A DNA stretch of 64,000 bases from Bartonella sp. HY038 (GTDB lineage Bacteria; Pseudomonadota; Alphaproteobacteria; Rhizobiales; Rhizobiaceae). The position numbers and the translations under genes were made by a program. The notes beneath the pieces are model-generated. The model made no database searches and was not told the origin of the DNA. It worked only from the letters and a program-made list of their open reading frames with translations. Location: NCBI RefSeq assembly GCF_014117425.1, contig NZ_CP059725.1:1240001-1304000 (forward strand), written 5' to 3'. The first letter of the stretch is position 1. The number at the start of each line of letters is the position of its first letter. Shown here piece by piece: positions 1 through 64,000 of this stretch.

Positions 1-272
1 GCTAAATCTCTGCTTTCATCCTTGTAGGACACAATAATGATCGGTGAGCGGATTCCAGCCGTCCTTAGTGTATCAATGAAATCTAATCCATTAATATCGG
101 ACATCTGCAAATCTAATAGTGCTAAAATAATATTGGGACGTCTTCGAAGCAAGTCTAATGTATGATAACCACTACTCGCTTCGATTATGCGGTACCCCTG
201 ATTAATCAGCAACTTGGAAATACGTTGCCTACGACCTAAGTCTTCCATGGCAACTAAAATTGTACTAACCAT
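1..272 (-). CDS. Response regulator, receiver domain, partial (5' part only)
   Basis: Reading from the ATG at 272 down to the window edge gives about 90 residues of a CheY-like receiver domain. An AGGAG ribosome site lies at about 284-288. The start reads MVSTILVAMED, and the phosphoacceptor should be Asp54 in the segment LALLDLQMSD. The first acidic residue of the usual DD/ED pair after strand 1 is Met9, followed by Glu10-Asp11, so the Mg pocket is slightly atypical. The switch Thr/Ser is Ser in PIIIVSY. The rest of the protein lies outside the window, so the output domain (DNA-binding, kinase or none) cannot be told. The gene has no partner in view; the next gene, omp10, is transcribed away from it. 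Confidence 0.75.
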   Translation of the reverse strand, partial: MVSTILVAMEDLGRRQRISKLLINQGYRIIEASSGYHTLDLLRRRPNIILALLDLQMSDINGLDFIDTLRTAGIRSPIIIVSYKDESRDL

Positions 273-870
273 TATATTTAATACTCCTAGTTACCAGTAT
301 AACGGTTTGTAGATAAATTAGTTGCATGTGAAGCCATATCAATTCTTTATATTCTAAACTACGTATTTCGTAACTGAGGCGATTGCGTATCTTAAACGCT
401 TCTGTTCATCGCATGAGATCGTGGTTATCCATTATCTGCTGCCGATAACATAGTTTTGGAAGCGTCAATTTTAAGTGGAGGATAGGGATAGTCCTCAAAT
501 GGATGAAATTTATCAAAATTATATAGCTTGATTATATATTTTGTTTAACTAAAATATTTAAATCTATGATCGGATACGCATATTCTTTCCTATTGATGAA
601 TAAATGCAACAGTTGGCACTTTTTTAACGAAATATTTAAAGTTTCCATTGCTTTGAAAAAAAACAGAATTATTTAATAACGTATTGTTACTTTTATGACG
701 ATGATAAACAGTAAAATAAACGCTCTAAAAAATTATGACAAAAGTTGCACCAAAAAGTTGAAACATTGTTTAGAATGTTCCTATGAAAGAATGCAATCCA
801 TTATTTTAGCCCAATATTGGGAATAGTTGTTTTATCCATTATAATTGCCCAAATGGGTTTGGAGTAAAAA
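273..870. other. Intergenic region between response regulator and omp10
   Basis: AT-rich 600-base spacer between divergent genes. Its right end carries the likely omp10 promoter and a palindrome (listed separately). No convincing reading frame, tRNA or repeat family is visible in the remainder. Confidence 0.5.
810..845 (+). promoter_or_regulatory. Predicted omp10 promoter with overlapping palindrome
   Basis: A perfect 12-base palindrome, CCCAATATTGGG, occupies 810-821. Its right half supplies a -35-like TTGGGA (816-821), 18 bases upstream of a consensus TATAAT at 840-845. The omp10 ATG at 871 follows with a GGAG site at about 864-867. The overlap of palindrome and -35 element would suit a repressor or other dimeric regulator, but that is inference. 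Confidence 0.5.
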
Positions 871-1248
871 ATGAAGTTTTTAATATCCCTTGTCTCTACT
901 GCAATAGTTGGTTTTGCGCTCAGTGGTTGTATAGCACCAGATATGAATGGGCCAATAAACCCTGTTGTACAGCCGCAGGTTAGTCGTGGCATTGAAGGAC
1001 AATGGATTGATTCAGAAGGTGTTGCTTTTTCTTCTTTCCGTAATGGGATTTTTGAAACACGATCGATTGATACACAAGAAAAATTATCAGAAGGCAATTA
1101 TGCAATGACGTCTCCGGAGATGGTTTCTCTTGAGATGAGGTCGTTGGTACGTGGTACGGTGTCACGCGTAAACTGCGCTTTATCAGGCTATAGTAGATTG
1201 TTATGCACGACCGAGTCTGGTTCTCACTTTACTTTAACAAGGCAATAA
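871..1248 (+). CDS. omp10: Omp10-like outer-membrane lipoprotein
   Basis: A 125-residue lipoprotein with a signal peptide ending in the lipobox LSGC, so the mature protein should start at Cys20 and be acylated. The remainder matches the Brucella Omp10 pattern from memory: a segment of GIEGQW type, then a stretch with FETRSIDTQEKLSEGNY, MRSLVRGT, VNCAL, and an ending of S-x-FTLTR type. Omp10 is a surface-exposed lipoprotein of Brucella needed for full virulence; its biochemical role is not settled. The fold resembles the Omp19/Inh inhibitor beta-barrel class. It has its own promoter and is followed 194 bases later by hemH on the same strand. Confidence 0.85.
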   Translation: MKFLISLVSTAIVGFALSGCIAPDMNGPINPVVQPQVSRGIEGQWIDSEGVAFSSFRNGIFETRSIDTQEKLSEGNYAMTSPEMVSLEMRSLVRGTVSRVNCALSGYSRLLCTTESGSHFTLTRQ

Positions 1249-1442
1249 GCCATCTTAGATGGTATCAAATTGCATTTTATTATATCAGTATTATCCTATT
1301 GAGCTAGGCATTGGTGTGTCTAAATGTAAGGCTTTTATAATTTTGACAAATTTTCAGATATCTCTTAAAACTTGATAAAAATTACCTATTTAAAGAAATG
1401 TAATATTCACTAGTTTTATAAAATAATGAAAGTTTCAATATT

Positions 1443-2456
1443 ATGCAGCCAGCGCGTAAGTCAAAAATTGGTGTCCTTCTTGTTAATCTTGGGACACCAA
1501 ATGGAACAGACTATTGGAATATGCGTAAATATCTATCGCAATTTTTATCAGATAAACGTGTTATTGAATGGCCAAGTTTCGTTTGGCAGCCGATCTTACA
1601 AGCCATTGTTTTAAGCATTCGCCCTAAAAAATCTGGCGCAGCTTATGATCGTGTTTGGTTTAAGGAAACCAATGAATCGCCATTACGCCATTATACGCGC
1701 TTGCAAGCAGAAAGACTGGCAGCGCAATTACAAGATCTTAACAATGATGACACCATAGTCGTCGATTGGGCGATGCGTTACGGACAGCCATCGATCGACC
1801 AGGTGACAAGCAGATTATTACAGCAAGGCTGCGATAAGATTGTATTATTTCCGCTTTATCCGCAATATTCAGCAACAACTACGGCGACGGTGAATGATGC
1901 GTTTTTTGACGCTTTAAAAACCCATCGGGTGCAACCAGCTATTCGTACGGTGCCGTCTTATCCCGATCATCCTGTTTATATTGATGCTTTGGCACAATCT
2001 ATTGATAATCATTTGGCAACGCTCGATTTTACACCAGATGTTCTGGTCGCTTCCTATCATGGTATTCCACAAAGTTACGCAAAACGCGGTGATATTTATC
2101 CGCAAGATTGCGCAAAAACTACCAATGCTTTACGGCAAAAAATGGGCTTAGGGGAAGATAAGCTGCTAATGACCTTTCAATCACGTTTTGGTCCTGAAGA
2201 ATGGTTGCAGCCCTATAGTGATAAAACAATTGATGAATTGCCTACAAAGGGGATAAAATCCATTGCGGTGTTTAATCCAGGCTTTGTGTCTGATTGTCTT
2301 GAAACCGTTGATGAAATTGGCCATGAAGCAGCCGAAAGCTTTCATGAAAATGGCGGGGTTAATTTTTCACACATTCCATGTCTCAATGCGAGTGATTTGG
2401 GTATAAAAATTATTGAAACACTCGTGCGTCAAGAATTATCTGGCTGGGTGAAATAG
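1443..2456 (+). CDS. hemH: Ferrochelatase
   Basis: HemH inserts Fe2+ into protoporphyrin IX to make protoheme, the last step of heme synthesis. The 337-residue protein begins with the typical KIGVLLVNLGTP strand. It holds the catalytic histidine in SYHGIP (His206) and the conserved acidic segment GPEEWLQPYSD near residues 255-265. Length and motifs are those of bacterial one-domain ferrochelatases. The ATG at 1443 has only a weak ribosome site, but the match begins within ten residues of it. A strong hairpin terminator follows at 2525. Heme supply matters here because of the heme-binding ctaD-like protein encoded about 21 kb away. Confidence 0.96.
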   Translation: MQPARKSKIGVLLVNLGTPNGTDYWNMRKYLSQFLSDKRVIEWPSFVWQPILQAIVLSIRPKKSGAAYDRVWFKETNESPLRHYTRLQAERLAAQLQDLNNDDTIVVDWAMRYGQPSIDQVTSRLLQQGCDKIVLFPLYPQYSATTTATVNDAFFDALKTHRVQPAIRTVPSYPDHPVYIDALAQSIDNHLATLDFTPDVLVASYHGIPQSYAKRGDIYPQDCAKTTNALRQKMGLGEDKLLMTFQSRFGPEEWLQPYSDKTIDELPTKGIKSIAVFNPGFVSDCLETVDEIGHEAAESFHENGGVNFSHIPCLNASDLGIKIIETLVRQELSGWVK

Positions 2457-2524
2457 GGAAAACACAAATTACCGCCTAAAATATTTAAAAAAGCAGTTTT
2501 ATCTTTTCATCGCTATAAACTAAA

Positions 2525-2556
2525 AACCCCGTAACTTTTGTTATGGGGTTTGTTTT
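2525..2556. terminator. Bidirectional terminator between hemH and nfeD
   Basis: The stem AACCCCGTAA pairs with TTATGGGGTT (one G-U pair) around a six-base loop, flanked by A-rich and T-rich runs on both sides. It sits between two convergent genes and can serve both. Confidence 0.8.
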
Positions 2557-2573
2557 AAATTGCAACTCTTGAT

Positions 2574-3035
2574 CTAGTTAATGCTTTCAACTTCAAAAAA
2601 TCCATTTTGATAAGATTTTATTCGCACAGTGGTGCCTTGAGGCAGATCAGGCCCAATAATATTCCATAATGAATCGCCGATTCTCAAACGGCCTTTGCCA
2701 TTGATGATTGGTTCTTCAAGGGTGGAGACGTAGCCAATTAATTCTTCAGTGCGATTATTTAAAAATGGTGCATCAGTCATTTTGCTTTTTTGGTTAAGCT
2801 TGACACCGATTAATACGGTGATGACTGAAAAAATAATGAATATAAAAAGCTGTGTTTGCCACATTGCAAAAATTGGAAAATGACCTTCTAACAACCAAAC
2901 AACAATTGCTGTTGCAATGGCTGCTAAGCCAAACCACATAAGATAGACACCGGCGACAAACAGCTCTAAGACTAGCAATATAAAGCCTGCAATAAGCCAG
3001 CACCAATAACCAAGTATTTCAAAAAAATCTAACAT
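2574..3035 (-). CDS. NfeD-like membrane protein
   Basis: A 153-residue protein with two or three membrane segments in the first 75 residues (around 8-55 and 60-80), then a soluble C-terminal part from about residue 90 (ELIGYVSTLEEPIINGKGRLRIGDSLWNI) typical of the NfeD OB-fold domain. Short NfeD proteins usually pair with a stomatin/SPFH protein, and such a gene (qmcA-like) lies upstream on the same strand, though separated by 374 bases rather than adjacent as in most relatives. Likely role: membrane microdomain organisation or protein quality control with that partner. Confidence 0.88.
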   Translation of the reverse strand: MLDFFEILGYWCWLIAGFILLVLELFVAGVYLMWFGLAAIATAIVVWLLEGHFPIFAMWQTQLFIFIIFSVITVLIGVKLNQKSKMTDAPFLNNRTEELIGYVSTLEEPIINGKGRLRIGDSLWNIIGPDLPQGTTVRIKSYQNGFFEVESIN

Positions 3036-3409
3036 TCAGCCTATCCATTTGCATATTTTAAGACCTCTAAAAGGCGATGAAATAAAATAACGTTGTAAAT
3101 TGCTTTTTATCTTAAATTGGCGGTGTTAAGAAAAATTGCAATATCAGTACAAAATTAATTATATATATCGGCGTTAAAGCTAATATAAATGTTAAATTTT
3201 ATAATCAGTGAAATATTTTAAAAATATCTTACAATTTAAAAGCGAATAAGGTGAAAATATGGTTATATAATATTTCATCTTAGTCTTTGTAAGTACATCT
3301 GATTTTTGTAAAAACCGTATGTTAAATACCTTTGATTGAAGAAATTATATACTCTGCAAATTGTAAAATAAAAATCAACAGAGTATAATCATCAAAAACT
3401 ATTTAGTGT
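3036..3409. other. Intergenic region between nfeD and the SPFH gene
   Basis: AT-rich spacer of 374 bases between two genes on the minus strand that are normally contiguous. It holds an 11-base perfect inverted repeat at 3346-3389 (listed separately). No coding potential was recognised. Confidence 0.5.
3346..3389 (-). repeat. Perfect inverted repeat just downstream of the SPFH gene
   Basis: ATTATACTCTG at 3346-3356 is matched exactly by CAGAGTATAAT at 3379-3389, leaving a 22-base loop. It starts about 20 bases past the SPFH stop codon. There is no T-run, so it may protect the 3' end or reduce read-through into nfeD rather than act as a classical terminator. Confidence 0.6.
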
Positions 3410-4384
3410 TTATTCGTTGTCAAAGCCAGCGCGTCTTTGTACTGGTTTGGTTGATGGTTTTGAATCGCCGCCAAATACTTCCTTGGCGATGGCACCAATG
3501 CCACCGAGAGAGCCAATGAGCGATGATGCTTCAAATGGCATTAACACAATCTTATTATTATTGGCTGAACCGATTTTGCCTAACGCTTCGGTATATTTTT
3601 GCGCTACGAAATAATTGATAGCCTGCACATCGCCTTCGGCAATTGCCCGAGAGACTGCCTCTGTTGCCTTTGCTTCTGCTTCAGCCAAACGCTCACGCGC
3701 TTCAGCTTCGCGGTAAGCAGCTTCTCTTTTACCTTCAGCTTCCAAAATTTGCGCTTGCTTCAAGCCTTCTGCGCGCAGGATATTTGCGTTTCTGTCACCT
3801 TCAGCTTCAAGTACTTGCGCACGCTTATCGCGTTCTGCCTTCATTTGGCGATTCATCGCTTCGGTCAAATCGCGTGGCGGTTGGATATCCTTGATTTCCA
3901 CACGGGTCATTTTTAGGCCCCATGGATGAGCAGCAACATCAACCACTTGCAATAGGCGGTCATTGATGATGTTACGGTTAGACAAGAGTTCATCAAGATC
4001 CATAGAACCAACAACAGTACGAATATTGGTCATGGTTAGGTTGATGATTGCGTATTCGAGATCAGATACTTGATAGGCAGCTTGTGCAGCGTTAAGCACT
4101 TGATAAAAGGCAATAGCATCAACTGACACAGATGCATTGTCTTTGGTGATAACTTCTTGGGTTGGGATATCAAGAACCTGTTCCATGATCGAAATTTTCG
4201 CCCCGACGCTGTCGATGAATGGGACGATGAGGTTAAGGCCTGGTGCCATTGTTCGTGTGTAACGACCAAAGCGCTCGACCGTATAATTATAGCCCTGCGG
4301 TACCGTTTTAATACCTTTAAATAAGGTAAGAATGATAAGGGCAGCTAAGATAATAAGGGCGATGCCCATTCCTTGTAACGCCAT
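3410..4384 (-). CDS. qmcA: SPFH/stomatin-like (QmcA) membrane protein
   Basis: A 324-residue protein with one N-terminal membrane anchor (about residues 7-25), then the SPFH/band 7 domain ([23 protein letters not shown] and the segment [12 protein letters not shown]), then an Ala/Glu-rich coiled coil (about 190-245), and a C-terminal part with the segment [10 protein letters not shown]. This is the layout of QmcA/stomatin-like proteins that assemble into ring-like membrane cages. Partner candidate: the NfeD-like protein downstream. The ATG at 4384 is followed directly by the anchor, so the start is well placed. Confidence 0.93.
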
Positions 4385-4732
4385 AATACATTTCTTTCTA
4401 AGTTAATTTGTTCATGCTTATAATGCTGTTTATAAAATCATTATCGTGCATTGTTATAAGTGCACTTATAAATTCATATTTTTACAATATAAAAAAGCAG
4501 AAAATAAACATTTTACTCTCTATTAACTATTTTTTTGTTTGAAAAGTGATTGTGTGGCTATGAAACCCTCTTAATACTTACAATTATGTCAATTGAGGTG
4601 ATTAAAATTGCAACGTCCGCCATCTAAATGCTCCATATTTTTACCGCGGCTGATTTGCTTATTAGATCAAAATATGGTTTGGCATAAATATCAATTCGCA
4701 TTTTAAGTCATTATTGCATAAAGGGCTCCATT
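4385..4732. other. Intergenic region between divergent qmcA and panB
   Basis: AT-rich spacer of 348 bases that should hold both promoters. I could not pick clear -35/-10 pairs and see no gene. Confidence 0.45.
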
Positions 4733-5542
4733 ATGAGCAAACCCATCACTATTCGCCGCAAAACTGCCCCACAAATTCAAGCACAAAAGGGGCAGACACC
4801 GATTGTGTCCTTGACGGCCTATCATGTTTTTATGGCACAGATTGCTGATGAATATTGTGATTTCCTGCTGGTTGGCGATAGTGTCGGAATGGTTGTTCAT
4901 GGTTTATCTTCAACAATTCCCGTTACACTTGAGATGATGATCACTCATGGCCAAGCTGTCATGCGTGGTACGCAAAGGGCTATGGTTATTATTGATATGC
5001 CATTCGGCTCTTATGAAGAATCGCCTGAACAAGCCTTTCGCAATGCGGCGCGTATTATGCAAGAAACTGGTTGCGGCGGGGTTAAGCTTGAAGGAGGCAT
5101 GAAACAGGCTGCAACCGTGAAATTTTTAACCGCGCGGGGCATTCCTGTCATGGGGCATATTGGATTAACTCCGCAATCTTTTAACACCTTTGGCGGCTTT
5201 AAGACGCAAGGGCGTAACGAAGAAAGCTGGCAAGAAATTGAAAAAGATGCAAAGGCCATTGAAGAAGCAGGGGCTTTTGCGGTAGTTATTGAAGGTGTGG
5301 TCGAGCCGTTAGCTAAAAAAATAACCCAGATGGTTACAATTCCAACAATTGGTATTGGCGCATCTAATGCCTGTGATGGTCAAGTATTAGTTATGGAAGA
5401 TATGCTCGGTATGAGCAATCATAAAGCTAAATTTGTGCGCCAATATGCTCATTTTGAACATGCGATGGACAAAGCTTTTGCCCGATATGCTGAAGATGTT
5501 AAAAATCGTACCTTTCCTAGCGAAGATGAGGTTTACCGCTAG
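4733..5542 (+). CDS. panB: 3-methyl-2-oxobutanoate hydroxymethyltransferase
   Basis: PanB transfers the hydroxymethyl group of 5,10-methylene-THF to 2-oxoisovalerate, giving ketopantoate for pantothenate and coenzyme A. The 269 residues show the family signatures: [12 protein letters not shown], the metal-binding [12 protein letters not shown] near residue 47, [18 protein letters not shown] near 114, GHIGLTPQ, and the segment with the catalytic Glu, [10 protein letters not shown] (about 184). In Brucella and Bartonella panB sits beside panC; here no panC flanks it and an 850-base gene-free stretch follows. The ATG at 4733 is supported by the homology start rather than by a strong ribosome site. 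Confidence 0.95.
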
Positions 5543-5567
5543 ATTTTACTCGGTTGACAAACATATG

Positions 5568-5593
5568 TGTAAAAGGGCAAACGTCCTTTTACA
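5568..5593 (+). terminator. Hairpin after panB
   Basis: TGTAAAAGG (5568-5576) pairs perfectly with CCTTTTACA (5585-5593) around an eight-base loop, 26 bases past the panB stop. It is followed by ATTTAAAA rather than a long T-run, so termination strength is uncertain. Confidence 0.5.
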
Positions 5594-6036
5594 TCATTTA
5601 AAAAGAAGAGTGTGCGGAGCTAAATACACAGTTTCTCCAAAGCTTATAATGTTATGTGCAAAATGAATCTTATATGGATTGTAATATTTCTGAGTAGAAA
5701 ATTTGAGATTATATTTGCTAATCTTTGATTGAATTAAGTGCCTAATTGCATAATGAACAGTGCGGCATCGCAATGCCAATATCGTACCTCAATTCTATTG
5801 TCTTTTAAAGCTAGCTCGTAAAGCTCTGAAGCTGCTATTTAGCATCTTTAAATTATATGCATAGGTTTAAAAGAAATGTGTCAAACTGTTCAAAAACCGC
5901 GTTAAAAGCGATCAAAGGCGGCGGAGTATATCATACCTCTATAGCCAGTTCCGATAAATTTTACGCCTACAATAGCTAGGCTGACTCTAGTCGGCGACAT
6001 TTTTGTATTGACCATTTGAAATATGAATTGGCATGA

Positions 6037-6141
6037 AGACAAGTCTTTATTAATGGCATTAAAGAATTCGTCAAATTCATGCTTAACAAATTAAAAGATA
6101 TTCCCAAAAAGGCGTTCTATTGGACTGAAAAATGTGAATGA
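6037..6141 (+). pseudogene. Possible IS630-type transposase C-terminal relic
   Basis: A 34-codon open stretch ends in FYWTEKCE and includes INGIKEFVKFM. This resembles the C-terminus of IS630-family transposases, which typically read like a short helix followed by a PF-W-T motif. There is no start codon and a stop lies just upstream; no inverted repeats were seen. The resemblance is weak and may be chance. Confidence 0.2.
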
Positions 6142-6339
6142 AGATATTATAACCATTCTTCCGTTACTCATGCAAAAATCTAGTTAAAACTGCCAAGGGA
6201 AAATTTTCTAAAACATGCGACATTAGTGTTAAACGCATCTTGTTTTTAGCGTAAAAAAACGAAACACAGCCACATAAACATAGAACCATAATATTCATAA
6301 GGTCTAACATGAGTAAAAATTAGCCTTAATCAAAAACAA

Positions 6340-6372
6340 AAAGGGAGATAGCTGAACTGACTAACTCCCTTT
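6340..6372 (-). terminator. recA terminator
   Basis: On the minus strand AAAGGGAG pairs with CTCCCTTT over a 17-base loop and is followed by TTTTTGTTTTTG. It lies 23 bases beyond the recA stop. Confidence 0.75.
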
Positions 6373-6394
6373 AATATCATACATCAATTAAATA

Positions 6395-7477
6395 CTATCC
6401 GGCTGCACTTTCATCATCTGCTTCAGGACCAGTATTTTCTAAGAATTTTTCGGCGATAAGTCCCGCATTTTGTCGTAATGCTGCTTCAATTTCATGAGCT
6501 GCTTCTGGGTGTTCCCGCAAAAATTGCTTGGCATTTTCGCGACCTTGACCAAGACGCTGAGAATTATAGGAAAACCATGCACCTGATTTTTCAACAATAC
6601 CAGCTTTGACGCCAAGATCAACAAGTTCACCAACTTTTGAGATACCTTCACCGTAAAGAATATCAAACTCAACTTGTTTGAATGGGGGAGCTAATTTGTT
6701 TTTAACCACTTTAACACGGGTTTGATTGCCCACAACTTCATCACGATCTTTCAACGCGCCAATACGACGAATATCCAAACGAACAGATGCATAAAACTTT
6801 AGTGCATTACCCCCTGTAGTTGTTTCAGGTGAACCAAACATAACGCCAATCTTATGGCGAATCTGATTGATAAAGATAACCATACAATTAGAGCGTGAAA
6901 TTGAAGCGGTTAACTTACGCAATGCCTGGCTCATTAAACGAGCTTGCAAGCCAGGGAGGCTGTCACCCATTTCGCCTTCTATTTCAGCTTTTGGTGTTAG
7001 AGCAGCAACAGAATCAACAACCAATACATCAACAGCACCAGAGCGCACCAAAGTATCGGTAATTTCTAATGCCTGCTCGCCAGTGTCTGGTTGAGAAATC
7101 AAAAGATTTTCAAGGTCAACACCAAGCTTGCGAGCATAAACTGGATCAAGCGCGTGTTCTGCATCAACAAATGCGCAAATGCCGCCTAGCTTTTGGGCTT
7201 CGGCTATGGTGTGCAATGCCATGGTGGTTTTACCAGAACTTTCTGGCCCATAAATTTCAACAATACGCCCCTTAGGCAAGCCACCTACACCCAGAGCAAT
7301 ATCAAGGGATAAAGAGCCAGTGGGAATGGTTTCAATTTCTACAACTGTATCATTTTGCCCAAGACGCATGATTGAGCCTTTGCCAAATGCTCGCTCAATT
7401 TGGGACAGGGCAGCATCTAATGCTTTTGTTTTATCCACGGTATTATCCTCAACAAGTCGTAATGTTTTCTGAGACAT
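6395..7477 (-). CDS. recA: Recombinase RecA
   Basis: RecA forms filaments on single-stranded DNA, catalyses strand exchange, and triggers LexA self-cleavage in the SOS response. The 360-residue protein has Walker A GPESSGKT at residues 77-84, the Walker B region [12 protein letters not shown], loop L2 around the segment [14 protein letters not shown], and the usual acidic tail ([14 protein letters not shown]). Its upstream region carries an alphaproteobacterial SOS box at 7600-7614. It is a single-gene unit ending in a clear terminator. Confidence 0.98.
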
Positions 7478-7782
7478 CTTACACCACCTTTTCAGGATTT
7501 TTAAACCCTGGATTGATTATTCACATGAATCATTTGTACATGATTTGTTCTTATTTTGCAAGGGGCTTAACTGATTGAAATTATTATATTTAAAATTTTG
7601 TTCTATTGATGTTCTTTTTTGTGGGGGCGTAAATAGATTAGTGATTCAAGTCATATCTATTTGATGTCTTTATGAAAGTATTGTTTTCGCTTGCGATGAT
7701 ATGGATAAGACAGAATCAATAATCTATTTGTTTGGTGTTTTTAGTGAATAGGATTACCTTTTAAGTTTAAGCATTTAAGTGT
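7478..7782. other. recA upstream region
   Basis: 305 bases between recA and the downstream end of the exported-protein gene. It contains the SOS box at 7600-7614 and presumably the recA promoter. No gene is seen. Confidence 0.5.
7600..7614 (-). promoter_or_regulatory. SOS box (LexA operator) of recA
   Basis: GTTCTATTGATGTTC fits GTTC-N7-GTTC exactly, the LexA-binding motif described for Rhizobium, Brucella-type and other alphaproteobacteria. It lies 123 bases upstream of the recA start codon. Confidence 0.85.
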
Positions 7783-9006
7783 TCAATTGGCGTGAATTGA
7801 CGGTTTTAATTGCTTAATTAGGCTTTCGGGATTGATTTTTCCGGTAAGTGCTAACATCACCAATGATGTACGCCCCATGGGTTTTAACTCAAATTGTAAT
7901 GTTTGGGGGTTATTTATAAAAATAATTATTTGATTTTTAGCTTGTTCAAAAAAACTTGTCTTTTTGGCAAACGATAGCCATCCAGGCAGACCATTTGCCC
8001 ATTCTTCTTTTAATTGAAGAGGTGTTTTATTTTCTCGTTTTGCTTGTGCATTGATTATTTTATTGGTTAAACCATTATCTTTAAAAACAAATGATCCGTT
8101 AAAGAAATTATATCTTTGAACTTGCCCAAGCATACCTAAAGCCATGCGAGACTTATCAATTTTTCCATGATCATTTTCACGCTGTAGGGTTAGTACAGTG
8201 AGGAGCGAGTCTATGGTAATGCCATCCATCTTTAATTGTGCATTTAGCTTGCCACCCTTATTGAGGGTTAGATTGAATTGATCTAGCTGTAATAAGGCAT
8301 TTTTGCCACCATATGCACCATTCAGGACAAGATTACCACTGGCGCGACTGTATCCCATATTGATAAGATCTGTTCGCGATGTGCCAACTGGAAAATTCTT
8401 GACTTCAACATTAATGTTGGCAATTTTAATTTTAAACTTTACTGGATTATCGCGTATCGAGCGCGTTAGTCTAATTTCACCATTTTGAAGCGATCCGAGC
8501 GGGTTATTCTTATCATCGAGCAATTGAATCGATTTAAAGGTTCCTCTGTCGTAGCTAAAGCCAATATTTTGGTTATATATCCCTTCATTAGGCGGTAGGG
8601 CTGCGCCATTAAGCAATATTGTATTGGCGATTAACGTACTTTTTTCGTATCGATAAAATACTTTATCGATGATTACATTGGAAATTAAAAATCCGCCATG
8701 GGGAATAGCTCTTACATTTGTAAATGTTATAGTTTTAAATCTTGTGTCAGGTGTTAAAACATCACCGCTAATAATAACATCTTTTAAAATTATATTTTGC
8801 TTGTCTACTGCTACACTTGCAACGGTTACGATAGTTTTGCGGCCAAAACTTTTTTTAAAACGATCTAAAAAAGCCTCTTTATTGAAAGGCAGGTTTGATG
8901 CAGTGGCCGTTGATTGCTTGTTTAGGTTTTGTGCGTAACTTAATGTTATGTTAAGAAAAGTTATTACTAAAAATGCCTGTATTATTACATTAAAAACTTT
9001 TTTCAT
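7783..9006 (-). CDS. Unrecognised exported protein, possibly AsmA-like
   Basis: A protein of about 407 residues whose first 25 residues form a signal peptide (MKKVFNVIIQAFLVITFLN, then a hydrophobic run ending near SYAQ). The start at 9006 is chosen because a Lys-Lys pair directly precedes the hydrophobic core; an in-frame ATG lies five codons upstream (9021). The mature part is rich in alternating hydrophobic/polar strands (IILKDVIISGD, FKTITFTNVRAI, GFLISNVIIDKV), as in AsmA/TamB-like periplasmic beta-rich proteins. It is cytosine-poor and basic. I do not recognise a family with certainty. It stands where lexA usually follows moeA in Brucella, on the same strand as moeA but about 196 bases away. 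Confidence 0.7.
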   Translation of the reverse strand: MKKVFNVIIQAFLVITFLNITLSYAQNLNKQSTATASNLPFNKEAFLDRFKKSFGRKTIVTVASVAVDKQNIILKDVIISGDVLTPDTRFKTITFTNVRAIPHGGFLISNVIIDKVFYRYEKSTLIANTILLNGAALPPNEGIYNQNIGFSYDRGTFKSIQLLDDKNNPLGSLQNGEIRLTRSIRDNPVKFKIKIANINVEVKNFPVGTSRTDLINMGYSRASGNLVLNGAYGGKNALLQLDQFNLTLNKGGKLNAQLKMDGITIDSLLTVLTLQRENDHGKIDKSRMALGMLGQVQRYNFFNGSFVFKDNGLTNKIINAQAKRENKTPLQLKEEWANGLPGWLSFAKKTSFFEQAKNQIIIFINNPQTLQFELKPMGRTSLVMLALTGKINPESLIKQLKPSIHAN

Positions 9007-9137
9007 GAAATTAACCCGCATGCATTGGAATTGCAGTTTAGCTTTTTATCTTTCGACAACAATTCAAATGGTATTGCTGCAGACATAAATATAAAGCAAA
9101 AGTAATGTTTTTATTAAGCATAGAAGTAAAACTTTGC

Positions 9138-9179
9138 AAACACACATTATTTAACATCCATATTATAAAATGTGTGTTT
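9138..9179 (-). terminator. Hairpin after moeA
   Basis: AAACACACATT (9138-9148) and AATGTGTGTTT (9169-9179) form a perfect 11-base stem 22 bases past the moeA stop. The T-run is short. It marks the end of the ppiD-trpDC-moaC-moeA run. Confidence 0.55.
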
Positions 9180-9201
9180 AGGGGCAAAGGTTTTGAGAAT
9201 A

Positions 9202-10419
9202 TTAAAGAATAAGTATTTTGACTGTATCGCCGATTTTTAAAGCAGGGGCATCAATTTCATTAACAATAAGACAATTTGATTGTGCCATAATCTTCATAAG
9301 CGATGAATCTGCAGATGCCGCTGGCGTCACATGCAAAATGCCGTGTTCATCGCTTTTCATCGTAGCACGTATATAGTGACGACGAGGACCATTTGCTTTA
9401 AGTTCTTTAGTTAATTTGGCATTGATTATGTGTTGAGTGGTCTGATTGCCGCGCATTTTGTCCATCATCGGTAATAGAAAAAGAGTTGCTGTGACTAGGG
9501 CAGAAACCGGATTACCTGGTAGCCCTAAAACGAGCATTTCATTTTCGTTATTATTGATACTGCCAAACATTAAAGGCTTGCCTGGGCGAAGCGCAATTTT
9601 CCAAAAATCGAGTTCCATTCCAGCTTTTTTCATGACTTCTTGTACGAGGTCATAGTCACCAACCGAAACCCCACCACTTGTAATGAGTATGTCGGCTCTT
9701 TGTTGTTTTGCGGCAATAATCGCGGAATGGATTTCAGCGCGATCATCGGCGACGATACCAAGATCAATAACCTCACCACCATTATCCATCACAAGTTGTG
9801 CCAAGGCATAGCCATTTGAAGCAATAATTTGACCTTCACCCGGTGTTGTACCAGCTGGTACCAATTCATCGCCAGTGGATAAAATAGCAATGCGAGGTGA
9901 TCTGATAACGGACAAAGTGTCATAACCACTCGCTGCTGCAAGGCCTATAGCTGACGGTGTTAGTTTGGTGCCGATTGGTAAAATAACATCGCCTTTTGCA
10001 AAATCGCCACCCGCAGGACGAATATTGGCGTGAAGTGCTGCATTTTGGGTTAATTCAATAGTTTGATTGTCAAGTTTTGTAATGTTTTCTTGAATGATAA
10101 CAGTGTTGACTGAATCTGGAACAGGGGCACCGGTAAAAATTCGGATCGCTTCACCAGCATTAATCTCACCATGGAACATGTGCCCTGCTGCGGCTTCACC
10201 AACGATTTTAAATTTTGTTCCAGCGGCAATTTCTTTATCATTCATGACCGCATAGCCATCCATTGCTGATGAATTAAACGGCGGTTGTGTAAGTTTGGCT
10301 ATAAGTGGTTCACTTAAAAAACGCCCACCCGCAAAGCTGATATCAATGGTTTCACTTTCTAAAAGAGTTGCCTTGTTGGTTAACCTGTCAAGGGCTTCAT
10401 CAACTGTCATAAGTGCCAT
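9202..10419 (-). CDS. moeA: Molybdopterin molybdotransferase MoeA
   Basis: MoeA inserts molybdate into adenylylated molybdopterin to complete the molybdenum cofactor. The 405 residues show the MoeA order: N-terminal domain with PPFNSSAMDGYAV, a beta domain with the segment GEAIRIFTGAPVP, the MogA-like domain with RIAILSTGDEL and the segment TSGGVSVGDYD, then the LGLPGNPVSALV signature, and a C-terminal beta domain. It is the last gene of a minus-strand cluster with moaC. Retention of molybdenum cofactor genes implies at least one molybdoenzyme in this genome. Confidence 0.97.
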   Translation of the reverse strand: MALMTVDEALDRLTNKATLLESETIDISFAGGRFLSEPLIAKLTQPPFNSSAMDGYAVMNDKEIAAGTKFKIVGEAAAGHMFHGEINAGEAIRIFTGAPVPDSVNTVIIQENITKLDNQTIELTQNAALHANIRPAGGDFAKGDVILPIGTKLTPSAIGLAAASGYDTLSVIRSPRIAILSTGDELVPAGTTPGEGQIIASNGYALAQLVMDNGGEVIDLGIVADDRAEIHSAIIAAKQQRADILITSGGVSVGDYDLVQEVMKKAGMELDFWKIALRPGKPLMFGSINNNENEMLVLGLPGNPVSALVTATLFLLPMMDKMRGNQTTQHIINAKLTKELKANGPRRHYIRATMKSDEHGILHVTPAASADSSLMKIMAQSNCLIVNEIDAPALKIGDTVKILIL

Positions 10420-10569
10420 TGTCTATCCTATCTCATCATATGATTAAAATAATCAGTTACAACTTTATTGGAGAACATGACTATTTCATTTAAAGGCTAT
10501 TTAAAAAACAACAATTCAAGCTAACATCTAATTTAATGACCGGAAAGCCTTAACAAAATAAACAATTAA

Positions 10570-11055
10570 TTAATCTTGCTGGCGTAGCCAATTGCCTGAT
10601 TTGCCGCCAGTTTTCTCACTAAGTTCGATATTAGTGATCGTCATCGACTTATCAATTGCTTTAGCCATGTCATAAATTGTAAGGCAGGCAATTGATACGG
10701 CTGTCAATGCTTCCATTTCAACACCAGTTTTGCCTGTTAGAGCAGCGGTTGCTTTAACCCTTATGCCTGGAAGAGATGCGTCTGGCAACAAATCAACACT
10801 TAGCTTTGTTAGCATAAGTGGATGACAAAGAGGAATGAGATCAGATGTCTTTTTAGCCGCCATAATACCGGCGATGCGGGCTGCAGCTAGCACATCACCT
10901 TTAGCAATACGGTCTTCAGTAATAGCGATAAGTGTTTCATTTGCCATGATAACACAACCTTCGGCAACGGCCTTACGTTCTGTTTCATGCTTTTGGCCAA
11001 CATCAACCATGTGGGCGGCGCCATGCTCGTCAATATGAGTTAGCTTATTTGACAT
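10570..11055 (-). CDS. moaC: Cyclic pyranopterin monophosphate synthase MoaC
   Basis: MoaC converts the MoaA product (3',8-cH2GTP) to cyclic pyranopterin monophosphate in molybdenum cofactor synthesis. The 161-residue protein carries the hallmark [11 protein letters not shown], the segment [14 protein letters not shown], and the C-terminal DKSMTI with the GGKSG loop. An AGGAAT site precedes the ATG at 11055. It lies 28 bases after trpC and 150 before moeA on the same strand, the arrangement known from Brucella and other rhizobia. Confidence 0.97.
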
Positions 11056-11083
11056 ATTAAATTCCTATCGCTTATTTTAAGCT

Positions 11084-11875
11084 TTAAATGTCAAGTAGTT
11101 GACGGGTCGCTAATGCAACATTATCTTGCCGCATAAGGCTTTCACCGATCAGGAAATTTTTGACATTGCTTTTGGTTAATCTCAAGCAATCTTCATGGGT
11201 AAAGATACCACTTTCACCAATTAGAAGTTTGTCTTCAGGCACCATTGGAGCAAGTCGCTCGGTCACTGCGAGATCAACATAAAAATCACGTAAATTACGA
11301 TTATTAATCCCTATCATTTCCGATTTTAGTTTTAATGCACGTTCCATTTCCACTTCATTATGCGTTTCAATAAGAACATCCATCCCCAGTTCAAAGGCTG
11401 TGTCTTCTAATGCTTTTGCACAATCATCATCTATCGCAGCAAGAATGATTAAAATGCAATCTGCACCCAAAGCCCGTGCTTCATATACTTGATAGGTATC
11501 AAATAAAAAGTCTTTCCGCAATGTTGGTAAATGGGTTGCATTGCGTGCTTGATTTAAAAATTCTGGCCTACCTTGAAATGATGGAAAATCAGTGAGTATA
11601 GACAAGCAAGCAGCACCGCCTTCTTCATAGGCACGAGCGAGAAGTGTTGGATTGAAATCCTCACGAATAAGCCCTTTTGAAGGACTTGCTTTTTTGATTT
11701 CAGCAATTAAACCAAAAAGGCCCGCAGCATTTTTTGCCTTTAATGCATTAATAAAACCACGGGGGGCTTCAACATCTATAATTTTTGCCTTTAAATCATC
11801 AAGTGAAGTACAGGCTTTTGCTTGGGCAATTTCCTCAAGCTTATAGGCTTCAATTTTTTTTAAAATATCACTCAT
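11084..11875 (-). CDS. trpC: Indole-3-glycerol phosphate synthase
   Basis: TrpC closes the indole ring of CdRP to give indole-3-glycerol phosphate in tryptophan synthesis. The 263-residue TIM barrel shows the segment [11 protein letters not shown] (catalytic Lys), [35 protein letters not shown] and the segment LIGESGIF. The start is set at the ATG at 11875, two bases after the trpD stop; a TTG at 11881 would overlap trpD instead. Close coupling with trpD indicates one transcript. Confidence 0.96.
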
Positions 11876-11877
11876 AA

Positions 11878-12897
11878 TCAAGATTCTTGTCGATTAGAAA
11901 CAGAAATAAGATGTTCAAGTTTGCCGAGCGCTTGCCCCGTATCAATGCTTTCTTTTGCAAGCTCCACGCCATCGGACAAGTTGGTTACCCTGTCGGCGAT
12001 AATAAAGCTTGCAGCTGCATTTAATAGAACTATATCGCGATAGGCACCTTTTTCTCCTTCTAAAACACGTTTTAAAGCGGCAGCATTATATTCAGGGTCA
12101 CCGCCCTTAAGATCGTCTTTGCTAACTCTTTTCAGTCCTACTTCTTCAGGAGTTACGATAAAGCGAGAAAAAGCACCATCTTTTATAGCAACAACTTCTG
12201 TTTCACCAGATGTTGTTAATTCATCCATCCCATCACCGTGAACAACCCATAATGATTTGGAACCCGACGCTTGTAATGTGCGGGCAACAGGCTCAAGCCA
12301 ATAAGGTGAAAATACCCCAATTAATTGTCGTGTTGCGCCAGCTGGATTTGAAAGGGGGCCTAAAATATTAAAAATAGTTCGTGTTCCTAATTCCACACGG
12401 GCAGGGCCTACATGGCGCATAGCGGAATGATGTGTTGGTGCAAACATGAAGCCAATGCCAGCTTCTGCAATACAAGTAGCAATTTGATCAGCTGTAATAT
12501 CAATATCGATGCCTAACGCTTTCAAGGCATCTGCTGCACCTGATTTTGACGATAATGCACGATTGCCATGTTTGCCAACTGAAATTCCTGCGCCTGCTAC
12601 CACGAAAGCTGTTGCTGTTGAAACATTGTAAGAGCCAGATTGATCGCCGCCAGTCCCAACAATATCAATAATATTTTCGGGGGCTTTAACGGGTAACATT
12701 TTCGCCCGCATTGCTTTAACTGCGCCGGTGATCTCGTCAATAGTTTCGCCACGCACCCTCAATGCCATTAAGAATGCACCAATTTGAGACGGCGTGGCTT
12801 GGCCCGACATCATAATTGTAAAAGCCTGCTCCGCTTCATCTTGAGTTAACGGCGTAGCCGTTGCAACTTTATTGATAAAAGGCTTTAGATCGGCCAT
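11878..12897 (-). CDS. trpD: Anthranilate phosphoribosyltransferase
   Basis: TrpD joins anthranilate and PRPP, the second step of tryptophan synthesis. The 339-residue protein contains the PRPP-binding segment [17 protein letters not shown], the KHGNRA motif with the SSKSGAAD loop, and GPLSNPA. A ribosome site AGGTGG lies shortly before the ATG. The gene sits between ppiD (13 bases upstream) and trpC. No trpE or trpG is seen in the window. Confidence 0.97.
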
Positions 12898-12910
12898 GTT
12901 TCTTGTCCAC

Positions 12911-14788
12911 CTATGGGTTTAGAATACGCTGGATGATTGAATTATTTGCTTGAACCGGATGCTCTTTCTCAATTGCAAAGAGATATTGAGACAGCACATC
13001 TTGCTTTAAAGATAAGCTAAGCTGCTCTTTCATGGCTGGATCAAGAGCATCAGGGCTAGTACTTGCCGGTTCAGTAGTGCTTGTAACTTTGAAAACAAGC
13101 TTTGTCTGTTCATTTTCGCCAGGAGCTATGCCGGTTGAGTTTGTTGGACCGCTAAAAATTGCAATGAGTGCTTCTTTACTAAGATTTAATCCTGCACCTG
13201 TTCGACTTAAAGCCTCAGCTTTCTCAACTTGAATGTTATTTTCATTGGCAATTTGTGCAAGGCTTTTACCTTTAGCAAGCTCGGCATTGAAGCTTTCTGC
13301 TTTTTGCAAGACAAGACGGTTCATTTCTTGTTCTTTCCAAGCGGTGATTACAGATTGTCTTACCTCATCAAGTGTGCGCTCACGGCTATTTATAATTTCG
13401 TCTGCTTGATACCATTGAACACCTTCATCGCTGGTAAGTGGATCTGAATCAATACCAATAGTTGCATTAAAAATGCCACCAATTAGGTTTTCCTTGTTAG
13501 GAAGATTCTCAACGGCTTTCCCTTGAATATCGTTGCCCTCAGCATCAATAATTACGCTTGTTATTGGTAAATTATGCTTTTGCGCAATTTCATTTAAAGA
13601 AAGACCTTCAAACTGTTCATCAGCAATGGTTTTTACCAAAGCAGATAAATCTTGACGAGCTTTTTGGTCTGCCAATTGTTGACGGATTTGTTCGGCAACG
13701 GCTTCAAGTGGTGCAACCGCGCTAGGTGTAATCTTAATTACGCGAACAATTACGGGTCCTTGTAAATCATTTATGACGGGAGAGATACCACCTTCTTGCA
13801 ATGGAAAAACCTCTGCTGATACCAATGATGGTAAGTCGGTACGGGTGAGGGGACCTTTTCTAATGGCATCGATGCTTAGATTGAGCGAGCTTACCAATTC
13901 ATCAAAGCTCATACCACTTTGCAATTTTTGTGCAGCCGCATCGGCTTGCTGACGATTATCGAAGCGTAATTCATCAATAATACGTGTTTCTGGAGATAAA
14001 AACCTAGAGGATTCCTTTTGATAAAAATCTTTGATTTCGTCCTCTGTAATCGCTGTCGGATTAGCAAAATGTTGCGCTGTTAAAGTAACATATGTTGCTT
14101 TCCTATATTCAGGAGCGCGAAAGTTTGCTTTTTGAGTTTCATACCATGCAGCAAGTACATCTTGAATGGGCTCTGGCACCTCACCAATTAGTTTTGGTGT
14201 TACTGCAACATAATCTATATTTCGTAGTTCGCGATTATTAAGTACAAGTGCGGAGTAAAAGACATCTGGCATAACAATGTTTTGGCTCACCGCTTCAATA
14301 ATTTGGTTGCGTATGCCAGTTTTTGCCAATTGCTCAAAATAGGTTTTTTGTGAAATACCTGCTTGATTGATAAATTGGGCAAACGCTTCTTTGCTGAATT
14401 GACCATTCATGCCATGAAAAATTTGCTCTGAACCAAGAACGCGTAATGCTCCATCTTGCCCAATGTTGGTTTTCATTAGCCTTGCTTCTTCATCGATCAA
14501 TGCGTAGCCTTTAAGCGTTTGCAAAAGCTGGTTCGCAATGCCTAATTGAGCAAACTGATCAGGAGAGATATATTGCCTAGTCGAAAAGAAATATTGTGTA
14601 GCCTGATTTTGAGCCATGAATTGGTAGTCTGCAAAAGTTGCTTCAGATTTGCCCGACTGATAAATGGCATCGCTTCCCTGTCCATTAAATGCTTGTGGGA
14701 TTCCCCATAAGGCAAAACTTAACAATAATAATCCAAGTAATGCTTTTGCCACCAAGGTGTTGGCTGCTGCGCGCATATGATCTAGCAT
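12911..14788 (-). CDS. ppiD: PpiD-like periplasmic peptidyl-prolyl isomerase
   Basis: A 625-residue membrane-anchored chaperone. One TM segment near residues 13-32 is preceded by the typical MLDHMRAA start. A SurA_N-like region follows, then a parvulin-type domain (about residues 225-345, with [18 protein letters not shown] and the segment [10 protein letters not shown]), and a second C-terminal region. PpiD proteins help fold outer-membrane proteins as they leave the Sec machinery. The ATG at 14788 has a GGAAA site. Gene order ppiD-trpD-trpC matches rhizobial relatives. Confidence 0.9.
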
Positions 14789-15243
14789 AAGATATTTCCA
14801 TGTTTTAACTATCAGTCGGAATATTTAGGCATTTGTTTGCCCTAATAAAATGGCAGATGCAAGATGTTGCCTGCATTTTTTTGGTTTTAATTACGATAAC
14901 GAGTGATAATTGCCCAATATTCGTATTTCTGAAGTGGGTTTTTATCAGCAAGGTGATGTTATTTATAAAATGTACTAAATTTAATTTATTTTGTATATTC
15001 AAATTTATAGTAAGTTAAAATGGTCTTTTCTTAGAGACTCTAATTGAGATTATAGCTTTAATATCACTAATTTATTTTTAAGTTTTTATAGTTTTCAGTT
15101 GTCTATTTAACCGGTTTTATCGGGTTAATAAATCAAAAAAATAATAGTATCAAATGTTTAATTTTTAATCTTAGTTATAGAAAAAAGTCATTTTTATATT
15201 TATATTTTATTGTAATTATCCGTGGGCAATATTGGTTATTTTA

Positions 15244-15272
15244 TTGACAAGGTGGCCTATTTTCTGGATGAT
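15244..15272 (+). promoter_or_regulatory. Possible promoter of the L,D-transpeptidase gene
   Basis: A consensus -35 TTGACA at 15244-15249 is followed after 17 bases by GATGAT, a poor -10. It would give a leader of about 140 bases that includes the tandem repeat. Confidence 0.3.
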
Positions 15273-15356
15273 GAATAACCTATTATTAAGGCGCTTCTGG
15301 CATGCTAATCATATAGTGTGGCTCAGTGTGCATTGTATTCTGCTTTGGTTTAATGA

Positions 15357-15407
15357 GTTTTCTTGAGTTTTAAGTTTTCTTGGGTTTTAAGTTTTCTTGG
15401 GTTTAAT
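15357..15407 (+). repeat. 17-base tandem repeat, three copies, before ldt
   Basis: Three head-to-tail units: GTTTTCTTGAGTTTTAA (15357-15373), GTTTTCTTGGGTTTTAA (15374-15390) and GTTTTCTTGGGTTTAAT (15391-15407). A decayed fourth unit may precede them. The array ends nine bases before the ATG of the L,D-transpeptidase, where a ribosome site should be. Confidence 0.8.
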
Positions 15408-15415
15408 GAATTGTT

Positions 15416-17413
15416 ATGGCTAAAAAATCATCTTATAAATCGGTTTGCCTTTTGGTTGGTGTTGCATTTTTAGCATCCCTTTCTACAAAATCAGCAAATA
15501 GTGCTAATATCTTTGATTATTTTGGTCAAAAAAAGCAAGAGCGTTTACAGCGTGAGCAGGCCTTGCGGCAACAACAGTTTATGCAGCAACAAGTTCAGCC
15601 AAGGCAAGTTACGCCGGTTGATCCTACACCTCAGCCAATTAAGCGTGTTGTGGTAGAACCTCCCAAAATATTTGATTATCGTCCTGATAAATTGATTGAT
15701 TTAGATTTTTCAAAAGTTAAGTTCCAGTCATCTAGCCGTGCTGACGATATTGATCGATTGCTTGATACTCAACTTGTGGACGAGGAATCTAATACCATTA
15801 ATGGTGGTACAGTTAGCAATGATAGTAATGAGGTGGGGCAATCTGAAATTGGTGCGCTTAGTGTTGAAGAAGCAAAATTTGCAGAACTCGCCCGTACATT
15901 GCCAGTAATTAAAGTTGAAAAGCAAGTTGGTGAAGCCTTAACAAAATATTATGCGGCTCACCCCCAATTGATATGGTCAGCCAATAATGTTCTCAGTGAG
16001 AAAGGCAAGGCCGTTCAAGAGTTTTTAAAAAAATCCGCTGAAGATGGTCTGAACCCGGATGAATATCTGGTTGATTTTCCTGAAATTTCTGGAAATGTTG
16101 AAGATGCTCAAGCTGTTATGGTTTTTGATATAAAATTAACCGCTCGCATTTTGCGTTATAGTTTGGATGCAGGAGCAGGGCGTGTAACCGCAGATCGTTT
16201 ATCTGCATTTCATGATTTACCGCGACGCAAAATTGACCTTGATACAATTTTGCAAGAATTGGTAAAAAATACTTATCCTGAGCAAGTCCTTGCGAGTTTA
16301 GAACCACGGTCGCTTTGGTATAAAAGTCTTAAAGCCGAACTTGCGGTTTTAAATACACAACAAAGTGCCCCTCGGATAGAAATAGCCGATAATACGGTGA
16401 TAAAGCCAGGTAAGGCCAATGATGAATTAATTAAAGTTATTAGGTTGATTCTTGATAAGGCACCACCATCTTATTTGGAAAGCCATAGGCAAGTGCTTGA
16501 GGAAAACCTGCAAAATACGATTTATAGTGAGGAATTGGTTATTGCCGTAAAAGATTTGCAAAAGGTTTTGGGTAAGGCAAGTGATGGCGTTATAGGGCCG
16601 GCAACTATTCGGGCTTTGCAAGGTGACAATATCGTTGATAAAAAGCAAAAAATTATCACCTCGCTCGAAAGATTGCGGTGGTTGCCGCATGAGTTTTCGG
16701 ATCGTTATGTGTTTATTAATCAACCAGCCTATCAAGCACAATATTTTGAAAATGGCAAAGAGGTTATTGCCATGAAGGTTGTTGTTGGTTCGCAACGTCA
16801 CCAAACATATTTTTTCTATGACAATATAAGTCTTGTTACATTTAATCCGACTTGGGGCGTGCCGCGTTCTATTGTCATGAATGAAATGATGCCACGCATA
16901 TTAAAAGATCCAGCCTATCTTTCTCGTAATGGCTACGAAGTGTTTAATGCATCGGGTAAAAAAGTAGATGCTTCTTCGGTTAATTGGGCGAATGTCGCGA
17001 CTAAAGGCTATGGTGTCAATATTCGCCAAAAGCCAGGAACAAGTAATGCATTGGGTGAACTTAAAATTTTGTTTCCTAATAAACATGATATCTATCTTCA
17101 TGATACGCCATCAAAAGCTGCTTTTCAACGTGACATGCGTGCAATTAGCCATGGTTGCGTGCGGTTAGCTGATCCTCGTGCTATGGCCGCTGCAGTCATG
17201 GGACTAGAAAAAGATGGCTTGAAGCGTTATTTTGGCAAGGATGAAAAAACGGTAAAGTTAGATGTAACTGTTCCTGTTTATCTAACCTATTTTACTGCTT
17301 GGCCAGATGCTGATAATCATATTATCCATTATTATGATGATGTTTATAACCGTGATAGTGCACAGCAAACTGCAAGCAAAAAAATTGAAAAAATGCGTCT
17401 TGAAAGTATGTAG
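15416..17413 (+). CDS. L,D-transpeptidase, YcbB/LdtD type
   Basis: A 665-residue exported enzyme that should form 3-3 cross-links in peptidoglycan or attach proteins to it. Order of parts: signal peptide (about residues 1-29), a Gln/Arg-rich low-complexity segment (about 36-65), a YcbB scaffold domain (about 170-300), a peptidoglycan-binding repeat (about 365-405, GVIGPATIRALQ), then the YkuD catalytic domain with SHGCVRL, where Cys581 is the nucleophile and His579 precedes it. No clear Shine-Dalgarno site is present; a tandem repeat occupies that place. The start is fixed by the signal peptide. Confidence 0.93.
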   Translation: MAKKSSYKSVCLLVGVAFLASLSTKSANSANIFDYFGQKKQERLQREQALRQQQFMQQQVQPRQVTPVDPTPQPIKRVVVEPPKIFDYRPDKLIDLDFSKVKFQSSSRADDIDRLLDTQLVDEESNTINGGTVSNDSNEVGQSEIGALSVEEAKFAELARTLPVIKVEKQVGEALTKYYAAHPQLIWSANNVLSEKGKAVQEFLKKSAEDGLNPDEYLVDFPEISGNVEDAQAVMVFDIKLTARILRYSLDAGAGRVTADRLSAFHDLPRRKIDLDTILQELVKNTYPEQVLASLEPRSLWYKSLKAELAVLNTQQSAPRIEIADNTVIKPGKANDELIKVIRLILDKAPPSYLESHRQVLEENLQNTIYSEELVIAVKDLQKVLGKASDGVIGPATIRALQGDNIVDKKQKIITSLERLRWLPHEFSDRYVFINQPAYQAQYFENGKEVIAMKVVVGSQRHQTYFFYDNISLVTFNPTWGVPRSIVMNEMMPRILKDPAYLSRNGYEVFNASGKKVDASSVNWANVATKGYGVNIRQKPGTSNALGELKILFPNKHDIYLHDTPSKAAFQRDMRAISHGCVRLADPRAMAAAVMGLEKDGLKRYFGKDEKTVKLDVTVPVYLTYFTAWPDADNHIIHYYDDVYNRDSAQQTASKKIEKMRLESM

Positions 17414-17432
17414 ATATGATGTCAATGCACAG

Positions 17433-18212
17433 TTAAATATGTTTTAAATATCCAAGCACTGCATCGATAGAGTGGACGGTGATCGTAGTTGGTAGCGAAG
17501 TACGTTCAATCATGATGATTGGTATTGATAATTCTCTTGCGGCTTTTACTTTGCCGTAAGATGAATTGCCGCCTGAATTACGGCATATAATCAAGTCAAT
17601 TTTTTTATCGATCAATAGTTTTTTTTCGCTAGCACTATCGGTTGGGTAGCCTATAATAAATTCAAGATTGGTAAGCTCATCAATATTATCTGGATAGTCG
17701 ATCATCCGCGCCCAAAATTTTGAATCTTTAAAATTAGCAAATGGTGCAATGTGCTGGCGACCAATAGCTAGTAATATGTTTTTACCTTTGGGGATTACGG
17801 TCAATGCCTCGCTAATATTGGGGACGCTAAGCCAAGTATCGCCGTCTTGTTTTTTCCAAAGTGGCCGCTCTAGTCTTAAAAGAGGTATTTTGGTTATTCT
17901 TGATGCTTCATATGCATGGTCAGTCATTTGACGGGCAAATGGGTGCGTGGCATCAATTATAAGGTTAGTTTTTTCCTTCAAAAGATAGGTTATCAAACCT
18001 TCGACGCCTCCAAAGCCACCAATGCGCCAATTGCCTTTTGGAATGCGTGGTGAAGTAGTACGCCCGGCAAGAGATGTTGTAATATTGATTGGTTGGCTTT
18101 CCAATATCTCCGCAAGTTGATATGCCTCGGTTGTTCCTCCTAATATAAGAACCGATAGAGGCTTCGATACTGGCTTTTCCAACATGTTGGAATCAAAATT
18201 ATGATCTTGCAA
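17433..18212 (-). CDS. cobK: Precorrin-6A reductase
   Basis: CobK reduces precorrin-6A with NADPH in corrin ring synthesis. The 259 residues show the N-terminal LILGGTTEA nucleotide loop, the segment TSLAGRTTSPRIPKG, GGFGGVEGL, DATHPFARQMT and the segment ICRNSGGNSSYGKV, all family hallmarks. It overlaps the end of cbiD by 14 bases, so the two are translated together. Other cob genes are not in this window. Confidence 0.95.
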   Translation of the reverse strand: MQDHNFDSNMLEKPVSKPLSVLILGGTTEAYQLAEILESQPINITTSLAGRTTSPRIPKGNWRIGGFGGVEGLITYLLKEKTNLIIDATHPFARQMTDHAYEASRITKIPLLRLERPLWKKQDGDTWLSVPNISEALTVIPKGKNILLAIGRQHIAPFANFKDSKFWARMIDYPDNIDELTNLEFIIGYPTDSASEKKLLIDKKIDLIICRNSGGNSSYGKVKAARELSIPIIMIERTSLPTTITVHSIDAVLGYLKHI

Positions 18213-19302
18213 TGATTGCGCCCTTTCGATCGGTTATGATTACTTCCACCTCGACAGGTGCGCCATTTAGTACTTTAAGTGCAGTACTCTTAGCTAGCTT
18301 GGCGATTGAAGGTGCTGGATTTATGCCTTTTTCTAGGGCAATATCAAGTATTTCTTTTGCGGTGTTGGCATTTATTATAGTTGCTTCAAAAGATTTGTCT
18401 AAGCCCAAGTCACGAACAATTTGCCATAAAAATTGCCGATTGATCTGTGATCGTGAAGAGTGGAGATCTGTTTCACCTTGTGCAAGTTTGGTCATTTTTG
18501 CAAAACCGCCAGCAATTGTAAGTTTTGGGATTGGATGATTGCGCAAATATTTCAATACTGCGCCAGCAAAGTCCCCCATGTCAAGCAAAGCATAATCGGG
18601 TAAATTATAAAGCGCTTGTGCTGCATCTTCTGAGGTTGATCCTGTTGCTGCTAATACGTGTTGTGCATTTTGCGCCCGTGAAACGTCAATGCCGCGATGA
18701 ATAGAATGGATCCATGCTGAACAAGAAAACGGATGAACGACACCGGTAGTACCAAGAATAGAAATACCGCCAACAATACCAAGTCGGCCATTCCATGTAT
18801 TTTTGGCAATTTCCTCACCATTGGGCACGGAAATGGTAATAACAACATCAGCAGGCAGTCCATAAGAACCGCAGATTTCTTCAACAATATCACGCATCAT
18901 TTGTCGAGGTACTGGATTAATTGCGGCTTCTCCTGGCTCTATTGGTAGACCTTTGCGTGTTACTGTGCCGACCCCATCACCCGCTACAAACATTATACCC
19001 GTTCCTTCCGGAGCGGGAAAAACAGTTGAAATAATCATTGCGCCATGAGTAACATCGGGATCATCGCCCGCATCTTTTATTATACCAGCACTTGCATAAT
19101 CTTCGCCAAGACTTTCCATTGCTAATTGAAAATATGGAACTTCTCCTTTAGGGAGGATAATACCAACCGGATCTGGAAATTCACCAGTTATGAGAGCTAT
19201 TAATGCAGCCTTTGTAGCCGCTGTAGCACAGGCTCCGGTTGTCCAACCTGATCTAAGTGAACTTTTGCTTGAAGGGAGATCATCATTCTCATTCATCGTC
19301 AT
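18199..19302 (-). CDS. cbiD: Cobalt-precorrin-5B (C1)-methyltransferase CbiD
   Basis: CbiD methylates C-1 of the corrin ring and, in Brucella-type pathways, takes the place of CobF. The 367-residue protein carries LRSGWTTGACATAATKAAL, the segment NPVPRQMM and a long Gly-rich centre with GGISILGTTG. A second ATG two codons in (19296) is an alternative start. I looked for a cobalamin riboswitch in the 400 bases upstream and found no convincing one. Confidence 0.95.
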   Translation of the reverse strand: MTMNENDDLPSSKSSLRSGWTTGACATAATKAALIALITGEFPDPVGIILPKGEVPYFQLAMESLGEDYASAGIIKDAGDDPDVTHGAMIISTVFPAPEGTGIMFVAGDGVGTVTRKGLPIEPGEAAINPVPRQMMRDIVEEICGSYGLPADVVITISVPNGEEIAKNTWNGRLGIVGGISILGTTGVVHPFSCSAWIHSIHRGIDVSRAQNAQHVLAATGSTSEDAAQALYNLPDYALLDMGDFAGAVLKYLRNHPIPKLTIAGGFAKMTKLAQGETDLHSSRSQINRQFLWQIVRDLGLDKSFEATIINANTAKEILDIALEKGINPAPSIAKLAKSTALKVLNGAPVEVEVIITDRKGAIIARS

Positions 19303-19709
19303 AGCTGTCTTTATTTTTGTTGCAGTTTATGGCAAAACGAGTTTGATGTTTTACATGCTCGTTAGCTCTATCATTGTTGTATATTGCTATAATATTTTTT
19401 TAAAATTTCAAAAAGACTATTTAATGATAATTAAATTTCTAATCGTTAATTTTGCATTTTTTGTGGTTGAAAGCCAAAATTTAAGAATTTTTTTAAATGG
19501 TTTTTCTCAGAAATAAAAGATATTGAGATTAGAGTGTTTAGACCTCAGCTTGCCAATTTATATTTTATCTAAAAGTGAGCTTTAAAGTCGGAAAACTAAG
19601 AAAAACAACAAATGAGCCATTGAATTAGTTTTAACCTTGTTGAATATAAATTGATCGATTGTTACTATCAACAATATAATAATATAATCTAACGATTAGA
19701 AAGAATAAG
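19303..19709. other. Divergent intergenic region cbiD / rhomboid gene
   Basis: 407 AT-rich bases. No riboswitch, promoter pair or gene could be supported. Confidence 0.4.
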
Positions 19710-20393
19710 ATGCAGCCGAATAATATCCACCCATTTCGTAATCGAGAGCCAATGTTGAATATACCAACCGTAGTGGTTGTATTTGTTGTCATTAATATCG
19801 CAGTATTTATCTGGCAGGATTATATTTTGGATTGGAATGAGCAAAATTATTTCATTGTTCGCTTCGCATTTATTCCATTAGTCTTTGGTAGTGAACAGAC
19901 ATTAGAGGTTTTATTAACTCCGGTTACTTCTTCTTTTCTACATGCAAGCTGGAGCCATCTTGGCATGAATATGTTATTTATGGTGGTTTTTGGCTCGCCG
20001 CTTGCGCGGCGCATGGGGGTAGGTGGATTTATAGTGTTTTGGATATTTACATCCGCGGCAGGTGCGCTTTTTTACTACGTATTAAATACGGATAGCCCAA
20101 TTCCTGTTGTGGGAGCATCGGGTGTGGTATCAGCTATGCTTGGCGCTATTGCGCGATTTGGTTACGGTCGTTCTTTCTTTCATCCATCACTTTATGGGGA
20201 TGTACTGCCAATACGTATTGCTATACGTTCACGCGATATTGTCACAATTATGGGGTTTTGGTTAGCAAGCAATTTACTTTATGGTGTCACTGCAAGTTGG
20301 GGTGGTGGTGCTATTGCTTGGCAGGCTCACATTGGTGGACTTCTTGCCGGTTTTTTAGCTATTGGTCTTTTTATTCCACCAAGGAAAAAATAG
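19710..20393 (+). CDS. Rhomboid family intramembrane serine protease
   Basis: A 227-residue protein with six membrane segments. The catalytic dyad is visible: Ser137 in GASG and His207 in the segment WQAHIGGLLAG. The HLGMNM motif in the second helix and the family GxxxG-type helix packing are also present. Rhomboids cut transmembrane segments within the membrane; the substrate is unknown. The ATG at 19710 is preceded by AAGAATAAG, a weak ribosome site. Confidence 0.94.
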   Translation: MQPNNIHPFRNREPMLNIPTVVVVFVVINIAVFIWQDYILDWNEQNYFIVRFAFIPLVFGSEQTLEVLLTPVTSSFLHASWSHLGMNMLFMVVFGSPLARRMGVGGFIVFWIFTSAAGALFYYVLNTDSPIPVVGASGVVSAMLGAIARFGYGRSFFHPSLYGDVLPIRIAIRSRDIVTIMGFWLASNLLYGVTASWGGGAIAWQAHIGGLLAGFLAIGLFIPPRKK

Positions 20394-20928
20394 TCAAAAG
20401 TAAATAGTGTTCGAGATAACTGGAGTCTATTGAGGCATTTTAATTGCTACCAATGGTGCCTTGAAAAGTTGTTGGCTTTAACTCAATCTATATCGTTTAA
20501 CAATTCACCTTTGCATGTCTGAGGTTGTGAATTTGAATAAAATCGCACGAAAGCAGCTTTTTAATAAGTTGTTGTTAAGTTGGTCAGTGATGTTGGCGGT
20601 GTTGCAAAAATGCAATTATTAAAAATAGAGTATTTCTAAATGCTGTTATATCATGAATTTCTATACATGCGTATATTTACACAACTTCACTAGACAGTTA
20701 TATGAATAAAATATGACAAGCATACTCCGTATTAATTTTTATCAAGATTAGCATTTCTGTAATGTGAAAAATTGATGCAAATATTAGATCATTGGGTTAA
20801 TTTTAAGAGTGGGGCTTGATTAACATTGTGGTATTAAATTTGTATTTAATACAGTGTTGCTAGGCAATCAGAGTATTAGTTTGTAGTCTGTGTACATAAT
20901 AATCGGTTTTTAAAAGTAGGGATCAACC
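20394..20928. other. Porin upstream region
   Basis: 535 AT-rich bases before the porin. It contains a perfect 22-base palindrome at 20831-20852. No gene recognised; a long regulatory region is common for major porins. Confidence 0.5.
20831..20852 (+). promoter_or_regulatory. Palindrome upstream of the porin gene
   Basis: GTATTAAAT (20831-20839) and ATTTAATAC (20844-20852) are perfect inverted repeats around TTGT, ending 76 bases before the porin ATG. It could be an operator for a dimeric regulator or a hairpin in the leader mRNA. Confidence 0.5.
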
Positions 20929-22062
20929 ATGAAAACTTCAAAGTTCTTTTTAGCGCTTTTAGCTGCTGGGGCAAGCTTGGGATTTACACAATATAATGCG
21001 TCTGCAGCAGATGCGGTAACTTTAGAAGCAGAGCCAGTTGAGTATGTGCGAGTTTGTGATACTTATGGTCAGGGTTATTTCTATATCCCCGGTACTGAAA
21101 CCTGCATGAGCATTGGTGGTATGGTATTTGGTACTGTCTATGGTGGCGCAGATGTATATACTCGTACTTTGAATGACCGTGATCCTAAAAAGTGGCGTTA
21201 TTCAACTCGTGCAGAACTTGATTTTTCTACAGCTACTGATACTGAGTTAGGTACTTTGCGCACCTTTATCCGTTTGCGTGGTGAGTGGGCCGATGGCGAG
21301 CAGGTTGAAGCTGGTAGTTTACGCTTTGGCTACATTGATCTTGGTGGTTTGCGTGTAGGTCTTGATGAATCTGCAATTAATACTTTCTTTGGTTATTATG
21401 GCGATTTCATCAATGATGATGTGGTGCTTGGCGGCGGATACAGAACTAATCTTATCAGCTATACCTATGCAGCTGATAATGGTTTCTCAGCTTTAATTTC
21501 TCTTGAACAGGGAAATACTGAGGATAATGACTATAATGGTCAAATTACTGATTATACACCTCATGTTGTTCTTGCAGCTAAATATGAGCAGGCTTGGGGC
21601 TCATTAACTGGTGCCGCTGCTTATGATTCTGTTAATGAAACTTGGATTGGTAAGGCCAAAGTTAGCGTCAATATTACTGATAAATTTAACATTTGGGGTA
21701 TGGCCGCTTATAAGGATTTAAAAGATACTTATTTTGGTGATATTGATGATGAAAATTCAATCATCACCGATCGTAATATTCGCGGTGTTCGCGCCGTTAA
21801 TAGCTTCTATGCTACTTGGGGCGGTAAATGGGTTGGCTGGGTAGGTGCATCCTACGGGTTTACTGAAAAGGCAACAGGAAATCTTCAGCTTGCTTATGAG
21901 GGAGCTGGTAATTTTTACGGTGCTGCTAACGTTAATTATGAACTCGTATCAGGTTTAACGCTTATTCCTGAAGTTAATTATCGCAAATGGAATGATAGCA
22001 AGTCAGAGTTGAAGGGTAAGGATGCGTTTGGCGGTGCCTTACGTTTACAGCGTGATTTTTAA
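20929..22062 (+). CDS. Outer-membrane porin, Omp2 family
   Basis: A 377-residue porin with a signal peptide ending near ASAAD (about residue 28). The N-terminal plug-like segment carries Cys43 and Cys59 in the arrangement VRVCDTYGQGY and PGTETCMSIGG, a hallmark of alphaproteobacterial Omp2a/Omp2b porins. The remainder consists of alternating beta strands and ends in aromatic Phe, needed for outer-membrane assembly. It should form trimers for small-solute uptake. A strong terminator follows directly. Confidence 0.94.
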   Translation: MKTSKFFLALLAAGASLGFTQYNASAADAVTLEAEPVEYVRVCDTYGQGYFYIPGTETCMSIGGMVFGTVYGGADVYTRTLNDRDPKKWRYSTRAELDFSTATDTELGTLRTFIRLRGEWADGEQVEAGSLRFGYIDLGGLRVGLDESAINTFFGYYGDFINDDVVLGGGYRTNLISYTYAADNGFSALISLEQGNTEDNDYNGQITDYTPHVVLAAKYEQAWGSLTGAAAYDSVNETWIGKAKVSVNITDKFNIWGMAAYKDLKDTYFGDIDDENSIITDRNIRGVRAVNSFYATWGGKWVGWVGASYGFTEKATGNLQLAYEGAGNFYGAANVNYELVSGLTLIPEVNYRKWNDSKSELKGKDAFGGALRLQRDF

Positions 22063-22085
22063 TCCGTTTATTCTTTAAATGTATT

Positions 22086-22115
22086 AAAGGCTCAGCTTTG
22101 CTGGGCCTTTTTTTT
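22086..22115 (+). terminator. Porin terminator
   Basis: AAAGGCTCAGC pairs with GCTGGGCCTTT (one G-U) around a three-base loop and is followed by a run of T. It is a textbook Rho-independent terminator, 24 bases past the porin stop. Confidence 0.92.
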
Positions 22116-22263
22116 GATCATTTAATCTGTCTACTCAAAGCTAGCTGAATGTTATATTTTAAACATTATAAAACCTTAAAAATGTTAGTTTTTGATTTTA
22201 TAAAGGCCATATTTGTTGAGTTTATATTGTATTCTATTTGAGTGCTTCAAGGTGTCGAGTTTT

Positions 22264-22845
22264 ATGAAAAAAATAATCGTATTTCTATCCATTCTTCTCA
22301 TAGGCCCGTTAATTGCGTCATTGGTAATAGTCATAATAGGTTTGCGTGATCACAAGGGAAAGGCTGATATAGGCGTGGTCCTTGGTACTGCAATTTTTGC
22401 TGATGGCACCTTGTCTTCTTATCTAAAAGGTCGCCTTGATGAGACTGTAAAGCTGTATCAACAAGAATATTTTCCGTTAATTGTTGTCAGCGGTGGTGAA
22501 AATGAGTTTGGATTGTCTGAAACAAAAATTATGAAAGACTATCTTATTGAACAAGGTATTCCAACCAATGCCATTATCGAAGACGCTGAAGGTATTAATA
22601 CTGCAGCCACAGCAAAAAATATGGTGGCGATAATGCAAAAGAGTTCAGCCCAAAGTGCATTTATTATTACCCAATTTTTTCATGTTCCTCGTACTCGTTT
22701 GGCTTTTGCCTGCAATGGTATTTCCCCCGTTTATTATGCGCCAAGTCGGCAATGGAATATGAGGGATCTCTATTCTGTTTTGCGCGAAGTGCCTGCGAAT
22801 GTCACTTATTGGTGGAATTGTTCAAAACATTCCAACAAAGGGTAA
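22264..22845 (+). CDS. YdcF/SanA-like DUF218 membrane protein
   Basis: A 193-residue protein with one N-terminal membrane segment (about residues 2-24) and a DUF218 domain: DIGVVLGTAIFADGTLSSYL, then PLIVVSGGENEFGLSET, NTAATAKNM and the segment IITQFFHVPRTRLAF. Relatives (SanA, YdcF, ElyC) act in envelope or vancomycin barrier functions, with unproved biochemistry. The start at 22264 is chosen because AAGG precedes it by 11 bases and the membrane segment begins at once; an upstream in-frame ATG exists at 22213. Confidence 0.85.
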   Translation: MKKIIVFLSILLIGPLIASLVIVIIGLRDHKGKADIGVVLGTAIFADGTLSSYLKGRLDETVKLYQQEYFPLIVVSGGENEFGLSETKIMKDYLIEQGIPTNAIIEDAEGINTAATAKNMVAIMQKSSAQSAFIITQFFHVPRTRLAFACNGISPVYYAPSRQWNMRDLYSVLREVPANVTYWWNCSKHSNKG

Positions 22846-23133
22846 TCCGGTTCTATTGTCGTGCTAGCTCGCAAGCATTACTTGTTTTTTATCATTTCTA
22901 TTTCTAATAGATCGGATATTTCTAAGGTCACTGTGTAATTATGCCACATCGGAAAATCTTGTGTCTTATTCTAAATATGGTAAAAGGACAAAACTTTATA
23001 AGTTTTCCAAATTACATTCTAAATTGCGACGCAGTTAGTTGAAAATTCATGCGGTCATGATCTTAGATAATAATGTTTAGCTTGATGATGAAATATGCAG
23101 CTTAAATGCTGGTAATGCGAGAAATAGAGTCTT

Positions 23134-24675
23134 ATGAAAACCATTTTTTCTTGTAATCATAAACAGATCGGTACCAATTATCTGGTTTTTGCCATTATTG
23201 CTGGTATTATCGGTGTTTTGCTCTCGGTTGTTATGCGATTGGAGCTCAATGAGCCAGGGATTCAGTATTTTCATGGTCTAGCTAGCTTATTATATGGTTA
23301 TGAGGGAATCTCAGCTGTTGAGAAAGGGCGTGAAATGTTTACGCTTTTTTCATCTGCTCATGCCCTTATCATGATTTTTTTCATGGTTGTACCAGCTTTA
23401 TTTGGTGGTTTTGCTAATTGGCTGCTGCCAATGATGATTGGTTGCGAAAATATGCTATTTCCGCGCTTGAACCGCTTTGCTTTCTTATTATTATTTCCTG
23501 CAATGGCTTTGTTGGTTGGTAGCTTATTGTGGGTTTCTTCTGCGCAGACTGCATGTCTATTAATGATAGCAATGATTCATCTTGCTGCGCTTTCCGCAAT
23601 ATTGACTGCTGCTAATTTTATCGCAACTATATTGGTGGCGCGCGCCCCTGGTATGGGGTTTAAATATTTACCAATTTTTGTCTGGTCAGTTTTGGTTTCA
23701 TCTTTTTTAATGATTATTTGCATGCCGACTATGACTGCTGCATTAAGTTCTTTACTTTATCATTTTGGTTTTGATAATTTTAGCATGCATGCGGTTGATG
23801 GTAAAAATCTACAGGTTATGTTGTGGTTCTATTCGCATCCTGAAATTTTTGTACTGATTTTACCTGCGTTCGGCATTATTAGTGAAGTTGTTGCTACTTT
23901 CGCAAATCGCCCACTTGTTGGACGGTCTTATGTTGTTTCGGCCATGGTCTTTATCGGTGCGGCGGGTTTCTTAATTTGGGCGCAAAATCTTTTTTCTGCA
24001 GCCAATCTTGGCGACATGAAGGGGTATTTTTTTGTAGCTTTACCAATTATAGCTATTCCTGCTTTTGTGATAATCGGTTCTTGGCTTGCAACAATTGTAA
24101 GTGGGCACATTCAATATAAAACGCCTATGCTTTGGGCTTTGGGTTTTATTTTAATGTTTGTTATTGGTAGTTTTTCAGCTATTCACTTGGCACTAAACAG
24201 CCCTGTGAGTAACGGCAATCCAGCATTCGTCAGCCATTTCCATTATATTTTGTCACTTGGTGCAGTCTTTGCAATTTTCGCAGCATGGTATTTTTGGTTT
24301 CCCAAAATTTCGGGTTATGAGTTACGCGAACTTACCGGTAAACTACATTTTTCAATTATGTTTATTGCGGTTAATATGATTTTTCTTCCGCAACATTTTC
24401 AAGGTTTTGAATATGTTAATGGTAGTGTTGCTTTGTGGATTGAAAATAATATTGGTTGGAATAAGATTATAACGTTAGGTGCAATGATAGGCGCTCTTTC
24501 ACTTGTTGTTTTTTTATATGGCATTTGTGAAGCGTTTTGGCGTAAAATAGCCGTAGCAAGCAATCCTTGGGGTGAGGGGGCAACGACACTAGAATGGTCC
24601 TTGCCTTCGCCTGCTCCAATTGTTCAATGGCAAGCTATCCCTGTTTTTGATAAAAAAAAAGCTGCAAGTTTTTAA
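23134..24675 (+). CDS. ctaD: Cytochrome c oxidase subunit I homologue lacking the CuB site
   Basis: A 513-residue, 12-helix heme-copper oxidase subunit I homologue, uninterrupted from NHKQIGTNYLVFA to the usual end NPWGEGATTLEWSLPSP. Kept: His76 (heme a), His368 and His370 (heme a3 and a), Lys329 of the K-channel, Glu237, and His235, one CuB ligand. Lost: the CuB pair His-His is Gln284-Asn285, the cross-linked Tyr is Phe239, the D-channel Asp is Asn106, the Mg-site His-Asp is Asn360-Gly361, and the Arg pair after the QHF motif is absent. By what is known of the family it should bind two hemes but no CuB and should not reduce oxygen to water. No subunit II or III gene is adjacent. A protein of unknown new role, or an early pseudogene, are the options. 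Confidence 0.9.
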   Translation: MKTIFSCNHKQIGTNYLVFAIIAGIIGVLLSVVMRLELNEPGIQYFHGLASLLYGYEGISAVEKGREMFTLFSSAHALIMIFFMVVPALFGGFANWLLPMMIGCENMLFPRLNRFAFLLLFPAMALLVGSLLWVSSAQTACLLMIAMIHLAALSAILTAANFIATILVARAPGMGFKYLPIFVWSVLVSSFLMIICMPTMTAALSSLLYHFGFDNFSMHAVDGKNLQVMLWFYSHPEIFVLILPAFGIISEVVATFANRPLVGRSYVVSAMVFIGAAGFLIWAQNLFSAANLGDMKGYFFVALPIIAIPAFVIIGSWLATIVSGHIQYKTPMLWALGFILMFVIGSFSAIHLALNSPVSNGNPAFVSHFHYILSLGAVFAIFAAWYFWFPKISGYELRELTGKLHFSIMFIAVNMIFLPQHFQGFEYVNGSVALWIENNIGWNKIITLGAMIGALSLVVFLYGICEAFWRKIAVASNPWGEGATTLEWSLPSPAPIVQWQAIPVFDKKKAASF

Positions 24676-24878
24676 GGGTGGCCTTTAATTTACGTGAAGG
24701 TCATCCCATTATGTATTTAACTATATAATTTATAGTTTTTGATAAATAAGCTGCAATTGGTCGTTAAATTGCCTGCAAAAGATGTTTAATGGTTTTTCCT
24801 GTCTAAATTACTATAAAATATTTTGTAATTCTGATTTATGATTAATGTGATGCAAATTGTCGATAATTATGAGATGAT

Positions 24879-25895
24879 ATGGTATCAATTTTTAATCTAC
24901 TGCTGCAAAGTTTAACTAATTTGAGCAAATGCTCGATGGGTACGTTAATGTCAATACCTAATCAAATCAATCAAACACCTGAAATGGCTTATATTTCCAT
25001 GGCGGAAAGCCGCGATTATATCACGTTGTTAAAACTTCGCGTTATGTCGTTGGTGGTTTTTACTGCCTTTGTAGGCCTTGTGGTTGCACCTGGAACAATT
25101 AATCCTATTTTGGGGTTTCTTGCTATTTTATGTATTGCTGTCGGTGGTGGTGCGTCGGGTGCGTTAAATATGTGGTACGATTCTGATATTGATGCTGTGA
25201 TGAAGCGTACTCAATCTCGACCTATTCCATCGGGTAAAATAAGCCGCAACCAAGTATTGATATTTGGTTTGGTTTTGGCTGCTTTTTCTGTTGGCGTGAT
25301 GGGTGTTTTTATTAATTGGTTTTCAGCGCTATTTTTGGCCTTTACAATTTTTTTCTATGCGGTCATTTATACGATTTGGCTAAAGCGTTCAACTCCGCAA
25401 AATATCGTTATAGGTGGAGCATCTGGTGCTTTTCCCCCAATGATTGGTTGGGCTGCGGTTACAGGTACAATTAGTCTTGATAGTATTGTTTTATTTTTAA
25501 TTATTTTTATGTGGACACCACCGCATTTTTGGGCTCTTTCCTTGTTTAGTACAACAGATTATGAAGCTGCGCATATTCCGATGATGCCAAATGTTAAGGG
25601 CGAGCGTTCGACAAAAAACCAAATTTTGGTATATGCAATTTTAATGGCATTAATCGGCGTTTTGCCTTATGTCTTAGGCTTTGCGGGAATTGTATTTGGT
25701 AGTATTTCTGCTGTTTTGGGGTTTATTTTTATTATTCGTGCCGTTCAGTTATGGAAGACGAGTACACGAGATGAAACTATCCCTGCTGCAAAACGATTAT
25801 TTTTCTTTTCACTATTTTATTTAACCGGTGTTTTTGCTGTTCTTTTGCTTGAAAATCTTGCCATTAAAGCACTTGCAATTTGGGGATATAACTAA
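24879..25895 (+). CDS. ctaB: Protoheme IX farnesyltransferase (heme O synthase)
   Basis: CtaB adds a farnesyl group to heme b, giving heme O, needed for bo3 oxidases and as precursor of heme A. The 338-residue UbiA-type membrane protein has the Asp-rich loop [19 protein letters not shown], the segment [32 protein letters not shown] and the segment [10 protein letters not shown]. The first 35 residues are poorly conserved and the true start may be 24948 (MSIPNQ) or later. It overlaps coxF by one base (TAATG). Its retention next to a CuB-less subunit I suggests heme O is still used, for example by a quinol oxidase elsewhere. Confidence 0.95.
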
Positions 25896-26044
25896 TGGTT
25901 AAGTCATCTGATAAACAAGCTTACTTAACCCTTACAAAAGAACAAAAAGCTGCAAGAAAAAGCCGTGCCTTAGGTATAATGGTGGTTGTTTTATTACTAG
26001 CATTATTAATTTACATTGCAACTTATGCAAAATTTGGTGGGTAA
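25895..26044 (+). CDS. coxF: CoxF-like small membrane protein
   Basis: A 49-residue protein starting at the ATG that overlaps the ctaB stop codon. It has a basic N-terminal half (LTKEQKAARKSRALG) and one membrane helix (about residues 27-45, IMVVVLLLALLIYIATY). This size, composition and place match the CoxF protein that follows ctaB in rhizobial aa3 oxidase operons. Its function is not established. In relatives ctaG, ctaE and surf1 follow; here the next gene is ispH. Confidence 0.75.
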   Translation: MVKSSDKQAYLTLTKEQKAARKSRALGIMVVVLLLALLIYIATYAKFGG

Positions 26045-26264
26045 ATTTAGGCTTTCTTTTTTAAGCGTTAATTAAACGCTTAGTCAAAAAATATTTTCGC
26101 TATAATTTTCTGGCTAGATTATATAAGAGTTAGCCGCTATATATGATATTGATATTTTAAAAGCGATGGCTTTGCTAGTTTCAAATATTACTTTGATTGC
26201 CGATGTGTTTTAAGGTTCTGAATAACCTATGCATTTTATTTCTTTGACAGAGGAACAGAATTTT

Positions 26265-27293
26265 ATGGCCACCAAATCCCCCCTAACTATACGCCTGTGC
26301 GGACCGCGTGGATTTTGTGCAGGCGTTGATAGAGCTATTCAGATTGTGGTTGCAGCCTTAAAAAAATATGGCGCGCCTGTGTTTGTACGTCATGAAATAG
26401 TTCATAATGGTTACGTAGTTGAAGGTTTAATTGCTCGCGGTGCGGTGTTTATTGAAGAGCTAGATGAAATTCCAGCAGATCTTCGTGATCGGCCTGTCGT
26501 TTTCTCGGCGCATGGAGTACCAAAGTCAGTACCGGCAGATGCAACGGCTAAAAATCTTTTTTACCTTGATGCTACCTGTCCCTTGGTATCAAAAGTGCAT
26601 AAGCAGGCGATTAGACACCGCAAGCACGGACGACATGTTATTTTGATTGGACATGCTGGGCATCCAGAAGTAATTGGCACCATGGGCCAATTAGATGAAG
26701 GGGCGGTAAGCCTTATTGAAACCATTGAGGATGCGCAAACTTACCAGCCACTTGATCCTGAAAATCTTGGCTTTGTTACGCAAACGACTTTATCGGTTGA
26801 AGATACAGCTGGCATTATTGAGGTGCTCTACCAACGTTTTCCACAAATGCAGGCGGCGGCAGCTGAATCTATTTGCTATGCAACAACCAATCGGCAGGAC
26901 GCTGTTAAAGCAGCTGCACCAGGTAGCGATTTGTTCTTGATTGTTGGAGCTCCCAACTCATCAAATTCACGTCGCCTTGTCGAGGTTGCGGAAAGAGCAG
27001 GGGCTAAAAAATCTATTTTGGTACAACGTGCTTCTGAAATTGATTGGTTGAATTTGGGTTCTTTAGGGGTGGTTAGTTTATCTGCGGGAGCTTCTGCACC
27101 TGAAATCATTGTTTCAGAAATTATAGAAGCTTTTCGTGAGCGCTATGAGATGAGTATTGAGCTTGCTGAAACAACGCAAGAGCTTGAAAATTTCTTAGTA
27201 AATCGTGAATTGCGTGATGTTATTCTAACCAATGATGATATGGCTTTTGTGAATGGCGTAGAAAGTGATTCCGCGCTTAATGAATTAGCCTAA
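26265..27293 (+). CDS. ispH: 4-hydroxy-3-methylbut-2-enyl diphosphate reductase
   Basis: IspH (LytB) is the last enzyme of the non-mevalonate isoprenoid pathway, making IPP and DMAPP with a [4Fe-4S] cluster. The 342 residues show the three cluster cysteines in [10 protein letters not shown] (Cys18), [12 protein letters not shown] and the segment ICYATTNRQ, plus the conserved FSAHGVP and IGHAGHPEV. The start is set at 26265 because GAGGA lies ten bases before it; an ATG at 26229 would add 12 unrelated residues. The gene is followed by thrB and rnhA as in Brucella. Confidence 0.97.
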
Positions 27294-27311
27294 CAAGAAA
27301 GGTAATCGGCA

Positions 27312-28280
27312 ATGGCTGTTTATACCGATATTAGTGAAGAGCAGCTTGCAGGCTTTTTAAACGAATATGACGTTGGAACGCTTCTTTCATATAAGGGCAT
27401 TGCTGAAGGCGTTGAAAATTCTAATTTCTTGTTACGCACAAAAGCTGGTAACTTTATTCTTACTATTTATGAAAAGCGCGTAGATGAGCGTGATTTGCCG
27501 TTTTTTCTGGGGCTAACACAACATCTTGCGCAAAAAGGCATTCTCTGCCCACAACCTATCCTTCGTAAAGATGGCGAGATGGTAAGTCGATTAGCTGGAA
27601 AACCAGCCGCGCTTATTAGTTTTCTTGAGGGGATGTGGGTTAGGAAGCCTACAGCTTTTCATTGTGGTAAAGTGGGAGCCGCTCTTGCTAATTTACATGT
27701 AGCGGGCTCTGATTTTCCCATTAAACGAAAAAATAGCCTTTCAATCGATGGTTGGCATCAATTGTGGAGTGATGTGCGTTATCGCGCAAATGATATGGCT
27801 CCAGATCTTGAAAAAGAAATAGATAATGAATTAGTTTTTCTTGAAAAAAATTGGCCTAGTGATTTACCATCTGGCGTGATTCACGCTGATTTATTTAATG
27901 ATAATGTGTTTTTCCTTGATGGTGATTTATCCGGCATAATTGATTTTTATTTTGCTTGTAATGATGCCTTCGCCTATGATTTGGCCATTTGCTTAAATGC
28001 ATGGTGCTTTGAAGCGGATTTATCGTATAATTTGACCAAGGGGAGTGCCCTTCTATCTCATTATGCTACGCAGCGTCAGCTTTCTGATCGTGAGCGAGAT
28101 TTATTGCCTATTTTAGCACGCGGTGCCGCATTGCGCTTCTTTTTAACTCGCGCCTATGATTGGTTCTTTATTGATGATAGCGGACTTGTGGTTAAAAAAA
28201 ATCCAATCGAATATTTGCGTAAACTACGCTTTTTTAGACAAATAGTGCGTAGTAGCGAGCTTGGCCTACCCAACAGTTGA
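27312..28280 (+). CDS. thrB: Homoserine kinase (type II, ThrB)
   Basis: Phosphorylates homoserine for threonine synthesis. The 322-residue protein has the aminoglycoside-phosphotransferase fold typical of alphaproteobacterial ThrB: the segment [14 protein letters not shown] near residue 28, the catalytic loop [14 protein letters not shown] and the metal-binding [16 protein letters not shown] precedes the ATG. It is 18 bases after ispH and 16 before rnhA, so the three genes are probably one transcript. Confidence 0.95.
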
Positions 28281-28296
28281 TAGCTGACAATAATAG

Positions 28297-28740
28297 ATGA
28301 TGAAACAGATAGTAATTTATACTGATGGCGCGTGTTCCGGTAATCCTGGCCCTGGTGGTTGGGGTGCGCTTTTGCAATATAATGGTCATGAGCGCGAATT
28401 ATTTGGCGGTGAAAAAGATACCACTAATAATCGTATGGAAATTATGGCAGCTGTTGAAGGGTTAAATGCGCTGAAAGAACCATGTAAAGTCGATCTGTAT
28501 ACTGATTCAGTTTATGTACGTGATGGCATTTCAAAATGGATTGAAGGTTGGAAGCGTAATGGTTGGCAAACGGCAGCCAAAAAGCCGGTTAAAAATATGG
28601 ATCTTTGGCAAGCACTTGACGAGGCTCGTAAACGCCATGATGTTGTTTGGCATTGGGTTAAAGGACATGCTGGACATACAGAAAATGAGCGTGTTGATAG
28701 TTTAGCGCGTAAGGGCGTTGCCGAAATTAAAGCTGGATAG
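28297..28740 (+). CDS. rnhA: Ribonuclease HI
   Basis: Degrades the RNA strand of RNA-DNA hybrids. The 147-residue protein has the four-residue active site in order: [33 protein letters not shown] and a final Asp in the ERVDSLAR segment, with the basic handle [14 protein letters not shown]. Two ATG codons in tandem (28297 and 28300) are possible starts. Confidence 0.97.
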
Positions 28741-28822
28741 TGTTAATGAAATAGGCAATTTGGGTTTTAGAGCAATATTATTAAGGGAGATGTTGCTTTT
28801 TAAACTGCCTATCCATTATAGA

Positions 28823-29584
28823 TTATGCTTTTTTAGGGCGCCATTTTATCAATTTGTTTTCTATGATGTCGAGAAGCATATCGATAACAAGAACGAAAAC
28901 ACCAAGAATAATAATTCCAGCAAATACACCTACCGCATCAAAATTGCCTTCAGATTGAGCGATTAAATAGCCTAATCCTGCCGATGATCCTAGGTATTCA
29001 CCAATGATTGCACCAACAACGGCAAAGCCTACCGAAGTGCGAAGAGATGAAAGAATCCAACTCGCCGCAGCTGGAAAATAGACGTGGCGCAATAACTCTA
29101 AACGGTTTGCTCCTAATATTTTTGCATTTGCCAATACAATATTATTTACTTCGCGTACACCTTGCATCGCGTTAAAAAAGGTTATGAAAAACACCAAGGT
29201 AACGGCAAGCGCAACTTTTGACCATAGGCCCAAGCCGAGCCATAAAACAAAAATAGGTGCTAATACAACGCGGGGTATTGCATTCAAGGCTTTAATAAAT
29301 GGGTCTAAAATGCGTGCGGCATTATTGCTTAATCCAAGCCAAACACCTGCAGCAACACCTAAACCTGTACCGATTAAATAGCCTAAAACTGTTTCGGTCA
29401 AAGTGATTGAAACATGTTTATAAAAATCTGTATCAGTTAACCAATTGACTATTTGTTTTAAAACATCTTGAGGGGCAGGGAAAAAGAAAATATCTATAAA
29501 GCCTAACGCTATACCCAGCTCCCAGCCACCAATGATGACAATGACAATGGTTAACTGAATAAGTCGTTCAGTCATGACGTTCAT
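28823..29584 (-). CDS. ABC importer permease, NitT/TauT family
   Basis: A 253-residue permease with about six membrane segments and the EAA-type loop with the segment NAKILGANRLELLRHVYFPA. The N-terminal GGWELGIALGFI and the central LNAIPRVVLAPIFVLWLG are typical of SsuC/TauC/nitrate-type permeases. It overlaps the ATP-binding gene by 17 bases and is the last gene of a three-gene importer operon. Substrate unknown: sulfonates, nitrate, pyrimidines and aromatic acids are all served by this family. Confidence 0.93.
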   Translation of the reverse strand: MNVMTERLIQLTIVIVIIGGWELGIALGFIDIFFFPAPQDVLKQIVNWLTDTDFYKHVSITLTETVLGYLIGTGLGVAAGVWLGLSNNAARILDPFIKALNAIPRVVLAPIFVLWLGLGLWSKVALAVTLVFFITFFNAMQGVREVNNIVLANAKILGANRLELLRHVYFPAAASWILSSLRTSVGFAVVGAIIGEYLGSSAGLGYLIAQSEGNFDAVGVFAGIIILGVFVLVIDMLLDIIENKLIKWRPKKA

Positions 29585-30383
29585 AACTTTTCTCCACTTC
29601 GTCGCGCAAGGATAGCCAAATTTTTCTATATAATTCCATAAAACGCGAATCGAGTTTTACTTCTGAAACATTTCGCGGCCGATCTAAGTCAATGTCGAAA
29701 CTATTAATGATATTGCTTCGTGGGCCTGCTGATAAAATAACAACTCTATCACCTAGCGCTATTGCTTCCTCGAGATCATGCGTTATCAAAATTACTGCAC
29801 GTTGTTTTTCTTGCCAAAGTCTTAAAAGCTCGTTCTGCATTAGATGGCGGGTATGAATGTCTAAGGCAGAGAATGGTTCATCCATTAGAATAACTTTGGG
29901 ATCGGTGATTAATACTTGTGCCATTTGAACACGTTTGCGTTGCCCTCCTGATAATTGGTGCGGATAACGATGTTCAAATCCTTTAAGGCCAACCTTCGCT
30001 AGCCATTGCATAGTCTTATCATGCCGCTCATTCTTCGGGACTTTACGAAAAAGTAGGCCGAGCTCAGTGTTTTCATAAGCGGTTTTCCAAGGTAAAAGTG
30101 CATCTTGCTGGAAAAGGTAACCAATTTCATTCTGTACGCCTTTAACCTTTTTATTATCAATGTGTACCGATCCTTTAGCAGCTTTTAGCAGGCCTGCAAT
30201 TGCATTTAGGATCGTACTTTTTCCGCAACCAGTTGGCCCAACAATTGCGAGAAATTCGCCGTCTTTAACACATAAGTTGACATTTTGAACCGCAACAAAA
30301 TCTCCAAAGGCCATAGTTACTTCATTTATATCCACCATTGTATTTGTGGGTATTGTTTGCGATAACTCCGTTACGGAATTCAT
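29568..30383 (-). CDS. ABC importer ATPase, NitT/TauT family
   Basis: A 271-residue ATP-binding subunit: Walker A GPTGCGKST, Q-loop FQQDALLPW, signature LSGGQRKRVQMAQ, Walker B VILMDEP and the switch segment ITHDLEEA. These match SsuB/TauB. It overlaps the upstream binding-protein gene by four bases (ATGA type), so production of the importer parts is coupled. Confidence 0.95.
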   Translation of the reverse strand: MNSVTELSQTIPTNTMVDINEVTMAFGDFVAVQNVNLCVKDGEFLAIVGPTGCGKSTILNAIAGLLKAAKGSVHIDNKKVKGVQNEIGYLFQQDALLPWKTAYENTELGLLFRKVPKNERHDKTMQWLAKVGLKGFEHRYPHQLSGGQRKRVQMAQVLITDPKVILMDEPFSALDIHTRHLMQNELLRLWQEKQRAVILITHDLEEAIALGDRVVILSAGPRSNIINSFDIDLDRPRNVSEVKLDSRFMELYRKIWLSLRDEVEKSYERHD

Positions 30384-31381
30384 TTTTTATTCCTTTCTAA
30401 TGCCTTAATCACGAATTCATCGGTGTAGGTTTTAGAAAGATCTATGTTGGTTTGCGAGACACGTGGGTTAAATGTTTTTAAAACATCTAATGGTATTTTA
30501 ATATCTGTTGGATTTATTAAACCGTCGGTCGAAAAAATTGGCCGAGCATTTTCAATAGCTTTAATAAAAGTCTCTCTGTCTCCAGCAACGAAGTCCTTAG
30601 GCATTGCATCAACGATTTCATTTGCTGTGTGATCATGCATCCAAGCCAAGGCTTCAACTGTTGCATCCGTTACCTTTTGGATGGTTTGAGGATTTTTTGT
30701 GATATAATCCTGTAATGCATAAAGGACCGATGTTGGATAAATTCCCCCATAGATGTCAATTGCGCCTTGATCTTGCCTACCATCAATAACAATGCGCCCA
30801 ACTCCCTTGGCAATTAAAAAGGTTGCAGCAGGATCGTAATTGACAAGAATATCGATTTTTTCTTGCTCCAATGCAGCAACGGCAGCTGATCCTGAGCCAA
30901 CACCAATAATTGAAACATCCTTATCGCTGAGCCCATGGCGTTTTAGATAAAAACGAATGAAAAAGTCAGATGATGATCCTGGCGCGGTAATGCCAATTTT
31001 TGAACCTTTAATGGTTGAAGGGGTTTGCGGATCAAACTTTGAGTTGTTTCCTGCTGCCATTACTAGCCCAGAATTTCGTGCCAATTGAACAAAGGCCACA
31101 ACATGCTTATTTTGTGCTTGCATTTGGATCGTATGATCATAAAATCCAACTGCAATATCTGTAGAACCTGCTACCAATGCTTGTAAGGTTTTTGATCCGC
31201 CAGAGGCAAAATTTTCAACCGTTACATCTAGACCGTGTTTTTCATATAGGCCCAATCCAACCGCCACAGGGAAGGGTAAGTTATTAAGATTGAAGGATCC
31301 TACACTTATCCTTACTTTTTCTGCAGCTGCTATATTTATAAATAGTAACGTAAAAACAGTGATTAATATCTTTTTAAGCAT
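30380..31381 (-). CDS. ABC importer substrate-binding protein, NitT/TauT family
   Basis: A 333-residue periplasmic protein with a signal peptide (about residues 1-20, ending near AAAEK) followed by the NMT1/TauA-like fold: FPVAVGLGLYEKHGLDV, the segment GGSKTLQALVAGSTDIAVG, and IGITAPGSSSDFFIRFYL. The ligand cannot be read from the sequence. First gene of the importer operon; the PrpF-family gene lies 59 bases upstream on the same strand, which suggests a shared catabolic purpose. Confidence 0.92.
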   Translation of the reverse strand: MLKKILITVFTLLFINIAAAEKVRISVGSFNLNNLPFPVAVGLGLYEKHGLDVTVENFASGGSKTLQALVAGSTDIAVGFYDHTIQMQAQNKHVVAFVQLARNSGLVMAAGNNSKFDPQTPSTIKGSKIGITAPGSSSDFFIRFYLKRHGLSDKDVSIIGVGSGSAAVAALEQEKIDILVNYDPAATFLIAKGVGRIVIDGRQDQGAIDIYGGIYPTSVLYALQDYITKNPQTIQKVTDATVEALAWMHDHTANEIVDAMPKDFVAGDRETFIKAIENARPIFSTDGLINPTDIKIPLDVLKTFNPRVSQTNIDLSKTYTDEFVIKALERNKK

Positions 31382-31440
31382 CTTTGTCCTCCAACTATAT
31401 CATTGCTCAAAATTTGTTATTTTGTATTTTTATCACTTTG

Positions 31441-32496
31441 CTACTTTAATAAAGCAGCACCTTGAAAAATCCTGCGTGTGGTTCTTAAAAGACTGACTAT
31501 ATTTCTTCCATCTCTATTTCTAATTGTTAAGGAAAGACTTCCTGAGGGATGGTCGATGATAATATCAGTAGGTGTGTTTTGCTTTCCAGAAAGCTGGCTT
31601 GCTAATGTGTTTTCTATTGTGGTTGCTACTGCAATGCCAACAGCGCCGGTTGTAGCTAGGCTTGGGTGGCATTCGTCTGGCATGAAATAGCGGGCATTAA
31701 TCGTAGATTTTTCTTTGCTAGTACTCAATAAAACAGGTTTGGGAATTACTTTATTTCGTACATCTCCTAGGCCCATTTTTAGGCCTGCTTCTTGTCTGAT
31801 TGCCGCAATCTGATCTATTAAATGCTTATTCGCGTTTAGCTCTTGAGCGGTTTCATGCGCTGTAACATTTAAGGGTGCTGGATCGATAAGCACAAGTGGT
31901 ATGGCACTATTAATGCATGTAACAGTGATGCCATTAATTACTTCTATTGTCTTTCCAGTTGGAAATAGGCTGGTAAAATCGCCATTAGCAGAATTCAGAA
32001 AGTTAAGATAAATACCAGCCCCTGTTCCTGGTACTCCATCTATCGCGCTTGTACCATTATAACAAACAGCATTGCCAACAACCGGTACTTCTGCTTCAAT
32101 GATTTCACCTGTATTAATATTATGGATCTTTACGAAAGTTACAGGCTCTGTTGGGTAAACTAGCCCTGCTTCAATTGCAAAAGGACCAACAGCAGATAAC
32201 ATATTTCCGCAATTAGGGCTTGTGTCGACAATGCCTTCTAGATTACGTATTTGGGCAAATAAGTAATCGACATCTGCATTAGGTACTGTTGCTGGGCCCA
32301 CTATAGCAACCTTATTGGTAACTGGGTTTCCACCACCAATACCATCAATTTGCAACGGATGTCCTGCTCCCATAATTGATAATAAGATATTATCGCGTTG
32401 GCTAACTTGTTTTGGAAGGTCTGACGCTAGAAAGAATGGTCCGCGTGATGTACCACCACGCATAATAACACAAGGTATATATTTAAGATCATTCAT
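31441..32496 (-). CDS. PrpF-family isomerase, GalD-like (4-oxalomesaconate tautomerase)
   Basis: A 351-residue member of the PrpF/diaminopimelate-epimerase-fold family. The start KYIPCVIMRGGTSRGPFFLASDLP is typical of GalD/PrpF enzymes. The central DTSPNCGNML holds the conserved cysteine, and the ending KQ-like basic tail is ordinary. GalD isomerises 4-oxalomesaconate in gallate and protocatechuate 4,5-cleavage; PrpF isomerises aconitate. The exact substrate here is unknown. The start is set at 32496, where GGGAGAG stands five bases upstream, not at the upstream in-frame ATG (32577). A LysR regulator is divergent. Confidence 0.88.
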   Translation of the reverse strand: MNDLKYIPCVIMRGGTSRGPFFLASDLPKQVSQRDNILLSIMGAGHPLQIDGIGGGNPVTNKVAIVGPATVPNADVDYLFAQIRNLEGIVDTSPNCGNMLSAVGPFAIEAGLVYPTEPVTFVKIHNINTGEIIEAEVPVVGNAVCYNGTSAIDGVPGTGAGIYLNFLNSANGDFTSLFPTGKTIEVINGITVTCINSAIPLVLIDPAPLNVTAHETAQELNANKHLIDQIAAIRQEAGLKMGLGDVRNKVIPKPVLLSTSKEKSTINARYFMPDECHPSLATTGAVGIAVATTIENTLASQLSGKQNTPTDIIIDHPSGSLSLTIRNRDGRNIVSLLRTTRRIFQGAALLK

Positions 32497-32571
32497 GAAT
32501 CTCTCCCATAACATAAATGAAGTCGGTATTGCCCAGAGATAAGTCCCTAAAAATTCGACGGACAAATAAAC

Positions 32572-32588
32572 TCCCAATTAGATTGGGA
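32572..32588. promoter_or_regulatory. Palindrome between prpF-like and lysR genes
   Basis: TCCCAAT (32572-32578) and ATTGGGA (32582-32588) are perfect arms around TAG, within the 231-base divergent spacer. It fits a LysR-type regulator site by place and form, but the T-N11-A core was not verified for this family. Confidence 0.45.
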
Positions 32589-32727
32589 ACTCCTCAAGTT
32601 ATGAATTAGTCGTATAATCAACTTACCTTTCCAGATATGTTTATCTTGCATTAATTCTAACTATTAATTTATAATACACATTTTGATTGATTTAAAAAAT
32701 GCAATTTTAGGGGGTAATTAATAACCA

Positions 32728-33621
32728 ATGAGCATAAATTGCGAAATCTTAGATCTTAGAGCGTTTTTAACAATTGTCGAGCTTACGAGCTTTAACCGTG
32801 CGGCGGAGGTTTTGCATATATCGCAACCAGCATTAAGCCGGCGTATGCAAAAACTTGAGGAAATAATTGGTGCACCGCTATTGGAGCGAACAACGCGCCA
32901 TGTTGGTCCGACCGCATTAGGCAATGAATTATTACCCTTGGTCCGCCGCTTAATTGAGGAGTTCGATGGTTCTTTATTCGCTGCTCGCGATAAAGGGGTA
33001 AAAGCTACTGGCTTAGTAACAATTGCCTGCTTGCCAACTGCTGCATTTTATTTTTTACCGCGTATAATTAGCCGCTTTAGTTTGCAATATCCTGAAATAC
33101 GTTTTCGTATCCTTGATTTGACAGCAACTGATGGCCTTCAAGCGGTGAATCGAGGGGAGGTTGAGTTTGGTATTAATATTATAAGTGGGATAGATAGCGA
33201 ATTAGCATTTGAGCCGCTCATGGAAGATAAATTTGTGCTTGCGGTAAAGCGCGATCATCCTTTAGCCAAAAAGGAGGTCGTTTTATGGGAAGATTTAAAA
33301 CTTTATTCGCTGATAACCGTTCATAATTCAAGCGCAAATCGCATTTTGCTAGACGCAGCATTGGCCAAAGAAAATATAAAAATTAACTGGCGCTATGAAG
33401 TTACACATCTATCTACTTCACTTGGCTTCGTGGAAGCTGGTCTTGGCATATCAGTTCTACCGCAAATGGCAACACCGCAAGGGGAACACCCATTTTTAGT
33501 AACACGACCGATAGTTAATCCCACAGTATCAAGAATGATTGGTGTAGTGAAAAGACGAGGATCAATTTTATCACCTGCCGCCCAACATTTCTACGATATG
33601 CTTATAAATGAATGGAAATAG
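32728..33621 (+). CDS. LysR-family transcription regulator
   Basis: A 297-residue LysR regulator: N-terminal helix-turn-helix (DLRAFLTIVELTSFNRAAEV, then SQPALSRRMQKLE, about residues 8-65) and a C-terminal effector-binding domain of the periplasmic-binding-protein type from about residue 90. It is divergent from the PrpF-family gene, the usual arrangement for a LysR activator and its target. It likely controls the prpF-like gene and perhaps the importer. The ATG at 32728 has GGGGGT about 11 bases upstream. Confidence 0.94.
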   Translation: MSINCEILDLRAFLTIVELTSFNRAAEVLHISQPALSRRMQKLEEIIGAPLLERTTRHVGPTALGNELLPLVRRLIEEFDGSLFAARDKGVKATGLVTIACLPTAAFYFLPRIISRFSLQYPEIRFRILDLTATDGLQAVNRGEVEFGINIISGIDSELAFEPLMEDKFVLAVKRDHPLAKKEVVLWEDLKLYSLITVHNSSANRILLDAALAKENIKINWRYEVTHLSTSLGFVEAGLGISVLPQMATPQGEHPFLVTRPIVNPTVSRMIGVVKRRGSILSPAAQHFYDMLINEWK

Positions 33622-33665
33622 AATTCTCGTATGTTGCGATCAAAAATCTATAAGTGATTATAAAT

Positions 33666-34484
33666 TTAATGGTCAGCAATATTGACTGAGCCGGAGATTG
33701 TTCCATTTCCATCATTTGCAATAAAGTGGACTTTTTGCCCTTTATCAAGCTTGCCAGATAATATTGGGGCGGAAAAGATAATTTTATTTGGCTCTTGCTG
33801 AATGAGTTTTGCAATGCCCAATTGTGCCTTATCTGAGGCTAAAAATAATTCAGCAATTTTACTTTGATGGGGTAGGTGTAAGACAACTTCGATATATTTA
33901 TCATGCAGCTTTGGTTCTTCTACATAAAATGTGTCACTAGCTTGTTGCGGTAACGTATTTAACGCAGTCTGAATTTTTAACTTGCTAACAAAATTATTAG
34001 TCGGTTTACTATTAAGTAAAAAAGGAACATCAACCGGTACGCAAATAGTATTACAAATTCCAATTAATAAATTTCCTTTTAAATTAACGCTTGCAATATC
34101 GCTGGCAGCGATACGGAAAAGAATTTGCGCATGGTCTTTATAGATATATGCCCAATCTTTTCCTTCTTGTAATAAATGAGGAGCTGTAAATAATAACGTA
34201 TTTTTAATACCGTTTTCTATTTGTAAATTGGGTGACAAACCAGAGTTACCAGAATTTTCCCAGTAAGTTTTCCAGTCAGGCTGTAGCTTTACATCAATAA
34301 GCCCATAACGCCATTGGGGCTCATTATTTAGTACTTCATTGTTAAATATAATGGAAATATCGGCGCCTTCCATCTTGGTGTGATTAACGGATTGGGCCTG
34401 TGAAATTGTTAATGAAAAAAAATAACAGATTGCTGTAATAATTTGTAATGCAATAGCTTTTTTGTAATAGCAAAATTTACCCAT
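33666..34484 (-). CDS. Exported DsbD N-terminal-domain protein
   Basis: A 272-residue protein with a signal peptide (about residues 1-30, ending near SQAQ) and a DsbD_N-like beta domain: QWRYGLIDVKLQPDWKTYW, the segment NSGLSPNL, a hydrophobic core, then GICNTICVPVDVPF with a Cys pair separated by three residues. The membrane and thioredoxin parts of full DsbD are absent. Free-standing proteins of this kind are common in rhizobia and may pass electrons to periplasmic thiols, but the role is unproved. Confidence 0.8.
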   Translation of the reverse strand: MGKFCYYKKAIALQIITAICYFFSLTISQAQSVNHTKMEGADISIIFNNEVLNNEPQWRYGLIDVKLQPDWKTYWENSGNSGLSPNLQIENGIKNTLLFTAPHLLQEGKDWAYIYKDHAQILFRIAASDIASVNLKGNLLIGICNTICVPVDVPFLLNSKPTNNFVSKLKIQTALNTLPQQASDTFYVEEPKLHDKYIEVVLHLPHQSKIAELFLASDKAQLGIAKLIQQEPNKIIFSAPILSGKLDKGQKVHFIANDGNGTISGSVNIADH

Positions 34485-34650
34485 TTCAAAGCCTTTTAAA
34501 TATATTTAAAGTGTGTTGGCGCTGTTATTTACTACTTTTTTATTTTGTTAAATAGAATGCTAACTACAAAAATAGGGCGAATTTACGAAAAATACTCTAT
34601 TGAGCCTAGATTTTGGCTGATAAATATATTTACCAATGTGCCAATAAAAT

Positions 34651-34681
34651 AAGCGGAACAAGTAGTAAACTTATTCCGCTT
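34651..34681 (-). terminator. tsf terminator
   Basis: On the minus strand AAGCGGAATAAG pairs with CTTGTTCCGCTT (one G-U) around a seven-base loop, followed by ATTTTATT. It lies 39 bases past the tsf stop. Confidence 0.8.
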
Positions 34682-34719
34682 AATTAGTTTATTCAGTTAA
34701 AACCGGTTGCTAAAGCTAA

Positions 34720-35643
34720 TTAGCTTTTTGCAACTGCAGCAACTTCAGCCGCAAAGTCAGTTTCTTCTTTTTCAATGCCATCACCAAGAGCAAAGCGAAC
34801 ATAGCTTACAAGCTTGACTGGTGCGCCAATTTCTTTTTCTGCTTCTTTTAATGCTGCTTCAACGGTGATGTCAGGATTGATAACAAAAGCTTGTGAAAGA
34901 AGAACAACTTCTTCAAAGAATTTGCGCATACGGCCTTCAACCATCTTTTCGATGATGTTTTCTGGCTTGCCTGATTGACGAGCTTGTTCAGAAAATACTG
35001 ATTTTTCGCGCTCAATAGCACCGGCATCAACTTCGTCTGAAGTTAAAGCAAGTGGATTGGTTGCAGCAATATGCATAGCAATCTGACGGCCAACTGCTTG
35101 TGCCTTGGTTGCATCGCCATCGGTTTCAATAGCAACGAGAACACCCAATTTGCCAAGACCATCGGCAACAGCATTATGGATATAGGTTGCAACAACACCC
35201 TTATCAACCGAAAGCTTAGCAGCGCGGCGCAAATTCATGTTTTCGCCAATGGTTGCGATTGAATCCTTAATAGTGTCAGCAACAGTTTTGCTTGAGCCAG
35301 GATAGATTGAATCGGCAACAGCTTCAACTGAACCATCAGTTGAAAGGGCTGCTTGCGCTACACCATTTACAAGTGCTTGGAATGCATCATTACGTGCAAC
35401 GAAATCGGTTTCAGAATTTACTTCAACCAAAACAGCAGTATTGCCATTTGATGCAATACCAATCAAACCTTCAGCTGCAGTACGACCAGCCTTCTTGTCT
35501 GCCTTAGCAATACCCTTAGCGCGAAGCCAATCAACGGCTGCTTCCATGTCGCCATCTGTTGCAGCAAGAGCGGCTTTACAATCCATCATGCCGGCGCCGG
35601 TTAATTCGCGAAGTTCTTTAACTTGAGATGCGGAAATGCTCAT
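34720..35643 (-). CDS. tsf: Elongation factor Ts
   Basis: EF-Ts exchanges GDP on EF-Tu. The 307-residue protein starts [20 protein letters not shown] and continues DCKAAL; the TDFVARND segment that touches EF-Tu is present. The start is at 35643 with AGAGG upstream, although the frame stays open farther upstream. It follows rpsB, and a hairpin lies in the 113-base spacer between them. Confidence 0.97.
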
Positions 35644-35670
35644 TTTAGCCTCTTTGTTAAAAATAACGAA

Positions 35671-35702
35671 GCGTGCTTGATGACCTTTCGGCTCACGCAC
35701 GC
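35671..35702 (-). terminator. Hairpin between rpsB and tsf (attenuator-like)
   Basis: On the minus strand an outer stem GCGTGC/GCACGC encloses a second stem with TGA-CC/GG-TCA and a GAAA loop. A T-rich tail TTATTTTT follows. It sits between rpsB and tsf and could lower tsf relative to rpsB by partial termination, as known for the E. coli pair. Confidence 0.6.
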
Positions 35703-35756
35703 CCGCTAATAATTTAAATTTCAAATATTAGCCTAAATTGGCTGACATTTGTTGTC

Positions 35757-36527
35757 TTAGTTAGAAGCTACAGCTTCTTCAACATTTGTGTCGATTGGTG
35801 CTTCAACTTGTGCACCAATGTCAATGCCGTTTGCGCCATGTTGACGCGCAATGCCATCAAGGGCTGCACGAGCAACAAGATCAGAATAAAGCGAAATTGC
35901 GCGAGCTGCGTCATCGTTACCTGGAATTGGATAGTCGATATTGTCTGGATCACAATTGGTATCAACGACAGCGATAACTGGAATACCAAGACGCTTTGCT
36001 TCTTGAATAGCAATTGCTTCTTTATTGGTGTCAATAATGAACATTAAGTCAGGAACCGAACCCATATCCTTAATACCACCAAGGGCGCGATCCAATTTTT
36101 CACGCTCACGTTCAAGGTTTAGGCGTTCCTTCTTGGTGAAGCCTTGGCCTTCATTGGTCAAAATTTCATCCAATTTACGAAGACGCTGAATTGAATTAGA
36201 AATAGTTTTCCAGTTGGTGAGCATGCCGCCGAGCCAACGAGCATTAACATAATACTGAGCAGAACGATCAGCAGCATCAGCAATAATTTCTGAAGCTTGA
36301 CGCTTTGTACCAACGAAAAGAACGCGACCACCACGAGCTACTGTATCTGAAATCACCTGCAAAGCGCGGTGCAACATAGGTACAGTCTGTGAAAGATCGA
36401 TAATATGAACATTATTGCGCTCGCCATAGATATAGGGAGCCATCTTTGGGTTCCAACGATGTGTTTGGTGACCAAAGTGAACACCAGCTTCAAGTAGTTG
36501 GCGCATTGAAAAATCAGGCACTGACAT
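35757..36527 (-). CDS. rpsB: 30S ribosomal protein S2
   Basis: S2 of the small ribosomal subunit. The 256-residue protein shows the signatures [45 protein letters not shown] and the segment [19 protein letters not shown] precedes the ATG at 36527. A branched leader structure lies immediately upstream (36558-36623), suggesting control by translation feedback. Confidence 0.98.
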
Positions 36528-36557
36528 TTTAATTTCCTTAATTTCCGGTTATACCTT

Positions 36558-36623
36558 CACGAAATGAGGCAAATCTGCCACCGGCGGACCCGCTAGTAAT
36601 CTTAGCTTGGCCCATATCTCGTG
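36558..36623 (-). ncRNA. Candidate structured leader RNA of rpsB
   Basis: On the minus strand CACGAGAT (36623-36616) pairs with ATTTCGTG (36565-36558), one G-U, closing a loop that contains two further hairpins: CTAAG...CTAGC region (GCTA 36592-36595 with TAGC 36603-36606) and GGCA/TGCC (36568-36571 with 36576-36579). A short CCGCCGG-rich stretch lies between. The closing stem ends 30 bases before the rpsB ATG. S2 leaders regulated by S2 itself are known in several bacterial groups; membership here is inference. Confidence 0.5.
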
Positions 36624-36762
36624 TGTGGAATAGCTTGCCTTTATAGGACTAAAGACAAAAATGCAAGCTACCATTAGTAATTTGTTGTCGAATTCCATAT
36701 TTTTCATGAAATAGACTATTAAGATGTAACTTATATGACGTATCGAAGCGATAATAATTTTC

Positions 36763-37599
36763 CTACTTTGCGCTACAGTCAATATCGCCCTTATCAAGCA
36801 ATTCAATTTTAATGAGCTTCCCTTTGATGGAAAAATCGCCATAATCCATGATGAGGTCGCGCGTTACGCCATTCTTATATAATAAAAAACTAGTGCGGTA
36901 AGTTGGAAGACCATCTTGACTACTACTATCATCAAAATATGAGATATTGATGGGCCAAGTCGGCTCTTCTCCCAATTTACCCATAATTTTGGTCTCTTCA
37001 TTTGGTTGGGCGGCTATCTCTTTGCCAATCACCACATTAGTAGGTGTTATTTTATCGGCATCTTCTGAGCCATCGAAGATATTGGTATTAAAAATGTAAT
37101 TTTTATTCAAAGCATGATTAATAATTTCGATGGTATGTTCAGTTGGGAAGATTGCCTTTTTTAATTGATGGTTTGCAACTTCTGGTTTTGTAATGTCAAC
37201 TTTCAAGCCGTCCTCTTCAAGCTCAGCGCTGCCGTCTACTTCCTTGGTTAGCTCTTGGTCGGTAAAGCTTTTGCTTCTAAAACTAAATTTTTTGCCATCA
37301 CCGCTTTCGATGGTTGTTACTTGTTGGTCACTCATACGCTGTGGCAACTCACTTAAGTCAACTTTGCTGACAAAGCGAAATTTAGTTGTAAAGCCTTTGC
37401 ATTTGTTGCCAGTAAATTCATAGACCATACGTCCGGAAAACCCAGTAATTCCAGATTTGTCACTGGCGTTATCTAGCTGTAATTCATATACGCCACGATA
37501 GGGAGCAAGTTCGTCTATGGTGGTTGCGAAGCTGTATGAGGGGGGGATCAATGAGTATAAGCCGATTGTTAAAAGTATTGGTCTGATAAAGCGGTACAT
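36763..37599 (-). CDS. eipB: EipB-family envelope integrity protein (DUF1849)
   Basis: A 278-residue periplasmic protein. After a signal peptide (about residues 1-28, ending SYSFA) comes the family pattern LAPYRGVYELQL, the segment SGITGFSGRMVYEF, CKGFTTKFRF and a terminal DIDCSAK, so the two cysteines (in NKCKG and DIDC) can form the disulfide known in Brucella EipB. EipB is a beta-spiral protein needed for envelope integrity and beta-lactam resistance in Brucella. The start at 37599 has GGAG upstream; the frame runs open 13 codons farther. Downstream gene is rpsB on the same strand after the leader region. Confidence 0.88.
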   Translation of the reverse strand: MYRFIRPILLTIGLYSLIPPSYSFATTIDELAPYRGVYELQLDNASDKSGITGFSGRMVYEFTGNKCKGFTTKFRFVSKVDLSELPQRMSDQQVTTIESGDGKKFSFRSKSFTDQELTKEVDGSAELEEDGLKVDITKPEVANHQLKKAIFPTEHTIEIINHALNKNYIFNTNIFDGSEDADKITPTNVVIGKEIAAQPNEETKIMGKLGEEPTWPINISYFDDSSSQDGLPTYRTSFLLYKNGVTRDLIMDYGDFSIKGKLIKIELLDKGDIDCSAK

Positions 37600-37738
37600 A
37601 GGCCTACTCCTAATTAGAAAATATCTGCATTTACCCATATAATATCTAACCGATAAGTGGTGATATAATTATCTTGACACTATCCCTAAAAGGTAAATGA
37701 ATTTCGATGTTGTAGAATTTTGTTATAAATTAGAAAAA

Positions 37739-37779
37739 CCGTACATTGATAAACCCTTTATAGCGTTTTCAATATACGG
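37739..37779 (-). terminator. clpX terminator
   Basis: On the minus strand CCGTATATTGA pairs with TCAATGTACGG (one G-U) over a 19-base loop and is followed by TTTTTC. It lies 45 bases past the clpX stop. Confidence 0.7.
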
Positions 37780-37823
37780 CTTTATAATTTTTTGCCTAAA
37801 ATAAAGATGTTTAATAACTATTT

Positions 37824-39098
37824 TCAGGCCGTTGCATTTTCTTTTTCTACCTTGCGGTCTGCATAAATATAAAGTGGCCGAGCTTCACCAGTTACGACGT
37901 CACCAGAAATAACGACTTCGCGCACACCTTCCAGTGTGGGTAATTCGAACATAGTATCAAGTAGAATTTTTTCCATAATCGAGCGCAAGCCGCGAGCACC
38001 AGTTTTACGTTCAATCGCCTTATTAGCAATAGCCCGCAATGCATCATCGTGAAAAGTCAATTCAACGTCTTCCATTTCAAAAAGGCGTTTATATTGTTTC
38101 ACAAGCGCATTTTTAGGCTCTGATAGGATGCGAACTAAAGCATCGATATCAAGATCTTCCAAAGTTGCAATTACAGGAAGACGACCGATAAATTCAGGAA
38201 TTAAGCCAAATTTTAGCAAATCTTCTGGCTCAAGTTCGTGGAAAATCTCACCAAGCCGGCGATCATCAGGCCCTGAAACATTGGCTGCAAAACCGATAGA
38301 TGTTTTTGCACCGCGTTCAGAAATAATCTTGTCAAGACCCGCAAAAGCACCGCCACAAATGAATAGAATATTGGTTGTATCCACCTGCAAAAACTCTTGT
38401 TGTGGGTGTTTGCGTCCGCCTTGCGGTGGGACAGATGCAACAGTACCTTCCATAATTTTTAGAAGTGCCTGCTGTACGCCTTCACCAGAAACATCGCGGG
38501 TGATTGAAGGGTTATCTGCCTTGCGGCTAATTTTATCCACTTCATCAATATAGACAATACCGCGTTGAGCGCGTTCAACATTGTAATCTGCCGATTGCAA
38601 TAGTTTTAGAATAATATTCTCAACGTCTTCACCAACATAACCAGCCTCGGTCAAAGTTGTCGCATCTGCCATTGTAAAAGGCACATCAATAATGCGAGCA
38701 AGAGTTTGGGCAAGATAGGTTTTACCGCAACCAGTTGGCCCAACAAGCATAATATTAGATTTTGCAAGCTCAATATCTGAGTTCTTGGATTGGTGAGCAA
38801 GGCGCTTATAGTGGTTGTGCACTGCTACTGCTAAAACGCGTTTTGCATAGGATTGACCAATGACATATTCATCAAGAACGACCATTATTTCTTGAGGGGT
38901 TGGAACGCCATCAGTTGCGCGCACAGAGGAAGATTTATTCTCCTCGCGAATAATATCCATGCACAATTCAACGCATTCATCACAGATAAATACGGTTGGC
39001 CCAGCAATTAATTTGCGAACTTCGTGCTGGCTTTTTCCGCAAAATGAGCAATAAAGCGTATTCTTGGATTCGCCGCCGGTGTTTCCAACTTTGCTCAT
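37824..39098 (-). CDS. clpX: ATP-dependent Clp protease ATPase ClpX
   Basis: ClpX unfolds substrates and feeds them to ClpP. The 424-residue protein has the N-terminal zinc-binding domain (CSFCGKSQ and the segment ICDECVELC), Walker A GPTGCGKT, the segment [16 protein letters not shown] with the pore-loop region, Walker B region [10 protein letters not shown], and a C-terminal sensor with [10 protein letters not shown]. The start is at the ATG at 39098 with AGGAAA upstream, rather than the GTG one codon earlier. It follows clpP by about 220 bases on the same strand. Confidence 0.98.
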
Positions 39099-39317
39099 CA
39101 CTGTTTCCTTTCATACAGATATTATACGGGTTTATAATATCTGTTATTTAATTCTGCCTAAGCAAGATATCTAAGTCCAATAAGGCTAGATATCTTTTTC
39201 CCCTTTAAGTCATATTTCCAGTTTTGGGTGCAAATATTTATTAAGCAAATATTATACACCTAAAAAGCATTTTTATAAATCTTTAATCGATAATCAGATC
39301 GGATCTCGTTAAGAATT

Positions 39318-39944
39318 CTATAATTCAGCTTCACTAATGACGCGTTTTTCAATAACATCATCAATAAGGCCAAAGTCTTTTGCTTCTTGTGCTGTCATAA
39401 AATGGTCACGATCAAGCGTCTTTTCAACCATTTCATAATTTTGCCCAGTATGTTTTACGTAAATTTCGTTAAGGCGACGTTTTGCCTTAATTAGATCTTC
39501 GGCATGACGTTGAATGTCAGAGGCTGCACCTTGGAAACCACCAGAAGGTTGATGCACCATAATGCGGGCATTTGGCAGCGCAAAACGAGAACCGGTTGCG
39601 CCTGCTGTCAAGAGTAGCGATCCCATAGAAGCTGCTTGCCCCATGCAAAGGGTAGAAACATTGGGGCGAATAAATTGCATTGTATCATAAATTGCCATGC
39701 CTGCACTGACCAATCCACCTGGTGAATTGATATAAAGGTGAATATCCTTTTTAGGATTTTCAGCCTCAAGGAACAAAAGCTGCGCACAAACAGTAAGTGC
39801 CATATAATCTTCAACAGGGCCATTTATAAAAATAATACGCTCTTTTAAAAGACGCGAAAAAATATCATAAGCTCGTTCGCCACGATTGGTTTGCTCGACC
39901 ACCATAGGAACAAGGCTCATTGCAGTTTCAATCGATTCACTCAT
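39318..39944 (-). CDS. clpP: ATP-dependent Clp protease proteolytic subunit
   Basis: ClpP is the barrel-forming serine protease. The 208 residues contain the catalytic Ser in [12 protein letters not shown], His in IMVHQPSGG and the acidic residue near [15 protein letters not shown]. Typical N-terminal [15 protein letters not shown]. Transcribed with clpX, as in most alphaproteobacteria, where ClpXP controls the cell cycle. Confidence 0.98.
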
Positions 39945-40160
39945 TATATGGCTTTCATTTAATTAATTTTAATCTACAAAAAATAGACCAAATTTTAGTA
40001 AAATCTCGAATCACTGACTAATAGCGATAAGTTTATTAAAATAGATAGGGTACTAGTCACCCTTTTCGCAATAGTGAAAAAAGATAAGTTTTGCGTTAAC
40101 GTGTTTTTTTATCAACAAATAAGTGATTGTTGTCGGCAATCGGTTATCTTTTTTATAGAC

Positions 40161-40952
40161 TTATGAAAGCGGAGTTCTTTTAATTGCCCAATCAAAAAAA
40201 CTACCTTCAAGTGGTGGTTGCTCTGTTTTAGCTTTTTTGTGAATGTGAAAGCCAATAAAATCCTTATTCAGAGTTGGCTCAATGCCAAATGCAGGATCAA
40301 ATATTTTTTCTGCATCTCGTCCAGACCAATAATAAAAACTTTCTCTAGGTTTTGCTTTATCAAAAAAATGATATTTTTTAGCAAGCCTTGATATACCATC
40401 ATTGCCAAAAATAGTTATACCTAAATGGTTTGGCTGGACTGGCTCATTTTTTAGTTTAAGCAAAAATGGCAGCCAAACCCGTTTTTTAAAGCCTAGCCAT
40501 GAGGGGACAAGGTTAGTTCCATTGATATAGTTCTCAAATTCTGCGATAATCGGATTATCGGGCGGGAGATAAAGCGCAGAAACACCAACACGTCGCGCAT
40601 TATCGCTAGCAAGCCAAACTTCGTTTGGATTTGGATGAAATTGCTTTACTAAATATATATCTGTATCGAGCCAAACACCTTTTTGATATTTCATCAACAT
40701 GACACGGAAAATATCAGAAAACTGCACGATAGAGCGTGATGGCTTAAAGCTAGGAAAGCTGGGGTCAAGCTTATAAAGCAGCGAAAGCGGCAAAATCGGT
40801 TCAGCATCACATAGCTCAACGCCTTCAGGCACGCCTTCAACGTAGTTATGTGCATATAATTTCACATGTTGGCCAGTTTGCACCATAGATGCAAGGCAAA
40901 GCCGATCAATATAGCGGAGCTTTTCTCCATACCAGAAGGTACAAATATCCAT
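40161..40952 (-). CDS. Glycosyltransferase with DXD motif
   Basis: A 263-residue protein with the segment WYGEKLRYIDRLCLASMV at its start and the sugar-nucleotide binding DXD motif in GVWLDTDIYLV (about residue 95). Family resemblance is to GT32-like/capsule synthesis glycosyltransferases (Gly_transf_sug type). No membrane segments. It lies on the same strand downstream of trkA by 170 bases. Target could be lipopolysaccharide or another glycan; nothing in the surroundings says which. The start at 40952 has AGGAAA upstream; the frame is open 18 codons farther. Confidence 0.8.
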   Translation of the reverse strand: MDICTFWYGEKLRYIDRLCLASMVQTGQHVKLYAHNYVEGVPEGVELCDAEPILPLSLLYKLDPSFPSFKPSRSIVQFSDIFRVMLMKYQKGVWLDTDIYLVKQFHPNPNEVWLASDNARRVGVSALYLPPDNPIIAEFENYINGTNLVPSWLGFKKRVWLPFLLKLKNEPVQPNHLGITIFGNDGISRLAKKYHFFDKAKPRESFYYWSGRDAEKIFDPAFGIEPTLNKDFIGFHIHKKAKTEQPPLEGSFFDWAIKRTPLS

Positions 40953-41122
40953 AAAAATTTCCTGATGAAAGCAGTATTTCACCACTTTAGAGTATTTTAA
41001 AAGCACATGAAACTAGCAATTGAATGTTTTTGTGCCCGACTACTTTATAAATTTGTCAAACATTATATTGAAAAATTTAAAATACGATCCCAACGAATAA
41101 ATAGTTAAACAAATGATTATTG

Positions 41123-42499
41123 TTAGAAAAATTCAAAACTTACCCTAAACATTTGCTCCACTTCTTTTACAGCTTCAGCTAAGGCAAAAATTACAATACG
41201 GTCTTTGGGCTGAAGCCGCAAGTCACCGGTAGGTCTAATAATCTCGTCTTTGCGATAGATTGCACCAATTCGCAAACGATTTGATAGAGTTAATTCCTTA
41301 ATGGTTTTACCCACAAGTGGAGATGTTTCTACAGCCTCCACTTCCAATAATTCTGCTTTACCATCTGAAATGGAGTGTACTGCCCGGATGCGCCCACGCC
41401 GAACGTGCTGTAAAACTTTTGATATGGTGGCATTTCGCGGATTTATATGGGCATCAATGCCATCAGTTCGCGTAAATTCTTCATAAACAGGATCATTAAT
41501 AAGTACCATATTAGCTGATGTACCAAGACGCTTTGCCATCATCGCACTCAATATATTGACCTGATCCTGATTGGTTAAAGTTACAATAAGATCTGCCGTT
41601 TCAGCTCCGGCTTCTTGTAATACTTCTTGATCTAATGCGCTTCCATGTAAGACCGGAGTTTTTTTCAATCTGTCGGTGATGTAAAGAGCGCGTTCTTTAT
41701 CAAACTCTATTATTTTGACTTTAGCAGGATGATTTTGCTTTTCAATTTCTTGCGCGACATATAGACCAATATGCCCACCACCTGCAATAATTATGCGACG
41801 AGCTTCTTGTTCTTCATGGCCAAAAAGTGCCATGGTGCGGCGTACTTGTTTTTCTAATACCGTTATATAAACAATATCACCAGCATTTAATTCATCATCT
41901 GCTTGAGGAATGAATAATTTACCATTGCGTTTTATGCCAACTGCTGTCGCCTGAAGATCGGGGAATAGGCTGCTTAATTGCCTCAAAGGCGTGTTTATGA
42001 GCGGGCAGTCTTCACTGCAGCTAATGGCAAGAAAAAGAACTTTGCCATCGCAAATGCTCAAAACATCAAGAGCACCAGGTTCAGCAAGGCGTCTTAAAAT
42101 AAGCCTTCCAACTTCAATTTCGGGTGAAATAACCACATCTATGGGCAGGTTTTCTCGCGAAAAAAGATCTTGATAGCGTGGATCAAGATAGGCTTGCGAG
42201 CGAACGCGAGCAAATTTGGTTGGTACGGCAAAAAGCGAATGGGCTACTTGGCATGCCACCATGTTAATTTCATCATGAAGGGTGACAGCAATCAGCATGT
42301 CAGCTTCATCAGCACCGGCGGCAGCAAGCATATCGGGATGAGAGCCATGGCCGACAAGTCCGCGCACGTCTAGCTCGTCTCTTATTGTAAAAATAAGATC
42401 GGGCGAAATATCAATGACTGTTACATCGTTTTGCTCTGCTGCCAAGCGCTCGGCAATACCGTAGCCCACTTGTCCTGCACCACAAATAATAACGCGCAT
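41123..42499 (-). CDS. trkA: Trk potassium uptake regulator TrkA
   Basis: TrkA is the NAD-binding cytoplasmic subunit that gates Trk K+ channels. The 458 residues form two repeats of RCK_N plus RCK_C: Rossmann loops in ICGAGQVGYGIAERLA (residue 4 on) and the segment IAGGGHIGLYVAQEIE (about 232). It lies three bases after ntrX in the operon ntrY-ntrX-trkA, as in Brucella and other rhizobia. Confidence 0.96.
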   Translation of the reverse strand: MRVIICGAGQVGYGIAERLAAEQNDVTVIDISPDLIFTIRDELDVRGLVGHGSHPDMLAAAGADEADMLIAVTLHDEINMVACQVAHSLFAVPTKFARVRSQAYLDPRYQDLFSRENLPIDVVISPEIEVGRLILRRLAEPGALDVLSICDGKVLFLAISCSEDCPLINTPLRQLSSLFPDLQATAVGIKRNGKLFIPQADDELNAGDIVYITVLEKQVRRTMALFGHEEQEARRIIIAGGGHIGLYVAQEIEKQNHPAKVKIIEFDKERALYITDRLKKTPVLHGSALDQEVLQEAGAETADLIVTLTNQDQVNILSAMMAKRLGTSANMVLINDPVYEEFTRTDGIDAHINPRNATISKVLQHVRRGRIRAVHSISDGKAELLEVEAVETSPLVGKTIKELTLSNRLRIGAIYRKDEIIRPTGDLRLQPKDRIVIFALAEAVKEVEQMFRVSFEFF

Positions 42500-42502
42500 A
42501 TT

Positions 42503-43867
42503 TTAATATACCCCTAGAGACTTCAATTTTCGATGCAGGGCTGAGCGTTCCATGCCGACAAATTCTGCCGTGCGCGAAATATTACCACCAAAACGATTGA
42601 TTTGAGCAACAAGATATTGTTTTTCGAATAATTCGCGCGCTTCGCGCAAAGGAAGAGCCATAATGTGCTGGTCATTATCGGTTGGAACACGCGGCAAAGA
42701 ATCGCCAATTTCGGCAGGTAGATGTTCAGCCGTGATTGGTTCTTCACTATTGTCATCGCGGGTTAAAATAAGAAGGCGCTCAACATTGTTTCGCAATTGC
42801 CTTACATTCCCGGGCCAACTATGCGCTTGTAAAACGGCCATAGCATCATCACTAATAATGCGTGGACGAATTCCTGTTTGGCTAGCAATTTGTTTGACGA
42901 AGAAGTCAACAAGAGTGGGAATATCTTCTCTATGGCGCGATAATGCCGGTACCGATAGTGGCACGACAGCAAGCCGATGGAAAAGATCTTCGCGAAATAA
43001 ACCTTCCGCAATTAGTCCTTCAAGATTTTGTGCTGTTGAAGAAATAATACGGACATCAACTTTGACGCGTTTATTGCCGCCTACGCGCTCAAACTTTTGC
43101 TCGGTTAGTACACGCAAAATTTTGTTTTGCGTTTCGCGCGGCATATCGGCAACTTCATCAAGATATAAAATACCACCATGGGCTTCTTCTAGTGCACCAA
43201 TTTTTCGCTCCCCGCCGTCCATTTCGGTGCCAAAAAGCTCGATTTCCATACGTTCGGGCGTAATTGTTGCAGCATTTAAGGTGACAAAGGGACCATTGGC
43301 GCGGGTTGATAGCGCATGGATCATCCGTGCGGCCATTTCTTTGCCAGAGCCCGAAGGACCGGTTATCATGATACGACTATTAGTTGGAGCAATTTTTTCG
43401 ATGGTTTGTCGCAATTGGTTAATAATTAAGGAATTTCCAAGTAATTCTGGCGTATCTGTTACCTTTTTGCGTAGTTCTGTGACCTCGCGCTTCAATTTTG
43501 AGGTTTCAAGCGCTCTTTCGGCAACGAGCACGAGGCGATCTGCCTTAAATGGCTTTTCAATAAAATCATAAGCGCCGCGTTTTATAGCAGAAACTGCGGT
43601 TTCAATATTTCCATGACCAGAAATCATAACAATGGGAAGGTTTGGATATTGCTTTTTAATCTCATCAAGCAAAGAGAGGCCGTCAAGCCGGCTTCCTTGC
43701 AGCCATATATCAAGAAAAATAAGGCGAGGGACGCGTTCATTGATAGCAGCCAAAGCCTGATCAGCATCGCCTGCCATACGTGTCTCATGCCCTTCATCTT
43801 CTAAAATGCCAGCAACGAGTTCCCGAATATCCATTTCATCGTCGATTACAAGAATATCAGATGCCAT
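42503..43867 (-). CDS. ntrX: Nitrogen-related response regulator NtrX
   Basis: Partner of NtrY. The 454-residue protein has a receiver domain with the phosphoacceptor Asp in LIFLDIWLQGSRLDG (about residue 53), an AAA+ domain with Walker A GPSGSGKE and Walker B ILYLDEVADMP, and a Fis-type helix-turn-helix at the end (SRTAEFVGMERSALHRKLKSL). The sigma-54-contacting GAFTGA motif is missing (the loop reads FGTEMDGGERKIGALE), as known for alphaproteobacterial NtrX, so it works without sigma-54 activation. One base overlaps ntrY. Confidence 0.96.
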   Translation of the reverse strand: MASDILVIDDEMDIRELVAGILEDEGHETRMAGDADQALAAINERVPRLIFLDIWLQGSRLDGLSLLDEIKKQYPNLPIVMISGHGNIETAVSAIKRGAYDFIEKPFKADRLVLVAERALETSKLKREVTELRKKVTDTPELLGNSLIINQLRQTIEKIAPTNSRIMITGPSGSGKEMAARMIHALSTRANGPFVTLNAATITPERMEIELFGTEMDGGERKIGALEEAHGGILYLDEVADMPRETQNKILRVLTEQKFERVGGNKRVKVDVRIISSTAQNLEGLIAEGLFREDLFHRLAVVPLSVPALSRHREDIPTLVDFFVKQIASQTGIRPRIISDDAMAVLQAHSWPGNVRQLRNNVERLLILTRDDNSEEPITAEHLPAEIGDSLPRVPTDNDQHIMALPLREARELFEKQYLVAQINRFGGNISRTAEFVGMERSALHRKLKSLGVY

Positions 43868-46125
43868 TATTTTAAACCTTCTTCTTTAGAAGACATGTCT
43901 ATGTCTTTATTATTATGGTTATTTTCAATTTGTGGAAAAATAAAACGGATCATAGCCCCAATACCACCATAAAAATCACTTGGAGCATCATGTAATTCCA
44001 TATAACCGCCATGTTCTTCGACGATTTTGCGTACAATTGCAAGGCCAAGGCCAGTGCCTTTTTCACGTGTTGTCATATAAGGTTCAAGTAATTTTTGCCT
44101 GTCATCTTTTGGCAATCCTTTACCATTATCGATAATATCAACAAAAATAGAACCATCTTTATCATAAGATCGCACGAATATATGACCATGAAAACCTTCA
44201 CGGCCTGAAACTGCATCAATCGCTTCGCTGGCATTTTTGATAACGTTGCCAAAAGCCTGCCCTATGAGGCGATTGTCGAAGCTTCCCATCAATGGGGTTG
44301 CGCCAAAATCGCGTTCAAATTTGATTTCATGCCGTGAAACTTCAACGAGAAAGCTAGCCTCACGCAAAGCATTGCGTAGATCAGTTGTTGCCATTACTGG
44401 TTTCGGCATGCGCGCAAAAGAGGCAAATTCATCAACCATGCGTCCAATATCGCCAACTTGTCTTATAATTGTATCAACACATTGATCGAAAACTTCGCGG
44501 TCACTCGTGATGACTTTTCCATAGCGGCGGCGAATTCGCTCTGCTGAAAGTTGGATTGGGGTTAGTGGGTTTTTGATCTCATGAGCGATGCGGCGGGCAA
44601 CATCTGCCCATGCTGACGAACGTTGGGCATCGATAAGGTCGGTAATATCATCAATTGTAACTACCCATGAATGCGCTTCTTTTTCTGATTCTTCCATTGT
44701 AGTTTGCACATTAAATACGCGTGCTCTACCATGATGGGTAATAGATATTTGCTCACGATGAATTTTTTTAGCTGATGCACGCGCGACTTCAAAAACCCGA
44801 CCAATTTCGCTGTGAACAGAAATCAAGCTGCGCCCAATAACCTCTTCAGGCTTGAATTCAACCATAGTCTCCGCAGATTTATTAATAATTGTTATGTCAG
44901 CATGATCGTCAACTCCGATAACAGCCGCACTTACCCCTGATAAAACTGTTTCTGAAAATCGTCGCCGCTCATCAATTTGGTCTCTGGCTGAAATTAGCAA
45001 GTTTTGCTGGTTTTTAAGTTCAGCGACCATGTAATTGAACGTTTTGGATAAATGTCCAACATCACCATCACGGGCGCGTACTGGTACAAGAACATTCATA
45101 TTGCCTGCAGCAACATCATCTGCTGCCCCAATTAAGAGGCGGATAGGAAGAACAAGCTTGTCAGCCACAGCAATTGCTGTCCAAATCGCCGATAACAGCA
45201 TGATGAGGAAAAGGCAGAAATAAAGAACCGCAAAGGCAATTTGCATAGTGACACGATTTGCCTCCATGTCACGATAACGGTTGGTATTATTTTCGGTTAA
45301 ACGTAGCGCATCCAATACGTTCGGATCTACTTGTCCAGCAATATACAGCCATGCATTATCAATATTTTGCATTTTTAAGATAACGCCGAAATAATCATGT
45401 TCACCTGGTTGAAAAGCTACAGGCTCATCGGTGCTTGCCTTTAATATCCATTCTTCTGGTGGGATTGGTAAATTGGTACCTTCAGTTTGTTCACTTGCTG
45501 TAATAATATTACCCTTACTTCCCAATAAAAAGGCGCCACTTAAATTGCGGCCAGTTACTTGCAATGACATTTGGCGTTTATATTCAACTGGATTTAAGTT
45601 TAACAATTGTCGATTATCTAATTGCTGTGCCATCGTATAGGATGCAGCTTGTAATGAGTTTAATGTTGCACTAGCATAGGCATTGGCAAAACCTACCGAT
45701 GAATCAACAATCTGCCGAGTGTTCACATCAAACCAACGATCTAAGCCTAAATTGAGTGTAACAAGGGCGATGATCGCAATAACTAAAGCTGGAAGGGCAG
45801 CAACCAATGAAAAAAGTGCAATTATCCGCACATGTAATTTGGAAGCTGCTCGCCGTGCCCGCCATGCTTTAATAATTGGATAAAGCTCATGAATAATAAC
45901 CGCAATTAAGCAGAAAATCATTGCGACATTGGTAAAGATTAACACAATTGTGACCGGACGGTCTGGGGAGATAGGCGTTAATCCAATCAAAACGAGAAAT
46001 GATACTGCAGCTGTTAATAAGGCAAGCACTATTATTGCTATGCCGATAGCCGCGCGTCGCTTTTTTAGTGCTTTTCCTTGGATGCGCTCTTCTTCCGTTA
46101 ATTTAGGTATTTGAAAGCCTTTCAT
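43867..46125 (-). CDS. ntrY: Sensor histidine kinase NtrY
   Basis: A 752-residue membrane sensor: about three to four N-terminal TM segments (around 25-120), a large periplasmic part (about 125-300), another TM, HAMP (about 335-385), PAS (about 400-510), and the kinase core with the phosphorylated His in ARRIAHEIKNPLTPIQ and the ATP-binding EKGTGLGLAIVRKI and DNGKGL motifs. NtrYX acts in nitrogen metabolism and low-oxygen adaptation in Brucella. The usual upstream ntrBC genes are not present in the window; 796 bases separate it from rirA. Confidence 0.95.
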   Translation of the reverse strand: MKGFQIPKLTEEERIQGKALKKRRAAIGIAIIVLALLTAAVSFLVLIGLTPISPDRPVTIVLIFTNVAMIFCLIAVIIHELYPIIKAWRARRAASKLHVRIIALFSLVAALPALVIAIIALVTLNLGLDRWFDVNTRQIVDSSVGFANAYASATLNSLQAASYTMAQQLDNRQLLNLNPVEYKRQMSLQVTGRNLSGAFLLGSKGNIITASEQTEGTNLPIPPEEWILKASTDEPVAFQPGEHDYFGVILKMQNIDNAWLYIAGQVDPNVLDALRLTENNTNRYRDMEANRVTMQIAFAVLYFCLFLIMLLSAIWTAIAVADKLVLPIRLLIGAADDVAAGNMNVLVPVRARDGDVGHLSKTFNYMVAELKNQQNLLISARDQIDERRRFSETVLSGVSAAVIGVDDHADITIINKSAETMVEFKPEEVIGRSLISVHSEIGRVFEVARASAKKIHREQISITHHGRARVFNVQTTMEESEKEAHSWVVTIDDITDLIDAQRSSAWADVARRIAHEIKNPLTPIQLSAERIRRRYGKVITSDREVFDQCVDTIIRQVGDIGRMVDEFASFARMPKPVMATTDLRNALREASFLVEVSRHEIKFERDFGATPLMGSFDNRLIGQAFGNVIKNASEAIDAVSGREGFHGHIFVRSYDKDGSIFVDIIDNGKGLPKDDRQKLLEPYMTTREKGTGLGLAIVRKIVEEHGGYMELHDAPSDFYGGIGAMIRFIFPQIENNHNNKDIDMSSKEEGLK

Positions 46126-46921
46126 TGGATGGCCTTGCTTTTATTATTTTTAACCAATGAATTGGTCATGATCTACCTTTTTGAATATAAGGATCTAATG
46201 ATACTTAAATATTTGTATTTATATGTTATTTTCAATTGAGCTCAGCTAATAAAAAAGAATAAAGTCGCATAATGTTTGTGTTAAAAACGTCTTTTTAAGT
46301 TTGGCTTACCCCAAAAAAATAATCGAGAATCCTCATAATATAAAGCTTACAAAATTTCAGTGGTAATATTGCAACATTTTGTGTCGAAATTGCAACAAAG
46401 ATGCATAAATGTGATAAAAATATGAAAAAAAATTAATCTGACTTTTTACAGTCATGTTCTCAACACATAGAAAGCGAAATTTAGATCGCAAAGTTGTTTT
46501 TAGTAAATATATCTAATTTTGTAATATTGTAAGCTTGATTTGCGCCCAAGTAGACTTACTTAGTCGAAATATGCAATATGGCTGATGATGGCTAGCTAAT
46601 TATTGTCTTGAACGGTGAAAATGCAATGGTCTTGGATAAAAGTATGACAGGATGTGTTTAAATGCCACATTGATAATTTAGTTCTTTTTGCTTATATCTC
46701 AAATAGATAATCTAGAATTATGATGCTTGTTGAGTGGGTAGTTTGTATTTTGGTTTATTTTAGAATTGGTTTTTAGTGTGATTTTTTGTTTTAACAATAT
46801 AAAATTTTAATATTAAAAAACACTTTCTTTTTTTTAGAATAGTTATAAACTGGCGCGCGTCAGTCAAGGCATTTGCCTTATGGAAATGGTCGTTAAATCG
46901 ACCAATATGGAAGGAACTATT
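46126..46921. other. Divergent intergenic region ntrY / rirA
   Basis: About 800 AT-rich bases. No reading frame of ntrC, ntrB or dusB, which in Brucella stand between ispDF and ntrY, could be seen, although traces may be too decayed to recognise by eye. The right end holds a near-symmetric AGTTATAAACT (46841-46851), possibly part of the rirA promoter/operator, and then the AAGGA ribosome site. Confidence 0.45.
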
Positions 46922-47380
46922 ATGCGGCTTACAAAACAAACCAATTATGCAATTCGAATGCTTATGTATTGTGCCGCCAATGAAGGTGAGCTTAGTAAAG
47001 TACCAGAAATTGCTAAGGCCTATTCAGTTTCTGAATTGTTTTTATTTAAAATTTTGCACCCTCTTGTTGAGGCAGGTTTAATGCAGACTGTACGAGGCCG
47101 CAATGGCGGGGTTAAGCTTGCTAAGCCTGCAGTTGAGATTAGCGTTGCAGATGTTGTCAGAGTAACTGAAGAAAATTTTGCTATGGCGGAATGCTTCGAA
47201 AATGATGCTGTTGAATGTCCACTCGTCAATGCGTGTGGTTTGAATGCAACTTTGTCAAAGGCATTAAAAGCTTTTTTCGATGTTTTGTCAGCTACAACCA
47301 TTGCAGATTTGCAGCGTCCACAGTTTAGAAGTCGGTTAGGCATTGAACAAAATGAAGAAAGCTGCAAAATGGCAGGCTGA
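46922..47380 (+). CDS. rirA: Iron-responsive regulator RirA (Rrf2 family)
   Basis: RirA is the Fe-S-containing repressor of iron uptake genes in rhizobia, Brucella and Bartonella. The 152-residue protein starts MRLTKQTNYAIRMLMYCAAN and contains three clustered Cys in AECFENDAVECPLVNACGLN, the cluster ligands known for RirA, plus the helix-turn-helix with the segment VSELFLFKILHPLVEAG. The start at 46922 has AAGGA six bases upstream; the frame is open 14 codons farther. Its place between ntrY and ispDF is unusual. Confidence 0.92.
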   Translation: MRLTKQTNYAIRMLMYCAANEGELSKVPEIAKAYSVSELFLFKILHPLVEAGLMQTVRGRNGGVKLAKPAVEISVADVVRVTEENFAMAECFENDAVECPLVNACGLNATLSKALKAFFDVLSATTIADLQRPQFRSRLGIEQNEESCKMAG

Positions 47381-47414
47381 TATTCTCAAAAAGAGATGAG
47401 GCTTTATTATTTCA

Positions 47415-48632
47415 ATGTCAAAAAAGGTTGCAGCAATTATTCTTGCTGCTGGTCGCGGTGAACGTGCTGGCAGTATAGGTCCTAAACAATATGAAGATTT
47501 GCAAGGCGAAGCAGTTATATGTCAAACCGTGCAAAAGTTTGTCGATTGTGTTGACATTGGGCAAATTATTATTGTTGTTCATGAGGATGATATAGACCTT
47601 GCAAAAGCTGCACTTCAGCGCTTTGCACAGCGTGTAGAGTTGGTTATTGGTGGTGCCACACGGCAAATATCCACTTTTGCTGGACTTGAATATTTATCGT
47701 CATCTTCACCGGACTTTGTACATATTCATGATGCTGCCCGTCCTTTTGTTACAGTGCAGATTCTTGATAATATTCATCAAAATCTTTCCCTTAAAAATGG
47801 CACTATCATTGCAATTCCTGTTTCCGATACTTTGAAACAGGTGGATAGTAATAATAATATTATTGCGACAATTAAGCGAGATGGTCTATTTAGTGCACAG
47901 ACACCGCAGACCTTTCCTTTTTCCTTGATTTTTGATGCCCATAAGAAAGCTCATGAAAATGGGCAAGATCATTTTACCGATGACTCTGCTCTTGCTGAGG
48001 CGTATGATATTCCAGTCAAAGTATTGTTAGGCTCGGCTGATAATATAAAAATAACATGGCCAGAAGATTTTAGTCGCGCTCGACAAATATTTGTAAAGCA
48101 ACAAGGGCAAAGCCAACAGAAAGTTGATAATATGTATCCCGATATACGTACTGGAAATGGTTATGATGTCCATTGTTTTGAAGCGGGGGATCATGTTACC
48201 CTCTGCGGTGTGGATATTCCTTTTGATAAAAAGCTCTCTGGGCACTCAGATGCTGATGTTGCATTGCATGCTTTGACGGATGCTTTATTAGCAACAAGGG
48301 GGGCTGGGGATATTGGTACGCATTTTCCACCTTCTGATCCGCAATGGCGCGGGGCTACATCCCATATTTTTGTTCGCCATGCGGTGTCAATTGTTAAGCA
48401 ATATGGGGGGCGTATTGCCAATGTTGACATTACTTTAATTGCAGAAGCGCCAAAAGTTGGACCACATCGTGATGCTATGGTTGTCGCATTGAGCGACATG
48501 CTAGGCATTACCATAGATAGAATATCGGTCAAAGCAACGACAAATGAGAAGCTGGGTTTTATTGGCCGAGGTGAAGGTATTGCTGCAATTGCTACTGCCA
48601 ATGTTATTTACTCAGGCGAGGTGCCTTCATGA
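47415..48632 (+). CDS. ispDF: Bifunctional IspD/IspF (MEP pathway)
   Basis: A 405-residue fusion. The first half (about 1-230) is the 2-C-methylerythritol 4-phosphate cytidylyltransferase with [14 protein letters not shown] and KQYEDLQG; the second (about 245-405) is MECDP synthase with [20 protein letters not shown] and the zinc His in [11 protein letters not shown]. The fused form is typical of alphaproteobacteria. It works in the same pathway as IspH at 26.3 kb. The end overlaps cinA by four bases. Confidence 0.97.
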
Positions 48633-49138
48633 TTGATGCTAAGATTATTGATGAGCTTGCCCGTGAAGTATTAAATATTTGCCGGCAGCAAAAGCTTTTA
48701 TTGGCAACAGTGGAATCTTGCACTGGTGGAATGATTGCTGCCGCACTTACTGATATCGCCGGTTCATCAGATGTGGTGGAATGCGGTTTTGTTACCTATT
48801 CAAATGAAGCTAAAATGAGCATGGTCGGTGTAGATCAATGTTTATTGGAAAAATATGGGGCAGTTTCAGAGCCGGTTGCGATTGCAATGGCAAAGGGCGC
48901 TTTGCAGCATAGCAGGGCTGATATTAGTATTGCAGTCACTGGTATTGCTGGCCCCGCTGGCGGAGGAAGTGAAAAGCCAGTTGGTCTTGTCCATTTAGCT
49001 GTTGCCTTCAAGCATTTTGAGCCTTTGCATTTTAAGGCGCATTTTGGTGATATCGGGCGTCGCAATGTGCGGCAAGCGACAGTTGTCAAGGCTTTGGAAC
49101 TTATCATTGCGAATATCAGACACAACACAGAAGCTTGA
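48629..49138 (+). CDS. cinA: CinA C-terminal domain protein (nicotinamide-nucleotide amidase)
   Basis: A 169-residue CinA/PncC domain with [21 protein letters not shown], the segment [34 protein letters not shown] and the closing segment. It deamidates nicotinamide mononucleotide in the salvage of NAD. Coupled to ispDF by an ATGA overlap, the order seen in Brucella. Confidence 0.93.
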
Positions 49139-49646
49139 AGATTATTAACTTAAATTTTAAAGTTTACTAGCTAGGTATCTTTGGTCTGTGTCATTGTTAC
49201 AAATTTTTGTTCTATTGGAAAATGTGAGGGCGTATTTTCATTCGCTTCTTTAAGGCGTAGGTGAAATATATGGTATGAATTACACTTTTATTTACAGGCT
49301 TAATTTTCTCTAGCGATTTGATAAAAAATAATGATATGTTTCAATAACAAATTGCTTTAATGTTGGATTTTAAGCCTGCAAAAAATATAAAAATTATGGT
49401 CTTTGTAATTTTATTTAACAAAAAAACGTGGGCTATTTTTCTTTTAAAGTAAAAAAATATTTTGCATTTAATATGGTGCTATATATTATAGGTAATAAAT
49501 GGGATATCACTAATTAAAATTGATAGTTTTTATTGTGACGTATAATGCTTTAAAGTTTGGCTTTCGTTATTATTAATTTATTAAATTGAATAATATATTC
49601 CCTTACCTTTTTATTTGTTTTATTGCTTTATTTAGAGGAAAAATAG
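49139..49646. other. Intergenic region after cinA
   Basis: 508 very AT-rich bases. No terminator pair, gene or RNA recognised. Confidence 0.4.
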
Positions 49647-50735
49647 ATGGCTTTGTTCGATTTTCTAAGTGGTAAGCCCAATCCCGCAAAAATTTCTAAG
49701 CAGGCCCTTGCAGAAACAAACAAGGTAGATCCTCGAGTTGCGCAGTTTTGGCAGGAGTTTTCAAAGTTATATGCAAATTGGGATGGTGAGCCTAGTATCG
49801 ATAAAATGGAAGCTGCTAATAATTTGCTGCATGTTAATTTTCCGCAAGTCATATGTGAAGTTTCCCAAAGAATAGTGAATGGTAATGCAAAAACCGAGTT
49901 GGTTCTAACCTCTGATGGGAATGCAGCAGTACTTGATGATATCTTCGCTTTAGCTAAAGGTGCTCCACGTGATATTCCAATTTCATTATTTCGTGGCGCC
50001 ATTCTTTCAAGTAATGATATTATTTTGAATGATGATCAAGGCAATGAGGTAACGGTTGAAAATGTTACGGCACGTATCGTTTCAGATCAGAGTCGGCTAA
50101 GCTTAATTCTTTCTTATAAAGGTTTTTCTGAAAAAGATTTGTCGGATAGCCGGAAGATGTTAATGGTAATGTTGGCTGTTCATACGCTTGGTGAATTAAG
50201 GTTTATGACCTCGTTTTTCAATTGGGGTTTTACCTTTGATGGTGATAATAGCGAACAAGAAATTGCTTTGCATGATGTTAGCAAAAAACTTGATGAAATT
50301 TGGCAAAAACGCGGACGGGATGGACATTTTTCTACAACTGATGAAAGCAAATTTACTGTTTTGCGTGGTACCGATGGCGATGATAATCCAATGATTGTCA
50401 CACTAAATGTTGATGCTGATCGATTGGTAGGGGTGTCTGAATATTATAATACTCTTATTGTTGAAAATTCATTTTCTACAAAAGATGGTCTTACCATCGC
50501 CAGTGATTTTGCTGATTTGCTTGCTTCTTGTCTTGAAGTTGACCAGACGGGTCTCTTGACCCATATTGTTTTTCTTCCTGAAGCCGGTGAAAGACATTGT
50601 TATTTCAAAATTAAAAATGCAGATGCTGCCAGTCTTATGGTTGATTTGTGTCGTGTTAAATTCAAAGGAATTGGTGAAGTACGACAAACTATTGAGGCAG
50701 ATCCGTCCTGGGCGCATTATCTTCTATTTGCATAA
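49647..50735 (+). CDS. Unrecognised 362-residue cytosolic protein
   Basis: No signal peptide or membrane segment. The sequence starts MALFDFLSGKPNPAKIS, then FWQEFSKLYANWDG, and alternates with strands such as KTELVLTSDGNAAVLDDIF and LVGVSEYYNTLIVENSF. It has an acidic C-terminal half with few basic residues, and ends in SWAHYLLFA. The N-terminal FWxxF and aromatic-rich 100-residue unit recalls DUF695-like proteins, but this is a faint similarity and I would not name the family. RBS AGAGGAAAAAT precedes the ATG, so it is surely translated. It stands alone with 500 and 620 bases of spacer on either side. Confidence 0.75.
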   Translation: MALFDFLSGKPNPAKISKQALAETNKVDPRVAQFWQEFSKLYANWDGEPSIDKMEAANNLLHVNFPQVICEVSQRIVNGNAKTELVLTSDGNAAVLDDIFALAKGAPRDIPISLFRGAILSSNDIILNDDQGNEVTVENVTARIVSDQSRLSLILSYKGFSEKDLSDSRKMLMVMLAVHTLGELRFMTSFFNWGFTFDGDNSEQEIALHDVSKKLDEIWQKRGRDGHFSTTDESKFTVLRGTDGDDNPMIVTLNVDADRLVGVSEYYNTLIVENSFSTKDGLTIASDFADLLASCLEVDQTGLLTHIVFLPEAGERHCYFKIKNADAASLMVDLCRVKFKGIGEVRQTIEADPSWAHYLLFA

Positions 50736-51354
50736 ATTATCAATGTCGTCAGATAATTGATCAATTGCTGCTAAGTGCGTTTATATCAAATTTTTAAAAT
50801 AATTAAATGTGAATTAAGATTTTGAATTTTAATGATAATATTTATCGTTTGAATTAAATATTTCAAATATTGCATGTTAGTGGTGATGAAAAATAGATGC
50901 TGAATACAAATATGGATTTTAATATATAGTACTAACATTTTTTGTGGGGACTTAAAGCCTACCTTTAAAATACTGATATTGCTTGCGGGCCTTAGGGTCT
51001 GCTATCTATAGTGTAGAACCTATATTATTTCCTAATTTTTCATTATTGGGTTTTTTCAGGATAAATCAGATAGATATGCAGAGATGTAAATATATCGCAA
51101 TAAATTTAACTAATGAAGAAGAGCGGAATGTATTTTGAGTATCACTATCTTATAGTTTTATTTCAATATATTATCAATTGGCTTTTTTGCCTATTTTCTA
51201 TAGGAGCGGCCGCACTTTTAAAAATATGAATTGCTTTATTTATTAAAGGGTGATGTTTATTAAAGGTGGGTTTTTATTGTGTTTATCCAAGCGATTTTTA
51301 AAAAGACAAGTTGGGAGAGATCTCAAGATTTATTCTTGAAACTTAGGAATTAAA
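50736..51354. other. Intergenic region before the two-component pair
   Basis: 619 AT-rich bases without a recognisable gene, RNA or repeat. Likely holds the promoter for the regulator-kinase pair. Confidence 0.4.
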
Positions 51355-52041
51355 ATGGTGATTCGAGCAATTGCTGCAGATCTAATTCTAGAAGAGCCAG
51401 TTCTTTTAATTGAGGATGACCCTATGGTTTATCGCAGATTAAAGGTTCTATTATTGGCTATGGGGTATGGGGAAAATGGCATTATCCATGCTACCACTTT
51501 GAATGAGGCACGCCAGTATGTAGCCAGTTTACCCAAGATAGCGCTTGCCCTTGTTGATCTTGGGCTTCCTGATGGAAATGGAATTGATTTGATCCGCGAA
51601 TTGCGTGCTGGTGATAGCGATTTAGGAGTTCTCGTTATATCTGCTTGGAGTACGCAAGACATAATTTTTGCAGCTTTGCATGCTGGCGCAACAGGTTATA
51701 TTGTCAAAGAACGTGATGATTTGGAACTTGCACTGGCTTTGCGAAGTGTCATACGCGGAGGGGCTCCTATTGATCCATTTATAGCCCGTAAAATTATTGA
51801 AGAGTTGCCGCCAGCCAAAGTTGGTGACGATGACATGGCTGAATTAGAGAGGTTAAGTCCGCGTGAGCATGAGATCTTAATTTTGGTAGCACAAGGATTG
51901 GGCAATCAAGAGATAGCCGATCAACTTTCGCTATCGCGCTATACCATTGAATCTCATATTAAACATATATATAGGAAATTGTCCGTTTCATCTAGAACCA
52001 AAGCTATCCATACAGCACGTAGATGGGGTCTTATTTGTTAA
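51355..52041 (+). CDS. NarL/LuxR-type response regulator
   Basis: A 228-residue regulator with a 15-residue lead, a receiver domain (LLIEDDPMVYRRLKVLL, phosphoacceptor Asp68 in LALVDLGLPDGNG, switch Ser-Ala in VISAWS, Lys in YIVKERDD) and a LuxR-type helix-turn-helix (about 160-225: LSPREHEILILVAQGLGNQEIADQL). AGGAAT precedes the ATG. The gene overlaps the kinase gene by 19 bases, so the two form one signalling unit. Targets unknown. Confidence 0.94.
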   Translation: MVIRAIAADLILEEPVLLIEDDPMVYRRLKVLLLAMGYGENGIIHATTLNEARQYVASLPKIALALVDLGLPDGNGIDLIRELRAGDSDLGVLVISAWSTQDIIFAALHAGATGYIVKERDDLELALALRSVIRGGAPIDPFIARKIIEELPPAKVGDDDMAELERLSPREHEILILVAQGLGNQEIADQLSLSRYTIESHIKHIYRKLSVSSRTKAIHTARRWGLIC

Positions 52042-53891
52042 GGTTCTGTGTATTTTTTTTGATTTTTTTTATTGGACAAGTATGTGCATGGGCAAAAGAA
52101 AATGGTGATATATGTTCCGTCCAGATTTTATCGATAAAAACTGCTCGGGCTTTGCATAATGGTAATAAACCGCTTTTGAGTGAGTATTGGGTTAAAACAA
52201 CTTTACCAGATAATTGGAATTTCAAGCGTTCTAATAGTGAAAAAAAAGTCTGGTATCGTATTGATTGGCAGCAGTTATGTGAAGATGGTATCGCTACTCC
52301 AGTTACAGTTGTTTTACAATCTATTCAAATGGCCGGCGAAGTATATGTTAATGACCAGCAAATATGGCGTGACCAAAACGTTACCGAGCCTTTATCGCGT
52401 AGTTGGAATAGACCGCGATACTTCCAGTTACCTAGGAGTTATTTGCGTGAGGGGATCAATACATTATGGATTAAAGCAATTAGCGTGCCAGGCCAGCCAT
52501 TAGGTTTGGGGGGCTTTTATTTGGGTGATCCTAACAAAATGCAAATGCTTTATGATAAGCTTATTTGGAACAGTCGAACAGTTATATTGATCAATATAAT
52601 TTTAGCTGTTGCCTTAGCTATAATGCTGTTTTTTGTTTGGATCGTAGATAGGAGACAGACTGCTTATGGTTGGTATGCCATATCTATTGTTTTTTGGTTG
52701 ATTTTTATAAGCAATTTTTTAGCTACCAGTGCTTGGCCCTTTTCGAATAGCTATGTTATTGCCCGTGTCAATACAATTGCCCTACTGCTTACAACGATGA
52801 GTTTTAGTTTGTTTATTCTTCGTTTTGCTAAGCAGCGATTGTTTTATGTTGAGTGCATATTTTGGTTGGTGATTGAATTTTTAGTGGTTTTAACCTGGTT
52901 TATTGCAGATATCAATCTTTGCATAGCGCAAGTATTAAGTTTAATTATAGGAACGTTTATTTTTTTATTTGCTTGCATACAACCTCTTTGTTTTGGTTTA
53001 CGACAACGCCAAAAAGAGATTGTTTTTTTTGCATTAGGTTGGTTGCTCGTTCTTGGTGCGTATATCTATGATTTATTACTTTTGTTAAACCTTGTGTTTA
53101 ACCCAATTGCTTTAACGTCCTATGTAAGTATTTTTGTCACGCTTTACATAATATGTATAATTGGGTGGCGTCATGCGCATTATATTAAACAGATTGCATC
53201 GTTTAATGATGAGTTAAGTATAAGTGTTACAAGGGCTAAACGGGAGTTATCAGTTGTCTTGGAGCAAGAATATGCGCTTAGTATGGAAAATACGAGATTA
53301 CAAGATCGCTTGCAGATTGCCAATGATTTACATGATGGATTGGGTGGTTCTTTAGTACATCTGATGGCGTCTGTTGAGATGGCTAAGCCATTTTATAGTT
53401 CTAAAGAGGTTATAGCTATGCTAAGCCTTATTCGTAATGACTTACGACAGGCAATAGATAGTAGTTCAAGCCAAAGTGTTAAGGTTCCCGAAACTCCTCA
53501 TGAATGGCTTGCTCAAGTACGACATCGCTATTCAACTCTCTTCGAGGAGCTTGGACTTGAATTTAAATGGTACATTGAAAGATCGTGGAAAACTGTGCCT
53601 ACAGCAATTCAGTGCCTTGCTTTAACACGCTTAATTGAAGAAGCTTTAACTAATGTTATTAAGCATAGCCATGCACATTTTGTTGAAATTAGCTTAAAAC
53701 TACCAAAGAATGATGTGCTTATTCTTACTATTGAAGATAATGGCTTAGGTTTTGATGTAGAAGCTGTGGCTCAATCAGGTATGAGCATTGGTATGCGCAG
53801 TATGAAAATGCGCATTAGTCGTGTGGGGGGGCATTTAGAAGTTTTGTCAAGACCAGGGAAAACAACTTTGATAGCCACTTTAAATCTATGA
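52023..53891 (+). CDS. 7TMR-DISM sensor histidine kinase
   Basis: A 622-residue kinase: signal peptide (about residues 1-24), an extracellular sugar-binding-like sandwich domain (about 30-175, with the segment QSIQMAGEVYVNDQQIW), seven membrane helices (about 180-390), a coiled coil, then a HisKA_3 region with His437 in NDLHDGLGGSLVHL and a HATPase part with Asn544 in IEEALTNVIKHSHA and EDNGLGFD. This arrangement (7TMR-DISM) senses small molecules, often carbohydrates, through the extracellular domain. It is rare in this branch of bacteria. Start codon set from the overlap with the regulator. Confidence 0.9.
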   Translation: MGSYLLRFCVFFLIFFIGQVCAWAKENGDICSVQILSIKTARALHNGNKPLLSEYWVKTTLPDNWNFKRSNSEKKVWYRIDWQQLCEDGIATPVTVVLQSIQMAGEVYVNDQQIWRDQNVTEPLSRSWNRPRYFQLPRSYLREGINTLWIKAISVPGQPLGLGGFYLGDPNKMQMLYDKLIWNSRTVILINIILAVALAIMLFFVWIVDRRQTAYGWYAISIVFWLIFISNFLATSAWPFSNSYVIARVNTIALLLTTMSFSLFILRFAKQRLFYVECIFWLVIEFLVVLTWFIADINLCIAQVLSLIIGTFIFLFACIQPLCFGLRQRQKEIVFFALGWLLVLGAYIYDLLLLLNLVFNPIALTSYVSIFVTLYIICIIGWRHAHYIKQIASFNDELSISVTRAKRELSVVLEQEYALSMENTRLQDRLQIANDLHDGLGGSLVHLMASVEMAKPFYSSKEVIAMLSLIRNDLRQAIDSSSSQSVKVPETPHEWLAQVRHRYSTLFEELGLEFKWYIERSWKTVPTAIQCLALTRLIEEALTNVIKHSHAHFVEISLKLPKNDVLILTIEDNGLGFDVEAVAQSGMSIGMRSMKMRISRVGGHLEVLSRPGKTTLIATLNL

Positions 53892-53986
53892 TACAATCAA
53901 AATGAATTTGAATGATCAATGTCACGAACAATTAAAACTAAAACAATTATGTCTCTTATATTACATAACTGCTTTAGTTTTTTTAT

Positions 53987-55150
53987 TTAATTGGGTGCCG
54001 TACTACCTGAACGCTCGACCTCACGCCATTTTCGAACATTTTGGTTATGCTCATCTAACGTTTTGGCAAAGGCATGTCCACCAGTACCGTCAGCAACAAA
54101 ATAAAGATCTTCAGTTTTTGGTGGATTGGCAACGGCCATCAAAGCATCCTTGCCGGGAATTGCAATTGGTGTTGGCGGCAGGCCATTAATCTTGTAAGTA
54201 TTATAAGGTGTTTCCTTATCTATGTCTGAACGATATATTGGGCGCCCTGATGGCTTACCTGCACCACCAAAAAGGCCATAAATGATAGTAGGGTCTGATT
54301 GCAAACGCATATTTTTACGCAGCCGATTAACAAATACAGCTGCAACTTGTGGACGTTCCGACGCAATACCCGTTTCTTTTTCAACAATTGATGCAAGTGT
54401 TACAAATTCATTAATGTTTTTAATCGGTAAATCTGCAGCTCTTGTAGCCCAAATGTCTTTTACCAATTTGTCTTGCTTTTGTTGTAAGCGGCGCACAATA
54501 TCAGCACGAGTTGTGCCGCGTAAAAATGTCACTGTATCAGCCATTAAACCACCTTCAGGAGGCATTTTTTCGTTTGCTAAATCGCCAGTTAATATTTCAT
54601 TACTGCCAATGCGATTTAGCGCTTGGGTTACAGTCCAACCTTCTGGTATTGTTATGCTATGCTCAATAGAGCGACCTAGAACCAAGATATTCATAACATC
54701 ACGCATAGATGCGTGGGCAGGTATTTCATATTCACCTGCCTTTAGCGCCTTAGTTTTTTGTTCCCATCCAATGCCATAGACAAAGATTTGATCATTGGAA
54801 ATGATATTACTGCTAGCAAGCATTGTTGAAATTTCTTTTATACCTGTCCCAGGTTTGATCCAAATGACTTCAGCCTGTTGCAATGGGCCTTGATCATTAA
54901 ATGTCTTTTTTAAATAATAAATACCAAATCCTGCCCCTAATGCGGCAAGTATAAGGAGTGAAAAAACAAGGTTCGCTAAAATAACTAAAGGGTTACGCGC
55001 CGCTTTTGAACGCCGTCTTTTTTTGGTTTTAACGCTTTTAACCGCATTGTTGGGCTCTGGATCAACCTTGTTTGGTTCTATATTATTTTGCTCGTTTGGG
55101 GCAGGAGATGTCATTGTAGCTTCTTTATGTTTGGTTTGGACATTATCCAA
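53987..55150 (-). CDS. mltG: Endolytic murein transglycosylase MltG
   Basis: MltG cuts new glycan strands and sets their length. The 387-residue protein has a Pro/Lys-rich cytosolic lead, one TM segment (about 50-75), a LysM-like part (about 90-150) and the YceG catalytic domain with the Glu in SIVEKETGIASERPQV and the segment NRLRKNMRLQSDPTIIYG. Two starts are possible (55150 and 55114); neither has a strong site. The end overlaps no neighbour: the kinase gene converges on it at a 95-base distance. Confidence 0.93.
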   Translation of the reverse strand: MDNVQTKHKEATMTSPAPNEQNNIEPNKVDPEPNNAVKSVKTKKRRRSKAARNPLVILANLVFSLLILAALGAGFGIYYLKKTFNDQGPLQQAEVIWIKPGTGIKEISTMLASSNIISNDQIFVYGIGWEQKTKALKAGEYEIPAHASMRDVMNILVLGRSIEHSITIPEGWTVTQALNRIGSNEILTGDLANEKMPPEGGLMADTVTFLRGTTRADIVRRLQQKQDKLVKDIWATRAADLPIKNINEFVTLASIVEKETGIASERPQVAAVFVNRLRKNMRLQSDPTIIYGLFGGAGKPSGRPIYRSDIDKETPYNTYKINGLPPTPIAIPGKDALMAVANPPKTEDLYFVADGTGGHAFAKTLDEHNQNVRKWREVERSGSTAPN

Positions 55151-55518
55151 TTCAATTTCTAAATGGCTTTCAAACCAAGAATATTTTCAAGACCTTGTTG
55201 CGTCAAGATAAATTTAAATGTCGCAGTTTAATTAGATTTTGCTGCTATTTGGTTAAAATAACAAAGGCATTTGTCTTTTAGATGGCATAAGATGTCTTTT
55301 CTAGGGCTTTGAAAAAAGTAATGTGCTATAATCTGTTGCTAAGGGTGGTACATGTTGTGATTGTCCACCTACATCCATCAATTTGTTCCTTTATTGTTTA
55401 GGGATAACTCCTCTTTCCTTATCCATTTAGGCAAGGATGAATTGTATTTTATTAAAAATGCGCTAGGCGTTTTTTTTGAACTGTGTATAATTCTAGTTAT
55501 TTTATGGAAAGGAATATC
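55151..55518. other. Divergent intergenic region mltG / ridA
   Basis: 368 AT-rich bases. A TATAAT at about 55327-55332 has a poor -35, so no promoter is claimed. No gene recognised. Confidence 0.4.
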
Positions 55519-55980
55519 ATGTCAGATTTAGTTAGCCAAAGACTAAGTGATTTGGGAATTACTATACCGCAAGCCGCGGTTCCTGTTGCCAATTATGTTA
55601 CTTATGCGCAAAGCGGAAACCAGTTATTTATTTCAGGGCAATTGCCGCTCAAAGATGGAAAATTATTAGCCACAGGTAAAGTGGGGCAAGATGTTACTAT
55701 CGAAGACGCCAAAAAAGCGGCTGAAGCCTGTGCGATAAATGTTTTGGCGCAAGCACAAGCAGCACTTGGTGATCTTAATAAAATTAAGCGTGTGGTCAAA
55801 ATTGTTGTATTTGTTGCAAGTGCGCCTGATTTCTATGATATTCCGCAAGCAGCAAATGGCGCATCTGACCTATTTGTAAATGTGTTGGGTGAAGCGGGTA
55901 AACATGCGCGCTCTGCAGTTGGTGCTGCTAGCTTGCCGCTCAATGCAACAGTGGAAGTTGAAGCTATTCTAGAAATTTAA
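55519..55980 (+). CDS. RidA-family enamine/imine deaminase
   Basis: A 153-residue protein of the YjgF/RidA family, though longer than E. coli RidA. The segment [14 protein letters not shown] is at the front and the conserved [21 protein letters not shown] holds the active-site Arg at the end. RidA hydrolyses reactive 2-aminoacrylate and similar enamines made by PLP enzymes. The start at 55519 has AAAGGAA upstream; a GTG at 55483 would add 12 residues. A hairpin terminator follows. Confidence 0.93.
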
Positions 55981-55988
55981 GTTTTGAA

Positions 55989-56023
55989 GTGAAACCTCAT
56001 TTTATTAAAAAGTGAGGTTTCAC
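55989..56023. terminator. Bidirectional terminator between ridA and pyc
   Basis: GTGAAACCTCA (55989-55999) pairs perfectly with TGAGGTTTCAC (56013-56023), 11 bases, with A/T-rich flanks. It sits between convergent genes. Confidence 0.75.
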
Positions 56024-56038
56024 AGTTTTATTAAAAAC

Positions 56039-59000
56039 CTATTCAATAGTCATTAATAGGTCTTTGGCATCTATTTGGTCGCCTGGCTTAACAAAGACGT
56101 CAGCAATTATACCATCTTTTTCTGCATGAAGTGCTGTTTCCATCTTCATAGCTTCAATAGATAGCAATACATCACCGGCTTGAACCTTATTGCCAGTTTT
56201 GACTGCAACTTCTGAAACAACTCCGGGCATTGGCGCACCAATCTGATTTATATTGCCAAGCTCGGCCTTAGTTCTGGTTTTAACTGCGCCTGCATGTAGA
56301 CGATCGGGCACTTTAACGCGCCGTGGCTGGCCGTTAAGCTCAAAAAATACCGTGATCATGCCATTTTCATCGCTTTCGCCAATTGCAAGATTGCGGATGA
56401 CCAATGATTTTCCCTGTTCAATTTCAACCAATATTTCATCGCCATGGTTGAGGCCATAGAAATAAATTGGTGTTGGCAGCGTGGCAACTGGGCCATAAAG
56501 ATTGGCAGCTGCGATAAAATCAGAAAAAACTTTTGGATACATCAAATAGGAAGCAAATTCACGGTCGCTAATTTTACGATTAGCTTTTTCTTCTATTTGC
56601 TGGCGCTCATTATTAAGATCAGCGTCTTCCAATAATGCGCCGGGGCGTACTGTAAAAGCTTGTTCACCTTTTAATATTTTTTTCTGGAGTTGTTTTGGCC
56701 AACCACCTTCTGGCTGTCCCAAGTCACCGCGCATCATCGATACGACTGATTCTGGAAAAGCGATGTCCTTGTTGGGATTTTCAACATCTTCAACACTTAG
56801 ATCTTGCGATACCATCATCAAAGCCATATCGCCGACAACTTTTGATGAGGGAGTAACCTTAACAATGTCGCCGAACATTTGATTTACATCGGCATAGGCT
56901 TGGGCAACCTCGTGCCAGCGCGTTTCAAGCCCTAAGGATCTTGCTTGTTCTTTTAAATTGGTGAACTGGCCTCCGGGCATTTCATGTAGATAAACTTCGG
57001 ATGCTGGGCCTTTTAAGTCGCTTTCAAAAGCCGCATATTGTTGGCGTACCGCTTCCCAATAAAATGATACTCGCCTAATAAGATTAGTATCCAAACCGGT
57101 ATCATGATCACTTCCCTTCAACGCTTCTACGATGGAGCCAAGGCAGGGTTGCGATGTATTGCCTGAAAATGCATCCATTGCGCCATCAACGATATCCGCA
57201 CCACTTTCAATCGCTGCCAAAACAGTCGCGGCGGCAATGCCTGATGTGTCGTGGGTATGGAAATGAAGTGGCAACGCAGTTGTCTCACGCAGTGCTTTAA
57301 ATAATATGCGTGTCGCGTTTGGCTTCATCAGTCCCGCCATATCTTTGATTGCAATAATATGGGCGCCAGCTGCTTCCACTTCACGGGCGAGTTTTAAATA
57401 ATAGCCAAGATCATATTTAGGTCGAGCAGAGTTTAAAATATCGCCTGTATAACAAATAGCTGCTTCACATATTTTATTTTCTTCTAAAACGGCATCCATC
57501 GAAAGACGCATATTTTCAACCCAGTTAAGGCTATCAAAAACACGGAAAACATCAATGCCATTTTGTGCAGCTTGGCGAACAAAATATTTTACCACATTGT
57601 CGGGATAGCTTTTATAACCAACGCCATTGGCGCCGCGTAAAAGCATTTGCAATAAAATATTGGGTGCGGCTTCTCGTATTTTATTCAAACGCTCCCACGG
57701 ATCTTCAGTTAAAAACCGCATGGCAACATCAAAAGTTGCACCCCCCCAACATTCAAGCGAAAACAACTCTGATAGGCCTTTCGCGTAGGTTGGAGCGATA
57801 TTGATAATATCATGGCTGCGCATGCGGGTCGCTAATAAGGATTGATGACCATCACGCATGGTCGTATCGGTAATGAGGGCGCGTTTTTGCTCTCGTACCC
57901 ATGCTGCAAATTGTTTGGGTCCCAATTCATCAAATCTTTGCTTGGTACCAGCTTTAATCTCGTGGCTTTTGGTTTGCGGAATAACCGGTGAAGCGGCATT
58001 GGCTGCCGGTTTTGCGCGCCCTTTTGTTTCAGGATGACCATTTACGGTTACATCAGCAATATAGGTCAATAATTTACTGGCGCGATCTTGCCTTTTTACC
58101 GATTGAAAAAGCTCTGGTGTGGTGTCGATAAAGCGCGTTGTATATTTATTGGCAGCAAAATTGGGGTGGGAAATAATTGCTTCCAAAAAGGTAAGATTGG
58201 TGGCAACACCGCGAATACGAAACTCGCGTAAGGCTCGGTCCATTCGCGCAATAACTTCATCAGAAGTTGGTGCCCAAGCCGTTACTTTTTCGAGCAATGG
58301 ATCATAGAAACGCGTGATGACAGCACCACTATAGGCGGTGCCGCCATCTAAGCGAATGCCAAAGCCAGTTGCACCGCGATAAGCGATAATCCGGCCATAA
58401 TCAGGGATGAAATTTTGCTCAGGATCCTCGGTGGTAATACGGCATTGCAAGGCATGGCCATTTAGCTGAATTTGTGCCTGCGGCGGTACACCAGATTTTG
58501 CTGTACCAATGGTTTCGCCTTCAAGTAGCTTGATTTGTGCCTTAACAATATCAATACCAGTAACTTCTTCGGTCACTGTATGTTCAACTTGGATGCGCGG
58601 ATTAACCTCAATGAAATAGAATTTTTCTTCATCGGCATCCATTAAAAATTCAACTGTGCCAGCGCCAATATAATTGGTGGCATGGGCAATTTTTAAGGCG
58701 TAAGCAGCAATTTCTTGACGCTGTGTATCATTGAGATAAGGGGCTGGTGCGCGTTCAACTACCTTTTGGTTGCGCCGTTGGATAGAGCAATCACGCTCAT
58801 ATAAATGCACAGCATTGCCATGGGTATCGCCTAAAATTTGCACTTCAACGTGGCGAGCGCGCTCAACTAGCTTTTCAAGATAAACTTCATCCTTACCAAA
58901 AGCAGCTTTGGCTTCACGTTTAGCTTCTAATACTTCGCGGGCTAAATCTTCTTCCTTACGGATAACGCGCATGCCACGGCCACCACCACCCCATGAGGCT

Positions 59001-59497
59001 TTAAGCATGAGTGGAAAGCCAACGCTTTTTGCAAGTTTGGTTATCTCATCAATATTGTCGGGCAGGGGCTCTGTTGCTGGTACAACGGGAACGCCAATAT
59101 CAATAGCCAGGTTTCTTGCTGCAACCTTATTGCCTAATTGGCGCATGGTTTGTGGTTTAGGGCCAATAAACAGAATATCATTTTGCGCACAAGCTTCTGC
59201 AAATTCCGGACTTTCTGACAGCAGACCATAACCTGGGTGAATAGCATCAGCACCAGAAAGCCTGGCAACACGGATGATTTCTTCAATTGATAAGTAGCTT
59301 TCAATCGGCCCTAATTCATGCCCTAATTGTGGATCGCGGCCAATTTGATAACTTTCATCAGCCTTGAAGCGGTGAAGTGCTAATTTGTCTTCCTCCGCCC
59401 AAATAGCAACGGTTTTAATGCCCAATTCATTGGCGGCACGAAATACGCGGATAGCAATTTCTGACCGGTTTGCCACAAGTAGCTTTTTAATGCGCAT
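56039..59497 (-). CDS. pyc: Pyruvate carboxylase
   Basis: PYC carboxylates pyruvate to oxaloacetate with biotin, replenishing the TCA cycle. The 1152-residue protein has the biotin carboxylase part (about 1-460: MRIKKLLVANRSEIAIRVFR, GGGGRGMRVI), the carboxyltransferase part (about 540-830: TTMRDGHQSLLATRMRS, metal His in HFHTHDTSG), an allosteric linker, and a BCCP domain with biotin Lys in SIEAMKMETAL. The start at 59497 has GGAGG upstream; the frame is open seven codons farther. Full length, no interruption. Confidence 0.98.
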   Translation of the reverse strand: MRIKKLLVANRSEIAIRVFRAANELGIKTVAIWAEEDKLALHRFKADESYQIGRDPQLGHELGPIESYLSIEEIIRVARLSGADAIHPGYGLLSESPEFAEACAQNDILFIGPKPQTMRQLGNKVAARNLAIDIGVPVVPATEPLPDNIDEITKLAKSVGFPLMLKASWGGGGRGMRVIRKEEDLAREVLEAKREAKAAFGKDEVYLEKLVERARHVEVQILGDTHGNAVHLYERDCSIQRRNQKVVERAPAPYLNDTQRQEIAAYALKIAHATNYIGAGTVEFLMDADEEKFYFIEVNPRIQVEHTVTEEVTGIDIVKAQIKLLEGETIGTAKSGVPPQAQIQLNGHALQCRITTEDPEQNFIPDYGRIIAYRGATGFGIRLDGGTAYSGAVITRFYDPLLEKVTAWAPTSDEVIARMDRALREFRIRGVATNLTFLEAIISHPNFAANKYTTRFIDTTPELFQSVKRQDRASKLLTYIADVTVNGHPETKGRAKPAANAASPVIPQTKSHEIKAGTKQRFDELGPKQFAAWVREQKRALITDTTMRDGHQSLLATRMRSHDIINIAPTYAKGLSELFSLECWGGATFDVAMRFLTEDPWERLNKIREAAPNILLQMLLRGANGVGYKSYPDNVVKYFVRQAAQNGIDVFRVFDSLNWVENMRLSMDAVLEENKICEAAICYTGDILNSARPKYDLGYYLKLAREVEAAGAHIIAIKDMAGLMKPNATRILFKALRETTALPLHFHTHDTSGIAAATVLAAIESGADIVDGAMDAFSGNTSQPCLGSIVEALKGSDHDTGLDTNLIRRVSFYWEAVRQQYAAFESDLKGPASEVYLHEMPGGQFTNLKEQARSLGLETRWHEVAQAYADVNQMFGDIVKVTPSSKVVGDMALMMVSQDLSVEDVENPNKDIAFPESVVSMMRGDLGQPEGGWPKQLQKKILKGEQAFTVRPGALLEDADLNNERQQIEEKANRKISDREFASYLMYPKVFSDFIAAANLYGPVATLPTPIYFYGLNHGDEILVEIEQGKSLVIRNLAIGESDENGMITVFFELNGQPRRVKVPDRLHAGAVKTRTKAELGNINQIGAPMPGVVSEVAVKTGNKVQAGDVLLSIEAMKMETALHAEKDGIIADVFVKPGDQIDAKDLLMTIE

Positions 59498-59810
59498 TAT
59501 TAAGTTCCTCCCAAGCATATATGCTTATATTTAAATAATATAGTTGCCGATAAAGCAAGAGAAACAAAATAGAAAATATAACATTTATTTGTATTGTGCA
59601 ATTTTATATGTATATATTTATTTTTTTGGTTGGTTTATATTTGTGAATGTTTAAATAAGAGTGCGAGACTTTTTATAAGCTGTTTTAGTTGCGCCAAATT
59701 TTTTTTAACTTGTTCGGTACAACATGCTAATAAGAAAAGACTGGAATATGCTTATAAAAAGCTCTAAATGGGCGATTTAAGAGATAGTCTTGTAAGGTTT
59801 TGGAGTTGTG
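59498..59810. other. Divergent intergenic region pyc / purU
   Basis: 313 AT-rich bases that should hold both promoters. Nothing specific can be supported. Confidence 0.4.
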
Positions 59811-60695
59811 ATGAGTCGTTTTATTTTAACTGTTTCTTGCCAATCTATGCGTGGTGTTGTTGCAGCCATTTCAGGATATCTTGCTGATAAGGGGTGTAAT
59901 ATTATTGACTCTTCGCAGTTTGATGATCTTGAAACGGGTAAGTTCTTTATGCGGGTAAGTTTCGTATCAGAACTTGGAGCGAGTTTGAGCGAGCTTGAGG
60001 AAGGCTTTGCAGATATTGCGCAAAAATTTACCATGGATACGCATTTTTACGATTCAAAAGAGCGTATGAAAGTTGTCATTATGGTTTCTAGCTTTGGCCA
60101 CTGCTTAAATGACCTTTTATATCGCTGGCGCATAGGTGCTTTGCCAATTGATATTGTTGCAGTGGTATCTAATCATTTTGATTATCAAAAGATCGTTGCC
60201 AATCATGATATTCCTTTTTATCGCATTAAAGTGACCAAGGAAAACAAAAAACAAGCTGAACAAGAACTTATGGATGTTGTGCGCCAAAGCGGTGCGGAGT
60301 TGATTGTGCTTGCCCGTTATATGCAAATTTTGTCTGACCAACTATGCAAGGAAATGTCGGGTCGTATCATCAATATCCATCATTCCTTCTTACCATCTTT
60401 TAAAGGCGCAAATCCTTATAAACAAGCTTATCAACGCGGCGTTAAGCTTATTGGTGCAACAGCCCATTATGTAACGGCAGATTTAGACGAGGGGCCAATT
60501 ATTGAACAAGCGGTAGAGCGTATTACCCACGCACAAAATGCCGAGGATTTTGTCACCATTGGCCGTGATGTTGAAGCACAAGTTTTGGCTCGTGCTGTTC
60601 ACGCACATATCCAACATCGTAATTTTATCAATGGTAGCCGCGTTGTTGTCTTTCCAGCAAGCCCAGGAAGTTACGCGTCTGAGCGTATGGGATAG
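59811..60695 (+). CDS. purU: Formyltetrahydrofolate deformylase
   Basis: PurU hydrolyses 10-formyl-THF to formate and THF. The 294-residue protein has an N-terminal ACT-like domain (about 1-80: LTVSCQSMRGVVAAISGYL) and a formyltransferase fold (about 85-270) with the segment NIHHSFLPSFKGANPYKQA holding the catalytic His and TADLDEGPIIEQ with the Asp. The ATG at 59811 has GGAG five bases upstream; a GTG just before it is less likely. A perfect terminator follows. Confidence 0.97.
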   Translation: MSRFILTVSCQSMRGVVAAISGYLADKGCNIIDSSQFDDLETGKFFMRVSFVSELGASLSELEEGFADIAQKFTMDTHFYDSKERMKVVIMVSSFGHCLNDLLYRWRIGALPIDIVAVVSNHFDYQKIVANHDIPFYRIKVTKENKKQAEQELMDVVRQSGAELIVLARYMQILSDQLCKEMSGRIINIHHSFLPSFKGANPYKQAYQRGVKLIGATAHYVTADLDEGPIIEQAVERITHAQNAEDFVTIGRDVEAQVLARAVHAHIQHRNFINGSRVVVFPASPGSYASERMG

Positions 60696-60710
60696 TTAAT
60701 GTAAATTTTT

Positions 60711-60753
60711 AAAATAGCCTGCTATCATTATCTGATAGCAGGCTATTTTTTTT
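60711..60753. terminator. Bidirectional terminator between purU and cimA
   Basis: AAAATAGCCTGCTATC (60711-60726) pairs perfectly with GATAGCAGGCTATTTT (60734-60749), 16 bases, loop of seven, followed by a T-run to 60753. It is the strongest terminator in the window and serves two convergent genes. Confidence 0.95.
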
Positions 60754-62374
60754 AAGCGCTTTGTTGATTTAATAAATTTTCATCTTGTACAGTGCGGTTT
60801 TTTACCAACTTATAGACAACAGAATCGAGCAGCGCTTGGAATGAAGCATCAATAATATTATCGGATACCCCAACGGTGCGCCAACGCATGCCAGATTTAT
60901 CTTGGCTTTCAATCAATACGCGGGTGATAGCTTCTGTGCCACCATTTAAAATTCGCACTTTAAAGTCAATCAGTGACATATCTGCAATTTCACTTTGATA
61001 CTTACCAAGGTCTTTACGCAGCGCAATATCAAGAGCATTGACGGGGCCATGCCCTTCGGCAACCGACATATGAATTTCATCATCAATACGTAATTTTACA
61101 ACCGCTTCTGACATTAAAGCAATGCAGCCATTGCCTTGGTGTCTTCTTTCAACACTACAGCGAAAAGATTGGATATGGAAAAAATCAGGTAAAGTGCCAA
61201 GATGTTTGCGAGCTAAAAGCTCAAAACTTGCATCCGCTCCCTCATAAGCATAACCAGATGCCTCACGCTCTTTGACAATATTAATAAGGCTATCAAGTCG
61301 TGGATCACTTTTTTCAACCATAATATTGCGCTGATGGAGCTCGGCAATAAAATTGGCTTTGCCACCTTGGTCGGAAACCATGACGCGGCGGCTATTGCCG
61401 ACTAATTGTGGTGGAATATGCTCATAGGTTTCAGGTTCTTTTAAAAGAGCTGACGCATGAATACCTGCCTTGGTTGCAAAAGCTGATGAACCAACAAAGG
61501 CGGCTTGCTCATTGCTGTTGCGGTTTAATATATCGTCAAAGCTGCGGGAGATTTGGGTTAATTTTCTTAATTTTTCAGGTGCAATTCCTGTCTTAAATCG
61601 TTCTGACCAAAAGGGTTTTAAGCCAAGGGTTGCCATTAATGTAATAAGATTGGCATTACCGCAACGCTCACCAATGCCATTTAATGTACCTTGCACTTGC
61701 CGCACACCTGCTTCAATGGCGGCTAATGAATTAGCAACGGCTTGGCCTGTATCATCATGGGTGTGGATGCCAAGATGATCGCCTGGCACCACTTTGGTTA
61801 CTGCTTCGATGATCTTGGTAATTTCACTTGGCTGAGTGCCGCCATTGGTATCGCATAAAACCACCCAACGTGCGCCATTATCATAGGCTGCTTTGGCGCA
61901 GGCAAGCGCATATTGCGGATTTGCTTTATAGCCATCAAAGAAATGCTCGCAATCGACCATTGCTTCTTTACCTGCGTTTTGGACAAATTTTACCGATTCT
62001 GCAATCGATTGTAGGTTTTCGTCATTGCTACAATTGAGTGCGACACGCACGTGGTAATCCCATGTTTTAGCAACCAAGCAAATGGTATCTGATTTTGCTT
62101 GCGCTAACATGCTAAGGCCTGGATCATTAGAAGCAGAAATGCCAGCCCTTTTTGTCATGCCAAAAGCGACAAATTTAGCTTTTTGGGTCGGCTTTTGGGT
62201 AAAAAAAGCCGTGTCAGTTGGGTTTGCGCCTGGATAACCGCCTTCAATATAATCAAGGCCAAAATCGTCAAGCATTTTGGCGATTGTCTGCTTATCTGCA
62301 AGCGAAAAATCAACACCGGGTGTCTGTTGTCCATCACGCAGAGTTGTGTCATAAAGGGTTATATAATCACGCAT
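60752..62374 (-). CDS. cimA: (R)-citramalate synthase
   Basis: CimA condenses acetyl-CoA and pyruvate to citramalate, giving 2-oxobutyrate for isoleucine without threonine deaminase. The 540-residue protein shows TTLRDGQQTPGVDFSLADK at the start, the metal-binding HTHDDTGQAVANSLAAI, GTLNGIGERCGNANL, and a LeuA-type allosteric C-terminal domain (about 405-530). Paired with cysS by a one-base overlap. The alternative would be 2-isopropylmalate synthase, but the length and the segments match CimA. Confidence 0.95.
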   Translation of the reverse strand: MRDYITLYDTTLRDGQQTPGVDFSLADKQTIAKMLDDFGLDYIEGGYPGANPTDTAFFTQKPTQKAKFVAFGMTKRAGISASNDPGLSMLAQAKSDTICLVAKTWDYHVRVALNCSNDENLQSIAESVKFVQNAGKEAMVDCEHFFDGYKANPQYALACAKAAYDNGARWVVLCDTNGGTQPSEITKIIEAVTKVVPGDHLGIHTHDDTGQAVANSLAAIEAGVRQVQGTLNGIGERCGNANLITLMATLGLKPFWSERFKTGIAPEKLRKLTQISRSFDDILNRNSNEQAAFVGSSAFATKAGIHASALLKEPETYEHIPPQLVGNSRRVMVSDQGGKANFIAELHQRNIMVEKSDPRLDSLINIVKEREASGYAYEGADASFELLARKHLGTLPDFFHIQSFRCSVERRHQGNGCIALMSEAVVKLRIDDEIHMSVAEGHGPVNALDIALRKDLGKYQSEIADMSLIDFKVRILNGGTEAITRVLIESQDKSGMRWRTVGVSDNIIDASFQALLDSVVYKLVKNRTVQDENLLNQQSA

Positions 62375-63879
62375 TATTTTTTTACTTCCCAGCTGGTTAC
62401 ACGTTCTCCGGTTTCAGGATTTTTTCCATCCTTTAACAAGATATTTTGCTTGGCAAGATTATCTCTAATTTCATCACCCTTTGCCCAGTCTTTAGCGGCT
62501 ATAGCTTCAAGTCTTAAAGCAATTAGTTGATGAATTTCATCGTCTGATAGTTCCGCTTTGCGGTAAAATAGCGGGTTTTGTTTATTGTCAATCAAATCTT
62601 GGCGGAGAAGACCAAGCAAAGCCATACCTTCGCCCAATGCTTGTGCATCGCGTTCTTTGTAAAAACGCCTTAAGGTGGTTATTGCATTCCATGTATTAAG
62701 ATCGTCGGATAATGCCTCTACCATCTCATTATCGGCGCTTGTATCGATGCTGCCATCAAACTTAATGTCACGTAATAGCTCATACCAGCGATAAAGTTCA
62801 TCTGCACCTTCGGTTAAGCGTTGTTTTGTCCAATTTATTGGTTCGCGGTAATGGGTTTGCAACATGGAAAAACGTGCCGAGAGCCCTGCCCAAATGCTGC
62901 GCAATTCCTCGCTCACCTCACCAGTAAATTGCGGTAAATCTTCATTTAAGACTTCTCGAATAGTGATGAAATTGCCAAGGCTTTTAGACATTTTTTGACC
63001 TTCAACTTGTAAAAAGCCATTATGCAACCAATAATTTGCCATGCGTTCATTGCCAAAAGCCGAGCAGCTTTGAGCTATTTCATTTTCATGGTGGGGAAAA
63101 ATAAGGTCAATGCCGCCGGCATGAATATCAAAAATATTGGCCATTGGATCATCGCATTGTAGACCACCACCAAAAGGCTGCAATAATTTTGCCATCGACA
63201 TTGCCGAGCATTCAATATGCCAGCCAGGGCGACCATTAACGGCTATTCCAGCAGGTGAGGGCCAGCCAGGTTCGCCATTAAGCGATGGCTTCCATAAAAC
63301 AAAATCCATTTCGTCACGTTTATAGGCCGCAACATCAACGCGCGCGCCAGCAATCATATCATCAAGCGAGCGGCGCGATAATGCGCCATAGCGTGGGGTA
63401 GTGCCCATGCTGGCAACGGAAAACAACACATGGTCTTCTGCTACATAGGCGTGACCAGTTTCTATAAGGCGTTCAATCATGGCGCGCATTTCGCCAAGGT
63501 GGTCGGTGGCGCGTGGCTGTTCATCAGGCGGTAAGCAGCCCAATGCTGTCACATCTGCTTGAAACTGGTTATTCGTTTCCTCGGTGAGTTTTCTAATTGC
63601 ATCATTAAGTGGCAGATCTGGATAATCGCGTACGGCACGCGCATTAATCTTATCGTCCACATCGGTAATGTTACGGGCAAAAAGCACATGGTCTTGGCCA
63701 TAAATATGGCGCAATAGACGATATAACACATCAAAAACAATGACAGGGCGCGCATTGCCTATATGGGCATAATCATAAACTGTTGGTCCACAAACATAAA
63801 GGCGCACATTGTTTTTATTAATTGGATGAAAATCATCTTTTTGTCGTGTGAGGGAATTATAAAACTTCAACACTGCCAT
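62374..63879 (-). CDS. cysS: Cysteinyl-tRNA synthetase
   Basis: Charges tRNA-Cys. The 501-residue class I synthetase has [18 protein letters not shown] (HIGH-type motif and first zinc Cys), [11 protein letters not shown] and HHENE (further zinc ligands), and KMSKSLGN, the KMSKS motif. The end overlaps cimA (TAATG). Its start ATG at 63879 is 121 bases from the window edge. Confidence 0.98.
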
Positions 63880-64000
63880 GGCTGCAACCTTTATGTGCGT
63901 GATTTCTTGCCGCTGATCTGGGCGCTAATCTCTGCTTAAAGGGATAACAGTGATGAAAACAACCAGACCAGCAATGAGCTAGTCAATAATAATTGTAAAA

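Follow-up and report, generated by a model that had tools for sequence, protein, structure and literature searches.

A conserved COX1 family, predicted to be non-catalytic, beside ctaB in Bartonella and related genera

CuB-ligand mutants of the Rhodobacter sphaeroides aa3 and Escherichia coli bo3 oxidases, in which the equivalents of H333 and H334 are lost, retain their hemes, and CuB-ligand and K-channel mutants of heme-copper oxidases no longer reduce O2. A 'deranged' COX1-like ctaD in the ctaB cluster of Acetobacter was reportedly described by Matsutani in 2014. According to Degli Esposti (2023; PMC10715153), the COX1-like gene in the Acetobacter ctaB cluster is 'deranged', lacks the metal ligands and is proposed to stabilise CtaB, and in three A. 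pasteurianus strains ctaA, ctaB and ctaD are reported as conserved, with ctaB and ctaD under consecutive locus tags (PMC5158111). Among the papers listed by our literature searches, none concerns a CuB-less CtaD in Bartonella.

The window analyzed here is a 64,000-nucleotide stretch of contig NZ_CP059725.1 of Bartonella sp. HY038. Its gene ctaD* resembles the Acetobacter case in that a COX1-like gene adjoins ctaB in a genome where searches turned up a bo3-type quinol oxidase but none of the aa3 type. We report that ctaD* represents a real, conserved COX1 family whose members are predicted to be non-catalytic.

The ctaD* gene, its locus and its genome

A preliminary description, made from the letters of the window, had claimed an intact frame of 513 codons for ctaD*, which holds (Table 1). 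The product is a COX1 by Pfam (PF00115, 276 bits vs. a cut-off of 34.8) and lies far below the NCBIfam equivalog cut-offs for both CtaD_CoxA (385.4 vs. 670.75) and CyoB (254 vs. 1020.35). In sequence it is a COX1 protein, and its predicted structure is likewise a COX1 fold, in a model biased by eight canonical rows among 30 input rows. No sensor or output domain was found in it.

Table 1. Positions within the window of ctaD*, selected codons and downstream genes
Feature	Position	Strand	Remarks
ctaD* (CuB-less CtaD-like, 513 aa)	23134..24675	+	uninterrupted frame, 513 codons + stop
His76 codon (low-spin heme ligand, R. sphaeroides H102)	23359..23361	+	26/27 non-redundant members keep His
His235 codon (first CuB ligand, H284), retained	23836..23838	+	26/27 members
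Phe239 codon (cross-linked Tyr288 position)	23848..23850	+	F 4/27, Y 23/27
Gln284-Asn285 codons (CuB ligands H333-H334 gone)	23983..23988	+	His 3/27 and 0/27
Ile313 codon (K-channel Lys362 gone)	24070..24072	+	I 25/27, M 2/27
Asn360-Gly361 codons (Mg-site H411-D412 gone)	24211..24216	+	His 0/27, Asp 3/27
His368-Phe369-His370 codons (heme a3 ligand H419; low-spin ligand H421)	24235..24243	+	22/27 and 25/27
ctaB, heme O synthase	24879..25895	+	TIGR01473 325 bits vs. cut-off 210; ORF as listed, internal start likely
coxF-like 49-aa single-helix ORF	25895..26044	+	overlaps ctaB stop (TAATG)
ispH (LytB family), ancestral cta locus marker	26229..27293	+	Pfam
thrB-like homoserine kinase, locus marker	27312..28280	+	Pfam APH family (window, L109 and L147); L145 copy passes thrB_alt cut-off
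rnhA, locus marker	28297..28740	+	RNase_H by Pfam

We take the residue roles and Rhodobacter numbers to apply at the aligned positions of ctaD*. Alignment to relatives confirmed most of the substitutions that had been read from the window protein: the first CuB ligand, H235, is present and Gln284-Asn285 replaces the His-His pair, Phe239 stands at the cross-linked Tyr, Asn360-Gly361 replaces the Mg-site His-Asp (in columns that align loosely and are placed differently by different alignments), and the Arg pair is gone. The retention of His76, His235, Glu237, His368 and His370 was likewise upheld, and the predicted ligands of the low- and high-spin hemes (H76, H370 and H368) are all present. One alignment took in 28 relatives, one of which (L011) is a wrong ORF, and tolerated one miss. 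Two assignments fared differently. The D-channel Asp is indeed Asn106 in the window protein, but the change is not fixed in the lineage, as Bartonella sp. HY329, P0004, P0005 and P0008 have Asp. Lys329, which had been listed as retained, is not the K-channel lysine: it sits in HIQYK-TPML, where canonical relatives have R, T or S; the true K-channel position (VPTG-x-K-IFSW in relatives) is Ile313 in ctaD*, indicating that the K channel is lost too. Lacking CuB, the K channel and electron entry, ctaD* should not reduce oxygen, to judge from the CuB-ligand and K-channel mutants of heme-copper oxidases. The HY329 protein, at 93% amino acid identity, carries the same Q-N, F and N-G, so neither chance nor an assembly error, which we considered and rejected, lies behind the loss of CuB; the family recurs in 19 genomes.

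In the window and in 18/18 further genomes, ctaB follows ctaD* on the same strand, at a distance of no more than 560 bp. The 49-aa ORF that follows, which we presume to be CoxF-like, gave no Pfam or NCBIfam match over cut-off, and a similar ORF occupies the same place in 7/7 ctaD* loci examined and in the canonical locus L109. At L109, in Pseudochrobactrum, the order is tldD, ialB, ctaC, ctaD, ctaB, coxF-like, ctaG, ctaE, DUF983, surf1, ispH, thrB, rnhA, whereas the window and the loci read in the Bartonella genus (g115) and in a third genus, g7 (L143-L147), run ctaD*, ctaB, coxF-like, ispH, thrB, rnhA (the family names of neighbors were tested by profile for the window, L147 and L145). The order ispH-thrB-rnhA is thus common to the window, L109, L147 and L145, and the ctaD* locus has lost ctaC, ctaG, ctaE, DUF983 and surf1, all of which L109 has. 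Since the adjacency of ctaD and ctaB is ancestral, it says little for a partnership between their products. Upstream of ctaD*, where L109 has tldD-ialB-ctaC, the window carries two other genes (20929-22845), one of the Porin_2 and one of the DUF218 (SanA-like) family. At L156 (3536-4473), ctaB aligns in two frames, which may reflect a frameshift or an assembly error.

The window's genome (3.60 Mb, 4 contigs) contains two COX1 homologues, CyoB and ctaD*. CyoB (C1:405896-407437) passes its NCBIfam cut-off (1040 vs. 1020), as do CyoA, CyoC and CyoD theirs, and a check for another complete aa3 operon, which had been proposed at the outset, returned CyoABCD as the only complete oxidase of the heme-copper superfamily found there. 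No CtaC or CtaE was found in this genome, PF00116 and PF00510 matching CyoA and CyoC alone (under PF00116, a canonical CtaC reaches 159 bits), and a family search did not find CtaG in it (G000), in G001 (HY329) or in G007. A SURF1 gene persists near the cyo operon. The genome's 201-kb contig begins with 12 kb that match, at 96-97%, plasmids of two Bartonella sp. found in bat feces, HY406 and HY761.

Both the window's genome and that of HY329 have a CtaA-family gene. The CtaA of the window's genome passes Pfam at 354 bits and falls under the NCBIfam heme A synthase cut-off (338 vs. 550), so that its heme A synthase activity is presumptive. We rejected the retention of CtaA as proof that ctaD* uses heme A: all 71 g115 genomes have a CtaA-family gene and 14 have ctaD*, and in G006, which has CtaA, no CtaD-like gene was found, hence CtaA retention is no evidence on ctaD*. 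With CtaA kept and no canonical aa3 subunit I among the matches listed for the g115 genomes and G006, the bo3-type quinol oxidase of these bacteria may carry heme A. In one g115 genome (G460:C3:839594-840554), CtaA is split into two overlapping stretches, by a sequencing error or a break.

Distribution, origin and selection

CuB-less ctaD* occurs in 19 genomes of three genera, namely in 2/2 genomes of the window's genus (g1), 14/71 of g115 and 3/4 of g7, and also among database and metagenome proteins. The protein encoded in G001 is identical to the one that NCBI lists for Bartonella sp. HY329, and two g115 members likewise encode exact copies of proteins listed there under 'uncultured Bartonella sp.'. 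The gene was not found in the remaining g7 genome or in 57/71 g115 genomes searched at E <= 1e-15, a search that a badly decayed copy could escape; the matches in those 57 are frames of 673-681 aa, CyoB-like judged by length. That it was not found in so many g115 genomes indicates that ctaD* is dispensable. The motifs HH, HPE[VI]Y, the K-channel Lys and AHFHY are kept in 120/120 canonical loci checked (117 distinct sequences) and in 0/19 of the ctaD* family.

The CuB-less proteins have one origin. In a maximum-likelihood tree (LG+C20+F+G4; 68 rows minus 11 near-duplicates), one branch of length 1.02 and support 100/100 split 31 CuB-less from 26 canonical rows, with L184 and L165 as long branches and the root assumed on the canonical side. 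The canonical set comprised 12 of 96 proteins (P0026-P0121) together with P0025, among 120 matches listed of 7697, and 13 of 14 chosen loci, L068 being left out as unmatched by motif. A family-wide search covered 394 genomes, a sample of a larger group, at E <= 1e-110, which is too strict for decayed copies like the one in G007. It returned 18 matches: six CuB-less (G000, G001, G135, G263, G305 and G346) and 12 canonical, nine of which were checked as L125-L133 and three as L148-L150. A search of GTDB contigs gave canonical CtaD alone among the best 80 of 533 matches; its motifs were canonical-like and may have missed near relatives, so that it does not bound the distribution. One shrinkage of the operon in a common ancestor would fit these findings.

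Is ctaD* maintained by selection? Between the window and HY329, dN/dS is 0.05 (dN 0.039; dS 0.783), far from 1, and in 14 close g115 pairs (dS < 0.25) it is 0.074-0.156, showing that ctaD* is under purifying selection in g1 and Bartonella. A pseudogene, which we considered, is rejected for these two genera by the low dN/dS. The frame is open in 19/19 copies, all of at least 442 codons, which answers the frameshift check that had been suggested for relatives. For ctaB, dN/dS is 0.04 between the window and HY329 and 0.038-0.104 over seven pairs with the window's included; ctaD* exceeds ctaB in 10/10 pairs compared, L156 and L160 having been left out of the ctaB comparison. In g7, the least diverged pair gives about 0.30 for ctaD*, and the copy L184 (G007) ends early, at 446 codons, with the profile match extending a few codons beyond the stop. 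The preliminary description had argued for a new function rather than random decay. Selection in g1 and Bartonella sustains the second half of that argument; a new function is a proposal.

Residues and helices kept by the family

The 42 CuB-less rows, some of which are one gene from two sources (e.g., P0003 and L004), reduce to 27 members at 90% identity. Among these 27, the low-spin heme residues are well kept (H102 in 26, H421 in 25, R52 in 25), as are the a3 ligand H419 (22), W280 (26), H284 (26), Y288 (23) and E286 (24). Mostly gone are H333 (kept in 3), H334 (0), K362 (0), R481 (1) and R482 (0), along with the Mg site (H411 in 0, D412 in 3) and W172 (0), whose loop is deleted; D132 is kept in 13/27. 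In three metagenome proteins (P0006, P0020 and P0021), one His of the CuB pair remains, as His-Asn, perhaps an intermediate state.

We compared these values with random sets of canonical-invariant residues. The 309 canonical-invariant columns have a mean retention of 0.493, and 80/309 are kept in <= 10% of members. The low-spin trio (retention 0.938) and the three heme His (0.901) were equalled by 2.5% and 4.6% of random sets, respectively, a modest enrichment (p about 0.025 and 0.046) for categories that we chose ourselves. Five residues on the CuA/exit side had a retention of 0.03, with 0.2% of random sets as low. H333 and H334 (0.056; 8.5% as low) and K362 with T359 (0.22; 21% as low) were unexceptional, and eight D-channel residues had a mean of 0.68 (9.9% as high). 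With the CuB and K-channel pairs unexceptional, the statistical outliers are two: the subunit II side is lost and the low-spin heme retained. The selective loss of copper and proton-entry residues that had been proposed from the window therefore needs restating: almost all subunit II/CuA-facing residues are gone and the low-spin ligands stand above background, but the CuB His pair and the two K-channel residues do not stand out.

Mean pairwise identity within ctaD* is highest in TM10, which bears H368 and H370 (0.73), followed by TM6 (0.65) and TM2 (0.61), and lowest in TM4, TM12 and TM8 (0.44-0.45). In canonical CtaD, by comparison, TM5, TM7 and TM8 reach 0.93-0.95, TM6 and TM10 0.93, and TM2 0.88, suggesting that constraint has been relaxed on the proton- and CuB-side helices compared with those that bear heme. 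The high values of TM10 and TM6 in canonical CtaD nevertheless count against reading their conservation in ctaD* as a sign of a heme role.

Heme ligands are eroded in g7 and some relatives. L182 has Asn in place of the a3 ligand His, L183 has Tyr at one low-spin ligand, and in L184 H235 and the three heme His are all gone, which makes it the only one of the 42 CuB-less members without H102, H419, H421 and H284 together. Tyr also takes the place of the a3 ligand in three metagenome proteins, P0018, P0019 and P0021. The g7-like branch thus displays a graded loss (a3 ligand, then low-spin ligand, then all) in open frames. Together with the dN/dS of about 0.30, this erosion indicates that the protein in g7 is either kept without full heme sites or decaying. 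It speaks against a universal role of heme in the family, as do the 57/71 g115 genomes in which the gene was not found.

Possible roles of ctaD* and its place among known systems

Our reading, held tentatively and at somewhat less than an even chance, is that ctaD* would be a non-catalytic, heme-holding partner of CtaB that stabilises CtaB or passes heme on for the bo3 oxidase; a helper of heme insertion was among the suggestions of the preliminary description and remains the best reading. The aa3 operon would have shrunk once in a common ancestor, and where a relative has the full operon, the ctaD* locus has ctaD*-ctaB-coxF-like. The remaining subunit I, bereft of two of three CuB His and the K-channel Lys but still with the oxidase's heme-binding residues, would hold heme and act with CtaB, either by stabilising it or by passing heme on, and the product of CtaB and ctaD* would feed CyoABCD. 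Bound heme, CtaB as the partner and CyoABCD as the beneficiary are what we infer. That ctaD* is specifically a heme chaperone made from a pseudo-oxidase, the ancestor having dropped aa3 and kept subunit I, stripped of copper and proton entry, as a dedicated membrane store that receives heme from CtaB and delivers it to bo3, with Acetobacter arriving there independently, seems unlikely to us.

A stand-alone cytochrome or sensor is a serious rival, on the unlikely side of possible. It would be a free-standing membrane protein whose low-spin bis-His heme, with or without a five-coordinate heme, serves in electron transfer or in the sensing of O2, NO or CO, with no part for CtaB. In its favor, few functional residues are kept as well as the low-spin ligands and R52, conservation peaks in TM10, TM6 and TM2, and the low-spin pair persists in 25/27 members with the a3 ligand changed in 5/27. 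However, the CuA/subunit II residues through which electrons enter are gone, no sensor or output domain was found in ctaD*, the loci read share no partner gene except ctaB and the coxF-like ORF, and ligands are lost in g7.

Could the polypeptide matter and the heme not? It may be a structural relic that stabilises CtaB, or a CtaA-CtaB assembly, as proposed for Acetobacter, where all metal ligands are said to be lost (PMC10715153); in g7, too, heme ligands erode with the frame open and the ctaB neighbor intact. The persistence of low-spin ligands in 25-26/27 members, against an average of 49% for canonical-invariant residues, makes this quite unlikely for the family.

Slow decay without function, ctaD* being intact by chance or because it sets the transcription or translation of ctaB, is improbable. 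It draws on the higher dN/dS of ctaD* than of ctaB, on the genomes in which the gene was not found (57/71 in the Bartonella genus, 1/4 in g7) and on the shortened copy and raised dN/dS of g7, but persistence through three genera, 19/19 open frames and a dN/dS of 0.05-0.16 in close pairs outside g7 speak against it and largely refute it for g1 and Bartonella. It is very improbable that ctaD* regulates the Cyo complex, or acts as a decoy in it, by replacing or joining CyoB as an alternative subunit I, for although CyoABCD is the only complete oxidase of the superfamily found in the genome, the subunit-II-facing residues of ctaD* are gone and its score is CtaD-like and far from the CyoB cut-off.

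A heme-holding partner of CtaB, or whichever of these proteins ctaD* proves to be, offers a natural experiment: the catalytic core of a respiratory oxidase, stripped of catalytic residues and yet under selection, in three genera, some of whose bacteria bear the name Bartonella. With a series that grades from heme ligands all kept, through one lost, to none left, and with the case of Acetobacter for comparison, the route of heme O or A from the synthases to the oxidase becomes testable, and with it whether an oxidase-like protein can serve as a heme carrier. There is also a warning for annotation: NCBI names the HY329 protein 'cbb3-type cytochrome c oxidase subunit I', and by that name these bacteria would have an oxidase that they seem to be without.

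Compared with canonical CtaD (type A1, Rhizobiales), ctaD* shares the fold, a similar length, the heme ligands, the locus (ctaB, coxF-like, ispH-thrB-rnhA) and about 47% identity, but it is without CuB H333/H334, K362, the W172 loop, the Arg pair and the Mg site, in a genome in which the partner proteins CtaC, CtaE and CtaG were not found. CyoB of the same genome belongs to the same superfamily, at 34% identity, and passes the NCBIfam cut-off that ctaD* fails. The CuB mutants of R. sphaeroides and E. coli are laboratory point changes in a complete enzyme, whereas ctaD* is a natural stand-alone protein. The published parallel is Acetobacter, which likewise keeps a COX1 homologue beside ctaB, with ctaA and a bo3-type ubiquinol oxidase in the genome. 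All metal-binding residues of the Acetobacter protein are gone by the published description, whereas most ctaD* members have both heme sites and one CuB His; the gene order also differs, and purifying selection was measured for ctaD*. The two genes presumably arose independently. By this analogy, the ctaD* family looks like an earlier or a different state of an Acetobacter-like fate, with the heme sites apparently under selection in most members. We conclude that ctaD* belongs to a type of gene reported before from acetic acid bacteria and is its heme-retaining variant.
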